A DNA stretch of 64,000 nt from Hyphomicrobiales bacterium (GTDB lineage: Bacteria; Pseudomonadota; Alphaproteobacteria; Rhizobiales; JAJFHB01). Below, in pieces: positions 1-64,000 of the stretch. The stretch covers positions 1 through 64,000 of the forward strand of contig JAJFHL010000308.1 of the NCBI GenBank assembly GCA_021775615.1. Direction: 5' to 3'. The position numbers and the translations under genes were made by a program. Each line of letters starts with the position of its first letter. Within the stretch, counting starts at the first letter, position 1. Below the pieces are notes generated by a model. It searched no databases. It was not told where the DNA came from and worked only from the letters and a program-made list of their open reading frames with translations.

Positions 1-295
1 TCAGGATCGCCGCCAGGTCGCCGGACTTGGCGATCACCGGTCCGGACGTGGCACGGAACCCGACGCCAAGCTCACGCGCAACGATTTGCGCGAGCGTCGT
101 CTTGCCGAGGCCCGGCGGCCCGGCGAACAGAACGTGATCGAGCGCCTCGCCGCGTGACTTGGCGGCTTCGATGAAGACGCGCAGGTTGGCCCGCGCCCGC
201 TCCTGGCCGATGAATTCCTCGAGCGCCAGCGGACGCAACGACGTATCGGGCTCATCGCCCGCCGCCTCGAGATGATCAACGAGGCGGTCGCTCAT
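1..295 (-). CDS. ruvB: Holliday junction branch migration DNA helicase RuvB (N-terminal part, truncated by window edge)
   Basis: Minus-strand translation from ATG at 295 gives [70 protein letters not shown]..., RuvB with Walker A; ATGA overlap with ruvA. Confidence 0.95.
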
Positions 296-906
296 CGGGC
301 CAACTCCTTCAGGGCCTGACGAATCAGGTCTTCGGCCGGTGCGTCTTCACCGGCATGCTTGAGCGCGGCGGCCACCGCGGCCCCTGCCTGGGTCTGCGCA
401 TAACCGAGATTGACCAGCGCCGAGACCGCGTCCGAGACCGGCGTCGCGGTCAGCGCTTCGACATCGGCCTGAACCGCGGCCAGCGAAGGATCGGACGGTG
501 CAAGAGCCGGGAACTTGTCCTTCAGTTCGGTCACGATGCGTTGCGCCACTTTGGGCCCCACGCCGGGCGCCTGCGCCACCTGGGCCTTGTCCTGCATGGC
601 AACCGCACTCATCAGGGCGCTCGGCTTCAGGGTCGACAGGATCGCCAGCGCAACCTTTGTGCCGACACCCTGCACGGTCAGCAGCAGGCGGAACCAGTCG
701 CGTTCGAGGTCGGAGGAAAATCCGAACAGCTTGAGCTGGTCCTCGCGCACATAGGTCTCCGTCGCCAGCAACACAGCCTCGCCCTTGCCCGGCAGGCTGC
801 CAAGGGTATTCGCCGAACATTGCACCAGATAGCCGACGCCATTGACGTCGATCACCACCCAGTCGTCACCAAAGGAATCGATGATGCCTTTCAGCTTTGC
901 AATCAT
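292..906 (-). CDS. ruvA: Holliday junction branch migration protein RuvA
   Basis: [28 protein letters not shown]...; between ruvC and ruvB. Confidence 0.96.
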
Positions 907-1421
907 CAGCCGGCCGCCTCGATTTGGCGCGCCAGTTCCCGGCGGCCGCGGTGATGGGCATGGGTGATGGCGACCGCCAAGGCATCGGCCGAATCCTCAC
1001 TGTCCGGCTGGCACCGTGGCAGCAGCACGCCGACCATGGCGCGGATCTGGGCCTTGTCCGCATGGCCGACCCCGACCACCGACTTCTTGACCAGGTTTGG
1101 CGCATACTCGGCGACGAGGATGCCCGACTGCGCCGGCACGAGCAGCGCGATACCACGGGCATGCCCCAGTTTCAGCGTCGAACTGGCGCCCTTGTTGACG
1201 AAAGTCTGTTCCACCGCGGCTTCGTCGGGCTGCCATTCGCCAAGAACCGCGGCGAGGCGCTCGTGCAGTTGCAGCAGTCGCTCGGCAAGAGACAACTGGG
1301 CATCCGACGTCTCGGTGCCGTCCGCAATGTAGGAGATGCCGGTGCCGCGGCAGTCGATCACGCCCCAGCCGGTTCTTCGCAGTCCGGGATCGATGCCGAT
1401 CAGGCGTATGCTCTGGGTCAT
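906..1421 (-). CDS. ruvC: crossover junction endodeoxyribonuclease RuvC
   Basis: [23 protein letters not shown]... typical RuvC N-terminus; operon order. Confidence 0.96.
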
Positions 1422-1464
1422 GGTTGTGGCGCAATCGTGCTGGCCGCAATGGTTCCGCCGCTGG

Positions 1465-2214
1465 TCACGCCGCCGTCAGCTTGGCCATAACGTCGTCGGA
1501 GACTTCGAAATTCGCATAGACATTCTGAACATCATCGTCATCTTCGAGGGTGGCGATCAGCTTCAGGAGAGAAGACGCCTTGTCCTCGTCCACCGGTGTC
1601 ATGGTCTGTGGCTTCCACACCGGGCCGACCGACTCAGGCTCACCCAATGCGGTCTCCAGCGCCGAGGCCACATCGCCCAGATCCTCGAACCCGCAAATGA
1701 TGCTGTGACCCTCTTCAGACGAGTCCACATCGTCGGCGCCGGCCTCCAGGGCGGCTTCGAACACCGCATCCGCATCACCGGCCGCAAGCGGATAGACCAC
1801 CTGACCGACCCGGTCGAACATGAACGACACGGACCCGGTCTCACCAAGGTTGCCGCCGTGTTTCGAAAAGGTGGCCCGCACCGCGCTTGCCGTCCGGTTG
1901 CGGTTGTCGGTCAGCGCCTCGACGATGACGGCGACCCCTCCCGAACCATACCCCTCGTAACGCATCTCTTCATAGGTGTCGGCATCGCCCGCCTCCGACT
2001 TCTTGATGGCGCGCTCGATATTGTCTTTCGGCATGCTCTGGCCGCGTGCATTCTGGATCGCCAGCCGGAGCCGCGGATTGGATGCCGGATCGGAACCGCC
2101 CACCTTGGCCGCGATGGTGATCTCGCGCGACAGCTTGGAGAACAGCTTGGAGCGCTTTTTGTCCTGCGCCCCCTTCCGATACATGATGTTCTTGAATTGT
2201 GAATGGCCGGCCAT
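1465..2214 (-). CDS. yebC: YebC/PmpR family regulator
   Basis: [40 protein letters not shown]; conserved upstream of ruvC. Confidence 0.95.
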
Positions 2215-2381
2215 ATCGCCTCGTCCCTCGGTTTCCCCTTGCCGGCTGCCAGCGTGACCCGCGAACTCATCCGCGCCCCGCGAACCGGCCCAATCGGTTC
2301 ATGCTTGTGATTCCTGCAGGTCTTATAGAGCACTCTGGAGCTCATTTGAACAGTTTGACTAATCCCGGAATCCGGCGCCGA

Positions 2382-2396
2382 TTAATGCAGCCTTAA
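2382..2396 (+). promoter_or_regulatory. putative CtrA box TTAA-N7-TTAAC
   Basis: ttaatgcagccttaac: exact TTAA-N7-TTAAC, about 60 bp upstream of the 2458 ORF. Confidence 0.5.
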
Positions 2397-2457
2397 CCAC
2401 CATGCTGCGAAACTCCCTGCCGTTAGTTTGTAAGTTCAGTCAAGGGATGAGTGCGTA

Positions 2458-2817
2458 ATGAGTGACGACCAACAGATCGATAAAACCCTTGACCGCCTGG
2501 AACACGCGGTCGCCGGCCTGACATCTTCCACCAACATCGATGCGCTGCGATACATCCATCAGCTGGGTCAGAACCCCGGCTGCTCGCGCCACGCTTCGGA
2601 AGCGGCGCGTCATATCGCTGACCTGTGCACCCAGGCTCAGACCAGCCTCATCGAGAGCATCGATCACATGGAAGCGGACCACGACGACACCGCTCAGACC
2701 TATCTTGGCCATGCGCTTGTGCATCTGGACCAGATCGCAGAGACAGTGAGATCAGTCGACAGCCCGGCGCAAAGCAGCTCGCCCGTCGAACGCCGGCCGC
2801 AGAGCAACAAAGGCTAG
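2458..2817 (+). CDS. hypothetical protein (119 aa, predicted helical)
   Basis: ORF in intergenic space with own upstream region; no recognised family. Confidence 0.6.
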   Translation: MSDDQQIDKTLDRLEHAVAGLTSSTNIDALRYIHQLGQNPGCSRHASEAARHIADLCTQAQTSLIESIDHMEADHDDTAQTYLGHALVHLDQIAETVRSVDSPAQSSSPVERRPQSNKG

Positions 2818-2887
2818 CCGAACTCCGCAAGCTCGACGTTCCGCATGCAGTGCCGGGCGCAGGTCGTCTGTTCCCGGCACACGGCGC

Positions 2888-3706
<819 letters not shown>

Positions 3707-3710
3707 AAGT

Positions 3711-4337
3711 TCACTTTCCGCCCGTGCAGCGTTTTGCCCCCAACTCGGTCAGCATCCAGTCGAGCGGCTGATCCAGATCGCCATGGGGCACGCGTTTCAC
3801 TTCCTGCCCCGAAAACGCAACGCCGATGGCAACGATCTTGCGCTCCGATCGCGCGAGTTCGAGCGTGCGGTCATAGAAACCGCCGCCATAGCCGAGCCGG
3901 TAGCCTTCGGCATCGAACGCAAGCAACGGCACAAGAAGGATGTCGGGCTTGACCTCCGCCGCGTCTTCGCCCGGCACCGGTATGTCCCATGCGCCTCCCT
4001 CGAGCGGTTCGTCGCGCCCCCATTCGCGAAAGATCAGCGGCTGGGCGGGACCGGTCACCACCGGAAGACATGTCTTCCAGCCTTCTTTCGACAACCGGTG
4101 CAGCAGTGCGGTGCAGTCGATCTCCGAACCGTAGGGGTGAAATCCCGAAACCACGCCGCCGGTCTCCCTGTCCAGGAAATCAAGACCGGTGTCCTTGAGA
4201 CGCCGGCGCGCCTCGTCTGCCAGTTGTTCGTGCAGCGCCTTGCGTCGCTCGCCGGCCTTCTTGCGCAGCTTGCGTTTCGCTTTCGCGGTCTTTTCGTCCG
4301 CCAACTCACCCTCCCGAAACTGGCGACGTGGAGCCAC
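3711..4337 (-). CDS. 5-formyltetrahydrofolate cyclo-ligase (GTG start)
   Basis: LGYGGGFYDRTLE and PxLAFD motifs; location next to 6S RNA and zapA. Confidence 0.9.
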   Translation of the reverse strand: MAPRRQFREGELADEKTAKAKRKLRKKAGERRKALHEQLADEARRRLKDTGLDFLDRETGGVVSGFHPYGSEIDCTALLHRLSKEGWKTCLPVVTGPAQPLIFREWGRDEPLEGGAWDIPVPGEDAAEVKPDILLVPLLAFDAEGYRLGYGGGFYDRTLELARSERKIVAIGVAFSGQEVKRVPHGDLDQPLDWMLTELGAKRCTGGK

Positions 4338-4346
4338 GTCGCCGAT

Positions 4347-4505
4347 GCGAAGCCGCCTAGACCGGTGGAGCGGTACGATCCCGGGTGCCTACGAAAGTAG
4401 GTGGGCGCCAAGTGACAGGACCCACGAGTCCAACCAGAGTCAGCTCCCATAAGGATCGGTAAGGCCCCGGGGATGTGGTGCTCCTGCCGCGTCAGGCAGC
4501 CTCGC
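4347..4505 (-). ncRNA. ssrS: 6S RNA
   Basis: 159-nt intergenic region between zapA and 5-FCL; 12-bp closing stem (GCGAGGCTGCCT with AGGCGGCTTCGC, including G-U pairs); hairpin CACCTACTTTCGTAGGCACCCGGGATCG resembles alphaproteobacterial 6S 3' arm. Confidence 0.82.
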
Positions 4506-4621
4506 AAGGCGATGTTTAGAACATTTGCAACAGGAGGGAAACAGTTTGGATAAGGCCGCCAGAGAGCCGGCCGGCCGATACGGCAATCCGGTCAGGGGCG
4601 TGCCACGAGCACCCTCACTCC

Positions 4622-4987
4622 CTAGCCTGCCCCGTTGCCCAACTCCTCGGTGAGATGTTCAAGCCGCTCGGCGGCTCCAACCAGTTTGTCGGCCACCGTG
4701 GTCTCCAGCACTCTGGTCCGTTCCACCGCGGCGGAACGGGCGTCCTTCAACCCCTCCATCTCGCTCTCAAGCGTTTCGATCCGTTTGAGCGTCTCGTCCA
4801 GCTTGTCGGCCACAACCAGTCCGGCCATCAGCAACAGCTTGCTGTCTCCGACCTGGCCAAATGACTTCTTCAGCTTGTCGACTTCACTCGCCAGGAGTTC
4901 CGCCAACTCGGTCAGATGGCTCTCCTCGCCTTCATCGCAGACCATGTTGTATGGGCGATCATTGACCCGTACGATTACAGTAGGCAT
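4622..4987 (-). CDS. zapA: cell division protein ZapA
   Basis: MPTVIVRVNDRPYNMVCDEGEESHLTELAELLASEVDKLKKSFG...; start trimmed relative to ORF track. Confidence 0.88.
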   Translation of the reverse strand: MPTVIVRVNDRPYNMVCDEGEESHLTELAELLASEVDKLKKSFGQVGDSKLLLMAGLVVADKLDETLKRIETLESEMEGLKDARSAAVERTRVLETTVADKLVGAAERLEHLTEELGNGAG

Positions 4988-5045
4988 GTCCCCAGTTACC
5001 CTAACTCGCCATCTGACTGCAGTGCCGGCACCCGATCCGGTGCGT

Positions 5046-5348
5046 TCAAGTGCCTCCCAGGAGCGTTCTGATGTTGTGCATAACACCGTCGACGCGCGCG
5101 GAAATTTGCGCATTGACGTCCGCCTGGGAGCTTGCCTCAGCCTTTGTCTCATCGAGCTCGGCCGCCAGTCGCGACCGATCTTCGCTCAAAGCTGTTACTT
5201 CGCGCTGCAATGTTTCGTTACGCTGGCCGGACTCTGACACCCGCACGACGGCAACCTCGAAAGAACTCAGCGCACTGTCCAGGCGCTCAAGGGCTTCTTC
5301 AATTTTTGAACCGTCCGACATACCCGACCCGCCGCTCACGTCCCCCAA
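5046..5348 (-). CDS. DUF4164-type coiled-coil protein
   Basis: Short coiled-coil ORF next to zapA, pattern as in Rhizobiales DUF4164 proteins. Confidence 0.7.
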   Translation of the reverse strand: MGDVSGGSGMSDGSKIEEALERLDSALSSFEVAVVRVSESGQRNETLQREVTALSEDRSRLAAELDETKAEASSQADVNAQISARVDGVMHNIRTLLGGT

Positions 5349-5584
5349 CGTGTTACCCGTCCGTAATTTGAAGCACTTGGGCGGATTCTTTCAAGCACTC
5401 ATTTGAGCAAAATGCGCAGTTCTGGACAGGTTTCTTGGTTCTCGGCGCGATTTCACCCCATTCATGCCGGCCCATATCGCCCGAATTCATCTATCGGCAC
5501 TATCCACTGATCGAATCGGTCCACCATTGACTCGTGAATATGGGGTGGTATGTGTGGCCGCGTTCAATTCAGGACAAACACAAA

Positions 5585-7654
5585 ATGACCCCAGCAAACA
5601 GCGCGGCTTCGGCCACGACCGACGTGTCGGCGAGCGAACCGTCCAGCATCGATCATCTTAAACACAAGAAGATGGCCGATGCCATCCGCGTCCTCTCCAT
5701 GGACGCGGTTCAAAAGGCGAAGTCTGGCCACCCGGGCATGCCGATGGGCATGGCCGATGTCGCCACGGTTCTGTTCACCAAGTTCATGAAGTTCGATCCG
5801 ACCGAACCGGACTGGCCGGACCGGGACCGTTTTGTTCTGTCCGCCGGCCATGGTTCGATGTTGCTCTATTCGTGCCTCCATCTGCTCGGCTACGAGGACA
5901 TCACTCTGAAGGAGCTGCAGAACTTTCGGCAGCTCGGGTCCAAGACCGCCGGTCATCCCGAGTACGGACATGCAGCAGGCATCGAAATGACCACCGGGCC
6001 GCTCGGCCAGGGCATCAGCACCGCGGTCGGCATGGCGCTCGCCGAACGGTTGACGAACGCGAAGTTCGGCGACGATGTTGTCGACCACCGGACCTATGTG
6101 ATCGCCAGCGACGGCGACCTGATGGAAGGGATCAGCCACGAAGCCATTTCGTTCGCCGGCCATCTTCAGCTCTCCAGGCTGATCGTCCTGTTCGACGACA
6201 ACGGCATCTCGATAGACGGCCCCCTGGATCTTGCCGAATCCGGCGATCAGTTGCACCGGTTCGAGGCGGCCGGCTGGGCGGTCAGCAGCGTCGACGGTCA
6301 CAACCCGGACGAAATCGCCGCCGCCATAGAGGCAGCTCAAGGATCGGACAAGCCTTCTCTGATCGCCTGCAAGACGACCATCGGCTATGGCGCACCAAAC
6401 AAGCAGGGCACATCCAGCACCCACGGAGCGCCGCTCGGCGAAGACGAGATCGCCGCGACCAGGGTTGAGCTCGGCTGGCCTCACGAAGCTTTCGACTTGC
6501 CGACCGAAGTGCGCGACGGCTGGCGCATCGCCGGCCTGCGCGGCTGCAAGGCGCACAAGGCCTGGCGCGACCGGCTCGACGGCATCGATGCGTCTGAGCG
6601 GGCCGAATTCGAACGGCGCAATGCCGGCGATCTGCCGGGCACGCTGAGCGGCGTCATCGCGCGGCTCAAAAAGGATCTGGCTGCCGAACAGCCCGCGGCC
6701 GCGACCCGCGTTGCCTCGCAACGGGTTCTCGATACGGTCAATCAAACGGTTCCCGAGACCATCGGCGGATCGGCCGACCTTACCGGCTCGAACAACACAA
6801 GATCGGACGGCATGAAGGCGATCGGGGCCGGCGATTTCGCGGGACGATTCATTCACTATGGCATCCGTGAGCACGGCATGGCGGCAGCCATGAACGGCAT
6901 GGCGTTGCATGGCGGCGTGATCCCCTACTCTGGAACATTCCTGGTGTTTTCCGACTACTGCCGGCCGTCGATCAGGCTGGCGGCATTGATGGGGCTGCGG
7001 GTCATCCACGTCATGACCCACGATTCCATCGGTCTCGGCGAAGACGGCCCGACGCACCAGCCCGTCGAACATCTTGCGGCGCTGCGCGCCATCCCCAATC
7101 TGCAGGTCTTTCGCCCGGCAGACGTGACGGAGACCGCGGAATGCTGGCAGCTTGCGCTCGAATCGCACACCACGCCAAGCGTACTGGCGCTGACCCGGCA
7201 ATCGCTGCCGTCCCTGAGAACCGATTACAGCGAAGACAATCTGTGCGGACGCGGTGCCTATGTGATCGCCGACGCCAACGGCGATGCCGAGGTGTCGCTG
7301 TTCGCCTCCGGCTCCGAGGTTGAGATTGCGGTCGCCGCAAAGCAGGCGCTGGACGCCGCCGGCCACCCCGCCCGGGTGGTGTCGGTGCCCTGCATGGAAC
7401 TCTTTGCGCTGCAGGCCGACGCCTACCGCGAGGACGTTATCGGCGATGCGCCGGTCAAGATCGGTATCGAGGCGGCGATCCGCATGAGCTGGGATCCGAT
7501 TATCGGCTCGGACGGCATCTTCATCGGCATGAGTTCGTTCGGAGCCAGCGCACCCCACAAGGAACTCTACCAGCATTTCGGCATCACCGCGGAGGCGGCG
7601 GTCGCCGCGGCCCTCGACCAACTGAAATCAAACGAACAAGGCGACAACAGCTAA
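5585..7654 (+). CDS. tkt: transketolase
   Basis: [35 protein letters not shown]..., [13 protein letters not shown], full-length. Confidence 0.96.
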
Positions 7655-7719
7655 CCCCATCATCGAGCGATGGCGGCCATAGTCATAACGCGGCACTTTG
7701 TCCACGAAGGAGAACAAGC

Positions 7720-8724
7720 ATGACTGTTCGGGTAGCGATCAACGGATTCGGCCGTATCGGCAGAAACATCCTGCGCGCCGTCTCGGAATCGAAGCGCAAC
7801 GACATCGAAGTGGTGGCGATCAACGACCTGTGCTCCTACGAAACCGCGGCGCACCTGTTCAAGTATGATTCGGTCCACGGCCCCTTTGACGGCACCGTCT
7901 CCGTCGACGGCGACGGCTTCGATATCGGCTCCGGCAAAATTTCATGCCACTCCGAGCGCAATCCCGCCGACCTGCCGTGGGGCGATCTGGGGATCGATGT
8001 CGCTCTCGAATGCACCGGCTTTTTTGCATCAAAGGAAAAGGCCTCCGCCCATCTCGATGCCGGCGCGAAAAAAGTGCTGGTTTCCGCACCCGCGAGTGGC
8101 GCCGATCTCACTGTCGTCTATGGCGTCAACCATGACCAGCTCGGCGGCGGCCACACGGTGGTCTCGAATGCATCGTGCACCACCAACTGCCTGGCGCCGG
8201 TGGCCAAGGTGCTGAATGACTTCTGCGGCATCACCCGCGGCTACATGACAACCATTCACGCCTATACTTCCGACCAGCGCCTGCTCGACACCGACCATCC
8301 CGACCCGCGGCGCGCCCGCGCGGCGGCGCTGTCGATGATCCCGACATCGACCGGTGCGGCGAAAGCCGTCGGCCTGGTTCTGCCCGAGCTCGCCGGCAAG
8401 CTGGATGGCACGGCCATTCGCGTCCCGACGCCCAACGTCTCCCTGGTCGATCTGGTGTTCGTGCCGGGCCGCGAGGTCAGTGTCGATGACGTCAACCAGG
8501 CGATCACCGACGCCGCCAACGGTCCGTTGAACGGCATTCTCGAAACCAACGACGAACCACTCGTCTCGACCGATTTCAATCACCGCGCGGCCTCCTCCAC
8601 TTTCGACCTGACCCAGACACAGATCGTCGACGGCGGTCTGGTGCGGGTGGTCAGCTGGTACGACAACGAGTGGGGCTTTTCCAACCGCATGAGCGACACC
8701 GCGGTCTATATGGGTGGTCTCTAG
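7720..8724 (+). CDS. gap: type I glyceraldehyde-3-phosphate dehydrogenase
   Basis: [30 protein letters not shown] active site. Confidence 0.97.
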
Positions 8725-8748
8725 CTCCGGATCAGTGCAACGCAAGCC

Positions 8749-9993
8749 ATGGCTGCCTATCGCACGCTCGATGACGTCGACATCCGCAACAAGCGGATCG
8801 TCGTGCGTGTCGATCTCAATGTTCCCTTTGATAACGGTGAGATATCAGATCTGACGCGCATCGAACGTGTCGTGCCGACGCTGAAGGAACTGCTGCGGTC
8901 CCGGGCGACTGTGGTTGTGCTGTCCCATTTCGGCCGGCCGAAGGGCAAGGTCGTTGCGGACATGTCCCTGAAACCGGTTGCCGACGCCCTGGCCGCCGCA
9001 ACCGGGCACCATGTCACGTTCGTTCCAACCGACTGGCAGGACAACAAAGGCGCCCTTGCCGCGATGGAAAGTCTCGGACCCGGCGCGCTGATCCTGATGG
9101 AGAACACCCGCTTCCATCCCGGCGAGGAGGCCAACGATCCCGCTTTTTCGCGCCAGCTTGCCGAACTGGGTGACATCTATGTCAACGACGCCTTCTCCGC
9201 CGCTCACCGCGCCCATGCCTCGACCGAAGGCATCGCCCACCACATCGAGGCGGTGGCCGGACGGGCGATGGAAGTCGAACTCGACGCCTTGAGCCGGGCC
9301 CTGGACGCCCCTGAGCGGCCTCTTGTTGCCGTTGTCGGCGGGGCGAAAATTTCAACCAAGCTTGAGCTTCTGGGCGCACTGACCGTCAAAGTCGACCAGT
9401 TGATCGTCGGCGGCGGCATGGCCAACACGTTCCTGGCGGCACAGGGAAAGCCCGTTGGCAGGTCGCTGTGCGAGCATGACCTCTTGGACACCGCACGCGA
9501 CATACTGCAGGGCGCCGGCCACAACGGCTGCGAAATCGTCCTGCCCCGCGATGTCGTGGTTGCCGAAAGCTTCGAGGCACGTGCGCCGCACCGCACCGTC
9601 GGCGTAGACGACGTCGGGCCGGGAGACATGATCCTGGATGCCGGCGCGCAATCGATCAGCGATATCGAGCGCATCTTCTCCGGTGCGAGGACCTTGGTCT
9701 GGAACGGTCCTCTGGGCGCATTCGAGCTGCCCCCCTTCGACACCGGCACCAATGCCGCCGCACAGGCCGCCGCCCGGCTCTGCAAGGCCGGCAAGCTGTT
9801 GGCTGTGGCAGGCGGAGGTGATACGGTGGCGGCACTCAATCATGCCCGCGCGGCGGACGACTTCACCTACATATCAACAGCCGGCGGCGCATTTCTCGAA
9901 TGGCTGGAAGGCAAGGTCCTTCCTGGGGTATTGGTATTGCAAAAAGCGCACGCATCGGGTGCGACCGAGCTGAATCTGGAACAGGCAAAATGA
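8749..9993 (+). CDS. pgk: phosphoglycerate kinase
   Basis: RVDLNVPFDNGEISDLTRIERVVPTLKELL, GGGDTVAAL. Confidence 0.97.
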   Translation: MAAYRTLDDVDIRNKRIVVRVDLNVPFDNGEISDLTRIERVVPTLKELLRSRATVVVLSHFGRPKGKVVADMSLKPVADALAAATGHHVTFVPTDWQDNKGALAAMESLGPGALILMENTRFHPGEEANDPAFSRQLAELGDIYVNDAFSAAHRAHASTEGIAHHIEAVAGRAMEVELDALSRALDAPERPLVAVVGGAKISTKLELLGALTVKVDQLIVGGGMANTFLAAQGKPVGRSLCEHDLLDTARDILQGAGHNGCEIVLPRDVVVAESFEARAPHRTVGVDDVGPGDMILDAGAQSISDIERIFSGARTLVWNGPLGAFELPPFDTGTNAAAQAAARLCKAGKLLAVAGGGDTVAALNHARAADDFTYISTAGGAFLEWLEGKVLPGVLVLQKAHASGATELNLEQAK

Positions 9994-11009
9994 CCGAACA
10001 TCTGCACGATATCGCCCAGGCCATGGTGGCCCGGGGCCGTGGAATTCTCGCCGCCGACGAGAGTTCAGGTACCATCAAGAAGCGGTTCGACACCATCGGC
10101 GTGGACTCGACCGAAGGCTCCAGACGGGACTATCGCGAAATGCTGTTCCGTTGCACCGACGCCATGAAGGACAGCATCTCCGGCGTCATTCTGTATGACG
10201 AGACGCTGCGTCAGAAGGCGGCGGACGGGACCCCGATCGTTGACGTCATCCGCGCCAGCAACTCCATTCCCGGCATCAAGGTCGACACCGGCGCCAAGGA
10301 TCTGGCGGGCACGCAGGGTGAAAAGATCACCGAAGGCCTTGACGGTCTGCGCGAACGTCTCGCGGAGTACCACGACATCGGCGCACGCTTTGCCAAGTGG
10401 CGCGCGGTGATCACCATCGGCGCGGACATTCCCAGCTCCTATTGCGTGCACACCAATGCTCACGCGCTGGCACGCTATGCAGCGCTCTGCCAGGAACAGA
10501 ACATCGTTCCGATCGTCGAACCCGAAGTGCTCATGGACGGCGACCACTCGATCGAGCGTTGTTTCGAAGTCACCGAGTTTGTGCTCAATACGGTCTACGA
10601 CGAACTGTATTCCCAGAACGTCGCGCTCGAGGGCACCATTTTGAAGCCCAACATGGTTCTGTCCGGTATGGGATGCCCGGACCAGGCCGGTATTGACGAG
10701 GTGGCGCAGCGGACGATCACATGTCTCAAGCGCTGCGTGCCTGCCGCGGTTCCGGGCATATGTTTCCTGTCGGGCGGGCAGTCGGACGAACTGGCAACCG
10801 CCCATCTGTCTGCGATGAACGCGGCTTACGACATGCCGTGGGTCCTGAGCTTTTCTTATGGACGCGCACTGCAGGCCGCGGCCCTCAAGGCCTGGGCGGG
10901 GAAAGCCGAAAACGTTCCCGCGGCTCAGACCGCCTTTTCTCACCGCGCCCGCATGAACGGACTTGCGGCAACGGGCCAATGGTCGGCAGAGCGGGAACAA
11001 GCCGCATAA
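9990..11009 (+). CDS. class I fructose-bisphosphate aldolase
   Basis: GRGILAADESSGTIKKRF, LEGTILKPNMVLSG; ATGA overlap with pgk. Confidence 0.95.
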   Translation: MTEHLHDIAQAMVARGRGILAADESSGTIKKRFDTIGVDSTEGSRRDYREMLFRCTDAMKDSISGVILYDETLRQKAADGTPIVDVIRASNSIPGIKVDTGAKDLAGTQGEKITEGLDGLRERLAEYHDIGARFAKWRAVITIGADIPSSYCVHTNAHALARYAALCQEQNIVPIVEPEVLMDGDHSIERCFEVTEFVLNTVYDELYSQNVALEGTILKPNMVLSGMGCPDQAGIDEVAQRTITCLKRCVPAAVPGICFLSGGQSDELATAHLSAMNAAYDMPWVLSFSYGRALQAAALKAWAGKAENVPAAQTAFSHRARMNGLAATGQWSAEREQAA

Positions 11010-11057
11010 CACCGGCGACGGCCTACAAATACGCCGTCGCAATCACATATAGTGGGG

Positions 11058-11078
11058 TTCAGGGTGCGCCCTGAATTT
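11058..11078 (+). terminator. putative intrinsic terminator
   Basis: ttcaggg-tgcg-ccctgaa perfect stem followed by ttt, downstream of aldolase. Confidence 0.5.
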
Positions 11079-11090
11079 GCCTAACCTTTG

Positions 11091-11213
11091 ATCTAGAGCG
11101 GGATCAGGAAAAGTGGATACCGGTTTTACGTCCGATCCTGCTCCAAAATATTGGAATCGATCACGTTTTATCCACTTAGGTGAGTCCACCTAAGTTGCTC
11201 GTGATCTAGAGCG
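11091..11213. repeat. Rhizobiales-type intergenic palindromic repeat
   Basis: tctagagcgggatcaggaaaagtggataccggttttacgtccgatcctgctcc plus hairpin cttaggtg-agtc-cacctaag; bounded by direct copies of gatctagagcgg. Confidence 0.75.
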
Positions 11214-11269
11214 GCCCGCACAGTCGGACGAGGGCCTGAGGCACGATTCATGAGCGAAAGACACGATTC

Positions 11270-11902
11270 ATGAGCGAACCGCGCTGTCGGCTTTTTCTGG
11301 TCAGCCCTCCAAATGCGGACGCGGAAGACTTCCCCGCCTGTTTCGAGCAGGCCGCAAAAGCGGCCGACGTCGCCTCGCTGCTTGTCCGTCCAACCGGCGA
11401 TCATGACGACACGGTTGATGTGATATCGGCGGTGCTCGCCGCGGGTTATGAATACAACGTCGCCATCCTGGTTGATGGTGACGCTGATATTGCCGCCGAG
11501 TCCGGGGCCGACGGCGTTCAGGTTACGGGTGACATCACACAGTACGAACGTGCCCGCACGCTGCTTGGTTCGGACCGGATCGTCGGTATGTTTTCGAACG
11601 GCTCGAGGCATGCCGCCATGGAGCTTGCCGAGGCGGGGGCCGATTACATTGCCTTTGACCAAGGCCACACTCTTACCATCGGGAACGGCGATACTAAGGA
11701 ACAGATAGATCCCATATCATGGTGGTCCAGCCTCTTCGAGATACCCTCCGTCGCCTTTGCGCCAACGGAAATCGGTGAGGTCGAAGCCCTGGTAAGGGCG
11801 GGGTGCGGTTTCATTCGCCCGGACGATGCCATGTGGTCGTCACCCGACCGCGCCGCCGATACCGTCAAACGCTACAATGCGAGGATCGAAGAAGTTGTGT
11901 AA
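11270..11902 (+). CDS. thiamine-phosphate synthase-like (ThiE/TenI fold) protein
   Basis: TIM-barrel ThiE-like pattern (VAILVDGDADIAAESGADGVQVTG..., FSNGSRHAAMELAEAGADYIAF). Confidence 0.75.
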   Translation: MSEPRCRLFLVSPPNADAEDFPACFEQAAKAADVASLLVRPTGDHDDTVDVISAVLAAGYEYNVAILVDGDADIAAESGADGVQVTGDITQYERARTLLGSDRIVGMFSNGSRHAAMELAEAGADYIAFDQGHTLTIGNGDTKEQIDPISWWSSLFEIPSVAFAPTEIGEVEALVRAGCGFIRPDDAMWSSPDRAADTVKRYNARIEEVV

Positions 11903-12833
11903 GCGCGTCACAGGTTTTCTAATCGCACTCGGCCTCGCGGGCGTTGTTGGTCTCGGTTTCGGTACATCGGCCAGGGCAAGCTACGCCGAAGCCTTCGATG
12001 CTTACTCGAAGCAGCAATACACCACGGCGTTCAGACTGGCCCGGCAGGCGGCCGACGCGGAAAAGGATTCCCGGGCCCAGGCGATGCTCGGCGCCCTCTT
12101 TGCTGAAGGCCTCGGCGTTGGGCGCGATCTGAAGGAAGCCCGCATATGGTTCGAAACCGCCGCCGACCAGGGACACGCCGGAGCGCAATATGACCTCGGA
12201 CTCATGTATGTCGATGGCCGTGCTGGCGCCACCGACCTGAACAAGGCGTTTTCCTACTTCCTTGCGGCGGCAAAGCAGGACCTGCCGCGGGCGCAACACT
12301 GGGTGGCTGACTTCTATGCCGGCTATGACGGCCGCGAACCCGACTGGGACAAGGCCGTGGCCTGGCTTACGAAATCCGCCGAACAGGGGTACGCAAAGGC
12401 GCAGTACGATCTGGGCGGCCTGTATTTCGAAGGCAAGGGCGTCGAAAAAAATCACATTGAAGCGGCCAAGTGGATCGGCCAGGCCGCCAGCCTTGGTCTG
12501 CCGGAGGCAGCACTTGGCTACGGCGTGATGGTTCTCAAAGGCCAGGGCGTCAAGCAGAGCGACGAAGTTGGCGCCAAATGGCTGTTGTTCGCCGCCGAGA
12601 AGGGCAACCCCGCGGCGCAGAACCTCATGGGCTCGCTCTACGAACTCGGGCGCGGTGTCCCCGTCGATCTCGTCGAAGCCGGAAAGTGGTATCTGATTTC
12701 AACGCCCAGCGGTCGCGACGAACCGGAAATCAAGAAATTCCTCAATGCTCTGAAACCAGAAGAACTTGAAGAAGCCCGCAAACGGGCGGCCAGTTGGATC
12801 AAGAGCTACGTCGAGGCCCACAAGACCCAGTAG
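11877..12833 (+). CDS. Sel1-repeat (SLR) secreted protein
   Basis: Signal peptide plus repeated AQYDLGLMYxxGxG...A..W...AAxQG units. Confidence 0.88.
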   Translation: MRGSKKLCKRVTGFLIALGLAGVVGLGFGTSARASYAEAFDAYSKQQYTTAFRLARQAADAEKDSRAQAMLGALFAEGLGVGRDLKEARIWFETAADQGHAGAQYDLGLMYVDGRAGATDLNKAFSYFLAAAKQDLPRAQHWVADFYAGYDGREPDWDKAVAWLTKSAEQGYAKAQYDLGGLYFEGKGVEKNHIEAAKWIGQAASLGLPEAALGYGVMVLKGQGVKQSDEVGAKWLLFAAEKGNPAAQNLMGSLYELGRGVPVDLVEAGKWYLISTPSGRDEPEIKKFLNALKPEELEEARKRAASWIKSYVEAHKTQ

Positions 12834-12970
12834 CGGCTTTTCGCCCACCGGGGCTTGACAACCAAACCCGCAAACGCACATACCCGCCGTGAGACTTCTC
12901 GCCGCTGCCGGACCGGGCACCGCGGCAGACACCACAATACTAAGAATAACGCAGCACCATCGAGGATCTC

Positions 12971-13534
12971 ATGAAGATCAACGGACACGAAATTCGCCCC
13001 GGTAACGTGATCCAGCACAAGGACACGCTGTGGGTTGCCGTCAAGGTACAAAGCGTCAAACCGGGCAAGGGCGGCGCCTATGCCCAGGTCGAGCTGAAGG
13101 CTCTCGTCGGCGGCACCAAGCTCAACGAACGCTTCCGTTCATCGGAATCCGTCGAGCGCGTCAGGCTTGAGCAGAAGGATTACCAGTTCCTCTTCGCCGA
13201 CGGCGACATGCTGACTTTCATGGACACCGAATCCTATGAGCAGATCGAGCTCGCGACCGACTTTGTCGGCGAACGCGCAGCCTTCCTGCAGGACGGTATG
13301 CAGGTGAAGGTGGAGAGCTATGAGGGCAAACAGCTCGGCATTTCGCTGCCCGAGCATGTCACGCTTGAAGTCACCGAAACCGAACCGACCATCAAGGGCC
13401 AGACGGCCTCGTCTTCCTACAAGCCGGCGATGATGGACAACGGCGTACGCGTCATGGTGCCGCCCTTCATCACGGTGGGTGAGAAGATCGTTGTCGATAC
13501 CAACGAAGCCACCTACGTAAAGCGTGCCGACTGA
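12971..13534 (+). CDS. efp: elongation factor P
   Basis: [45 protein letters not shown]. Confidence 0.96.
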
Positions 13535-13574
13535 TCTCCGCGCAACACTCCTCCTAACCTGATCCGGATCCCCG

Positions 13575-14366
13575 ATGCGACGCTCTGCGCTTGCCAATGT
13601 CATGATCGCCGCGGCGCGCAAGGCGGCGCGCGTCCTGCAACGCGATTACGGCGAAGTGGAAAACCTTCAGGTCTCGCTCAAGGGCCCGTCCGACTTTGTC
13701 AGCGCCACCGACCGAAAGGTCGAACAGATCCTTCACGAAGAGCTTGCGCGGGTGCGTCCCGACTATGGATTTCTGATGGAGGAATCCGGCAAGATCGAAG
13801 GCGCCGACAAAACCCACCGCTGGATCGTCGATCCCATCGACGGCACCACCAACTTCATTCACTCGATACCGCTGTTTGCCATATCCATTGCTCTTGAGCG
13901 CGATGGCGACCTGGTGGCGGGCCTGATCTACAATCCGATTTCAGACGAGCTGTTTTATGCCGAGAAGGGCATTGGCGCCTATCTCAACGATCGCCGGATC
14001 CGTGTCGCCGGACGCCAGGACCTGACACAGGCAGTCGTCAGCTGCGGCATACCGCACGCCCATCGCGGCGATCCGGATCAGTTCGGCCGCGAGCTTCAGG
14101 CGGTGCAGGCGCAGGTGTCCGGCATACGCCGCACCGGTGCCGCCGCTCTCGATCTGGCCTGGGTCGCCGCCGGCCGCTTCGACGCCTTCTGGGAACGCGG
14201 GCTCAGCCCATGGGACATCGCCGCCGGAATTGTCCTGATCCGCGAAGCCGGTGGCATGGTCAGCGACGTTGACGGCAAACCGGACGTCTTGAAGACCGGA
14301 AACATCCTGGCCGCCAACACCACGCTTCACCCGATGCTTGAGAAGAGCCTCAAATCGCAATCCTGA
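13575..14366 (+). CDS. suhB: inositol monophosphatase family protein
   Basis: WIVDPIDGTTNFIHSIPLFAISIAL, GAAALDLAWVAAGRFDAFWE. Confidence 0.93.
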   Translation: MRRSALANVMIAAARKAARVLQRDYGEVENLQVSLKGPSDFVSATDRKVEQILHEELARVRPDYGFLMEESGKIEGADKTHRWIVDPIDGTTNFIHSIPLFAISIALERDGDLVAGLIYNPISDELFYAEKGIGAYLNDRRIRVAGRQDLTQAVVSCGIPHAHRGDPDQFGRELQAVQAQVSGIRRTGAAALDLAWVAAGRFDAFWERGLSPWDIAAGIVLIREAGGMVSDVDGKPDVLKTGNILAANTTLHPMLEKSLKSQS

Positions 14367-14431
14367 TCATCACTGCAACACCAATGGGTACTATCCCCGC
14401 CGGCACCCGGCTTCGCGCTCGCACAGGAAAG

Positions 14432-14462
14432 TTGCAATCAATTTGTGTACAAATTTTATGCA
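14432..14462 (+). promoter_or_regulatory. putative CarH/LitR-like operator overlapping a promoter
   Basis: aatttgtgtacaaatt dyad; TGTACA and TATGCA spaced 11 bp; TTGCAA -35-like. Confidence 0.3.
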
Positions 14463-14539
14463 GAGTAACCGAATCACTGTAAACGTCTGAAAACAAAATA
14501 AAGATCTGACAGGGCCGAACAACGCTTGAAAGCGAGGCC

Positions 14540-15451
14540 ATGAGCAATACTCCTCCGGACGCCCTGTATTCCATCAAGACCGTGTCTCGTCTGACCGGTG
14601 TGAATTCCGCCACCATACGCTCATGGGAACGCCGCTACGGACTGATGGAACCGGCCCGGGCGCCCAATGGCAGGCGCGCCTACTCCGAAGCCGACATTCG
14701 CAAGCTTCGGCAGATCTCGGATCTGGTGCGTTCCGGTCATCCGATCGGCGAAATCGCCGGCCTGGCAACAGAACTTTTGCAGGAGCTCCAGGAGAACTCT
14801 TCGCCGCGGCCGCACAGCGCCGCCCGAAACCCGGCATACGACAAGTTGATGATGGCGGTATCGGCCGGTGACACTTCGCGGTTTCGTTCCGTTCTCGGCC
14901 AGACATTGAACAACCTTGACCCCCTGGAGGCAGTACAGGACGTCATTGCACCGGCGCTTCGCGAGATCGGAGAACGATGGGCGCGCGGCGATGTCGGCAT
15001 TGGCCTCGAGCATGCGCTGTCCGCGATCACCAAACAACTGCTGATGTCATCGATCAACTCCATGCGATGGGCAACCGGCGGCCCACGGATCGCGATCGCG
15101 ACACCGCCGAATGAACAGCACGAGCTCGGCGCCCTTTTGGCCTACTATCTGGCGTCCACCTTTGGAGCGGAATGCACCTATATGGGCCCGAACATGCCCG
15201 TGGCTGCCCTGGCCGACGCGATCGCCAGTCTGAACTCACAGGCTCTGGTGCTCAGTCTCATTCGAGAGCGTGACGATACCGATGCGATCGCCCTGCTCCG
15301 TGAGATCTCCGAACAGGTTCCCGCCTCGACCCAGATCTGGCTTGGAGCCGGCCGCCATGCGTCGCTCCGCACCGAACTTCTGCCGGAGCGCATCACCCTC
15401 TTCGACAGTTTCGAACCCTTCCTGGTGCGCCTCACTGCCCTGACGAAGTGA
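14540..15451 (+). CDS. MerR-family transcriptional regulator with cobalamin-binding domain (CarH/LitR-like)
   Basis: MerR HTH (YSIKTVSRLTGVNSATIRSWERRYGL), W-x9-EH (WARGDVGIGLEH) and ExHxxG (EQHELG) B12 motifs. Confidence 0.9.
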   Translation: MSNTPPDALYSIKTVSRLTGVNSATIRSWERRYGLMEPARAPNGRRAYSEADIRKLRQISDLVRSGHPIGEIAGLATELLQELQENSSPRPHSAARNPAYDKLMMAVSAGDTSRFRSVLGQTLNNLDPLEAVQDVIAPALREIGERWARGDVGIGLEHALSAITKQLLMSSINSMRWATGGPRIAIATPPNEQHELGALLAYYLASTFGAECTYMGPNMPVAALADAIASLNSQALVLSLIRERDDTDAIALLREISEQVPASTQIWLGAGRHASLRTELLPERITLFDSFEPFLVRLTALTK

Positions 15452-15606
15452 TCCGGCCGCCTCTCGCGAGAGCTCCCCGCCGCCCCTCATTCCGCATCAG
15501 GCGTATGCGGAATGTTCGCATACGAATTTCAGCTGTCAAATGATTGCAAAGTCGCTAGGTTGCTTGCCTCTGAGAGAGGTGTGAACGCTGCAGAAGGGAC
15601 GACACA

Positions 15607-16290
15607 GTGTTTGTAAACTCGTTGCACTCCAAACGACATTTCATAACCCGGCGGATCGATGCCATTCTGCCATTGGCCGCTTGCACCGCGCTGGCGCTTG
15701 GCGCAATGCCGGCAGCGGCTGAAAACCCGATTCAAGTGGACGACCGCATCGTCGTCGCCCAGTCCACGGCCGGGTTTCCGGTCAGGGCAGGCTCGTGGGG
15801 CGGCAAGGTACGCGCCGGACCCGGACGGCAATACCAGCATATCGATGGCCTGAGCGAAGGCGAAGACGTGGTGCTGCTTGAGAACACCCGCGTAATGATG
15901 GGCGACTATCCGTGGTTCAAGATCCAGTTCAAGAACGGCCGCATAGGCTATAAATGGGGTGGCATACTATGCGCCAAGGGAACTCCGGTCGTCGGCATAT
16001 TCGAATCCTGCCCGGGCTGGCAGAATGCCGCCCAGCCCGATCCGGCACCCGCCTCGGTGACCGTATCCTACTCCTGCGAAGAGGGCATTCCGATGATCGT
16101 GCGATATGTCAATACGGCGGAAACCAGCACCGCTTACTTCTCGCATGACAGCTTCCCGGAAGTGAAGCTGGACCAGGTGGTGTCGGGATCGGGGGCCAAA
16201 TATTCGAACGGATACTATACCTTGTCCACCAAGGGTCCCGACGCGGTGCTCGAATGGGAAGGCACCACAAGCGTTTGCTCGGAAAATTGA
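15607..16290 (+). CDS. secreted protein with SH3-like and MliC (C-type lysozyme inhibitor-like) domains
   Basis: Signal peptide; KVRAGPGRQYQHIDGLSEGEDVVLLE (SH3); VSYSCEEGIPMIVRYVN...SGSGAKYSNGYYTLSTKGPDAVLEW (MliC pattern). Confidence 0.8.
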   Translation: MFVNSLHSKRHFITRRIDAILPLAACTALALGAMPAAAENPIQVDDRIVVAQSTAGFPVRAGSWGGKVRAGPGRQYQHIDGLSEGEDVVLLENTRVMMGDYPWFKIQFKNGRIGYKWGGILCAKGTPVVGIFESCPGWQNAAQPDPAPASVTVSYSCEEGIPMIVRYVNTAETSTAYFSHDSFPEVKLDQVVSGSGAKYSNGYYTLSTKGPDAVLEWEGTTSVCSEN

Positions 16291-16306
16291 CAGGAACAGA
16301 CCGTAA

Positions 16307-17779
16307 GTGAGGCACACCGTGACTGATTTCCATTTCTCCAGGCCGTCCAGGTTCTTGCTGGCGGCCATCCTCTGGCTTGCCGTCTTCGCCGGCCACACAC
16401 CATTCGCCGCCGCACAGGACGCCGACCTTGTCTGGCAGTTTGACCAGTCCAACGATCCTTCCAACAAGGGCCGCAGCACCGCCTATCTGACATTCGGAAT
16501 TCCCGAGACCGATGCGGTACTGGTCAGCGGCTCCTGCGCCGCCGGATCCAGCGGCAATTTCTCCGTCATCCATCTTGGCGCAGACGTCGGAAAGCTGGCC
16601 GAGAGCGCCAGGGTGAAAGTCCGCTTCTCCGGCGGCGGCGAAGAGCACACGCTGAAGGGCGTTGTTTACGGCACCGAGCTCGAAGAGGGAGTTTCCGGCG
16701 TTCTGCTGCACATCGCCAATGACGATCCCATCTGGGCCATGATGCAGAACCTTGACGACATCAGCTATCAGATCCCCGGATACAGCGCCGCGTCGCTGCG
16801 CCTCACACAAGGCCGTGACAAAATCGCCGAGTTCAACGAGGCCTGCCGGTTTTATGCCGCACAGTTTGCCGACAATACTGACGACACTTCCCAGCAAAGC
16901 CCACCCGGTGGCGGCATCACCGAGAAGGAGGCGTTCCAGGCTGCGAGGGACCTGGGGACGATAGAAGCCTGGCAGGCCTTCCTGAGCAATTTCCCGACCG
17001 GTTTCCGGGCCGATCTGGCGCGCGCCTACCTCAAGGAACTGGGCGGCGCGCCGGTTGACAATGCCAACAACACCGACACCGGCAATACGGCGAACACCAA
17101 CAACCAGCCTCCGACCCAGGCGCCGGAACAGACCGTCGATCTGGGAGCGGGAACCTCACCGTGGCGCAATTACAACATGGAGATGGATGAGGGCAACACG
17201 ACGGTCTATGCGGCCTCGGTCGAATCCAACGGCATCGAGTTTGTCGCCTACTGCACCGGCAGGAAGGATATCGGCGCCCTCATGCGGGAAAGCCAGCGCG
17301 GCGTCTATCCCGATTTCGACGGACGCATCGAGCGCGGCCTCAAGGCGGCGCTGGGCACATTTCAGGACTTCAACAACGCGCACATCCCCATGCGGTTCAA
17401 TAATGGCAGTGAGTATTATGTGACCGCGGCCGTCATGGGTCTCACCGGCGAGGTCAGCTTCATCCACAATGATGAGGGCTTCCGCGCAAACGGACGGATT
17501 GTTCAGGACATCATGGGCCGCAGCACCATGACCATTTCCGCCCCGCCCTTCTCGGCCACGTTCCAACTGCGCGGCAGCAGGAACGCCATGTGCTCCATGC
17601 TGCGCAACTGCGGCGTGAGCGTCCAGGGCTGCGCCCGCCGGCAGAACACGACCAACACCTCTCGCTGCGGCTCCGGCGCGGTCTGGCTGGAAGGCCAGTG
17701 CGTCAATTATGGCGACATCGAAGCCTTTTGCGGGCCGGGCTACAAGCGCCAGGGCGCGGTGTGCGTATCGCGCTATTAG
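16307..17779 (+). CDS. secreted hypothetical protein with Cys-rich C-terminus (may extend in frame to 17845)
   Basis: Signal peptide, GTG start, C-terminal CGSGAVWLEGQCV...CGPGYKRQGAVCVSRY repeats. Confidence 0.75.
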   Translation: MRHTVTDFHFSRPSRFLLAAILWLAVFAGHTPFAAAQDADLVWQFDQSNDPSNKGRSTAYLTFGIPETDAVLVSGSCAAGSSGNFSVIHLGADVGKLAESARVKVRFSGGGEEHTLKGVVYGTELEEGVSGVLLHIANDDPIWAMMQNLDDISYQIPGYSAASLRLTQGRDKIAEFNEACRFYAAQFADNTDDTSQQSPPGGGITEKEAFQAARDLGTIEAWQAFLSNFPTGFRADLARAYLKELGGAPVDNANNTDTGNTANTNNQPPTQAPEQTVDLGAGTSPWRNYNMEMDEGNTTVYAASVESNGIEFVAYCTGRKDIGALMRESQRGVYPDFDGRIERGLKAALGTFQDFNNAHIPMRFNNGSEYYVTAAVMGLTGEVSFIHNDEGFRANGRIVQDIMGRSTMTISAPPFSATFQLRGSRNAMCSMLRNCGVSVQGCARRQNTTNTSRCGSGAVWLEGQCVNYGDIEAFCGPGYKRQGAVCVSRY

Positions 17780-17858
17780 GAAACAGAAGCCCAGTGTCCG
17801 CAAGGCCTCGTCTGGGAAGTGGACCGCTGCGTCGAGGACGACTGACGCTCGAGAGATC

Positions 17859-17898
17859 TTGCCCGGCGCACAGATGTAATGCGCCGGGCATGGTTTTG
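17859..17898 (+). terminator. intrinsic terminator
   Basis: tgcccggcgca-N9-tgcgccgggca stem followed by tggtttt. Confidence 0.7.
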
Positions 17899-18046
17899 TC
17901 ATAATTTCAGGTAAGTAGTACTGATGTGCTGCGTGCATCCTGTTCGCGGTGCCCAAGAATTTGCTTTTTGAAGGCCTGCACTCTGTCGTATCAACACCAA
18001 ACCGTTGAGTTCGAACTGATTCGCAACACTTCACGGGAATCGGGTT

Positions 18047-19105
18047 GTGGATATGACCACTGACTCTCAATATACCGTCCTGGTGCCGCCGCGCCTCTAT
18101 CTCGCCCGCATGATTGTTTTTCTGATCCTGGTCGGATTCATCGCGGCAATTCTCTACTCACAGATCATTCAGGCCTTTATTGCCAATCCGGGGCTGAACG
18201 GGCTGATTCTGGGTGTCCTGCTTTTGGGCATCGCCTATGCCTTCCGCCAGATCTTCCGGCTGTTTCCCGAGGTCAACTGGGTCAACAGCTTCCGCATCGC
18301 CGATCCGGGCCTGGAAATCAACCATACGCCGGTTCTGCTGGCCCCCATGGCAGCGCTCCTGCGCGACCGCCAGGGGCGCATGTCCCTGTCGACCCTGTCC
18401 ATGCGATCACTGCTGGAATCGCTGGCCAGCAGGCTCGACGAGGCGCGCGACATCTCGCGCTACATGATCGGGCTCCTGATATTCCTCGGCCTGCTCGGAA
18501 CCTTCTGGGGGCTGCTCAACACCGTCACCGCGGTCGGCGCCACCATCGAGTCCCTCGATATCTCGCAAAACGAGAGCGGGGCTGTCTTCGAGGAGCTCAA
18601 GACCGGCCTCGAAGCGCCGCTCGCCGGCATGGGCACCGCCTTCTCGTCATCGCTGTTCGGCCTTGCCGGATCTCTGGTGCTTGGCTTCCTCGACCTGCAG
18701 GCGAGCCAGGCTCAGAACCGGTTCTACAACAATCTCGAGGACTGGCTGTCCACGGTCACCGACATCTCGGCCGGAGAAGGCGGCGACTACACGGTTCCCC
18801 ACTATCTGCGTATGGACCTGCGCGACATGCAGGGTCAGATAGAGCGCATAGACAGCACGCTGCACGAGACGATCACCGCCGAACCGGACGACCCGGTTGA
18901 CATGGAGGCGATCGAACTCCTCGCCGACGCGGTGCACGGGCTGGTCAAGCAGATGCGCGAAGAGCAAAAAGTCGTGCGGCAATGGGCCCAGGCCCAGGCC
19001 GACCAGCAGACCGAGTTCAGGTCTGTGCTTGAGAAGCTGGCCGAAAACAAGGAGCCGGCGGCGCGCAAGGCGCCGCGCACGAGAGCAAAGAAGGTTGAAA
19101 GCTGA
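18047..19105 (+). CDS. MotA/TolQ/ExbB-type proton channel family protein
   Basis: Transmembrane segments; LLGTFWGLLNTVTAV...GLEAPLAGMGTAFSSSLFGLAGSLVLGFLD. Confidence 0.85.
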   Translation: MDMTTDSQYTVLVPPRLYLARMIVFLILVGFIAAILYSQIIQAFIANPGLNGLILGVLLLGIAYAFRQIFRLFPEVNWVNSFRIADPGLEINHTPVLLAPMAALLRDRQGRMSLSTLSMRSLLESLASRLDEARDISRYMIGLLIFLGLLGTFWGLLNTVTAVGATIESLDISQNESGAVFEELKTGLEAPLAGMGTAFSSSLFGLAGSLVLGFLDLQASQAQNRFYNNLEDWLSTVTDISAGEGGDYTVPHYLRMDLRDMQGQIERIDSTLHETITAEPDDPVDMEAIELLADAVHGLVKQMREEQKVVRQWAQAQADQQTEFRSVLEKLAENKEPAARKAPRTRAKKVES

Positions 19106-19108
19106 TCC

Positions 19109-20137
19109 ATGGCCATAGCCAGACGCCAGCGCCGCCCAGCGGATGCCTTTTACTGGCCCGGCTTCGTCGACGCCATGGCAACGCTGCTGCTGGTCATCAT
19201 CTTCCTGTTGTCGATTTTCATGCTGGTGCAGTTCATGCTGGCGCGCGACATCTCCGGCCAGGACACAGCGCTCACTCGGCTGCGCTCGCAGATCGCCGAA
19301 CTCTCCGAGCTTCTGGCGCTTGAGAAGGTTTCGTCCTCCGAGCTGCAGACGACGCTCGCCAGCCTGGTCGATGAACTGGCGACAGCCGAAGACGAAAAGA
19401 ACCGGGTAACCGGACTGCTCGCGACCGAGCGCGGCAACGCGAATGAAACCGGCGGGCGCCTTTCAGCGCTGGAGGGCAAGCTGGCGGAAGAGAGGACGAT
19501 CCGCTCTCAGGCCCTCGCCCAGGTCGAGCTTCTCAACCAGCAGATTGCCGCACTGCGCCGCCAGCTTGGCGCTCTGCAGGCCGCGCTCGACGCGTCGGAA
19601 ACCCGCGACACCGAGGCCCAGTCGCAGATCGAGGACCTTGGCCGCCGCCTCAACGCGGCCCTGGCCCAGCGCGTCCAGCAACTTGCCCGCTACCGCTCGG
19701 AGTTCTTCGGCAAGCTGCGCGAGATCCTGAGCCAGCGCTCCGACATCCAGATTGTCGGCGACCGCTTCGTGTTCCAGGCCGAGGTGTTCTTCGCCACTGG
19801 CGAAGCCGACCTCAATCCGCAAGGACAGAGTGAGCTCGACAAGCTTGCGACCGCCCTAACCGAACTTCAGGGCATCATCCCTGACGACATCAACTGGGTG
19901 CTCCGCATCGACGGCCACACGGACAATGTGCCGATTCAGACTGCGCCCTTCCCGTCCAACTGGGAGCTTTCAACGGCGCGCGCCATCTCCGTGGTGCGTC
20001 ATCTGATCGACAATGGCGTGCCTGCCAAGCGCCTGGTCGCCGCCGGCTTCGGCGAATTCCAGCCACTGGAACCGGGCAACACGATTGATGCCAGACGCAA
20101 GAACCGCCGCATCGAACTGAAGCTGACCGAGCGTTGA
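19109..20137 (+). CDS. OmpA/MotB-type peptidoglycan-binding protein
   Basis: N-terminal TM, coiled coil, C-terminal RIDGHTDNVPIQT...NWELSTARAISVVRHLIDNGVPAKRLVAAGFGE. Confidence 0.9.
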   Translation: MAIARRQRRPADAFYWPGFVDAMATLLLVIIFLLSIFMLVQFMLARDISGQDTALTRLRSQIAELSELLALEKVSSSELQTTLASLVDELATAEDEKNRVTGLLATERGNANETGGRLSALEGKLAEERTIRSQALAQVELLNQQIAALRRQLGALQAALDASETRDTEAQSQIEDLGRRLNAALAQRVQQLARYRSEFFGKLREILSQRSDIQIVGDRFVFQAEVFFATGEADLNPQGQSELDKLATALTELQGIIPDDINWVLRIDGHTDNVPIQTAPFPSNWELSTARAISVVRHLIDNGVPAKRLVAAGFGEFQPLEPGNTIDARRKNRRIELKLTER

Positions 20138-20183
20138 TCAAAGCGCTGGCGGACGGGGTGATCCCAACTCAAAGGAAGATCTG

Positions 20184-20966
20184 ATGGACCTGAAAGACAC
20201 GGTCTGTGTTGTAACGGGTGCTGGAGGCGGCATCGGCGCTGCCCTCGCCCGCGGGCGTGCCGCACGCGGCGCGGCCCATGTGGTGGTGGCGGATCTCGAC
20301 GGCGATGCGGCCGCAAATGTCGCGCAGGACATCGCCGGCACCGGGGTCGCCTGCGATGTCGGCCACGATGGTGCGGTCGAGGACCTGGTCGCCGAAACCG
20401 AAAACCGTCACGGGCGCATTGACCTGATCTGCTCCAATGCCGGCATCCTGCGCTCGGACGCACCAGGCGGCCACGTGGCCTCTGCTCCCGATGAAGACTG
20501 GATGGAGTGCTGGACAGTCAATGTCATGGCCCATGTGCGCATTGCACGCGCCGCCCTGCCGGCAATGCTGGAACGCGGCTCCGGCGCCTTTCTCATAACG
20601 GTGTCTGCCGCCGGCCTCTTGAACATCATCAACAACGCGACCTACGCCGCAACCAAACACGCCGCGCTCGGTTTTGCCGAATCCCTCGCCATCACCCATG
20701 GCGACGACGGCATTGCGGTGGCGGCTCTTTGCCCGCAGGCGGTCGACACCGCCATGGCGCGCGGCGCACGCCAGCCGAGCGGCGCCGGTGTCGACGGCAT
20801 CATGTCGGCTGAAGATGTTGCCGCCGCTGGGCTGGACGGTCTCGAACAGGGCCGGTTCCTGATCCTGCCGCACCCGCAGGTGCGCGAGTATTTTCAGAAC
20901 AAGGCGGAAAACTACGACCGCTGGGTCGGCGGCATGCGCAAGTTCCGGCGCTCGCTGGTTTCGTGA
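20184..20966 (+). CDS. SDR family oxidoreductase
   Basis: VVTGAGGGIGAALA Rossmann motif, SNAG, YAATKHA. Confidence 0.88.
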   Translation: MDLKDTVCVVTGAGGGIGAALARGRAARGAAHVVVADLDGDAAANVAQDIAGTGVACDVGHDGAVEDLVAETENRHGRIDLICSNAGILRSDAPGGHVASAPDEDWMECWTVNVMAHVRIARAALPAMLERGSGAFLITVSAAGLLNIINNATYAATKHAALGFAESLAITHGDDGIAVAALCPQAVDTAMARGARQPSGAGVDGIMSAEDVAAAGLDGLEQGRFLILPHPQVREYFQNKAENYDRWVGGMRKFRRSLVS

Positions 20967-20975
20967 CCGGACCGC

Positions 20976-23900
20976 CTAGCGGGCGCCCTCGCCCACGACC
21001 ATGAACGGCGCCCAGTAGGCGGGATGCGATTTCTGCGGATCGCCGCTCTCGATCAGCGTCAGCATGGACCGGCGCAACGCTTCGGCGCGGCCAATTTCCG
21101 GGTTGGCTTCGAGCTGGGCGAAGGTCTGCGTTGTCAGTTCCACCGCTGCCTGCGAATTGACCGGCCAGTGCGAGACGAGCAGTGAACGAGCCCCGGCATA
21201 GAAGAAGGCGCGCGCCAGTCCGGAGAGTGCTTCCGCATTGCCGTTTTCGCCGGCCGCCGTGTTGCAGGCCGATAGAACCACCCAGTCCGCATCGAGCTTG
21301 AGCTGGGCAACCTCCGACGCGGTGAGCAGTCCGTCATCGTCTTTGCTCGCCTCGTCAGGCGGGGTGAGAACCAGGGCGGGCTCCGCCAGCCCGTTCAGTT
21401 CGCCGGTGACAAGCCCGTGTGTGGCGAAATGGACGACACGGTAATTCGACAGGTTGTCCGCTTCATTCATTGCCTTGATCGCCGCCTCGGTCGCATTGGC
21501 GCCAAGCAGTATCTCGCTCTGCGGCGCTCCGAGACTGCGAGCGACACCACACAACTCGCCCGTGGTTTCGGGAAGTGGTGACAGATGCCGGACCTTTTCG
21601 GCATCCGCCTCAACACCGCGAAAATAGCTGGCGATCGTCTCGGCTCCGCCACCGCTTGCGATGTGGAAGCGTCCGTCCCAGTCAGCACAGCTCTTTACCC
21701 GGAAGGCGCTGTCGTCTGACCCGCTTGCACCCTTGAGCAGCGGATTGCCGAACCCGATGAAGGGGTGTTCGGCATTGCTGGCCTTGGCGTTCCGCCGCAA
21801 TGCGGCAAGCGAAGCCACAGAGGGCAATACGGTGATCGCGTGATCACGCACCAACCATGCCGCGTCGGCGATGCCGCCTGTCTGGTCACCGTCAGGGCCA
21901 GGTGCCTCGCTCACCAGAACCTGCCACGGCAGTGACGTGAGCGGCCCCGAAGGTACGATGATCAACTCCTTGCCCTTTATGATGCTCTCGACCGGACCCA
22001 ACAGCTGTGCATAGAGATCGAAGGCCGCTGCGAACAGGCCGACATCATCGCCGGCTGAGCTGATCGCTCCTCTTGTCCGGTCAATTCCGAACCCGCTGCG
22101 CAAGACGCGTATTTTCTCCGCAAGCGCCTTTGAACCTGCAGGTATGCGAGCCCATTTGATGCCGCTCCTGGACAACGCCCAGACAAAACTCTCCTCCGGT
22201 ACCGGGCCGGTCTCCTGCACATCGAGAAAGAACACCAGCGCCTCGTTGCCGCCCAGGAGTTTCTGAGCCGTTGCCAGCGCGAGCGGCTCCGGATTGGTGA
22301 GCGTGGAATAGTCGCGAAAATCCGTTGCAAGCGTGCGGTCGATGGCTGCGGCGCGATTGTTGAATTCGGACATTTTCAATTGCAAGGCCGCAACAAGATT
22401 CCTATCACGCTCGCCGACCGGCTTGGAAATTGCGGCAATCAGCTGCTGGTGTGCCGTTTTCCAATTGCTGGCGAGGTCCTGTCGTTCGCGCACCAGATCA
22501 CTTAGCGACGATTTGTCGGCCTGCAGCCGCGTTGCCATTTGGGCAAGAGCCCGCGCGGCACGCGATGCCTGTGCACGCTGTGCCAGCCTGAACGCTTCGT
22601 CCCTCAAACCATCACGTTCGTCCGTATCGGCATCAGCGAGGTGCTTGAGCACACGTACCGATCCGTGAAAAGCTTGGCGCATCGACGCTGCAGCGGACGG
22701 GCCTTCGGCGGAAAGTGGGTTTGAGTGAGCATCTCCGAGGGTCGCATCCTCAGCGATCAGGACTTCGGCTGCGCGCCGGAAATGTATAAGGGCCGCCGCC
22801 CAGCGTTTGCGAAAAAGTTGGTTGTAAGCCAGATTGTTCAGGCTGTTCGCGAGCCCCGGGTCGGTCTCGCCGAGAACATTTTCCCATATGGCAAGGGCGC
22901 GCTTCAACAAGTCCCCGGCCTTTTCACGGTGGCCTTGATCGCCGTAAACAAGTGCAAGATTGTTCAGAACCTGTGCAACATTCGGGCTGTCCGGACCGTA
23001 GGTTGTTTCGACCGCGCTAATCGCACGCTGCAGGAGTGATTCCGCCTCGGCAAGACGTTTCCGCTGACGATAGAGTTCGGCGAGGCTAATCAGACCACTG
23101 ACCATGTCCTCTGGAGCCTTTGCTTCGTAGATGGCTAGGGACTGCTTGAACATCGACTCCGCGTCCCGATAGCGGAGCTGCGCCCAGTAAGCCACGGCCA
23201 GTTCGTGGATGCTTGCGGCAACGGCGAGGTGGTTGGAGCCCTCCGACGCCTTGAGGATCTCGACGACACGCTCGAGCATAGCCGTGGAGACTTCATGCTT
23301 TCCCTGCCGCCGGTAAATTTTGGCCATGTCGATGAGGATCACTCCCACCCTCTGGTCTTCGGCGCCAACCGATTCCTCCAGAATTCCAAGAGCTTGTCTG
23401 AGCAGAGGCTCCGCCTCCGCGAACCTTCCTTGTTCATTGTAGAACAGGGCGAGGTTGCGAAGTGTCCTCGCGACCTCCACATGGCGCTTCCCGGATGCAT
23501 CTTCCCGCGCCGTCACGGCATATCGATAGAACTGCTCGGCCTCACGCTTACGGTTTTGGCCACGGTAGATGTTCGCGAGTATGCTCACTGCGACTGCCAG
23601 TTCATGCTTGTTCGGCCCGGTAGCGTTTTCCCAGGTCGTGACGGCACGCTTCTGAACCCGCGCTGCCTTGTCGTCCGCCTTCTGCATGTAATAGACGTAG
23701 GCCAGGTCCTCGAGACTCCGCGCGAGGTCGGGATGCGGCTCGGAATAAACGAGTTCGTGAATTTCCAGTATGCGTTCAAGCAGCGGTTCAGCCTGGTGGT
23801 ATTGACGCCTGGTGATGTAGATGTCGCCGAGCGCGTCTAGTGTCGCCGCGACCAACCTATTGTTCTTGCCGAGCGCCTTCTCGCGGATCGAAAGCATACG

Positions 23901-24212
23901 CTTGAGCAGTAGGATTGCCTCACGCTGATCGCCGTAACTAAGCAACAGCTCGACAACCACACCAAGCGCGTCCGCATAATCCGTGTGTTCCGTTCCCAAT
24001 AGGGTGCCGACCAGATCGGCATGGCGTCTGGCCAGCGGCAGGGCATCTGAAATCCGGCCCTGTTCACGCAGGTCAGCTATTTGTTCGGACAGGGCAACTG
24101 TTTCTTCAGCCTGCCGTTGCGTGAAGAACTCGGCCGCAATCCACAGAAGAGCCGCTGCAACAGGCAAAATGAGAAATGCCAAAAACCTGTGTGATGCGAG
24201 AAAATCAATCAT
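20976..24212 (-). CDS. membrane-anchored TPR-CHAT domain protein (caspase-like)
   Basis: N-terminal TM; tandem TPR_12-type repeats; C-terminal CHAT with HFATHG and VVLSACNTA catalytic motifs, LVSHWPVNS. Confidence 0.92.
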   Translation of the reverse strand: MIDFLASHRFLAFLILPVAAALLWIAAEFFTQRQAEETVALSEQIADLREQGRISDALPLARRHADLVGTLLGTEHTDYADALGVVVELLLSYGDQREAILLLKRMLSIREKALGKNNRLVAATLDALGDIYITRRQYHQAEPLLERILEIHELVYSEPHPDLARSLEDLAYVYYMQKADDKAARVQKRAVTTWENATGPNKHELAVAVSILANIYRGQNRKREAEQFYRYAVTAREDASGKRHVEVARTLRNLALFYNEQGRFAEAEPLLRQALGILEESVGAEDQRVGVILIDMAKIYRRQGKHEVSTAMLERVVEILKASEGSNHLAVAASIHELAVAYWAQLRYRDAESMFKQSLAIYEAKAPEDMVSGLISLAELYRQRKRLAEAESLLQRAISAVETTYGPDSPNVAQVLNNLALVYGDQGHREKAGDLLKRALAIWENVLGETDPGLANSLNNLAYNQLFRKRWAAALIHFRRAAEVLIAEDATLGDAHSNPLSAEGPSAAASMRQAFHGSVRVLKHLADADTDERDGLRDEAFRLAQRAQASRAARALAQMATRLQADKSSLSDLVRERQDLASNWKTAHQQLIAAISKPVGERDRNLVAALQLKMSEFNNRAAAIDRTLATDFRDYSTLTNPEPLALATAQKLLGGNEALVFFLDVQETGPVPEESFVWALSRSGIKWARIPAGSKALAEKIRVLRSGFGIDRTRGAISSAGDDVGLFAAAFDLYAQLLGPVESIIKGKELIIVPSGPLTSLPWQVLVSEAPGPDGDQTGGIADAAWLVRDHAITVLPSVASLAALRRNAKASNAEHPFIGFGNPLLKGASGSDDSAFRVKSCADWDGRFHIASGGGAETIASYFRGVEADAEKVRHLSPLPETTGELCGVARSLGAPQSEILLGANATEAAIKAMNEADNLSNYRVVHFATHGLVTGELNGLAEPALVLTPPDEASKDDDGLLTASEVAQLKLDADWVVLSACNTAAGENGNAEALSGLARAFFYAGARSLLVSHWPVNSQAAVELTTQTFAQLEANPEIGRAEALRRSMLTLIESGDPQKSHPAYWAPFMVVGEGAR

Positions 24213-24316
24213 TGTCCGGAACTTAGAAACGCCCGAACTCTACTGCCGCCGGCGGCCCGGGACAACGGGGCCACGACATTTGTAACAATTGGTCAAGCCA
24301 GATTTGCGTGAGATCA

Positions 24317-24347
24317 AGAGCGGTTTACGTTTGCGCGGAACTGCTCT
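24317..24347. repeat. short palindromic intergenic repeat overlapping ABC transporter stop
   Basis: agagcggtttacgtttgcgcggaactgctct, imperfect dyad of the agagcagttc...gctct rhizobial type. Confidence 0.5.
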
Positions 24348-26166
24348 AAGCCTCGAATTGCAGCTCCGCCAGGCGCGCATAGAGCCCGCCCTGCTGCATC
24401 AGCTCGTCGTGGCTGCCCTGCGCCACCACCTTGCCTGCATCCAGCACCACGATGCGGTCGGCGTTGCGCACGGTGGCGAGACGGTGGGCGATGACCAGGG
24501 TCGTGCGGCCCTGCATCAGGTGCTCCAGCGCCTGCTGCACCAGCTTCTCCGATTCCGCGTCGAGCGCGCTGGTGGCTTCGTCAAGCAGGAGGACCGGCGC
24601 GTCTTTCAGAAGCGCCCTTGCCACCGCGAGACGCTGGCGCTGTCCGCCCGACAGGGCGATGCCGCGCTCGCCGAAGACCGTCTCGTAACCCTTTGGCGTG
24701 CCGGAGATAAAGTCGTGGGCCAGCGCCGCCCTGGCGGCGGCCTCGACCTCGTCGTCGCTCGCCTCGGGGCGGCCATAGCGGATGTTCTCCTTGGCCGACA
24801 TGGAAAAGATCACCGTGTCCTGCGGCACCAGGGCAACGAGGCCGCGCACCACGTTTGGATCGGCGACCGCCACATCCACCCCATCGAGCCGCACCGAGCC
24901 GCCACGTGGATCGTAGAACCTGAGCAACAGGTTGAAGATGGTGCTCTTGCCGGCGCCCGACGGGCCGACAATGGCCACGGTCTCACCGGGCGCCACCGCG
25001 AAGGACACATCGTTGATCGCGGCAAAGTCGGGCCGGGTGGGATAGGAGAACATGACGTTCTCAAACCTGATCTCACCGCGCGCCGGTTCGGGGATCGGCT
25101 GCGGATTGTCGACCACTTTGATATCGGGCTCGATCGAGAGCAGTTCAGACAGGCGCTCCGCCGCGCCCGCGGCCGCCTGCACCTGCCCCCAGACTTCCGA
25201 CAGCGCCCCCATGGCGCCGGCCGCAAAGGCGGCGTACAGGACGAACTGGGAAAGCTCTCCGGCGCTCAACCTGCCGTCGAGCACATCCCTGGCGCCATAC
25301 CACAGCACCGCGACCACGCTGGAGAAGGTGATGAAGATGATACAGGCAGTGAGCAGCGCCCGGGCGCGGGCACGCTGGCGCGCCGTATCGAACGCCGTGC
25401 CGGTGACCCGCGAGAACGTCTCCTGATCGCGGAACTGGCGCACGAAGGCCTGCACGGTCTGGATCGCGGTGAGCCGTTCGGTCGCAAAGGCGGCGGTGTC
25501 GGCAAGAGTGTCCTGGGCCTTGCGGGAAAGACGCCTGACCCAGCGTCCAAACACCACAAGCGGCAGCACGATGAACGGCAGGGCAAGGAGCACCAGCCCA
25601 CTCAGTTTGAGGCTGGTCACCACCATCATGACAACCGCGCCGATGAACAGCACCATGTTGCGCAGGGCGACCGACGCAGTGGAACCGAAAGCCTCCTTGA
25701 TCTGCGTCGTGTCGGCGGTCAGCCGCGACAGCACTTCGCCGACCGGCGTCACTTCGTAAAAGCTGAGGCTCAGTTCGGTGAGTTTGCGGAACACTGCATC
25801 GCGCAGATCCGCCACCACACGCTCGCCGATCCAGGTGACGAAATAGAACCGGGACGCGCTTGCCACCGCAAGCACCAGGGCCACCACGATCAGCATGCCG
25901 AAATACTGGTCGATGAAGAGGGCGTTCTCCCGGCTGAAACCGTTGTCGATCATGCGCCGTATGGCCAGCGGCACCACAAGTGTCGCCGAAGCCGCTGCCA
26001 TGAGCGCCACCAGGGCGGCAAGAATTCGTCCCCGGTAGGGCGCGAGGAACGGCACGATCCTGCGCAGCGGCTGCAGGGTGGTCGCCCGCGCCGCCGCGGT
26101 ATCGGTCTGCCCGTCTGTCGAGCTGGATTGCGCTGGTCGTGCGCTATGGTGAACGTCTTCCGACAC
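24346..26166 (-). CDS. ABC transporter, fused permease/ATPase (MsbA-like)
   Basis: TM domain then [10 protein letters not shown] Walker [33 protein letters not shown]. Confidence 0.94.
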
Positions 26167-26413
26167 TTAACGTGGTTCCATCCCGGCGTTGACGTGTTAT
26201 CTGCGCCATCTTGATGGACCAAATGTGTCAACCCGGCAAGCAATGTCACGTGACGGAGTTACCGTGGGGCAGAGTTACGGTGTGACTGAGTTACCATGGC
26301 AATGATCGCGCTTGCATCACAATCGCGGCTTGAGTATACCCTGCCTCCGAACAGAGCGCTCCACCGCCGGTGTGACGCGCCATATGCCTGTTGATACACT
26401 GCGAGGATCAGAG

Positions 26414-26635
26414 ATGAAAAAAAACACTCATCCTGACTACCACACCATCACGGTCGTGATGACCGATGGCACCACCTACGAGACCCGCTCGACCTGGGGC
26501 TCGGAAGGCGATTCGATGACCCTGGACATCGATCCCAAGACGCACCCCGCCTGGACCGGCGGCGGACAGCATCTGATCGACCGCGGTGGGCGGCTGTCGA
26601 AGTTCAAGAAGAAATACGAAGGCTTTCTCGGCTAG
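26414..26635 (+). CDS. rpmE: 50S ribosomal protein L31
   Basis: [29 protein letters not shown]...[25 protein letters not shown]. Confidence 0.95.
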
Positions 26636-27003
26636 ATCGTTTCACGTTCACACGGAAACGTTTGATGGCGCCAAATCGGTTCGTCCGGTAAGAGCAGCCT
26701 GCGTCCGGTTGGACGCAGACAAGCTGCTCGTGCTTAGTAAAATAGATCAAATACTCTGCGCTTAACCGGGATCGGTTAAGCGCAGTTTGATCTATGCGCG
26801 GTGCGCAGCGCGATGTGGTGCATCGGGCAAGCGCCGCAACGTGGCTGGAGGACCGATTTGGCCCACCGAAGGCCGCGATTTCGCGCCTTCTGGACTGCGT
26901 TACGGCCCCCTTGTGGACGGCAAGTCCACGGCGGGAACCGTGCCTCGCCAGTAGACGCGAAGTCCCGGTCAAAGCGATTCCGTGTGAACGTGAAGCGATC
27001 TAG
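26632..27003. mobile_element. candidate non-autonomous MITE/mosaic element with 29-bp terminal inverted repeats
   Basis: 26632-26660 ctagatcgtttcacgttcacacggaaacg is inverted (27/29) at 26975-27003; two long internal hairpins; no supported ORF inside. Confidence 0.65.
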
Positions 27004-27046
27004 ACCCTCTGGTCTTTCTGCCGAATAGAGCGGGCCCAGCGCCGAT

Positions 27047-27598
27047 TCAGTCCGAACCAGCGCCGCCAAACGCCGCCTGCAGCCGCGACACCTGGTCCGA
27101 GACCGGGTTGGAAGCGGCTGTTTCCGCCTGAGCCGGGCCGTTGCGCAGCATGTCATCGAGATGAATGATACGCCTGTAGAGCGCAAAGCTTCGCGCAATC
27201 AGGTCGCTTAGCGCGACCGGCAGACTGTCGGACCCTTCGGTTTCCGACTGGGCGCCGACGTCCTTGAGATTGATCCGGTACTTTTCCTTTTGCGCCTCGT
27301 TCGCCGTCAGCTCGCCGTCCTTGACCGCGCGCTGCAGCAACAACCAGGACGCAAGCTGCATCAGGCGCGTGGTGAGCCGCATGCTCTCCGTCGCATACGC
27401 CATCGCGCTCATGCGTGCCAGCTGGCGTGAATCCGCCCTGCCCGGCCCGTCAAGATATGACGCGGTCTCCTCGACCAGGTCCATACCTTCACGAAAGATT
27501 TTGTTGAACAGCTCCGACTCTGCGAACCGCGATCCAAAATCGACCGTGACCTCCGGTTCCAAAGAGTTTTCGTTTGTTTTATTTGACTCAGACATCAC
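27047..27598 (-). CDS. rcdA: DUF1465 family, RcdA-like CtrA-degradation adaptor
   Basis: VDFGSRFAESELFNKIFREGMDLVEETASYLDGPGR...MAYATESMRLTTRLMQLASWLLLQRAV. Confidence 0.78.
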   Translation of the reverse strand: MMSESNKTNENSLEPEVTVDFGSRFAESELFNKIFREGMDLVEETASYLDGPGRADSRQLARMSAMAYATESMRLTTRLMQLASWLLLQRAVKDGELTANEAQKEKYRINLKDVGAQSETEGSDSLPVALSDLIARSFALYRRIIHLDDMLRNGPAQAETAASNPVSDQVSRLQAAFGGAGSD

Positions 27599-27816
27599 TC
27601 ACCCAAACCCGACAGAACCACTCGACACCAACTCCAGCACAAGGAGCGCGGCAAAGCAAACAATCACGCCACCGGTGCGAAAACCGTACCGCAACGGGAC
27701 GTTTGCACATACACGCAGCAAACCCGGTGCCAACCCGCCCGAGCGGCGAATATGACACAGCAGAGTATCGGACCGTGTGATTAAAATATGGAAAATGCCG
27801 GCGCGGCGCCAATCAC

Positions 27817-27846
27817 AAAAAAAAGGGCCGCGGGGGGCGCGGCCCT
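27817..27846 (-). terminator. intrinsic terminator (minus strand)
   Basis: gggccgcg-N5-cgcggccc stem with A8 on plus strand, i.e. U-tract on the minus transcript. Confidence 0.8.
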
Positions 27847-27918
27847 AAAGTTTTAACAGGGAGGCGTCAAACAGAGTGGACAGGAGCCACTCAGAAAATC
27901 CAGATGACTGGATTACGC
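27817..27918 (-). ncRNA. candidate small RNA (unclassified)
   Basis: Minus strand: CtrA-like TTAA-N7-TTAG then TTATCT -10-like, hairpins ATCCAG-TC-A-TCTGGAT and GAGTGG-CTCCTGT-CCACTC, exposed CCTCCC, terminator with U8. Confidence 0.35.
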
Positions 27919-28067
27919 ATGGTTAAGATAACGAAAAAATTCCTAACGAAAAGTTAACGAGTGCCCAAAACAGGGCAAAACTGCTCACAAACTGTTAAAA
28001 AATGTGTCTCGTTTCGCGACAAAACCACGTAGAGTCAGTGACTTAGCGTAAACAAGAATTTACTCCG

Positions 28068-28259
28068 CTAATTGCGAAAAAAAGCGTCTGCATCGTTCTT
28101 CACGCGGTGTTTTTCGTCAATCATTTGACGCAATCTTGCAATTTCCGATTCGTAAGCAGTGATTCGATCCTGCAATTCCTCAATCGACAATGCATCGAGA
28201 TCTTCGCCGACCGAATAGGCCGCAACAGCCTTTTTGACGTCTTCGTCGTCCAAATCCAT
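28068..28259 (-). CDS. DUF1192 family protein
   Basis: MDLDDEDVKKAVAAYSVGEDLDALSIEELQDRITAYESEIARLRQMI. Confidence 0.85.
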   Translation of the reverse strand: MDLDDEDVKKAVAAYSVGEDLDALSIEELQDRITAYESEIARLRQMIDEKHRVKNDADAFFRN

Positions 28260-28373
28260 CTCATCCTCCCTGCCCGCTGGAGGCCAACGTTGCGCGTCTG
28301 CGGCAGTCGCGCTAGATCATGGCCTCATAAATAGCACACAACTGCACCTGCTCACAGGGCCCCAGGAGACCGC

Positions 28374-29372
28374 ATGTCCGAGACACTGCCAGAAGAAATG
28401 ACCGCTATTGAAATCTCGAGCCCGGGAGGTCCGGAGGTTTTAAAGCCGGTCACCATGCGCCGGCCCTATCCGGAGGAAGGCGAGCTCCTGATCAGGGTCG
28501 CCGGCGCCGGCGTCAACCGGCCCGACATGCTGCAACGCCAGGGCCTCTATCCGCCGCCGCCGGGCGCGCCGGAAACGCCGGGCCTTGAGATCTCCGGCAC
28601 GGTGGTCGCCGCCGGCCGCGGCGTCACCAGGTTTTCCGAAGGTGACGACATCTGCGCCCTCGTTCCGGGCGGCGGTTATGCCGAATACTGCGTCGTCCAT
28701 GAAGACAATGCACTCAATGCCCCGAAGGGCCTCAGCCTCGTCGAAGCCGGCGCCATCCCGGAAACCTTCTTCACGGTCTGGACCAATGTGTTTCAGCGGG
28801 CCGGCCTCAAGGCCGGTGAATCCCTGCTGGTGCACGGCGGCACCAGCGGTATCGGCACCACTGCAATCATGCTCGCCAAGGCCTTCGGCGCAACGGTCTA
28901 CGCAACCGCAGGCTCCGACGCCAAATGCGAGGCCTGCACCGCGCTTGGTGCGGCCCGCGCCATAAACTACCTGACGGAGGACTATGTCGAGGTGGTCCGC
29001 GCCGAAACGTCCGGCGGCGTCAACGTCATCCTCGACATGGTCGGCGGCGACTATATCGAGCGCAACATGAAAGCCGCCGCCGTTGAAGGCCGCATTGTGT
29101 CCATTGCGTTCCTGAACGGTGCATCGGCGGAAGTGAATTTCATGCCGATGATGCTGAAACGGCTGACCCTGACCGGCTCGACCCTTCGGGCAAGAAGCGT
29201 CGGGCAGAAAGCCCTGATCGCCCGGGAACTGGAAGAGCAGGTCTGGCCGCTACTGGAAGCCGGCGACATCAAACCCGTGATCGACAGCCAGTTTCCGCTT
29301 GTTGAGGCGGCCCGCGCCCACGAACGTATGGAATCCAGCGAGCACATCGGCAAAATCGTCCTCACCTGTTAG
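28374..29372 (+). CDS. NAD(P)H-quinone oxidoreductase (PIG3/MDR family)
   Basis: VAGAGVNRPDMLQRQGLYPPPPGAPETPGLEISG, LVHGGTSGIGTTAIMLAKA. Confidence 0.92.
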   Translation: MSETLPEEMTAIEISSPGGPEVLKPVTMRRPYPEEGELLIRVAGAGVNRPDMLQRQGLYPPPPGAPETPGLEISGTVVAAGRGVTRFSEGDDICALVPGGGYAEYCVVHEDNALNAPKGLSLVEAGAIPETFFTVWTNVFQRAGLKAGESLLVHGGTSGIGTTAIMLAKAFGATVYATAGSDAKCEACTALGAARAINYLTEDYVEVVRAETSGGVNVILDMVGGDYIERNMKAAAVEGRIVSIAFLNGASAEVNFMPMMLKRLTLTGSTLRARSVGQKALIARELEEQVWPLLEAGDIKPVIDSQFPLVEAARAHERMESSEHIGKIVLTC

Positions 29373-29498
29373 CCCAAGTCGACAAAGTCAATTGCGGCGC
29401 TTGAAGATTCGAACTATATAACCTGTATTCCCCCTGAATTCAGGTTGATAGCGGGACTTGTGGCTCGATTCGAGATGCAAGCCGGAAGGTAAAGATTC

Positions 29499-30551
29499 AT
29501 GACCAGCGCACCCTTGATGCCGAAGGCGACAGCCGTTTGGCTTGTAGACAACACATCGCTCACATTCGAGCAGATCGCGGACTTCTGCCAGCTCCACGAG
29601 CTGGAGGTAAAAGGCATCGCCGACGGTGATGTGGCGCAGGGCATTCGCGGTATGGACCCCATGGTCAACAGCCAGCTCAGCCGCGACGAACTGGAAAAGG
29701 CCGAAGCCGACCCGTCTTACCGGATGCAGATTGCCGAACCCAAGGTCGAGATCCCCGAGGTCAAGACCAAGCGCGGCCCGCGCTACACGCCGGTGTCGCG
29801 GCGCCAGGACCGTCCCGACGCCATTTCATGGCTGCTGCGCTATCATTCCGAACTGACCGATGGTCAGGTGATGAAACTGGTCGGAACCACCAAACCGACG
29901 ATCCAGGCAATCCGCGACCGCAGTCACTGGAACACGCCGAACATTACGCCGAAGGACCCGGTGACCCTGGGCCTGTGTTCGCAAAGCGATCTCGATGGAG
30001 CGGTCCAGAAGGCTGCTGACAAGCTCGAGCGCGAGCGCCTGAAAGAGCAGGCCGCGGCGATCAAGGCCGGCACGCTTCTGCCGACCAGCGAGACAATCAT
30101 CGCCGCACCTGTGCCCGATGAACCCAAGCACGCGACCATCATTCAGGCTCCAGTCGAGCAGCAGGAGAAGCGGCCCGATTTTGCCGATCTGCCTGCGTCC
30201 GCCAACCCGGAACACGATGAGCCGGCGGAACCGGTGTATTCCGCCGATTCGGTCTTCGCCAAGCTGAAGGACCTCGACCTGCCCGCAGACGGCGGCGAAG
30301 CAACCGGCGCCGAAACCGTAGAAAACGCTTTTGCGGAAATCCCGCAGGTGGCCGATGCTCCGGACACCGAAGACGCCGGGACGGAAAACGTTGCGACGCA
30401 GGACGCCGGAACGGAAGACGTTGCGACGCAGGACGCCGGAACGGAAGACGTTGCGACGCAGGACGCCGGAGCGGAAGACGTTGCGACGGAAGACGTTGCG
30501 GCGCAGGACGTTGCGACGGAAGACGCCGAGGAAGAAACCAACCAGGCCTAA
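29499..30551 (+). CDS. trcR: DUF1013 family cell-cycle regulator (TrcR) with low-complexity C-terminal extension
   Basis: MPKATAVWLVDNTSLTFEQIADFCQLHELEVKGIADGDVAQGIRGMDP; C-terminal TEDVATQDAG repeats. Confidence 0.85.
   Translation: MTSAPLMPKATAVWLVDNTSLTFEQIADFCQLHELEVKGIADGDVAQGIRGMDPMVNSQLSRDELEKAEADPSYRMQIAEPKVEIPEVKTKRGPRYTPVSRRQDRPDAISWLLRYHSELTDGQVMKLVGTTKPTIQAIRDRSHWNTPNITPKDPVTLGLCSQSDLDGAVQKAADKLERERLKEQAAAIKAGTLLPTSETIIAAPVPDEPKHATIIQAPVEQQEKRPDFADLPASANPEHDEPAEPVYSADSVFAKLKDLDLPADGGEATGAETVENAFAEIPQVADAPDTEDAGTENVATQDAGTEDVATQDAGTEDVATQDAGAEDVATEDVAAQDVATEDAEEETNQA
30372..30530 (+). repeat. 30-bp in-frame tandem repeat (about 4 units plus degenerate tail)
   Basis: gacgccggaacggaagacgttgcgacgcag repeated at 30372, 30402, 30432, 30462. 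Confidence 0.9.
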
Positions 30552-31336
30552 TCCGGCACCGGGACCGTATAGTTGAGCGGCAGCCGGCCGCCATCGGCGT
30601 ATATGGTCTGGCCCGAGATGTAGCTGGAATCATCCGACGCGAGGAACGCGGCAACACCCGCGATTTCTTCCGGCTCGCCGATCCGCCCCAGCGGCGTACG
30701 CGACAGGATGCGCCGGCGCATTTCTTCGTCCGTGGCGACCGCAGACAGCATATCCGTCATGATGCTCCCCGGCCCGATGGCGTTGACCCTGATGCCATGC
30801 GGCGCAAGCGACAGCGCCATCGCCTTGGTGAGCTGGTTGATCCCGCCCTTGGACACCGAGTAGGGCAGCTGGTTGGGGATGACGAAAACCGCGTTCACCG
30901 ACGACATGTTGATGATCGTGCCCGGCGCACCGCCCGCCTCGATCTGCTCCACCATCTGCCGGGCGACCGCCTGGCCCACCAGGAAACTGCCCTTGAGGTT
31001 GACCGCGATCACGCGATCGAAGTCTTCCTCCGACAGCTCGAGAAATTCGCCGCCGGCAACGATCGCCGCGTTGTTGATGAGAATGTCGACACTGCCATAA
31101 GCCTCGACGGTTCCGGTCACCAGGTTGCGGATGTCGAGCCTTTCAGTGACATCGCAGGCGGCGAACATCACGTTATGGCCCTGCTCGCTAAGGTCCGCGG
31201 CTGCGGCGGCCCCGATGTCTTCCTCAACATCGGCAAGCACCACCTTGGCGCCGTCCTCGGCCAACCGCCGCGCGCAGGCAAGCCCGATGCCGCGCGCCGC
31301 ACCGGTGACGATGGCCGTCTTGTTATCCAGTGACAT
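30548..31336 (-). CDS. SDR family oxidoreductase
   Basis: MSLDNKTAIVTGAARGIGLACARRLAEDGAKVVLAD; YSVSKGG. Confidence 0.92.
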   Translation of the reverse strand: MSLDNKTAIVTGAARGIGLACARRLAEDGAKVVLADVEEDIGAAAAADLSEQGHNVMFAACDVTERLDIRNLVTGTVEAYGSVDILINNAAIVAGGEFLELSEEDFDRVIAVNLKGSFLVGQAVARQMVEQIEAGGAPGTIINMSSVNAVFVIPNQLPYSVSKGGINQLTKAMALSLAPHGIRVNAIGPGSIMTDMLSAVATDEEMRRRILSRTPLGRIGEPEEIAGVAAFLASDDSSYISGQTIYADGGRLPLNYTVPVPD

Positions 31337-31378
31337 CTGCCCGTTCCTCCCCTCCGACCCCTCCCGCAGGCGCCCGGT

Positions 31379-33280
31379 TCAAGACCCGATACCGGCAGAA
31401 GTGAGCGCTTCTGTGATCTCGTCGAGTATCGCGGGATCGTCGATCGTCGCCGGCATGTTCCAGTCCTCGCCGTCGGCGATCTTGCGCATGGTGCCGCGCA
31501 GGATCTTGCCGGAGCGGGTTTTCGGCAGCCTTGGTACGGTCAGGGCAATCTTGAAGGCGGCAACCGGCCCTATCTTGGCGCGCACCAGCTGAACGACTTC
31601 GCGCTCGATGTCGCCGGAGCTGCGATCGACCCCGCTGTTGAGCACGATGAAGCCGGCAGGAATCTGGCCCTTCAGCTGATCGGCAATTCCGATCACCGCA
31701 CACTCCGCCACATCCGGGTGGCTCGCCAGCACCTCTTCCATGCCGCCGGTCGAGAGCCGGTGTCCGGCAACGTTGATGATGTCGTCGGTCCGCGCCATGA
31801 TGTAGACATAGCCGTTCTCGTCCTTGTAGCCGGCATCGGCGGTCTCGTAGTAACCGGGGAACGCCTCCAGGTAGCTCTCTTTGAAACGCGCGTCGTTCTT
31901 CCACAGCGTCGGCAGGCAGCTTGGCGGCAGGGGCAGCTTCACGCAGATCGCGCCGATTTCGCCATCCGCCACCGGGCCGCCCTCGTCATCGAGCACATGA
32001 ATGTCATAGCCGGGCATCGCCACCGTGGGCGAGCCGTGCACCACCGGCAGTTGGCCAAGGCCCAGCGGATTGGCGGCAATCGACCAGCCGGTCTCGGTCT
32101 GCCACCAGTGATCGATCACCGGCACCTTGAGCATGTCCTCGGCCCATTGCAGCGTGTCCGGATCGGCCCGTTCGCCGGCGAGAAACAGGGTGCGGAAATG
32201 CGACAGGTCATACTTGCCGATGAACTCGCCCTTCGGGTCTTCCTTCCGGATTGCCCGGAACGCGGTCGGCGCGGTGAACAGGGAAACCACCTTGTGGTCG
32301 GCAATCACCCGCCAGAAGGTGCCGGCATCGGGAGTGCCGATCGGCTTGCCTTCGAACAGCACGGTTGTGCAGCCGTGCAGCAGCGGCGCGTAGACGATAT
32401 AGGAATGCCCCACCACCCAGCCGACATCGGACGCCGCCCAATAGGCTTCGCCCGGATTGATGTCGTAGATGTTCTTCATCGTCCATTTGAGCGCAACCAT
32501 GTGGCCGCCATTGTCGCGCACCACGCCCTTCGGGATCCCGGTGGTGCCGGACGTATAGAGAATGTAGAGCGGATCGGTCGCTGCGACCGGAACGCACTCC
32601 GCCGCGCGCCCTTCACTCTTGGCCGTTGCCACCTGTTCCGCCCAGTCCAGATCGCGGCCGTCCGTCATCGCCGCCTCTTCCATCGGGCGCTGCAGCACGA
32701 TGCACCTGTCCGGCTTGTGTTCGGAAATCTCGATAGCTTCGTCGAGCAGGGGTTTGTAGGCAACCACTCGACCCGGCTCGATGCCGCAGGACGCGCTGAC
32801 AATGACCTTGGGGGTGGCGTCATTGACGCGGGTGGCAAGCTCCTTTGGCGCAAAGCCGCCGAACACCACCGAATGTATCGCACCGATACGGGCACAGGCG
32901 AGCATGGCGATAGCCGCTTCGGGGATCATCGGCATGTAGCAGATCACCCGGTCTCCCTTGGCCACGCCGCAATCCTGAAGCACCGCGGCAAAGGCGGCGA
33001 CCTCGTCGCGCAACTCATTGTAGGTGAATGTCTTGACCTGGTTGGTGACCGGGCTGTCGTAAATCAGCGCCGCCTGATCGCCGCGGCCGTCATCGATATG
33101 CCGGTCGATGCAGTTGTGGCACGTATTGCACTCGGCGCCGACAAACCAGCGGTCCAGGCCGTCGACCTTGGCAAAGACCTTGTCCCAGGGCTTGTACCAG
33201 TCGATCCCCCGCGCAGCCTCTCCCCAGAACCTTTCAGGATCCTTCTGCCATCCCTCGTAAACCTCGTGATACCGGCTCAT
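31379..33280 (-). CDS. prpE: propionyl-CoA synthetase
   Basis: MSRYHEVYEGWQKDPERFWGEAARGIDWYKPWDKVF; YTSGTTGIPKGVVRDNGGH; RLPKTRSGKILRGTMRKIADGE. Confidence 0.92.
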   Translation of the reverse strand: MSRYHEVYEGWQKDPERFWGEAARGIDWYKPWDKVFAKVDGLDRWFVGAECNTCHNCIDRHIDDGRGDQAALIYDSPVTNQVKTFTYNELRDEVAAFAAVLQDCGVAKGDRVICYMPMIPEAAIAMLACARIGAIHSVVFGGFAPKELATRVNDATPKVIVSASCGIEPGRVVAYKPLLDEAIEISEHKPDRCIVLQRPMEEAAMTDGRDLDWAEQVATAKSEGRAAECVPVAATDPLYILYTSGTTGIPKGVVRDNGGHMVALKWTMKNIYDINPGEAYWAASDVGWVVGHSYIVYAPLLHGCTTVLFEGKPIGTPDAGTFWRVIADHKVVSLFTAPTAFRAIRKEDPKGEFIGKYDLSHFRTLFLAGERADPDTLQWAEDMLKVPVIDHWWQTETGWSIAANPLGLGQLPVVHGSPTVAMPGYDIHVLDDEGGPVADGEIGAICVKLPLPPSCLPTLWKNDARFKESYLEAFPGYYETADAGYKDENGYVYIMARTDDIINVAGHRLSTGGMEEVLASHPDVAECAVIGIADQLKGQIPAGFIVLNSGVDRSSGDIEREVVQLVRAKIGPVAAFKIALTVPRLPKTRSGKILRGTMRKIADGEDWNMPATIDDPAILDEITEALTSAGIGS

Positions 33281-33584
33281 ACCGCCTCCCCATTGCAACG
33301 CCCGCCTCCGGCGCTCTTAAAGCATTCCGTCAGCTTTTACCCTTCACACCATTGTCCAGACCAGTCGGCGCGAATGCAAGGTCCTTCAGGTTCAACTATC
33401 GCATGAGCGTCGCGCACGTCACATGACATCGATCAACCGATTTTGCGAGGCTGGCATGGAGCGCTGGGACATTGCGAATGTTCAGGTGTAACTCTAACAT
33501 TTTCACAGCGGCGCGAACGTCTTAACATTCGCGTTCAGATATCTGCACCGCCACTTGCTCTGCGCACGAGGGAACACGATCATC

Positions 33585-35213
33585 ATGTCCACGAGCCCCT
33601 ACGACCGCGATCTCGACAAGACGCCCGCAAACTTCCAGGCGCTCTCGCCGCTCACCTTTCTTGACCGCGCGGCCGGCATATTTCCCGATCACACCGCCAT
33701 AATTCACGGCTCGCGGCGCACCAGCTACGACGCGTTCTACGCCCGCGCCCGCAAGCTCGCGTCCGCGCTGGCAAAGCACGGCGTTTCGAAAGGCGACACC
33801 GTGTCGGTCATGCTGGCCAACACACCGCCAATGCTCGAGGCGCATTACGGCGTGCCGATGACCGGGGCCATCCTCAATTGCCTCAACACCAGGCTGGATG
33901 CCGCCGCCATTGCCTTCATTCTGGATCACGCGGAAGCGAAGGTCGTCATCACCGACCGCGAGTTCGCATCCACCATGAAGGCGGCCCTGGAGCAGGCGGA
34001 CGTCGACCCGTTTGTCATCGATTATGACGACCCCGAATTTCCGCAGGACGGCGAGCTTCTCGGCGATGTCGAATACGAAGCCTTCATCGCCGACGGCGAT
34101 CCGGAGTTCCAGTGGTCCCTGCCCGCAGACGAATGGGATTCGATTGCCCTCAACTACACTTCCGGCACCACCGGCAATCCCAAGGGCGTGGTCTATTCCC
34201 ACCGCGGCGCCTACCTGATGGTGACGTCGAATGTGATCGCCGCCGACATGGGCAAGCATCCCGTCTACCTGTGGACGCTGCCCATGTTCCACTGCAACGG
34301 CTGGTGCTTTCCCTGGTCGCTGTCGGTGGTCGCGGGCACCCATGTCTGCCTGCGCTGGGTCCGCGCCGGCGCCGTCTTCGATGCTTTGGCCGACCACAAG
34401 GTGACCCATCTGTGCGGTGCGCCCGTCGTCATGTCGACGCTTCTGGGCGCGTCCGAAGAGGAAAAGCGCGATCTGCCGCACAAGGTGCAGTTCGTCACCG
34501 CCGCGGCGCCGCCGCCCGAAGCGGTTCTCGCCGGCATGGCCGACGCCGGTTTCAACGTGGTCCATGTCTATGGCCTCACCGAGGTCTACGGCCCCGCCGT
34601 CGTAAACGAGTGGCGCGAGAAGTGGGACAGTGCCAGTGCAGCGGAACGCGCCACGCTCAAGGCCCGCCAGGGGGTCCGTTACCCCTGCCTGGAGGATCTC
34701 GCGGTCTGCGACCCATCGACCATGCAGCCGGTGCCGCGCGACGGCGAGACCATCGGCGAGGTGATGCTGCGCGGTAACATCATCATGAAGGGATATCTGA
34801 AGAACCCCAGGGCCACGCGAGAAGCGCTCGCCGGCGGCTGGTTCCACTCCGGCGATCTAGGAGTCTGGCATCCCGACGGCTATATTCAGCTCAAGGACCG
34901 TTCCAAGGACATCATCATTTCCGGCGGCGAGAACATTTCCTCAATCGAGGTCGAGGACACGTTCTACAAGCATCCCGCGGTCGCCGCCGTGGCGGTGGTC
35001 GCCAAGCCGGACGACAAGTGGGGCGAGACCCCGTGCGCCTTTGTCGAGTTGAAGAACGGTGAAGATGTCTCCGCGGAGGACCTGATCAAGTTCGCCCGCG
35101 ACAATCTCGCCGCGTACAAATGCCCGCGCCACGTGGTGTTCGCTGAACTGCCGAAGACGTCGACCGGCAAGATCCAGAAGTTCAAGCTGCGCACAGTCGC
35201 CGAGGAAATGTGA
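33585..35213 (+). CDS. acyl-CoA synthetase (AMP-forming; DmdB/medium-chain-like)
   Basis: TPANFQALSPLTFLDRAAGIFPDHTAIIHG; NYTSGTTGNPKGVVYSHRGAYL; KTSTGKIQKFKLR. Confidence 0.9.
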   Translation: MSTSPYDRDLDKTPANFQALSPLTFLDRAAGIFPDHTAIIHGSRRTSYDAFYARARKLASALAKHGVSKGDTVSVMLANTPPMLEAHYGVPMTGAILNCLNTRLDAAAIAFILDHAEAKVVITDREFASTMKAALEQADVDPFVIDYDDPEFPQDGELLGDVEYEAFIADGDPEFQWSLPADEWDSIALNYTSGTTGNPKGVVYSHRGAYLMVTSNVIAADMGKHPVYLWTLPMFHCNGWCFPWSLSVVAGTHVCLRWVRAGAVFDALADHKVTHLCGAPVVMSTLLGASEEEKRDLPHKVQFVTAAAPPPEAVLAGMADAGFNVVHVYGLTEVYGPAVVNEWREKWDSASAAERATLKARQGVRYPCLEDLAVCDPSTMQPVPRDGETIGEVMLRGNIIMKGYLKNPRATREALAGGWFHSGDLGVWHPDGYIQLKDRSKDIIISGGENISSIEVEDTFYKHPAVAAVAVVAKPDDKWGETPCAFVELKNGEDVSAEDLIKFARDNLAAYKCPRHVVFAELPKTSTGKIQKFKLRTVAEEM

Positions 35214-35243
35214 GCTGGCGCATTTGGTTTTGAAGTGACTTCG

Positions 35244-35320
35244 GCACCGGCCCGCACCCCCTCCCAACCACCCGATGGCACGGTACCCTTGGGGTGGTTG
35301 GGAGGGGGAGCGGGCCGGCA
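35244..35320. repeat. long inverted repeat (dispersed family, copy 1)
   Basis: gcaccggcccgcaccccctcccaaccaccc / ggggtggttgggagggggagcgggccggca. Confidence 0.85.
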
Positions 35321-35340
35321 CAGGCATTACACAACAGTTT

Positions 35341-35769
35341 CTAACCCCTAGGCCAAAGCACCATCTGCGTGCAGCGGAAGTGGGCGATGATCTTAGCCGT
35401 TTGGTCGGAAGTGATTTCCGCATCCCAGACCTGCGTTGTGCGTCCGAGATGAATTGGTCTTGCCACGCACCGGATGGTGCCCTCCTGAGCCGTTCCCAGA
35501 TGGTTGCTCTTCAACTCCACCGTGGTGAAGCCGGACGAGCCCTCCGGCAGGCACTTCAACGCGCCATAGCCGCAGGCCGTATCGGCCAGCGCGACGACGG
35601 TGCCTGCGTGCAGAAATCCGTTCCAGGCCTTCAGAGCCGTGCTGACGTCAAGCTCGGCAATGACCTCGTCGGCCTCGACCTTGGAAAAACGCATGCCGAG
35701 GCGGCCGGGCAGATAGTCGTCGCCCGCCGCATTCCAGGCCTCGATGCCTTCGGGAAGTTTGAAATCCAT
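35341..35769 (-). CDS. PaaI-type thioesterase (hotdog fold)
   Basis: NGFLHAGTVVALADTACGYGAL, TVELKSNHLG. Confidence 0.9.
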   Translation of the reverse strand: MDFKLPEGIEAWNAAGDDYLPGRLGMRFSKVEADEVIAELDVSTALKAWNGFLHAGTVVALADTACGYGALKCLPEGSSGFTTVELKSNHLGTAQEGTIRCVARPIHLGRTTQVWDAEITSDQTAKIIAHFRCTQMVLWPRG

Positions 35770-35903
35770 GTGTGAGATCGTATCCGGTTGAGCCGGTGCT
35801 ATGTGACAAATGGCGGCCGACAACAAGGTGAGTGACAAAAAAAGGCCGCGCGTCTCGACCCCGATCGCGCGGCATATCTAACCTACTTGGATGGGCGGCG
35901 CCT

Positions 35904-36086
35904 TCAGGCAACCTGCTCCTGTTCGCTGCTGAGACGCGTTATCTCTTCCTTGATACGCAGTTTCTCGCGCTTGAGTTCCGTCAATTTAAGGGTATCCGCG
36001 AGAGGCCGTTCCAACTCTCTGTCGATTTCGGCCTCCAGCACATGATGCTTTTCGATGAGTTCAGCAAGATGCGCTTCAGTGCTCAT
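35904..36086 (-). CDS. YdcH (DUF465) family protein
   Basis: MSTEAHLAELIEKHHVLEAEIDRELERPLADTLKLTELKREKLRIKEEITRL. Confidence 0.88.
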   Translation of the reverse strand: MSTEAHLAELIEKHHVLEAEIDRELERPLADTLKLTELKREKLRIKEEITRLSSEQEQVA

Positions 36087-36264
36087 ATGCACCCTCCTTG
36101 GATTGTCGTGAGCAGACAACGCAAGTGTGACACAACCATGACGCTTTGTCGACTTGGGCACATGGCGACTGTGGACTTGAGGCTACGCACTTGGCCCGAG
36201 CGCCGCTTTGAGTCAAGATACGGATCAGCACGAGATATCCGGGAGCACATGAGCGAGGCAGCTG

Positions 36265-36471
36265 ATGATAGAGCTTGACCGCGAGCAGCTGAAACAACGC
36301 CTGACCGAACTGCGCCAGCAACATCGCGATCTCGATGCGGCGATCGACAGCCTGGAGCACGGCGGCGCCGGAGATCAGCTTCGGCTGCGGCGTCTGAAGA
36401 AGCAAAAACTGCTGCTGAAGGATGAAATTTCGGAGATTGAGGACAGTCTCCTGCCCGATATCATCGCCTGA
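36265..36471 (+). CDS. YdcH (DUF465) family protein, second copy
   Basis: LRQQHRDLDAAIDSLEHGGAGDQLRLRRLKKQKLLLKDEISEIEDSLLPDIIA. Confidence 0.85.
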   Translation: MIELDREQLKQRLTELRQQHRDLDAAIDSLEHGGAGDQLRLRRLKKQKLLLKDEISEIEDSLLPDIIA

Positions 36472-36525
36472 CGGCAAGATCGCCCGACGGCAACGCAACG
36501 CGGATCCGGCGCTCCACTCAGTTGC

Positions 36526-37248
36526 TCAGTCGAACTCCAGCCGGCCTTTTTGCTCGTACATGGAAAGATCGGCGCGCGCCATCACCTCCGCGCCGTCAGC
36601 GCCGTCCTCGAGTGCCGCCGTCCCCGCCGAGGCCGACATTCTCAGCACCTTGTCTTCAAATGTCACGCCCATGGCCTTGATGAGCTCCAGCAGTGATTCG
36701 GCTTTGGTGATCGCAACGTCGACCGGGGTCTGCATCAGCAGGACCGCGAATTCGTCACCGCCAATGCGCGCCACCAGATCCGACTGACGGGTGTTCTCGA
36801 GCAGCAGGTCGACCACCGCGTGCAGCACCGCATCGCCCGCGGCATGGCCATGCACGTCATTGACCTCCTTGAAGTGGTCGAGATCGATATAGATCAGGCT
36901 CGCCGTCCCGCCATAGCGCTTGACGTAGGACATCATACGTTCGAGTTCGCGTTCGAAGGCGCGGCGATTAAGGGCCGGAACCAGAGGATCCTGGTCCGCC
37001 ATGTCTTCTGCATCGCGCAGGCGCTTGCGCGACTGTTCAAGATCACGTTTCAGCCGGTCGACTTCACCCATCAGGGTCATGACCGCCTGCTGCACGCGCG
37101 GGGTCAGTTCCTCTGACGGAATTCCCATGATGGATGCAGAGTCACGGGTGACGTGCCCGCCCCGATCCGGTGTGGTCACCGCATCACGCGCAGTTTGCCC
37201 CTTGACCGTGGCGGGCCCGGTAACCCGCGGTGTCTCACCAATCTTCAT
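36526..37248 (-). CDS. GGDEF diguanylate cyclase
   Basis: [18 protein letters not shown]..., [25 protein letters not shown]. Confidence 0.93.
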
Positions 37249-37440
37249 GGTGCTCTCCGTACCCTGCATCTGTGTTGACGGTGCAGTTGACGGTGCCTTC
37301 GACGTCGAATCATGGGGAGTATACCGCTAATCGCCGATTTTTAATATCTGCTTCATTCTGCCCCTCTTCGGTGCGGAGCATTTATGTGATATGTCCGCCA
37401 TCTTCTGGACCAACTGACCACGCGCGAAGGGACAACAAAG

Positions 37441-37928
37441 TGAGCGATCCGCAAGTTTCCATCATCATGGGCAGCCAGTCCGACTGGCCAACGATGAAGA
37501 ATGCTTCCACCACACTCGACGAGTTGAAGGTTCCGCACGAATGCAGGATCATATCGGCACACCGCACACTGAGCCGGTTGGTCGACTACATGGCAACGGC
37601 CCGTGAGCGCGGCATCAAGGTGATGATCGCCGGCGCCGGCGGAGCGGCGCACCTGGCCGGCGTGACCGCCGCCATGACGACGCTTCCGGTGTTCGGCGTT
37701 CCGATTGAGACCAAGTCGCTGGGAGGTCAGGATTCCCTCTTGTCGATGGTCCAGATGCCCGGTGGCATTCCGGTCGGCACGCTTGCCATCGGCCGTGCCG
37801 GCGCGGTCAACGCGGCCCTGCTCTCCGTCGCCGTACTCGCCCTCAGCGACGACGCCCTGGAGAAACGGCTCGTGGACTGGCGCCAAGCCCGTGCTGACGC
37901 CGTGCCGATGGAACCGAAGGACGAATAG
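37441..37928 (+). CDS. purE: 5-(carboxyamino)imidazole ribonucleotide mutase (GTG start)
   Basis: [66 protein letters not shown]. Confidence 0.95.
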
Positions 37929-38123
37929 ACGGACCCGGCAAAAAAGCATCCTGCGGCAAGTATTCGTGCCTTCCATTATGGACAAGGCACATCGGTTTTG
38001 TTAGAGAGGCCTCGATCGGCTACACTGGTATTGGTGTAGGCGGGCGGTTGTTTGTGCCTCGTTAACATTCACCGCGTAAGCGTTCATGGTTTATTGGCCC
38101 GTTGAAAGGAGCGGAGATCCGAA

Positions 38124-38345
38124 GTGCAGGTACTTGTCCGAGATAACAACGTCGATCAGGCGCTCAAGGCGCTGAAGAAGAAGATGCAGCGCGAAGGCAT
38201 CTTCCGTGAGATGAAGCTCCGAAATCATTATGAAAAGCCGTCCGAGAAAAGGGCGCGCGAGAAGGCAGAAGCGGTTCGCCGTGCCCGCAAGCTGGCACGC
38301 AAGCGCGCTCAGCGCGAAGGCCTTGCTCCCGGCAAAGGCCGCTGA
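38124..38345 (+). CDS. rpsU: 30S ribosomal protein S21
   Basis: [56 protein letters not shown]. Confidence 0.95.
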
Positions 38346-38419
38346 CAGAGCACACTCAGTTCACTTGATCTCGAGCGCCGGTGCCGCCCCCGGGCGGTGT
38401 CGGACGGTGTCCGTTCGTC

Positions 38420-39589
38420 TCAGGGCGCCAGCACTTCGCGGTCTTCGGCGATGCCCTTCAATCCGAAACGCCCAAGAGATTCAAACTTTCCACCATGTAC
38501 CGACGCAAAGTCGGCCGACACCAGGACAGGACGGCTCAGCTCGCGCGTCAGGCTCTCAATGCGGCTGGCAAGGTTGACAGCGGGGCCAATCACCGTGAAG
38601 TCGAGGCGGTTTTTCCCTCCGACATTTCCGTAGAGCACGTCGCCGAAATGGAGCGCTATTCCGAATCCGATCTCCGGCGCGCCGCGCCGGCTTCTCGCAT
38701 CGTTCCGATCCGCCATTTCACGTTGAGTTCGGTGCGCCGCCGCGAGCGCCCGTTCTGCCGCCGCCCGGTCGCCGGCATCATCAGGCTGGAAAATCGCCAT
38801 CACGGCGTCGCCGATGAATTTCAGCACTTCGCCGTTCTCCGCTTCAACCGCCTCCGTCACAACCTCGAAGTAGTCGTTCAGCAGATCGATAAGGTCCTGT
38901 CCCGGCAACGCCTCGGAGAGCGCGGTGAACCCTTTCAGGTCCGAGAACCAGATCGCCGCGCGGATCGTCTCCTGCATGCCCCTCCGGATGGCGCCGTCCG
39001 CCACCCGCCGCCCCGCAACCGGCCCGACATAGGTGTCGAGCAGAGTGCCGGTTATGACCCGCGCATGCAGCGCCTCCTCGATCACCGCGACGTAGGGCCG
39101 GATCGCCTCCAACACCCCAAGCGCGTTCGCACCGAACCCTCCGGGCCGGTCGGTCGCATAGCTGACCGCCTTGGTCGTGCCGTCGGAGAACGGCAGGGGC
39201 ATGACCACATAGTCGGTCAGGCCCTCGGCGCGAAGGTCGGCCAGCACGCCGAACTCGCCATCGACGGGAGGCGCTTCCAGGGGGCAATGGACAGTGCGGC
39301 TTTCGTTGTAGACCACTTTCAGCGGTGAGTTGTCGAACTGGTGCGCGGTTTCCGGCGTCATCCGATAGGAGCGGCCGGTCGTGCCCTTTCCGTGTTCCCA
39401 GAGGCCGGAGAACGAGTCCACGTTGGGATGCAGTGTCGGCACGCCGGTGGTGATGCGGGTGACCCCGAGACCCGAGCCGTGTAGCCGCTCGCCGAAGAGC
39501 CTCAGATAATCGGCCGGGTTGGCAATGAAGCGCGCTTCGTGGATCAGCCACGCGCACAGTTCATCGGCACTGGAGGGGTCCTCGATCAT
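38420..39589 (-). CDS. adenylate/guanylate cyclase domain protein
   Basis: AIWFSDLKGFTALSEALPGQDLIDLLNDYFEVV...GEVLKFIGDAVMAIF...HFGDVLYGNVG. Confidence 0.92.
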   Translation of the reverse strand: MIEDPSSADELCAWLIHEARFIANPADYLRLFGERLHGSGLGVTRITTGVPTLHPNVDSFSGLWEHGKGTTGRSYRMTPETAHQFDNSPLKVVYNESRTVHCPLEAPPVDGEFGVLADLRAEGLTDYVVMPLPFSDGTTKAVSYATDRPGGFGANALGVLEAIRPYVAVIEEALHARVITGTLLDTYVGPVAGRRVADGAIRRGMQETIRAAIWFSDLKGFTALSEALPGQDLIDLLNDYFEVVTEAVEAENGEVLKFIGDAVMAIFQPDDAGDRAAAERALAAAHRTQREMADRNDARSRRGAPEIGFGIALHFGDVLYGNVGGKNRLDFTVIGPAVNLASRIESLTRELSRPVLVSADFASVHGGKFESLGRFGLKGIAEDREVLAP

Positions 39590-39735
39590 GGCCGCACCTT
39601 ATTCGACCTGCGCCCGGTTTCAAGCAACGTCGAGCGCTGATTAACGTCGCCAACAAGGGTCACCAACCACCGTCTTCCGTTTCGCCGCCGCTTGCTTTAC
39701 GATTCCGCCTGCACATAGGAGTTGAGACCCCCGCG

Positions 39736-40449
39736 ATGCCGGTTCGTTTTTTCAATAGTTCGACACACGCCGCCCACACCGTGCTGGCGGCGGCACTCGC
39801 CTGCGGGTTGACGGTGGCCCTTGCCGGACCGGCGGCGGCGGCGCCGAAAGTTTCAGTCAAGACTGTTTACTACACCGTGCACGGAAATACTCCGCAGGCC
39901 ATGCTCTCCTACATGCAGCGCAACGGTCCGCATGGCGAGGCCGGCCGGGCACTTGGAACAACCAGCGTCTCGACCGGATACAAAATGACCCTGGTTCCGG
40001 TGAGCGGAGGGTGCGTGATCCGCGATTACAAGCTCGAAGTGGCGATCACCATAAACCTGCCGAGGCTGGCGCCGGGGCAGAAACTCAGTGCATCGGTGCG
40101 TGCGCGATGGAACGGCCTCGCCGCCTTCGTGCGGGTCCACGAAAACCACCACAAGTCGGTAAATCTGAAATGCGCCAGGCGGACCGACCAGCGGGTGCGT
40201 TCAATCAGCCGCAAGCTGTCATGCAGCGCGGCTCGTGCGCGGGTCCGGACCATCTTCGCCGAAGAGAACGCCAAATGCGGGCGCATCCATGACGCCTTTG
40301 ACCAGCGCGAGGCCAAGCGGATCGCCAACCTGCCCTTTATTCGGCAGGCAGCGGCGCCGGAAGCCGCACCGCGGCGGACCAGAACCCGGCAAACCCGCAC
40401 CACACGCCGCAGCATCCCAACGCCGGTCGCCGGCCGCGACCTTAAGTAG
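39736..40449 (+). CDS. DUF922 family secreted putative Zn-dependent protease
   Basis: Signal peptide; TVYYTVHGNTPQAMLSYMQRNGP; HENHH motif; basic C-terminus. Confidence 0.82.
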   Translation: MPVRFFNSSTHAAHTVLAAALACGLTVALAGPAAAAPKVSVKTVYYTVHGNTPQAMLSYMQRNGPHGEAGRALGTTSVSTGYKMTLVPVSGGCVIRDYKLEVAITINLPRLAPGQKLSASVRARWNGLAAFVRVHENHHKSVNLKCARRTDQRVRSISRKLSCSAARARVRTIFAEENAKCGRIHDAFDQREAKRIANLPFIRQAAAPEAAPRRTRTRQTRTTRRSIPTPVAGRDLK

Positions 40450-40575
40450 GACAAGACTGACAGAAAAATACGGGGCCCGCCGATCTCGAAGGCTTGAAAC
40501 CGCGCTCACGGACCCCACATAAAGTCGTGAAGAGAATTGATACTCCCCTTCACCCCGAGCGCAAGATATTCCCCT

Positions 40576-40612
40576 CTAAACCCCGGCGACAGGCCGGGGT
40601 TTTGCTTTTTCG
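40576..40612 (+). terminator. intrinsic terminator
   Basis: aaaccccgg-cgaca-ggccggggtttt followed by T-rich tract. Confidence 0.7.
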
Positions 40613-40626
40613 GGGCCGCTCGGCCT

Positions 40627-41430
40627 TCAGTCGGTCAGCTCGTCAATGAACTGCTCAACCCGGGCCCGCACCACCGGAACATCGAGCTCATTGTGTCCGG
40701 CGTTCGGTATCGCCATGAACTGTTTCGGCTCGAGGGCATCCTCATAGAGCTTCTTGCCCAGGGCAAACGGCACCACCTGATCGGTCTCGCCGTGAATGAC
40801 CAGCACCGGCGCGCCGACAAACTTGATGTGGTTGAGCGATTCGAAACGGTCCTTCATAAGCCACCGCGCCGGCAGATAGGGGTAGGTCTTCACCGCCACG
40901 TCGACCGCGGAGGTGAACGGTGCTTCAAGGATCAGCGCGCGCACTTCGCGCTGGCTCGCGGTCTGCACCGCAACGGCGGAGCCCAGTGATTCGCCGAACA
41001 GGATGATGCTCTCCCCCGGCACGCCGCGTTGCGCCAGTTGCTGATAGGCGGCAAGGCCATCGGCCACCAGGCCTTCTTCATGCGGCGATCCGGCGCTGCC
41101 GCCATAGCCCCGGTAGTTGAGGAACAAGAAGCCGTATCCCTTGGCGGCGATGTATTTCATGCGGTCGGCGCGCCATGCCACCGACCCGGCATTGCCGGGG
41201 AAATAGAGCACCGTCGGCTCGCCCGGCGCTGCCGCTTTGTACCAGGCGACGAGGTCAACCCCGTCACCGGAGGGAAACCAGATCTCATCCGCATCGATCT
41301 GGACGATCTCCGGCGCGACGCGCTGGGCGTCGGGAAAATACATCATGCTGCGCTGGCGCAGATAGGCCGCCACGACCACGGCGACGTAAAGCCCCACAAT
41401 GGCAACTATGATACTGGTCATACGGCGCAT
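40627..41430 (-). CDS. alpha/beta hydrolase (BEM46/ABHD13-like)
   Basis: LYFPGNAGSVAWR, LNYRGYGGSAGSPHEEGL, GESLGSAVA. Confidence 0.9.
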   Translation of the reverse strand: MRRMTSIIVAIVGLYVAVVVAAYLRQRSMMYFPDAQRVAPEIVQIDADEIWFPSGDGVDLVAWYKAAAPGEPTVLYFPGNAGSVAWRADRMKYIAAKGYGFLFLNYRGYGGSAGSPHEEGLVADGLAAYQQLAQRGVPGESIILFGESLGSAVAVQTASQREVRALILEAPFTSAVDVAVKTYPYLPARWLMKDRFESLNHIKFVGAPVLVIHGETDQVVPFALGKKLYEDALEPKQFMAIPNAGHNELDVPVVRARVEQFIDELTD

Positions 41431-41497
41431 TTCCCCTACCACTCGATTGCACCCGGCAGCATTGCGCAACACGCAACCCGGGTCAAACGGCTAGACC

Positions 41498-42340
41498 TTA
41501 TGACGTCATCTGATAGACGTGCAGGTCGCGTTGCGGATAGGGGATCGAGATTTTCGCCTTGTCGAACGTTTCCTTGGCGCTGCGCGTCAAATCCCAGCTC
41601 AGTGACCAGAAGTCCTCCGTGGTTGCCCATGCTCTCAACGCGATGGTGACCGCGCTGTCGTCGAGCGATTTGACTATGACGGCGGGTGCCGGATCGGCAA
41701 GCACCCGTTCATCGCCGAGCGCCAGGTCATGCAGGGTCTTGAGCGCCTTTTCGATGTCGTCCTCATAGCCGATGCCGATGACCAGTTCGAGGCGGCGCGT
41801 CGGATGGCGCGAGTAATTTGTGATGACGCTGCTCCACAGCTGGCTGTTCGGGGCGCAGACGAACACGCCGTCCGAGGTCTTGAGCTGGGTGACGAACAGA
41901 CCGATTTCATCCACCGTCCCGCTGATACCGCCCGCATCGATGTAGTCGCCGACACTGAACGGCCGAAGCACCAGAACCATGATGCCGGCGGCAATATTCG
42001 CGAGCGTGCCCTGCAGCGCCAGCCCGATGGCAAGACCGGCCGCGCCAAGGGCCGCGAGCATGCTGGTCGTTTGCACACCGAATTGCGCCAGCACCGTCAC
42101 CAGCACAAGAATCTGGACGATGTATTTGACGACCTTGGCAATGAACAGGGTCAGCGTCTTGTCGAAGCGGTCAACCCGGCTCAGCGCATTGCGGACCCAT
42201 CGCTGAATCAGGCCCGCCAGAATGAGGCCGACAACCAGCACAGCCAGCGCCGAGCCGATATTGACTGTATACTGGACGCCGAGCTCGGCCAGCTGCGTGG
42301 CCATTTCGGCATATTTTGGATCAAGCAGCTCCGTATCCAT
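41498..42340 (-). CDS. MscS-type mechanosensitive channel
   Basis: ALGAAGLAIGLALQGTLANIAAGIMVLVLRPFSVGDYIDAGGISGTVDEI. Confidence 0.94.
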   Translation of the reverse strand: MDTELLDPKYAEMATQLAELGVQYTVNIGSALAVLVVGLILAGLIQRWVRNALSRVDRFDKTLTLFIAKVVKYIVQILVLVTVLAQFGVQTTSMLAALGAAGLAIGLALQGTLANIAAGIMVLVLRPFSVGDYIDAGGISGTVDEIGLFVTQLKTSDGVFVCAPNSQLWSSVITNYSRHPTRRLELVIGIGYEDDIEKALKTLHDLALGDERVLADPAPAVIVKSLDDSAVTIALRAWATTEDFWSLSWDLTRSAKETFDKAKISIPYPQRDLHVYQMTS

Positions 42341-42423
42341 CAGCCATTCTCCTCCCGATCAAAGCAAATCGGTTTGGACAATAGGCTGATTCGGCCGGCG
42401 CTTAGAACGCCGCGGAACCGCCT

Positions 42424-42675
42424 CTAAACAGGTTGCGCGTTGGTGGGATTTTCGGCCGGATGGTTGCGCCGTGCGGTCATCTCGCCATGCAGCTGGATGA
42501 TCGTGTCGCTCGCGGTGCGTTCGCACAGGAACGGCAGAATGGCATGGACAAAGGCAGCGCCGGCTGCCTTGGACAGGAGAAAGCCATAACGCGACGCCAC
42601 GCCGAAGTGCTCCCAGTAGCTCTCGCCGACAGTGGCGGGGTGGTCCTCGAAGGCACGGACGATGGCTCTGATCAT
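42424..42675 (-). CDS. DUF6356-like small protein
   Basis: EHPATVGESYWEHFGVASRYGFLLSKAAGAAFVHAILPFLCERTAS pattern. Confidence 0.7.
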   Translation of the reverse strand: MIRAIVRAFEDHPATVGESYWEHFGVASRYGFLLSKAAGAAFVHAILPFLCERTASDTIIQLHGEMTARRNHPAENPTNAQPV

Positions 42676-42804
42676 GGTGGTCTCCTGTTCTGCGCGTTTC
42701 CGATATACATATATCCTTTCTCGTGGCGAATTTTGTCCTTCATTCGCAATTCAATTGCGGATATCATGGGAATTTATCCCACTGAAGATGCAGACAGCGG
42801 CGAA

Positions 42805-43263
42805 ATGGACCAGACAGACAAGAGAATACTGAAACTGCTGCAGGCCGATTGCGACCTGAGCCTCAACGAAATCTCCGAGCGGGTGAACTTGTCGCGCAAT
42901 GCCTGCTGGAACCGGGTGCGCCAGCTTGAGGGGCAAGGCGTGATCAGGCGCCGGGTCGCGCTGCTCGACCGCGAGCAACTGAACCTTGATTTGACGGTGT
43001 TCATTGCGGTCCGCACCGACCAGCACGACGCGGCCTGGCTCGAAACCTTCCGCGCAGCGGTTCGGGACCTGCCCGAAATCCTCGCGATCTACCGCACCAC
43101 GGGCGAGACCGACTACATGATGCAGGCGGTCGTCCCCAACATGAAGGCCTATGACGCGCTCTACCAGCGCCTCATCGAAAAGGTCCAGTTGAGCGACGTC
43201 AGCTCAAGCTTCGTCATGGAAGAAATCAAGCAGACCACCGAGCTGCCGCTCGGCTATGTCTGA
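42805..43263 (+). CDS. Lrp/AsnC family transcriptional regulator
   Basis: MDQTDKRILKLLQADCDLSLNEISERVNLSRNACWNRVRQLEGQGVIRRRVALLD (possible upstream start at 42766). Confidence 0.93.
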   Translation: MDQTDKRILKLLQADCDLSLNEISERVNLSRNACWNRVRQLEGQGVIRRRVALLDREQLNLDLTVFIAVRTDQHDAAWLETFRAAVRDLPEILAIYRTTGETDYMMQAVVPNMKAYDALYQRLIEKVQLSDVSSSFVMEEIKQTTELPLGYV

Positions 43264-43275
43264 GGAACAGTCAGG

Positions 43276-43968
43276 TTAGCACGGCGCCCAGGCGAGACCA
43301 CCGGGCAGCGTGCAGCCGGCATAGTCAACATGCAGCACTCGTCGGTGCGTCGGTGTCTTGGCCGGTCCCGAGCGATGCACCGTTAGCCCACGCATTGCAA
43401 CTACGTCGCCCGAATGCGCGAGACAGGGCGAACACTCCATGTCACTGATTGACATTCGTATTTCGCTTTTTGAGAGGCGTCCGCGCCGGAAGGATCCTCT
43501 GGCCACTTCAAGCGGTCCGTTGTCGAGGCCGCATTCATCGAGATGCAATCGCAACGCAACCATTTGCCCGAGGATTTCGGCCGGCGCCTCGACGTGATGC
43601 ACGCCGTGTTTCACCGTCCAGTTTCTGAAGCCGGAGACCTCGGCACGTTTGGCAACAGCGATGGCCCGATCCTGGTGCCAGGACAGGCCCCAGTTGCGCG
43701 CCGCGCTCTTGTCGAACGCAATCATCCTGACGGCCCATGCCGCCTTGCCAAGAAGGCCCGACGCGATCGACGTCAAAAGTCCATCTTTCGCAATCAAAGG
43801 AAGAATGTCGGAGGGAACGTCGTTGATCCGCGCGCCGCCGCGTGCATTGACAAGATCCGATGCAGTGTCCGCCAAGGAAGCACAAACACGCCCGTCAACC
43901 GCGCCGGGCAACATACAGACGCCATCGCGCTCAAAGTCGAAAGAACACAGATACGAACCCGCTGGCAT
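43276..43968 (-). CDS. phytanoyl-CoA dioxygenase family protein
   Basis: WGLSWHQDRAIAV, LHLDECGLDNGPLEVARGS, TVHRSGPAKTPTHRRVLHVDY. Confidence 0.85.
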   Translation of the reverse strand: MPAGSYLCSFDFERDGVCMLPGAVDGRVCASLADTASDLVNARGGARINDVPSDILPLIAKDGLLTSIASGLLGKAAWAVRMIAFDKSAARNWGLSWHQDRAIAVAKRAEVSGFRNWTVKHGVHHVEAPAEILGQMVALRLHLDECGLDNGPLEVARGSFRRGRLSKSEIRMSISDMECSPCLAHSGDVVAMRGLTVHRSGPAKTPTHRRVLHVDYAGCTLPGGLAWAPC

Positions 43969-43975
43969 GCACTCT

Positions 43976-44884
43976 TTATAGACCGCCGGCGCCGCCCAGG
44001 TGGATGAAATTCACTTCCGGCGGACAGCCGAGGCGGAACGGTATCAGGCTGGTGCCGATGCCGTTCGAGACATAGAGATGACGGTCGCGCTCGACCACAT
44101 GGCCGGAAGTCCATTTCAACGGCGCCTTGCTCGAATTGGTCAGCGCACCGATACGAGGCAGCCTGATCTGGCCGCCATGGGTATGGCCCGCAACGGTGAG
44201 ATAGGGACCGGACGGCACGTGGGTGAAACTTGCCGGATCGTGCGCCATGATGATGCCGGGCATGTCGGGATTGCTGCCGGCCAGAAGGTTCGACAGCATC
44301 TGCGGACCGCGGCTTGTATCGGCGAGGCCGAACAGCGTGAAATCGCCCTTGTGCGTCGAGATCCGGTGCGCCCTGTTCTCCAGCACATTGATGCGCGCCG
44401 CGTCGAAGGCGCCGACAATGCGCTCACGGCCGTAATCGTAATCATGATTGCCAAGCACGGCATGGGTGCCGAGCGGCGCCTGCAGGCCTTCCAGGATTGC
44501 CGCGATGACCGACGGCGGGATCCGGCCGCCGCCGAACGGCTGCATGTTGACATAGTCGCCAAGCAGCAGCACCAGATCGGGACGGCGCCCGTTGACCGTC
44601 TGGACAATCTTGACCAGCCGGTCCGCGTCGTCCGTGTGGCTGCCCAGATGCAGATCCGCCAGAACGGCGATGTGCAGGTTTTCCGGACGTTCGTCCCAGC
44701 CCGGAGGCGCCAGCGACACGGTCTTCCACGAGATCGGCGCGGCCTTGGCGAGCTGCGCCCATGCCCCCTTCAGTCCATAGGCATCGGTGAACGGAACGGC
44801 GGGCATCAATGCCCGTTTGAGCCAGCCAGGCGAAAAGCTGATTGGCGGCTTCGGGAGGTGTTCGGCCCGCGCCGCCGGGTTCAT
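43976..44884 (-). CDS. metallophosphoesterase (YaeI-like)
   Basis: IAVLADLHLGSH, GDYV, GNHDYDYG, GHTHGGQIRLP. Confidence 0.92.
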   Translation of the reverse strand: MNPAARAEHLPKPPISFSPGWLKRALMPAVPFTDAYGLKGAWAQLAKAAPISWKTVSLAPPGWDERPENLHIAVLADLHLGSHTDDADRLVKIVQTVNGRRPDLVLLLGDYVNMQPFGGGRIPPSVIAAILEGLQAPLGTHAVLGNHDYDYGRERIVGAFDAARINVLENRAHRISTHKGDFTLFGLADTSRGPQMLSNLLAGSNPDMPGIIMAHDPASFTHVPSGPYLTVAGHTHGGQIRLPRIGALTNSSKAPLKWTSGHVVERDRHLYVSNGIGTSLIPFRLGCPPEVNFIHLGGAGGL

Positions 44885-45155
44885 GGATGTCAGCTTCACG
44901 ATAGTTCTCCCACTTCGAAAATCACGAGCCGCACTCAATTCACCCTCAAGAGACAGGTTTTTTTAGGCGTCAGTTCGGCCATAACGTGGCAGCCGCCGGG
45001 CGGTTTGATGATGGCAAACGTCGTGCCATTTGCCAAAAAGTCTAGGATATCTGGGTAAACGTATCGTTTGCGCCGGGCGCTGACACGCACAAGCGTTGCC
45101 TTAATTCAGGCTAAAACCTCTCATTTGGGAGCGGGCCGGGGCCGGAGTCTGCGGC

Positions 45156-46556
45156 TTAAAGCGCCTTGATGATGTCTTCGACCATCTTCTTGGCGTCCGA
45201 GAAAAGCATCATCGTGTTGTCGCGGAAGAACAGTTCGTTCTCGACGCCGGCATAGCCTGATCCCATGCCGCGCTTGACGAACAGGACCGACGTTGCCCGT
45301 TCCACATCGAGGATGGGCATGCCGAAGATCGGGCTTTGCGGATCGGTCTTGGCGGCCGGATTGGTCACGTCGTTTGCACCGATCACGAAGGCCACGTCGG
45401 TCTGAGGAAATTCCGAATTGATGTCTTCCAGTTCGAAGACCTCGTCATAGGGCACGTTGGCCTCGGCGAGCAGCACGTTCATGTGGCCCGGCATGCGCCC
45501 CGCCACCGGGTGGATCGCGTAGGAGACCTTGACGCCTTCCTTCTTGAGCTCGTCCACCATTTCGCGCAGGGCATGCTGCGCCTGGGCAACCGCCATGCCG
45601 TAGCCCGGCACGATGATGACCGACCCCGCGTTCTTCATGATGAAGGCGGCATCGTCGGCGCTGCCCTGCTTCACCGGCCGGGTCTCGATCGCGCCGGCGG
45701 GGCCTGCCACCTCGCCGCCGAAGCCGCCGAGAATGACCGAGAAGAACGAGCGGTTCATCGCCTTGCACATGATGTAGGAGAGAATCGCGCCCGACGATCC
45801 GACGAGTGCGCCGGTGATGATCAGGGCGGTGTTGCCCAACGTGAACCCGATGCCGGCCGCGGCCCAGCCCGAATAGGAGTTGAGCATGGAGACGACCACC
45901 GGCATGTCGGCGCCGCCGATGGGAATGATGATGAGGACGCCGATCACGAAAGCCAGCAGCACCAGCAGGCCGAACGCCATGTGGCTTTCACTGGTGCAGA
46001 ACCAGAAGATCAGGGCGACGAGGCCAAGGCCAAGCAGCAGATTGACGAAATGCTGGCCCGGGAACACCACGGGGGCGCCGGACACCAGGCCCTGCAGCTT
46101 GGTAAAGGCGACCACCGAGCCGGTGAACGTGATGGCGCCGATCGCCGCGCCCAGGGCCATCTCCACAAGGCTCGCCACATGGATCGAGCCGACCGAACCG
46201 AGATCGAAGGCACCCGGCGCCAGCAGGGCCGCTGCGGCAACCAGCACCGCCGCCATGCCGACCAGACTGTGAAAGGCCGCCACAAGCTGCGGCATTGCGG
46301 TCATCGGGATGCGCCGGGCGATGACGGCACCGGCAACGCCGCCAATGGCAATTCCTGCAATCACCAGCACCCACGTGCCGGTCGACACCGGCTGTTGCAC
46401 CAGCAACGTGGTGACAACGGCAATCACCATGCCCAGGATGCCGAGCGTGTTGCCGCGGCGCGAGCTCTCCGGCGACGACAGCCCGCGAAGCGCCATGATG
46501 AACAGCACCCCGGAAAGCAGATACAAAAGAGCGGCGACGTTGGCGGAAATTGTCAC
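45156..46556 (-). CDS. pntB: NAD(P)(+) transhydrogenase subunit beta
   Basis: GSVIIVPGYGMAVAQAQHALREM...IHPVAGRMPGHMNVLLAEANVPYD...ANDVTNPAA. Confidence 0.96.
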   Translation of the reverse strand: MTISANVAALLYLLSGVLFIMALRGLSSPESSRRGNTLGILGMVIAVVTTLLVQQPVSTGTWVLVIAGIAIGGVAGAVIARRIPMTAMPQLVAAFHSLVGMAAVLVAAAALLAPGAFDLGSVGSIHVASLVEMALGAAIGAITFTGSVVAFTKLQGLVSGAPVVFPGQHFVNLLLGLGLVALIFWFCTSESHMAFGLLVLLAFVIGVLIIIPIGGADMPVVVSMLNSYSGWAAAGIGFTLGNTALIITGALVGSSGAILSYIMCKAMNRSFFSVILGGFGGEVAGPAGAIETRPVKQGSADDAAFIMKNAGSVIIVPGYGMAVAQAQHALREMVDELKKEGVKVSYAIHPVAGRMPGHMNVLLAEANVPYDEVFELEDINSEFPQTDVAFVIGANDVTNPAAKTDPQSPIFGMPILDVERATSVLFVKRGMGSGYAGVENELFFRDNTMMLFSDAKKMVEDIIKAL

Positions 46557-46561
46557 GGCGC

Positions 46562-47005
46562 TCAGCCCTTTTTCTTATACATGGCGAGCATGCGCTGGGT
46601 GACCAGGAACCCGCCGAATATGTTCACCGATGCCAGCACCAGCGCAAAGAAGCCGAGATATTTTGCCCACGGGCTGGCGCCCTCGACAATCTCTACCCCG
46701 ACCGCAAGAAGGGCGCCGACGACGATCACCGAACTGATCGCATTGGTCACCGACATCAAGGGCGTGTGCAGGGCGGGCGTCACGCTCCAGACCACATAGT
46801 AGCCGACGAAGATCGCCAGGACGAAGATCGCAAACCTGAAGACAAACGGATCGATGCCGCCGGGAACGCCGGTGAACTGGTTCACCGCTTCCGCCGCGAC
46901 CACCGCGGCGTCGGCAAACGCCTGCGCCGCTTCCGATGCCTGCACCGCCTGCTCGGCGGCAAGTCTTGCCTGCTCGGCGGCTTCCTGAGCCGTAAGGGCA
47001 GCCAT
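46562..47005 (-). CDS. pntAB: NAD(P) transhydrogenase subunit alpha, membrane part
   Basis: [34 protein letters not shown]. Confidence 0.94.
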
Positions 47006-47016
47006 TTACCCCTCCT

Positions 47017-48138
47017 TCACTGCAGCACGGGATGAACCATCTTACCATCACGGGTCAGAGCCGTGCCGGTAATGATTTCGTCCTCCCAGTCGATCGCAAT
47101 CTGCTTCTTGTCCTTGTCGATCATGAGTTCGACGAAGTTGAGAAGGTTCTTTGAATAGAGCTGCGAGGCATTGCCAGCCAGCCCGCCCGCAAGATTGAGA
47201 TCGCCGATGATCTTGACGCCGCGATGCACAACCGTCTTGCCCGGCTTCGAGAGCGGACAGTTGCCGCCACGCTCGACCGCCAGATCAACGATGATCGATC
47301 CCGGCTTCATGCTCTCCACCATCTCCTGGGTGACGAGCACCGGCGCCGGCCGTCCCGGTATCAGCGCGGTGCAGATGACCATGTCCTGCTTCATGATCGT
47401 CGCGGCCAGAAGTTCGGCCTGTTTGCGCTGGTAGCCTTCGCTCATTTCCTTGGCGTATCCGCCGGCCGTCTCGGCATCTTCTTCCGCCTCGACCATGACG
47501 AACTTGGCGCCCAGGCTTTCGACCTGCTCGCCGGCGGCACGCCGCACATCGGTGGCGCTGACGATGGCGCCCAGCCGGCGCGCGGTGGCGATCGCCTGCA
47601 ATCCGGCAACACCGGCGCCCATGACGAAGACCCGCGCCGGAGGCACCGTCCCCGCCGCCGTCATCATCATCGGCATGGCGCGGTTGAACGTCGCCGCCGC
47701 ATCGATCACCGCCTTGTAACCGGCCAGGTTCGATTGCGATGACAGGACGTCCATGGACTGCGCCCGGCTGATGCGCGGCATCAGTTCCATGGCAAACGCC
47801 GTGACCCCCTTGTCGGCGAACGGCTGGAATTCAGCGGCGTTGCCGTAAGGGTCCATGAGCGCCGCACACAGGGCACCCTTCTTGATCAGTTTGAGTTCTT
47901 CCGGCCCCGGCCGCGTCACCTTGAGCACGATGTCGGCGCTGCGCAGCACGGCGGTCGCGGTCTTTTCCACCGTCGCCCCGGCCGCCTTGAAGTCGGTGTC
48001 CGAAATGTCCGATCCGTCGCCGGCCCCCGACTGGACCACAACCTTGCAGCCCAGGCCGATGAATTTCTTGACGGTCTCCGGCGTTGCCGCAACCCGAGAT
48101 TCGCTGGCAGCGGCTTCCGCGGGAACTCCGATCTTCAT
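47017..48138 (-). CDS. pntAA: Re/Si-specific NAD(P)(+) transhydrogenase subunit alpha, soluble part
   Basis: MKIGVPAEAAASESRVAATPETVKKF; RVFVMGAGVAGLQAIATARRLGA. Confidence 0.96.
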   Translation of the reverse strand: MKIGVPAEAAASESRVAATPETVKKFIGLGCKVVVQSGAGDGSDISDTDFKAAGATVEKTATAVLRSADIVLKVTRPGPEELKLIKKGALCAALMDPYGNAAEFQPFADKGVTAFAMELMPRISRAQSMDVLSSQSNLAGYKAVIDAAATFNRAMPMMMTAAGTVPPARVFVMGAGVAGLQAIATARRLGAIVSATDVRRAAGEQVESLGAKFVMVEAEEDAETAGGYAKEMSEGYQRKQAELLAATIMKQDMVICTALIPGRPAPVLVTQEMVESMKPGSIIVDLAVERGGNCPLSKPGKTVVHRGVKIIGDLNLAGGLAGNASQLYSKNLLNFVELMIDKDKKQIAIDWEDEIITGTALTRDGKMVHPVLQ

Positions 48139-48156
48139 GAAATGGCCTTGCGCTGA

Positions 48157-48438
48157 CTAGAACAGCGTAACGGTGAACAGGAAGTACAGGACGAAGAGTG
48201 CCCCGCACGGGATCCAGTTGCGCCCGCCTGTCATCAGGGTAAGCGTAACAGAGCCCAAACCGATGATAAGCCCGCCAACGGCGGCCAGCACGTTCCAGCT
48301 CTGTGCAAAGCCCACCGCAAGCAACGCAACGAGAATAAAACCGCAGGCGAGAAGCGTCGCCACGGTGAGCTTGATGAACAGCTCATAATCCTGCTTGTGC
48401 GGTCCAATTTCGTGAACCACCGGAGTGTCGTCAGCCAT
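48157..48438 (-). CDS. aa3-type cytochrome c oxidase subunit IV-like protein
   Basis: Small protein with MADDTPVVHEIGPHKQDYELFIKLTVATLLACGFILVALL; conserved location before pntA. Confidence 0.75.
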   Translation of the reverse strand: MADDTPVVHEIGPHKQDYELFIKLTVATLLACGFILVALLAVGFAQSWNVLAAVGGLIIGLGSVTLTLMTGGRNWIPCGALFVLYFLFTVTLF

Positions 48439-48578
48439 CGCTAATTTCCCCTAACCGCATGTCCAATTCGCCTGAGAAATATAGCAAACCGTTTCAGCGG
48501 ACAAGCGCCAGCATCCGCGACATGTTGCTACCGGGGTTTCGCGAAATCCATCGAGCATCCCAAATGCGGAACGGACCT

Positions 48579-49970
48579 TCAGGAAATGCGGTCCGGCAGC
48601 GGCACGCCGGCGGCGCCAAGCGCGGCGGCCTGGCGCGCCCGCACCGCCTCCAGGTCGAATTCCTCGATGGTCTCGTTGAACAGCTGGTAGAAATTCAGTT
48701 CGGCGCGCAGACGGATGAACACGCCGCCAAGGCCGATCGCGGCACGGTCCATGAAGACGAATTCGCGCGGCACCCGGACCGGCCCCTTCTCTTTGAGCGC
48801 CTGATGCACCATGAAGGCCTGCTTGCGGCCGTATTCGGCCGCGCTCACGCCATCCGCCAGCGCCCGCACCCGGTCCTCCAGCAAGGGCCCGTAAATGAAC
48901 TGGGCCCAGATGTTCAGGATATCGATCAGCTCGTTGGTCAGATCACGGAAGCCCCAGGTCTCGTAGGCCGCCACGGTCCGGTCGCGGTCGTCGGTGCGGA
49001 TGCCGTGATAGAGGTCGACCACACCGCCGACAAACTCCGCCGGAAACGTCCGGATACAGCCGAAATCCAGAAGGTTGAGGCCCGAAGGCGCACCATCCGC
49101 ATCGCTGTGGACCGAGTAGTTTCCCAGGTGCGGATCGCCATGGATGACGCCAAAGCGGTTGAACGGCATCCACCAGGCCTGAAACATCGAGCGGGCCAGC
49201 AGGTTGCGCCCTTCAAGCCCGTGCCCGGTGAAATCCAGCATCGGCCGCCCTTCGAGCCAGGTCATGGTCAAAAGCCGGTTCGTCGAGAGGTCCGGCACCA
49301 CCTTGGGAACATCGATCTCCGGAATGTCCGAGAGCAGTTCGCTGTAAAGCGCCATGTGGCGCCCTTCCAGCCCGTAATCCAGTTCCTCGCGCAGGCGCGC
49401 GCCGATTTCGGTGGCGATCTCGCTCGGATCGATTGCCGGGTTCATCCGCTTGTAAATGGCGAATATCAGCTTCAGCTGGCTGAGGTCGGCCTCCACCGCG
49501 GACTGCATCTCGGGATATTGCAGCTTGCAGGCAAGATCGACGCCGTCGTGGGTCGTCGCGCGGTGCACCTGGCCAAGCGATGCCGCCGCGGCCGCTTCAT
49601 GCTCGAACGTGGCAAATCTCGACTGCCAGTCGGGTCCCAGCTCGGCGGCCATGCGGCGGCGCACGAAGGGCCAGCCCATGGCCGGCGCCTGCGACTGCAG
49701 CTGCGCCAGTTCCTCGGCGTACTCGGGCGGCAGGGCGTCGGGGATCGTTGCCATCAGTTGGGCAACCTTCATCAGCGGCCCCTTGAGGCCGCCGAGCGCG
49801 AGGCGCAACTCGGATGCACCCTTGCCCTGTTCGCGCTCAAGGCCGAACAGGCGGCTGCCGGCGAACTTTGCCGCGACCGAGCCGACCCCGGTGCTCACCT
49901 TCGCATAGCGTTTGATCCGGCCGGACAGCCGGTTCGCCTCACGGTCCTGTTTGTCTGTCCCCTCGGCCAC
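48579..49970 (-). CDS. AarF/ABC1/UbiB kinase family protein
   Basis: AAAASLGQVHRATTHDGVDLACKLQYP; VIHGDPHLGNY; LLDFGCIR. Confidence 0.93.
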   Translation of the reverse strand: MAEGTDKQDREANRLSGRIKRYAKVSTGVGSVAAKFAGSRLFGLEREQGKGASELRLALGGLKGPLMKVAQLMATIPDALPPEYAEELAQLQSQAPAMGWPFVRRRMAAELGPDWQSRFATFEHEAAAAASLGQVHRATTHDGVDLACKLQYPEMQSAVEADLSQLKLIFAIYKRMNPAIDPSEIATEIGARLREELDYGLEGRHMALYSELLSDIPEIDVPKVVPDLSTNRLLTMTWLEGRPMLDFTGHGLEGRNLLARSMFQAWWMPFNRFGVIHGDPHLGNYSVHSDADGAPSGLNLLDFGCIRTFPAEFVGGVVDLYHGIRTDDRDRTVAAYETWGFRDLTNELIDILNIWAQFIYGPLLEDRVRALADGVSAAEYGRKQAFMVHQALKEKGPVRVPREFVFMDRAAIGLGGVFIRLRAELNFYQLFNETIEEFDLEAVRARQAAALGAAGVPLPDRIS

Positions 49971-49974
49971 GGCG

Positions 49975-51828
49975 TTACAGGGTTTCGAGTTCGTCGATCA
50001 TCCGCGAAATCACGCTGAGCCCCAGATTCCAGAAGTCCGGATCAGCAGCGTCGAGACCGAACGGCGCCAGAAGTTCCGAGTGATGCCTCGATCCGCCGGC
50101 CGACAGGAGGTCGAAATACTTCTCCACGAACCCTTCGTCCGCGCGCTCGTAAACCGCGAACAGCGAGTTGACCAGGCAATCGCCGAACGCATAGGCGTAG
50201 ACGTAAAACGGCGAATGGATGAAGTGCGGAATATAGGCCCAGAAAGTCTCGTAGCCCTCGTTCATGGCGATCGCCGGCCCGAGGCTTTCGGCCTGGACGC
50301 CGAGCCAGATCTCGCCCAGTTGCTCCGATGTCAGCTCGCCATTGCGGCGCTCGGTGTGGACCCGGCGCTCGAACGTGTAGAACGCCATCTGGCGCACCAC
50401 CGTATTGAGCATGTCCTCCACTTTCGCCGCCATCAGCATCTTGCGCGACTGCTCGTTGTCGGTCTGGCTGAGGAGTGAGCGGAACGTCAGCATCTCGCCG
50501 AACACACTCGCCGTTTCCGCCAGGGTCAAAGGTGTCTGCGACAGCAAGAGCCCCTGCGGCGCCGCCAGAATCTGGTGCACCCCGTGGCCCAGTTCATGGG
50601 CCAGCGTCATGACATCGCGGGTTTTGCCCTGGTAGTTGACCAGCACATAAGGGTGCGCGCTCGGCACCGTCGGGTGGGCGAACGCCCCTGGAGACTTGCC
50701 CGGACGCACCGGCGCATCGATCCAGCCATTGTCGAAAAACCGGGACGCATGGTCCGCCATCTGCGGCGCGAAGCCGGCATAGGCATCAAGCACCGTGCGC
50801 CGTGCCTCATCCCAGGGCACGGTTCTGGTGTCCTCGTCGGGGAGCGGCGCATTGCGGTCCCAGTGGTTCAATTGGTCGAGACCCAGCCATTTGGCCTTGA
50901 GCGCGTAATAGCGATGCGACAGTTTCGGATAGGCGTTCTGCACCGCCTGCTCAAGCGCGTCCACCACCGGACGCTCGACCCGGTTCGCCAGATGTCTGGA
51001 ATCGGCGATATCTTCAAAGCCGCGCCAGCGGTCGGAGATTTCCTTGTCCTTGGCCAGCGTATTGGTGATCTGCGTGAACAGCCGGATATTGGCGTTGAAC
51101 GTGACGGAAAGCGCATCCGCGGCCGCCTTGCGCTGCTCAGGTTCAGGTTCCAGCATCAGGCTCAACGTCGGTGCGATGGTGAGCTCCTCGCCGTCGACAT
51201 GGAACCGCAATGCGCTCACCGTCTCGTCGAACAGGCGGTTCCAGGCGCCCCGCCCGGTAACGTCCTTTTCGTGGAACAGCTGCTCCACCCGGTCCTCGAG
51301 CTGGTGCGGCCTCTCCTTGCGCAGATCGGCCAGCCAGGGCGCGTAGTAGGCAAGCTCCGGCACGCCGAGAGCATCATCGAGCGCGGCATCGTCAAGCCGG
51401 TTGATTTCCAGTTCGAAGAACAGCAGCTGCGTCGTGATGGCGGTCAGTTTTTCCTGGATGTCGCCATAGAATTTCGAGCATTCGGGATCGGACGTGTCGC
51501 CGGCATAGAGCAGGCCCGCGTAGGAATACAGGCGGCCGAGCGTATCCTGCAGTGCCTCGTAGCGTGCGATCGCCTTTGCCAGGGCGCCGCCACCCTGCCC
51601 TGCAACAAGGTCCGGCAGCTTGCCCTGGTAGTCCCCCGCGAATGCCGCGGCGTCCTTGTCGGCGCGCTCCAGATCGCCATTGACCTCGGGACTGTCGATG
51701 GCGGGATAGAGGTCGTTGAGGTTCCAGTTCGGCAATTCACCAAGATCTTTGTCACGCGATCCCGCTTCAGCCGCGGAGCGCACCGCGTGCTGCTGCCGCG
51801 TGATCTCCGGTTTTGACAGTTCTTTCAT
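49975..51828 (-). CDS. pepF: M3 family oligoendopeptidase
   Basis: TLAHELGHGVHQIL zinc motif; full-length. Confidence 0.94.
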   Translation of the reverse strand: MKELSKPEITRQQHAVRSAAEAGSRDKDLGELPNWNLNDLYPAIDSPEVNGDLERADKDAAAFAGDYQGKLPDLVAGQGGGALAKAIARYEALQDTLGRLYSYAGLLYAGDTSDPECSKFYGDIQEKLTAITTQLLFFELEINRLDDAALDDALGVPELAYYAPWLADLRKERPHQLEDRVEQLFHEKDVTGRGAWNRLFDETVSALRFHVDGEELTIAPTLSLMLEPEPEQRKAAADALSVTFNANIRLFTQITNTLAKDKEISDRWRGFEDIADSRHLANRVERPVVDALEQAVQNAYPKLSHRYYALKAKWLGLDQLNHWDRNAPLPDEDTRTVPWDEARRTVLDAYAGFAPQMADHASRFFDNGWIDAPVRPGKSPGAFAHPTVPSAHPYVLVNYQGKTRDVMTLAHELGHGVHQILAAPQGLLLSQTPLTLAETASVFGEMLTFRSLLSQTDNEQSRKMLMAAKVEDMLNTVVRQMAFYTFERRVHTERRNGELTSEQLGEIWLGVQAESLGPAIAMNEGYETFWAYIPHFIHSPFYVYAYAFGDCLVNSLFAVYERADEGFVEKYFDLLSAGGSRHHSELLAPFGLDAADPDFWNLGLSVISRMIDELETL

Positions 51829-52078
51829 AGATTCAATCCGTAATGGGCGCTCACCCCGCCTATATCGAGACGCGCCGCGGAATTCTCAAGCCGTCCGGCG
51901 GCTAACCACTTCTCAACCATAATGTCGTGAGTGTTCAGCTTTGCGACAGCTTTAAGCCAGTCTTTACGGTTCTGGGTCAAAATGAGCCACCTTAAAGTTG
52001 ACGATGCGACATTGATCCGCGCCGACCGGCTTCGGCTTGGCGTCTGTCCTGGTGAGTTGTTTTTGAGAGAGTATCTTT

Positions 52079-53584
52079 ATGTCCCGTACCGTTCTTGTAG
52101 TTGATGATGATCCCGCGCAGCGGCGCATTCTTGAAGAAATGGTTCGGCGATTCGGCTATCACCCGCTTTCCGCGGAGTGCGGCCAGGGCGCGATCGACAT
52201 TCTACAAGGTCCCCAGGGCAAGGACGTATCGCTCCTCATCCTCGATCTGGTGATGCCCGAAGTCGGCGGCATCGAGGTTCTCGAGGCCATCAAGCCGCAC
52301 AACGAAAGCCTGCCTGTCATCGTGCAGACCGCGCAGGGCAGCATCGAGACGGTGGTTCAGGCCATGCGTGCCGGCGCCGACGACTTCGTGGTCAAGCCGG
52401 TCAGCCCGGAACGGCTCAAGGTTTCCATTCAAAACGCCCTCAAGGTGAACGCTCTGGCTGGAGAAATCACCCGCATCAGAAAGAAGGTCGAGGGCGAGCT
52501 GACATTCGATCAACTGGTGCTGGAAAGCCCGTTGATGTCCAATGTGACCCGTCTCGGTCAGCGCGCGGCACAATCCAACATTCCCGTGCTGATCGAAGGC
52601 GAAAGCGGCGTCGGCAAGGAAATGATTGCCCGCGCCATCCAGGGCGAAAGTGACCGGGCCGGCAAGCCATTTGTTTCGGTCAACTGTGGCGCAATTCCGG
52701 AAAATCTGGTGGAAAGCCTTTTGTTCGGCCACGAGAAAGGGTCCTTCACCGGCGCCACGGGCAAGCATAGCGGCAAGTTTCTGGAAGCCAGCGGCGGCAC
52801 CCTGTTTCTCGATGAAATCGGCGAGCTGCCGCTCGACGTCCAGGTCAAGCTGCTCCGCGCGCTTCAGGAAGGCGAGATCGATCCGGTCGGCGCCAAACGT
52901 CCCGTCAAGGTCGATGTACGGTTCATATCCGCGACCAACCGCGATCTCATCGAAATGGTGAAGAACGGCGAGTTCCGCGAAGATCTCTATTACCGGCTCA
53001 ATGTGTTTCCGGTGATGATCCCTCCCCTGCGCGACCGGCCCGAGGACGTTCCCGGCCTGGTCAGCCACTTCGTCACCAGGTTCTCCGCCGAGGAAGGGCG
53101 CAAGATTGCCGGCATCGCCGACAACGCGCTTGCCATGCTTCAGGCCTATAGCTGGCCCGGCAACGTAAGGCAGCTCGAAAACGCGGTGTTCCGTGCGGTT
53201 GTCCTGGCCGAAAGCGACCAGCTCAGCGTCGCCGAATTTCCCCAGATTGCAGCCCAGCTGGAAGGCTACGAGGTTACCGTTCCGCAGGCGCCGGCCGACC
53301 CCGAACCCGAAGTCATCCCGGGCATGGAGGGTCCCGCCCTCATTGGAAGCGAGCTGCCGGCCGCGATCTGCCGCCCGCTCGACGCCGATGGCAGCGCCTT
53401 GGGCATCGCGGCGATGACCGATGGCGGCGAGGTCCGCCGCCTCGAGGAAATCGAAGCCGATATGATCCGGCTGGCGCTGCAGCGCTACCGCGGCCACATG
53501 TCGGAAGTCGCCAGAAAGCTTGGAATCGGGCGATCCACGCTCTACCGCAAGGTGCGTGAGCTTGGCCTTGAGGCCAAAATGTAA
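52079..53584 (+). CDS. sigma-54-dependent Fis-family response regulator
   Basis: Receiver (LLILDLVMPEVGG), AAA+ (GESGVGKEMIARAI, HEKGSFTGAT), Fis HTH (MSEVARKLGIGRSTLYRKVRELGL). Confidence 0.95.
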   Translation: MSRTVLVVDDDPAQRRILEEMVRRFGYHPLSAECGQGAIDILQGPQGKDVSLLILDLVMPEVGGIEVLEAIKPHNESLPVIVQTAQGSIETVVQAMRAGADDFVVKPVSPERLKVSIQNALKVNALAGEITRIRKKVEGELTFDQLVLESPLMSNVTRLGQRAAQSNIPVLIEGESGVGKEMIARAIQGESDRAGKPFVSVNCGAIPENLVESLLFGHEKGSFTGATGKHSGKFLEASGGTLFLDEIGELPLDVQVKLLRALQEGEIDPVGAKRPVKVDVRFISATNRDLIEMVKNGEFREDLYYRLNVFPVMIPPLRDRPEDVPGLVSHFVTRFSAEEGRKIAGIADNALAMLQAYSWPGNVRQLENAVFRAVVLAESDQLSVAEFPQIAAQLEGYEVTVPQAPADPEPEVIPGMEGPALIGSELPAAICRPLDADGSALGIAAMTDGGEVRRLEEIEADMIRLALQRYRGHMSEVARKLGIGRSTLYRKVRELGLEAKM

Positions 53585-53681
53585 CACCTGCGTGAGAATC
53601 GGACGTAAAATGGCCACGACCGATTGCCAAAACTCTGTTTATGTCCTTAATTGGCTGGAGAGATCGCAAGGGAGGTCTTAG

Positions 53682-55586
53682 GTGATTCGGCTAGGCTCAG
53701 CACTGGCAACGGCTGGTATTGTTCTATTTGCGTCCGCTCCAACAGATCTGGCCTCCGCCAGAGACTTGGGCTTTGATGACCTGTTCAATCGCAACTCTCA
53801 GAGCAGATCTGAAGAGGGCGGTGGGTTCTGGAGCATTTTCTCCCGCAAGCGCTCACGCAACCGCGAAGCGGTCATCGAACCGACAAAGCCCTATGTCGCG
53901 CCGGTTTATCAGCACGACGTGCTGTCGCCCCTCAAAGATGCGAAAATCGATGACGAACGCCCCGAAGGCGCGATTGAAGCTGCGATTTTCGACCTTCTGA
54001 AGCACGGCGGCGATCCGGTCATCCGCGTCCATGCCAGCCACAAGGCGGCGTTGATCAGTTTTTACCGCGAGCGCGGCTTCAAGCCGCTTTGGACCAGCGA
54101 AGACGGTGTTAACCTGCGTGCCGAGCGCATGCTGACGCTGTTGAGCAAGGCGGATCACGAAGGCATGCGCGCCGGCGACTATCTGCCCGAAGCGCTCGGT
54201 GCCTTCGATCCCGAACTACGTCCCGAATTCGACGATCTGCTGCAGATCGCCAGGCTTGACGTCGAGTTGAGCGTGGCGGCGGTGAAATACGCGCATCACG
54301 CATCCGCCGGCCGCATTGTACCGGAGCGCCTGAGCAAGTTCATCGACGTGCATCCCGAGGCGGTGCCGGCGGAAACCGTTTTGTCCGACCTGAGCCGGAC
54401 GGTGCGGCCGGACAAGTACCTGGCCGGCCTCCACCCCACTCACCTGGCCTATGGAATGCTCAAGCGCGAGTTGGCGGCACTTCGCAAGGTGGCGCGGGCC
54501 GAGCGTGAGATCACTATTCCTTCCGGCGAGTTGCTGAAACTCAACAAGGTCGACAAGCGCGTCGTCCTGATCCGCAAAAAACTCAAGGAAATGGGCCTGC
54601 TTGAGCACAGGGTCATCGTCGTAAGGAGCAATGTGCCCGAATTTGCCGCAGAGGCGAAAGACCGGGTCACGAGAACCAAGACAACCGCCAGATCTCCGGT
54701 TTACGACAAGGATGTCGTGGCGGCGGTGAAACGTCTCCAGAAACGCCTTGGACTGTCCCCGGACGGAGTGGTCGGCCCGGCAACCATTCAGGCAATGAAC
54801 AGCGATTCGAGCGGCAAGCGGATCGAAAAGCTGGTGCTCAACCTGGAGCGGCTGCGCTGGCTGCCCCGCGAGCTTGGCAACCGGCACGTCTTCGTGAACC
54901 AGGCGGCCTACGAGATGAAGCTGTTCGACGACGGCGAGCTGATCCATCGCGCCCGCGTTATTGTCGGCAAGCGCGAACATCAAACGCCGTCGTTCAGCGA
55001 CACAATGGAATTCGTTGTGTTCAACCCGTACTGGAACGTGCCGAACTCGATCGCCACCAAGGAGATGCTGCCGCATCTCATCGCCAATCCGTCCTATCTC
55101 GACAACAAGGGATTCGAAGTGGTCGGCCGCGGTGGCAAGGTGTCGAGCAGTTCAGTCGACTGGGAGGACTACGAGGGTCGGAAACTGCCCTTCAATTTCC
55201 GCCAGCCGCCGGGTGCCGGCAACGCATTGGGCGAAGTCAAGTTCCTGTTTCCGAATCGCCACAACGTCTACATGCATGACACGCCGACCAAGCATTTGTT
55301 TTCGCAGCCGGTCAGGGCATACAGCCACGGTTGCGTCCGGGTGCACAATGCGGACAAGTTCGCCAACGTGATTCTGGAGCGCGAAGGGTGGACGCCCAAC
55401 TCCATCCGTTCCGCCATCAACACCGGTGAAAACCGCAGAATAGTGCTGAAAAAGAAGGTTTCGGTGCACATCACCTACTTCACCGCATGGACCGACGGCA
55501 ATGACCTCGTTTACTACAAAGACATGTACGGGCGGGACGAATTGCTGAAGCGCGCGCTGGGCGAAAATCGCGTAGCCATGAAATAG
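53682..55586 (+). CDS. L,D-transpeptidase (YcbB/LdtD-like, YkuD catalytic domain)
   Basis: PG-binding domain; NPYWNVPNSIATKEMLPHL; YSHGCVRVHNADKFA. Confidence 0.93.
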   Translation: MIRLGSALATAGIVLFASAPTDLASARDLGFDDLFNRNSQSRSEEGGGFWSIFSRKRSRNREAVIEPTKPYVAPVYQHDVLSPLKDAKIDDERPEGAIEAAIFDLLKHGGDPVIRVHASHKAALISFYRERGFKPLWTSEDGVNLRAERMLTLLSKADHEGMRAGDYLPEALGAFDPELRPEFDDLLQIARLDVELSVAAVKYAHHASAGRIVPERLSKFIDVHPEAVPAETVLSDLSRTVRPDKYLAGLHPTHLAYGMLKRELAALRKVARAEREITIPSGELLKLNKVDKRVVLIRKKLKEMGLLEHRVIVVRSNVPEFAAEAKDRVTRTKTTARSPVYDKDVVAAVKRLQKRLGLSPDGVVGPATIQAMNSDSSGKRIEKLVLNLERLRWLPRELGNRHVFVNQAAYEMKLFDDGELIHRARVIVGKREHQTPSFSDTMEFVVFNPYWNVPNSIATKEMLPHLIANPSYLDNKGFEVVGRGGKVSSSSVDWEDYEGRKLPFNFRQPPGAGNALGEVKFLFPNRHNVYMHDTPTKHLFSQPVRAYSHGCVRVHNADKFANVILEREGWTPNSIRSAINTGENRRIVLKKKVSVHITYFTAWTDGNDLVYYKDMYGRDELLKRALGENRVAMK

Positions 55587-55592
55587 TCAAAT

Positions 55593-55607
55593 TTAATCGA
55601 ACATTAA
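55593..55607. promoter_or_regulatory. putative CtrA box TTAA-N7-TTAA
   Basis: ttaatcgaacattaa, upstream of the YcbK-like gene. Confidence 0.4.
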
Positions 55608-55779
55608 ACATACTACGGTGAGATTGCAGACAATCAGATGTGGCTTTCTGCATCCGAGTGTTGGTAATCTTTAAGCCCCGGTGAGTGGGATGGTGACGGG
55701 TTAAGGCTGTTGTGGCTTTTTGCCGGAAACCGGATAATTCGCAAGACGGGGATGGGCGCGGTATGCTATATGCCGTCGA

Positions 55780-57186
55780 GTGAGTATGGGAATGCCTGCG
55801 GGGAATAACTTGTTCACCAAATCCGTGAAGTTTGCAAAGCGCTGGAGCACCATTGCGGTTCTGACCGCGTTCGTGGCTTGCACGTCCTTTTTCGCAATTC
55901 GTGACTTTGTTCCGGACGCCTCCGCGGTGGATGAAGAACGTACGATTTCGTTCTACAACATCCACAACAAGGAGACGATCGAGATCACGTACAAGAAGAA
56001 CGGTCGCTACATCCCTTCGGCGATGGAGAAACTGAACCACTTCCTGCGTGATTGGCGCCAGGACGCACCCACCAAGATGGATCCCAAGCTGATCGATCTG
56101 ATCTGGGAGCTGCGCCAGGAACTGGGTTCGACCGCGCCGACGCATCTCATTTCCGGCTACCGTTCGCCGAAGACCAACGCCATGCTCAGGCGCATCGGCC
56201 GCAAGGTCGCACGCCGCAGCATGCACATGCGCGGCCAGGCGTCGGATGTGTATTTCCCCGACGTCAAGCTCGAGGATGTGCGCAACAGTGCCCTGGTGCG
56301 TCAGATCGGCGGCGTTGGATACTACCCGCGCTCCGGCGAGCACGGCTTCATTCACGTGGACACCGGCAACGTCCGCCACTGGCCGCGTCTGAGCAAGACC
56401 AAGCTGGCGGCGATTTTCCGTAACCACAAGAACAAGCACCAGCACCGCAAGAACGAGAAGGGCCCGATCTATCTGGTTCAGCGCAACCGCTCGACCGACA
56501 ACGATTCGATCGCCGCTTCTCCAAACAACATCAAGAACACCCAGACGGCCGCACAGAACTATCCGCTGCCGCGGCCCAAGCCGGTTGTCGCCTCGGTGAC
56601 GCCGAAGATCTTCACGCCGGCTCCGGCCAAGCCCGATCCGATGCAGCCGCCGGTGATCGTCGCCTCGGCGACGCCTGCGAACACCACCGAAGCCGAGCCT
56701 GAAGTGCCGCAGCTTCGCAGAAGCCTGGTGTTCTTCCCGCTGGCCATCCTGAGGCGCGAGGCCCTGCCCGACCAGCTCGAGCCGGATCTCGAGGAGGAAC
56801 AGCCGCTGAGTGTTCGTGAAATCAACACCGCCAGCACCGCTTCGACGGAGCCGCTGAAGTTCATGCTCATCGAGAACGAGCCGAAGCGGGCCCTGAGCGC
56901 GTCCCAGCTTGCCCGTGCCGCCCGTCAGGTGGTAACGCGCGACGGCAAGAGCCGTCTGCTGATGACGCAGACCGCCCGTCCGGTCCCCAATGAGGGCGAA
57001 AAGGGCGAGTTCCTTCAGGCGGAAACGACCATCATCGACCTGAGGGGCCCAACCGTCCAGACGACTCCCGAAGAGATCGAGGAGACGGTCGAAAAGGTTC
57101 AGGCGACGGCTCAGGCCGAAGAGCTTGATCTGATTGGCGAAGAGCCGGTTGCGATACCCGCAGGCGCCGGCTTCAGTTATCGCTGA
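55780..57186 (+). CDS. DUF882/YcbK (MepK-like) M15-fold peptidase with long C-terminal extension
   Basis: [78 protein letters not shown]. Confidence 0.9.
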
Positions 57187-57484
57187 ATTCTGAAGATTGA
57201 TCGCTTTCCGCGCTTGGCGCCGGTCCCGCATCCGGGACCATGCCGAGTGCGTGGAGATACAGATCGATCAGCGCTTCTTCTTCCTGCCGTTCCTCGCTGT
57301 CGACCTTGCGCAGACGAACGACCTTGCGGAGAATTTTGACATCGAAGCCGTTTCCCTTGGCCTCGGCATAGACTTCCTTGATGTCATTCGCGATCGTCGC
57401 CTTTTCTTCCTCAAGCCGCTCGATGCGTTCCACAATGCTGCGCAGTTGTCCCTGGGCGATGCCCGTTGATGCTTCCATGGCCAA
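57173..57484 (-). CDS. gapR: DUF2312 family, GapR-like DNA-binding protein
   Basis: [49 protein letters not shown]. Confidence 0.92.
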
Positions 57485-57533
57485 AAACCTCCCCTATCCG
57501 CAACGCGGATCCAAATAATCCATCAATAGTGTA

Positions 57534-57827
57534 TTAGTGCTCTTTGGAGGCCTCGTAGGCAGCCATTTGCTCCGCTGTCGCCTCGGCCTGATGCTTGGCC
57601 TTCCACTCGTCATAGGGCATGCCGTAGACATGCTCGCGTGCATCGGCTTTCGAAACATCGACATCCATGTCTTGCGCCGCCTCGACATACCAGTTTGACA
57701 GGCAGTTGCGGCAAAACCCCGCCAGTGTCATGAGCTCGATGTTCTGCACATCGGTCCGGTTGCGCAGGTGGCTGACAAGCCGCCGGAACGCCGCCGCCTC
57801 CAGTTCTGTTTGCGTCTTCTCGTCCAT
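57534..57827 (-). CDS. DUF1244 family protein
   Basis: AAAFRRLVSHLRNRTDVQNIELMTLAGFCRNCLSNWYVEAA. Confidence 0.92.
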   Translation of the reverse strand: MDEKTQTELEAAAFRRLVSHLRNRTDVQNIELMTLAGFCRNCLSNWYVEAAQDMDVDVSKADAREHVYGMPYDEWKAKHQAEATAEQMAAYEASKEH

Positions 57828-57882
57828 ATCACTCACCTTGGTCTGTACCCGCCCGGGGGCTGTCATGTGACGGCCGACAGAA

Positions 57883-58665
57883 TCAGCCGGCATCCTCAAG
57901 CATACTGTGCAGGTTCTCTTCGGCAACCAGCGGCGGCAGGATGTCCGCCAGACGCTGCGCCCATTCGCGGATTCCCGCCTCGTCGGCAATCAGATCCTGC
58001 CTGATCTCGAGCAACGCATGTGCGATGCCGCGCTGCGTCCCGTGCCGGTTCATCATGTCGCCTCGCAATTCGCCCGAATATGGCTCGTTGTCACCGACGA
58101 CCAGATCCCCCTGCTGGCGCAACGCCTCAAGAAACGGAAGCGCCAGGCGCGCATCGCTATCCCACAGGACACCCGCATGCCATGGGCGCGGCGTCCCGCG
58201 CCACGACGGCGTAAAACTGTGTATGGAGATCAAGGCAGGCACGATGCCAAGCTCCAGACAGCGCTCTATCGCCTCTCCCACCGCCGCATCATACGGTTCG
58301 TAATAGGTCCGCATTCTGTGGTCGATTTCATCCTGGTCGATTGCCGCATTTCCCGGAACGATCGCCCCGTCCGAGATCCGCATGACCAGCGTCGGATCAT
58401 CGCGCCCTCTGTTGGGATCGATCAGCAGGCGGGAAAATTTCGACAGCACCGCGGGCACATTCATCAATTGAGAAAGGTGCCTGATGACGCCGTCAACACC
58501 GATGTCATAGGCGATGTGCCGCGACAGTTGATCCTTGGACAATCCGAGATCGGCGTATTCGGGAGGAACGATATTGGTTGCATGGTCACAGACGAGAATA
58601 ACGCCGCTTGCGACGTTGCCGTCCAGAGTTTCAAAAACCGGCGCAGCCGGTTTTGAACCGGACAT
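57883..58665 (-). CDS. N-formylglutamate amidohydrolase family protein
   Basis: VCDHATNIVPPEYADLGL; IDPNRGRDDPTL; ISIHSFTPSW; DNEPYSG. Confidence 0.93.
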   Translation of the reverse strand: MSGSKPAAPVFETLDGNVASGVILVCDHATNIVPPEYADLGLSKDQLSRHIAYDIGVDGVIRHLSQLMNVPAVLSKFSRLLIDPNRGRDDPTLVMRISDGAIVPGNAAIDQDEIDHRMRTYYEPYDAAVGEAIERCLELGIVPALISIHSFTPSWRGTPRPWHAGVLWDSDARLALPFLEALRQQGDLVVGDNEPYSGELRGDMMNRHGTQRGIAHALLEIRQDLIADEAGIREWAQRLADILPPLVAEENLHSMLEDAG

Positions 58666-58990
58666 TCCGCCCGCTCCATGATCCATCTCGGTTTCCGTGC
58701 GACCCAGCATGGCGGGACTATAATCCGCCTTGCAACCACTGACCACCGGCAAGCGTCCCGATTCCGCTTGTTTTTGGTGGATATTACAATTGCATCCAGG
58801 CACCCGATCAGCCATTTTGATGCCACTTTTTCCGTGTCACGTCCGAGCCCGTGCACAAAGGGCGTCAAGGCTGTATGGCGCACCTTACAAGTCAAGTCTC
58901 CCCGGAGTGTTCCTCACCGAAGCGGTAACTGTCATGAGGAATTTCACTGGTGGAAGCAATAAAGCATGGTATTTTTTCAAAGCGAATCAG

Positions 58991-59431
58991 ATGGAAATGG
59001 TGAACTCAATGGTCCGATCAGCTATGGCCACTTTGGTCATACTCCTGTTTTGTACCCTCGGCGCCGAACGCGCGGCGGCGGATCTGAAGCTCTGCAACAA
59101 CACAGACAGCCGTGTCGGCGTTGCCCTTGGCTACAACGACACCAAGCTCTGGGTCAGCGAGGGCTGGTGGAACATCAAGCCCAATGCCTGCGCGACGCTG
59201 CTGAAGGGCGAATTGATCGCGCGCTACTACTACATCTACGCGGTCGACTACGATGACGCCGGTTCATGGGGCGGTAAAGCCCCCCTGTGCACCCAGGACA
59301 AGCTGTTTGTCATCCAGGGTCACAACAACTGTACCGAACGCGGTTTCAAGAAAACCGGCTTCCGTGAAGTCGACACTCACGAAGAATCCGATTGGACAAT
59401 ATCACTGACCAACCAGGGCCAGGATCAGTGA
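58991..59431 (+). CDS. DUF1036 family secreted protein
   Basis: Signal peptide; LKLCNNTDSRVGVALGYNDTKLWVSEGWWNIKPNAC. Confidence 0.9.
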   Translation: MEMVNSMVRSAMATLVILLFCTLGAERAAADLKLCNNTDSRVGVALGYNDTKLWVSEGWWNIKPNACATLLKGELIARYYYIYAVDYDDAGSWGGKAPLCTQDKLFVIQGHNNCTERGFKKTGFREVDTHEESDWTISLTNQGQDQ

Positions 59432-60864
59432 AACGAAACCGGCGGGTCAAGATCGTCGCCACGATCGGGCCCGCCAGTTCTTCCTCAAAGGTCATTGAAC
59501 GCCTGTTTGAGTGCGGAGCCGATGTGTTCCGCATCAACATGAGCCACACCTCGCCGGAACACTTGCGCGAGCTGACCGACATCATCCGCGATATCGAGGC
59601 CCGCCAGGGCCATCCGGTCGGCATCCTGGCGGACCTCCAGGGCCCGAAGCTGCGGATCGGAGAATTCGAAGGCGACGAGGTGACACTCATCGAGGGCCAG
59701 GTGTTCGATCTGGTGAGTGACGATACGCCGGGCACCAGCCGGCAGGTGCATCTGCCGCATCCCGAGATCATTGCCGCGGTTGAACCCGGCGCCGCCCTGC
59801 TGGTCAACGACGGCAAGATCAGGTTGCGCGTGAAGGAGCGCTCCAAGGACGTCGTGCGAACCGTTGTCGAGGTCGGCGGCGCACTGTCGGCACGCAAAGG
59901 CGTCAACCTGCCCGACACCATCGTGCCGGTGAGCGCCATGACCGACAAGGACCGGATCGATCTCGAGGCCGCCTGCGAGGTCGGTGCCGACTGGATCGCC
60001 CTGTCTTTCGTGCAACGTCCTGAAGACATTCTCGAAGCCAGAAAACTGTCGCACGGGCGCGCAGCACTGATGGCCAAGATCGAAAAACCCTCGGCGCTGC
60101 AGCATCTCACTGAAATTCTCGAGCTGGCCGATGGGATCATGGTGGCGCGCGGCGACCTGGGCGTCGAACTGCCGCTCGAACAGGTGCCGGGCCGCCAGAA
60201 ACAGATCACCCGGGCAGCGCGTAGCCTCGGAAAGCCTGTCGTGGTCGCCACGCAGATGCTGGAATCGATGATCCAGTCGCCGGTTCCGACCCGCGCCGAG
60301 GTGTCCGACGTCGCAACCGCCGTTTTCGAAGGCGCCGACGCGATCATGCTGTCGGCGGAGTCAGCCGTCGGAGACTACCCGGACGAGGCCATCTTGATGA
60401 TGGACAAGATCGCCCGCGAGGTGGAGCGCGATCTGCATTACGAGAGCATCATCCACGCCCAGCGCGCCGAACCGGAGGCCACCAGCGCGGACGCGATCTC
60501 GGCTGCCGCCAGAACCGTTGCCGATACTTTGAACCTTGCGGCAATCGTCTGTTACACCGGCTCCGGCACCACCGGCATGCGCGCCTCGCGTGAACGCCCG
60601 GGTCGGCCGATCATCGCGCTCACCCCAAATCCCGGCACCGGACGCCGCCTTGCCCTCGTCTGGGGGCTGCATTGCGTACTGACGCGTGACGCTCAGTCTC
60701 TCGAAGACATGGTCGACCGCGCCTGCCGTATCGCTTTTCAGGAAGGCTTTGCCGATCCGGGCCAGCGCATCATTATTACCGCCGGAGTGCCGCTTGGGAC
60801 CCCGGGCGCCACCAATCTCCTGCGCATCGCCTTTGTCGGCGAAGACGGAGCCGGCGCGCTCTAA
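59428..60864 (+). CDS. pyk: pyruvate kinase (GTG start overlapping DUF1036 stop, or ATG 59392)
   Basis: RRVKIVATIGPASSSSKVIERLFECGADVFRINMSH; MVARGDLGVELP; ATQMLESMI. Confidence 0.96.
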   Translation: MKRNRRVKIVATIGPASSSSKVIERLFECGADVFRINMSHTSPEHLRELTDIIRDIEARQGHPVGILADLQGPKLRIGEFEGDEVTLIEGQVFDLVSDDTPGTSRQVHLPHPEIIAAVEPGAALLVNDGKIRLRVKERSKDVVRTVVEVGGALSARKGVNLPDTIVPVSAMTDKDRIDLEAACEVGADWIALSFVQRPEDILEARKLSHGRAALMAKIEKPSALQHLTEILELADGIMVARGDLGVELPLEQVPGRQKQITRAARSLGKPVVVATQMLESMIQSPVPTRAEVSDVATAVFEGADAIMLSAESAVGDYPDEAILMMDKIAREVERDLHYESIIHAQRAEPEATSADAISAAARTVADTLNLAAIVCYTGSGTTGMRASRERPGRPIIALTPNPGTGRRLALVWGLHCVLTRDAQSLEDMVDRACRIAFQEGFADPGQRIIITAGVPLGTPGATNLLRIAFVGEDGAGAL

Positions 60865-60883
60865 AGCTTGTTGCGTTCAATCT

Positions 60884-60960
60884 GCACCGGCCCACGCCCC
60901 CTGCCCAACCACCCCTAGGGTACCTTTGTCGGGTGGTTGGGCAGGGGGCGTGGGCTGGCG
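60884..60960. repeat. long inverted repeat (dispersed family, copy 2)
   Basis: gcaccggcccacgccccctgcccaaccaccc / gggtggttgggcagggggcgtgggctggcg; same family as 35244-35320. Confidence 0.85.
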
Positions 60961-60986
60961 CCGAATCACATAAAGCGGAACGCGCT

Positions 60987-61736
60987 TTAAAGCGCCTGGC
61001 CTTCGACCTCGATCTCCAGTTCCCTGATCAACCGGGATACACCGTCCAGGAACGGATGGATGCTGATGGCGCGCCGGTAGGCGTCCAGCGCCGCCTTGCC
61101 CTTGCCCTGCGCCTTGCTTATCAGCCCCAGCCCGCTCAGGGCGCCGAAATGGCGGGGTTCCAGTTCAAGCACCTTGTTGATGTCACGCAACGAGGCATCA
61201 TATTGCTGGCGGATGTAGAGCACGGTCGCGCGCTTGTTCCATCCTTCGACGTAGTCGGGTTGCAGTTCGACGATCGAATCGAGAATCGCAAGCGCGGCAT
61301 CCAGACGCTCGTCGTTCATCGCCTTGATGGTCTGCTGCATCAGAACATCGATCGTGTCGCTGCCGGAACGCAGCCAGATCTGCCATACGGCGCTTTCCAG
61401 GAGCTCGGCGTTCTGCTCGTTCTCCGCCCTGGCCAGACGTTCGAACAGGGAATCGAGCAGTTCGGATCTGCGCTTCTCAAGCTCCGCGGGCGTTTCCGCC
61501 GGCGTCTCCGGAGCGGCCTGTGCGATCACCGGTGCGGCGATGGCAGATGGCGCTGAAGGAAAGAGTGCCTGTACCGCCAGACACGATGAAACGGCCACTG
61601 CCAGCCCCGCATGGCGCAAGGTCCGGAAGGCCCGGGAGGAGGTCAATTGAAACGGAACGTGCAACATCACCGCATAAATAGGACACCATAGCGGCAACGT
61701 CAAAGCAAACGCCCACACGATGGCGTGTGGGCGCAC
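60987..61736 (-). CDS. TPR-repeat secreted protein (translation may start further in)
   Basis: Signal peptide-like region; LDSIVELQPDYVEGWNKRATVLYIRQQYDASLRDINKVLELEPRHFGAL. Confidence 0.85.
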   Translation of the reverse strand: MRPHAIVWAFALTLPLWCPIYAVMLHVPFQLTSSRAFRTLRHAGLAVAVSSCLAVQALFPSAPSAIAAPVIAQAAPETPAETPAELEKRRSELLDSLFERLARAENEQNAELLESAVWQIWLRSGSDTIDVLMQQTIKAMNDERLDAALAILDSIVELQPDYVEGWNKRATVLYIRQQYDASLRDINKVLELEPRHFGALSGLGLISKAQGKGKAALDAYRRAISIHPFLDGVSRLIRELEIEVEGQAL

Positions 61737-61761
61737 TTCAAATCCACGATGCGGCGTATCG

Positions 61762-61887
61762 TCAGCCCTGACGGGCTTTGAAGCGCCGGTTTGTTTTGTT
61801 GATGACGAACAGCCGCCCTCTGCGCCGCACGATGCGATTATCGCGGTGCCGGCCCCTGAGCGACTTTAGAGAGTTGCGGACTTTCAT
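61762..61887 (-). CDS. rpmJ: 50S ribosomal protein L36 (41 aa; missing from ORF track)
   Basis: Minus translation [41 protein letters not shown]. Confidence 0.95.
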
Positions 61888-61996
61888 CGGTATAACCTTA
61901 CATTTTTTCGCGGCGCTGCTGACAACGCCGGTGTAATTTGGCGCGGAAGATAAGGTTGGCGTGCTCTTGTGTCAACCACCGCTGAACAGATGGAAC

Positions 61997-62227
61997 ATGC
62001 CCGCATACCTGTCCTTAGACTTCGTGGTGACGATCTTCGGCCTCGTCGCCGCGTTTGCCGGCGTTGTCTTCCTGATATGGATCGAGCGGCGACCCCGCGA
62101 ACCGGGTAAACCGCTGCTCTTGCCCACCACACCACTGCTTTTCCTCTGCCTCCTGGTGATGGTCATCGCCATGGCGCACATGGTCACCCTTCTCACCGGC
62201 GTACCGCATCGCGGCAGGCTCGGCTGA
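61997..62227 (+). CDS. small two-TM membrane protein, hypothetical
   Basis: MPAYLSLDFVVTIFGLVAAFAGVVFLIWIERRPREPGKPLLLPTTPLLFLCLLVMVIAMAHMVTLLTGVPHRGRLG. Confidence 0.65.
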   Translation: MPAYLSLDFVVTIFGLVAAFAGVVFLIWIERRPREPGKPLLLPTTPLLFLCLLVMVIAMAHMVTLLTGVPHRGRLG

Positions 62228-62360
62228 CCTCAAGACCCTTTTCATGGTTAAGAGAATATTTAACCCTGATAATTTAGCTTGAAGGCAGATATGGCATCTC
62301 TGGAATGGCGGGGCCGCCTCTGCGCGAATTTGCATGCCTGGCGGCAATCCGAAGACATTT

Positions 62361-62921
62361 ATGGGTAAGCAGTACGACCTCAGTTCCCTCTCATTCCTGG
62401 TGATCGACGACAACAACTACATGCTGTCGATCATCAAGACCTTGCTGAAGGGTTTTGGCGTTCATCGCATTTACGAGGCATCCGACGCGGCGGAGGCGTT
62501 CGAAGAATTCCAGAACAGCCAGATGGACGTGATCATTGTCGACTATTCGCTTGAGACCCTCGACGGGATCGAGTTCTCGCATCTGGTGCGCACCGCCAAT
62601 GACAGTCCGAACCCCTATGTTCCGATCATCATGCTCACCGCGCACTCCGAGCGGCAAAAGGTGGAAGAGGCCCGCGACGCCGGGGTCACCGAATTCCTGC
62701 GCAAGCCGATTTGCGCCTCCGACCTCTACCGCAGGATCATCGAAGTCATCGAACGTCCCCGTCCCTTCGTGCGGTCCAAATCCTATTTCGGCCCCGAGCG
62801 GCGCCGCCGCGATGACGAAAACTACCGCGGTCAGGAGCGACGGAAAGCCAATCTTCAAAACACCGAAGAGCAGACGCCGGTCGACGTGACGGCGGAGATC
62901 ACCACCGACGCCTGCGCCTGA
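62361..62921 (+). CDS. single-domain response regulator (CheY-like) with basic tail
   Basis: FLVIDDNNYMLSIIKTLL; VDYSLETLDGIEF; MLTAHS; LRKPI; tail PERRRRDDENYRGQERRK. Confidence 0.9.
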   Translation: MGKQYDLSSLSFLVIDDNNYMLSIIKTLLKGFGVHRIYEASDAAEAFEEFQNSQMDVIIVDYSLETLDGIEFSHLVRTANDSPNPYVPIIMLTAHSERQKVEEARDAGVTEFLRKPICASDLYRRIIEVIERPRPFVRSKSYFGPERRRRDDENYRGQERRKANLQNTEEQTPVDVTAEITTDACA

Positions 62922-63022
62922 CCGGCTTCGCCCCGCGCCCGCGTGCGACCGACCGTTATCATTGCGAAAAACGCAAAGTGGCTTAAGTTGAGCTTCCGCC
63001 CATCAGGAAGCCCTGTCCCGAC

Positions 63023-64000
63023 ATGGAATTCTCGTTTCTCTCCTTTTTCATTGGCATAGCCGTGATGATGGCCATCGTCGCCGCGGTCGCCTATTGGGGC
63101 GATGAGGACGGAGAAGCTGCCGGCAACGAGTTCGATCATTCCGATCCGGCGTTGCGGGAAATGTACAAGATCGCGGCCAAGCTCGATTCGTTCTTCCAGG
63201 TGGCGGCCCACCCCAACGACCTCATGACCCACGCCCTGTTCGACAAGGGCGCGCGTAGCTTCGTCGACGGAGAGTTCTCGGAAGACGATCTTCTGAGCTA
63301 CGCGCGCGGCGAGAACGCCATGCTCGCGTGCATAGCCATCGAAGCCATCCGGCGGAAGTATGACGCCCCGCACACGCGCACACGCCTGCTGCATTCCTTC
63401 AGCTCGATGGCGGTGCCGCCCTATTACGTCGCCCTGCAGTATCTCAGCCAGGCGACGCCCTATGAGGAACCGCTGGTGGGTCAGGCCATAATCGAATCGG
63501 CCGACCATTTGTGGAACGACACGGTGAAGGGATATCTCGAGGACGTGGTCCGCGCCCGGGTTGCCGGCGGCGAGGCTCTCACCTTCGCCGATCATCTCTC
63601 CCGCATGGACGAGAACGACGTCTACGAGATCGAGCAATTCATCTCGTCATTGAGCGGCATCGACACGGCGCTGCTCAAGGACGAGATGAAGTCGCGTGCG
63701 GTCAGCACCGCCGATCCGGGGCTGCTGCGCACCATAGGCAAGGTCTGGGATGCGCGAACCCTGGCCCAGTCCGACAGCATCGTCGAGCACGGCACGCTGA
63801 CATCCCTGCTGCAGCGGCTGGAGAGTTCCTTCGAGGCGGACCCGGCGAAATCGGCCCTGGTGGTCGGCGAAACAGGGGTCGGAAAATCCGCTGCAATCTC
63901 CAAGCTCGCAAGCCGCCTCAACGGCAAGGGCTGGACCGTCTTCATGGCGGGGCATTCCGAGCTGATCGCCGGGCAGATGTATATCGGCCAGTTCGAGGAG
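63023..64000 (+). CDS. membrane-anchored Clp/ClpB-like AAA+ ATPase (N-terminal part, truncated by window)
   Basis: Open frame to window end: MEFSFLSFFIGIAVMMAIVAAVAYWGDED...; VVGETGVGKSAAISKLA Walker A; QMYIGQFEE aligns with Clp (K/Y)RGxFEE. Confidence 0.75.
   Translation, partial: MEFSFLSFFIGIAVMMAIVAAVAYWGDEDGEAAGNEFDHSDPALREMYKIAAKLDSFFQVAAHPNDLMTHALFDKGARSFVDGEFSEDDLLSYARGENAMLACIAIEAIRRKYDAPHTRTRLLHSFSSMAVPPYYVALQYLSQATPYEEPLVGQAIIESADHLWNDTVKGYLEDVVRARVAGGEALTFADHLSRMDENDVYEIEQFISSLSGIDTALLKDEMKSRAVSTADPGLLRTIGKVWDARTLAQSDSIVEHGTLTSLLQRLESSFEADPAKSALVVGETGVGKSAAISKLASRLNGKGWTVFMAGHSELIAGQMYIGQFEE

Follow-up and report, generated by a model that had tools for sequence, protein, structure and literature searches.

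To our knowledge, those bacterial CHAT proteases whose roles have been established, namely Csx29 (in Craspase) and SAVED-CHAT, operate in the cytoplasm. Craspase TPR-CHAT (Csx29), a component of type III-E CRISPR that is bound to gRAMP/Cas7-11 and cleaves Csx30, provides the nearest solved CHAT structure, with TPR repeats, a CHAT fold, and a His-Cys dyad. The enzyme is kept inactive and is then allosterically activated, Cys627 being needed for cleavage (Csx29; PMC9729208). Separase, a eukaryotic protein that targets cohesin, likewise has a helical superhelix ahead of its caspase-like protease domain, and DdvA (PDB 8rw5, 8rot), an anti-sigma factor according to its PDB title, is a membrane protein of comparable fold in its TPR and CHAT regions. 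In Anabaena, HetF, which has a CHAT domain, TPR repeats, and a single TM segment, functions together with the divisome, its CHAT part corresponding to aa 1-555 (PMC8406250). Prokaryotic C14 metacaspases often carry one N-terminal helix, which is possibly a signal peptide (PMC3501461); they are caspase-like, as is the protein described here, but belong to another family (PF00656 vs PF12770). Proteins of the present kind are also widely annotated; relatives processed by PGAP are already named "CHAT domain-containing tetratricopeptide repeat protein". Those of alphaproteobacteria, such as Rhizobium ruizarguesonis WP_075226143 (plasmid records), show the same TPR-linker-CHAT order and share the dyad, and many of them have N-terminal export signals, the best showing 37-44% identity to the protein studied here, which differs from them in having a signal anchor without any obvious cleavage site and in occupying a unique genomic position.

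The gene is located in the window, i.e., the whole stretch of 64,000 nucleotides analyzed. Its ORF has exactly the coordinates given in a preliminary description of this DNA, which did not state the strand (minus); it begins with an ATG start codon and contains no internal stops. The features of the locus are as follows:

18047-20137, plus strand: ExbB-like and OmpA/peptidoglycan-binding gene pair, core, left border of the insertion (OmpA in 191/199 genomes)
19109-20137, plus strand: OmpA gene (PRK09039 equivalog)
20138-24345, no strand: lineage-specific insertion of 4.2 kb in the OmpA-ABC interval (neighbour comparison)
20184-20966, plus strand: co-inserted SDR oxidoreductase gene, 260 aa (adh_short, E 3e-40)
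20976-24212, minus strand: ORF of the TPR-CHAT protein (P0001), complete, 1078 aa (AlphaFold2 mean pLDDT 88.7, pTM 0.85)
20985-22019, minus strand: CHAT caspase-like protease domain, residues 732-1076 (PF12770 and fold match)
21264-21266, minus strand: codon of Cys983, catalytic Cys of LSACNTA (invariant, 44/44)
21417-21419, minus strand: codon of His932, catalytic His of HFATHG (invariant, 44/44)
22700-24050, minus strand: TPR superhelix of the kinesin-light-chain type, residues ~55-505 (Pfam, PDB sequence matches, and model helices)
24123-24185, minus strand: N-terminal hydrophobic helix, residues ~10-30, predicted signal anchor with N-in/C-out orientation (hydropathy)
24346-26166, minus strand: ABC transporter (transmembrane and ATPase), core, right border of the insertion (178/199 genomes of the order; Pfam)

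The architecture initially proposed, a TM helix followed by a TPR array and a CHAT domain, is borne out by Pfam and hydropathy, and the two motifs quoted at that time, HFATHG and LSACNTA, are both present, including His932 and Cys983. The CHAT domain (PF12770) was matched with an E-value of 1.5e-59 and a score of 202 bits (cut-off, 24), over positions 6-289 of the 289 in the profile; TPR_12, TPR_10, and TPR_NPHP3 repeats were identified at residues ~95-445, and a helical linker joins the repeats to the CHAT domain. In the alignment of homologues, His932, Asp960, Cys983, and Thr985 are invariant (44/44), and motifs of the HFATHG and LSACNTA types are both kept at 78 of 80 further, independently found loci. 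The conservation of the catalytic residues, on which the preliminary description had let its interpretation depend, is therefore strict. With a full-length domain above the cut-off and a conserved His and Cys, the protein is, as judged from its sequence, a member of the CHAT family, from which we infer proteolysis.

In the AlphaFold2 model, which was built with 44 sequences (the CHAT part was also modelled alone; pLDDT 86.2), the membrane helix leads into a continuous TPR superhelix and then into the CHAT domain. The fold neighbours of the whole protein detected by Foldseek include separase, Craspase TPR-CHAT/Csx29 (E 6e-12), and the transmembrane anti-sigma factor DdvA, while the top 17 matches of the CHAT part are all Craspase TPR-CHAT (E 1.8e-12), followed by separases, DdvA, SAVED-CHAT, and the secreted gingipain R; the TM-scores are modest (0.4-0.5). 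Separase shows ~12% identity to our protein. In sequence searches of the PDB, only the TPR part finds solved relatives, the kinesin light chains KLC1/2 (E 2e-47), and the sequence-profile search with the CHAT part yielded TPR and coiled-coil noise, with no CRISPR chain at E<=1. The modelled fold fits regulated proteolysis, its nearest neighbours being Craspase TPR-CHAT, separase, and SAVED-CHAT. A component of Craspase was considered and rejected: neither gRAMP nor Csx30 was found at the locus, the gene has SDR, OmpA, and ABC genes as neighbours with no cas-like gene among those annotated, no CRISPR-effector match was obtained when PADLOC was applied to the ORFs of the window at E<=1e-10, and there is no match to Csx29 at the sequence level. 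Since the TPR-CHAT fold and active site occur here without any CRISPR context, the protein is best regarded as a TPR-CHAT-like protease outside Craspase.

The OmpA and ABC genes bordering the insertion are convergent neighbours in 91 of the 100 scoreable genomes of the order, i.e., those carrying both border genes on one scoreable contig, and the gap between the aligned ends is less than 150 bp in 32 of these 91 genomes. In the two genomes of the same family that carry both genes, this gap amounts to 22 bp (G002) and 38 bp (G001) vs 4.2 kb in the window; the stop codons of the two genes are ~6 bp apart in G002, and the coding regions overlap slightly in G001. The same-genus genome G003 (61% complete) is devoid of both border genes. 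No CHAT gene was detected at this junction in any of the sampled relatives (CHAT matches, 199 genomes). The insertion anticipated in the preliminary description, which called for a synteny comparison, is thus real, and the gene is not syntenic in the sampled relatives: the comparison supports a lineage-specific insertion of the TPR-CHAT gene between core genes that otherwise adjoin each other. Across the order, the junction is a recurrent insertion spot, with gaps of between 11 bp and 8.4 kb; in G040, one unrelated gene encoding 361 aa is present there. As regards traces of the insertion mechanism, the window contains no tRNA, no integrase was recognised among the neighbours, the flanks show no obvious repeats, and the GC content is unremarkable. 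A short palindrome-like sequence, GAGCAGTTCCGCGCAAACGTAAACCGCTCTTGATC, which we take to resemble a dispersed rhizobial repeat, follows the ABC stop codon at 24305-24345. No promoter-like site was found upstream of the TPR-CHAT gene.

The neighbouring genes were considered as possible partners. The SDR gene is rare in the order, where a match at E<=1e-50 was obtained in only 10 of 199 genomes, and its best relative (73% identity, in G001) follows a cluster of branched-chain amino-acid transporter genes; with few relatives in the order and this best one beside a transporter cluster, the SDR was rejected as a partner. The ExbB/OmpA pair consists of core genes and is not a credible partner either. 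This pair scores on the ZorA/ZorB models because of the family resemblance of OmpA to MotB, and Zorya was rejected, OmpA being a core gene and a PRK09039 equivalog. In the TPR-CHAT protein itself, PADLOC found nothing above noise (generic TPR, 28 bits; BovA, 15 bits), and none of the genes adjoining its own was recognised as encoding gRAMP, a gasdermin, a STAND ATPase, or an adaptor. Phage cargo was likewise rejected, the matches in phage records being weak TPR ones in Wolbachia phage WO only. Since ExbB and OmpA are encoded by core genes, the SDR gene has its place elsewhere in a relative, and no known defence system matches the locus, no partner appears to be encoded next to the TPR-CHAT gene.

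Relatives of the CHAT protein are present in 34 of 199 genomes of the order, part of these being TPR-only matches; in the scan of genome contigs, a query with the single sequence gave no match and a query with the alignment did. No close orthologue was found among the sequences compared, the highest identity being 54% over 371 columns on the CHAT side. In a maximum-likelihood tree of the CHAT parts, the window protein forms a separate, weakly supported branch among the TPR-CHATs of Hyphomicrobiales, away from the two paralogues of the same genome included in the tree (on C376 and C200). The 240 plasmid records with relatives, every one below 60% identity, indicate that the family is mobile and do not give the source of the window copy.

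The only hydrophobic 19-mer peak of the protein is at residues 4-32 (Kyte-Doolittle 2.24). The N terminus, MIDFLASHR-hydrophobic-FFTQRQAEET, is basic before the helix and acidic after it, and because of this signal-anchor charge pattern an N-in/C-out topology is predicted. Homologues show Sec signal peptides at the position of this helix. The protein is probably membrane-anchored and facing the periplasm, as judged from hydropathy. A basic-then-hydrophobic N-terminal segment was detected by a simple hydropathy rule in at least 61 of the 74 usable homologous ORFs (those not cut by a contig start) vs 26% of background long ORFs. Of the 13 homologues failing the rule, several are truncated or narrow misses. 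Many of the signals of the homologues include clear Ala-X-Ala sites or a lipobox. Examples of these N-terminal signals are ...MVAALAAAIPAAAGAQT and ...LALAASACLAAPSSAQ. Sec signal peptides or membrane anchors therefore appear to be widespread in the family, on the basis of the hydropathy rule rather than a trained predictor. It is this predicted export that distinguishes the window protein from the cytoplasmic CHAT proteases of CRISPR defence, and its frequency among the homologues favours a regulated protease of the periplasm, anchored in the inner membrane, over a cytoplasmic defence caspase. Our search of the literature returned no paper on exported CHAT proteins and none on the anti-sigma factor DdvA.

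We consider it somewhat more probable than the alternatives taken together that the protein is a membrane-anchored, periplasmic, regulated caspase-like protease with an intact active site. The uncleaved N-terminal signal anchor would tether it to the inner membrane, with the TPR superhelix and the CHAT domain in the periplasm, and the groove of the KLC-like TPR array might bind a protein or peptide ligand, whether a substrate, an inhibitor, or a stress signal. Binding of this ligand would shift the linker between the TPR and CHAT parts and open the His932/Cys983 pocket, which might then cleave a periplasmic or membrane protein, as in the allosteric activation of Csx29 and separase; this mechanism is proposed purely by analogy with the work on Csx29 (PMC9729208). 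The protein would be an accessory, lineage-acquired regulator, separate from the OmpA/ExbB and ABC functions. A difficulty for any periplasmic protease of this type is the catalytic Cys, which would have to be kept reduced or to withstand oxidation.

Whether the CHAT fold plays a purely structural role, the protein binding ligands in the periplasm and signalling through protein interactions as a sensor or scaffold, is a question raised by DdvA, which is among the top fold matches of both the whole protein and its CHAT part, and by the long TPR array of the cargo-binding, KLC-like type. We regard this as unlikely, because strict invariance of the dyad and of the neighbouring Asp960 and Thr985 would not be expected in a pure scaffold and because the ~9 residues ahead of the helix leave the protein without a cytoplasmic signalling domain, which is also where it differs from DdvA.

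A role in defence was suggested in the preliminary description. In such a reading, infection or stress would activate the CHAT domain, and cleavage of a target would kill or arrest the cell, as in Craspase or in the conflict systems based on caspases and trypsins. The fold matching Csx29 and the position of the gene within a lineage-specific insertion are consistent with such an effector, and trypsin/caspase-type peptidases are the usual effectors of bacterial conflict systems (PMC10907252). Some relatives do cluster with genes of this type, C14 genes being present within 8 kb at 8 of 80 named loci and trypsin genes at 6 of 80 (raw counts). In the same genome, the cluster of the paralogue on C376 (positions 12870-25640; L043) has all its genes on one strand; they encode two C14 caspases, of 834 and 781 aa, the 1333-aa TPR-CHAT paralogue, and trypsin-like proteases, three in tandem. 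The window copy, by contrast, is solo, with neither a C14 caspase nor a trypsin gene beside it. The suggestion is not upheld by the PADLOC search or by the neighbouring genes and phage records, the Zorya-like matches are those of the core pair, and the signal peptides suggest the periplasm rather than the cytoplasm, so that a defence or programmed-death effector seems to us still less probable than a scaffold.

The idea of a membrane-tethered protease on the cytoplasmic side (C-in), nearer to cell-division or developmental regulators such as HetF, with which the protein shares CHAT, TPR, and one TM segment when compared by description, is the least plausible of the three, since HetF, a divisome and heterocyst protein, has its CHAT part first (PMC8406250) and hence the reverse of the TM-TPR-CHAT order, while the charge pattern of the window protein is N-in/C-out and the signal peptides of its homologues look cleavable.

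The source genome carries at least 20 C14 caspase-domain genes and is thus that of a caspase-rich alphaproteobacterium. At four loci in Rhodobacterales (L072, on plasmid NZ_CP085162.1, L130, L147, and L148), the same combination of a caspase, a trypsin, a TPR protein of ~940 aa, and a short CHAT protein is encoded, along with a patatin-like lipase at three of the four loci and a conserved protein of ~235 aa at some of them; this conserved module has the look of an exported protease system not yet described. In another genome (G017), a gene on the minus strand at 1249-4434 of locus L053 encodes a fusion of a penicillin-binding-protein OB domain, a C14 caspase, and an M23 peptidase; it adjoins a TPR-CHAT gene, and terminase-like and DNA methylase genes are present nearby. 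Very tentatively, the exported TPR-CHATs, some of them encoded alongside a patatin-like lipase, C14 caspases, and trypsins, might form an uncharacterised extracytoplasmic caspase-like network of alphaproteobacteria serving periplasmic signalling or cell-death cascades, with the window gene as one of its branches, a solo one.

Returning to the periplasmic regulated protease, the copy in the window lends itself well to testing, since it is a single gene without any co-encoded partner. If exported proteins with an intact dyad do form a widespread group, caspase-like regulated proteolysis would operate in the periplasm too.
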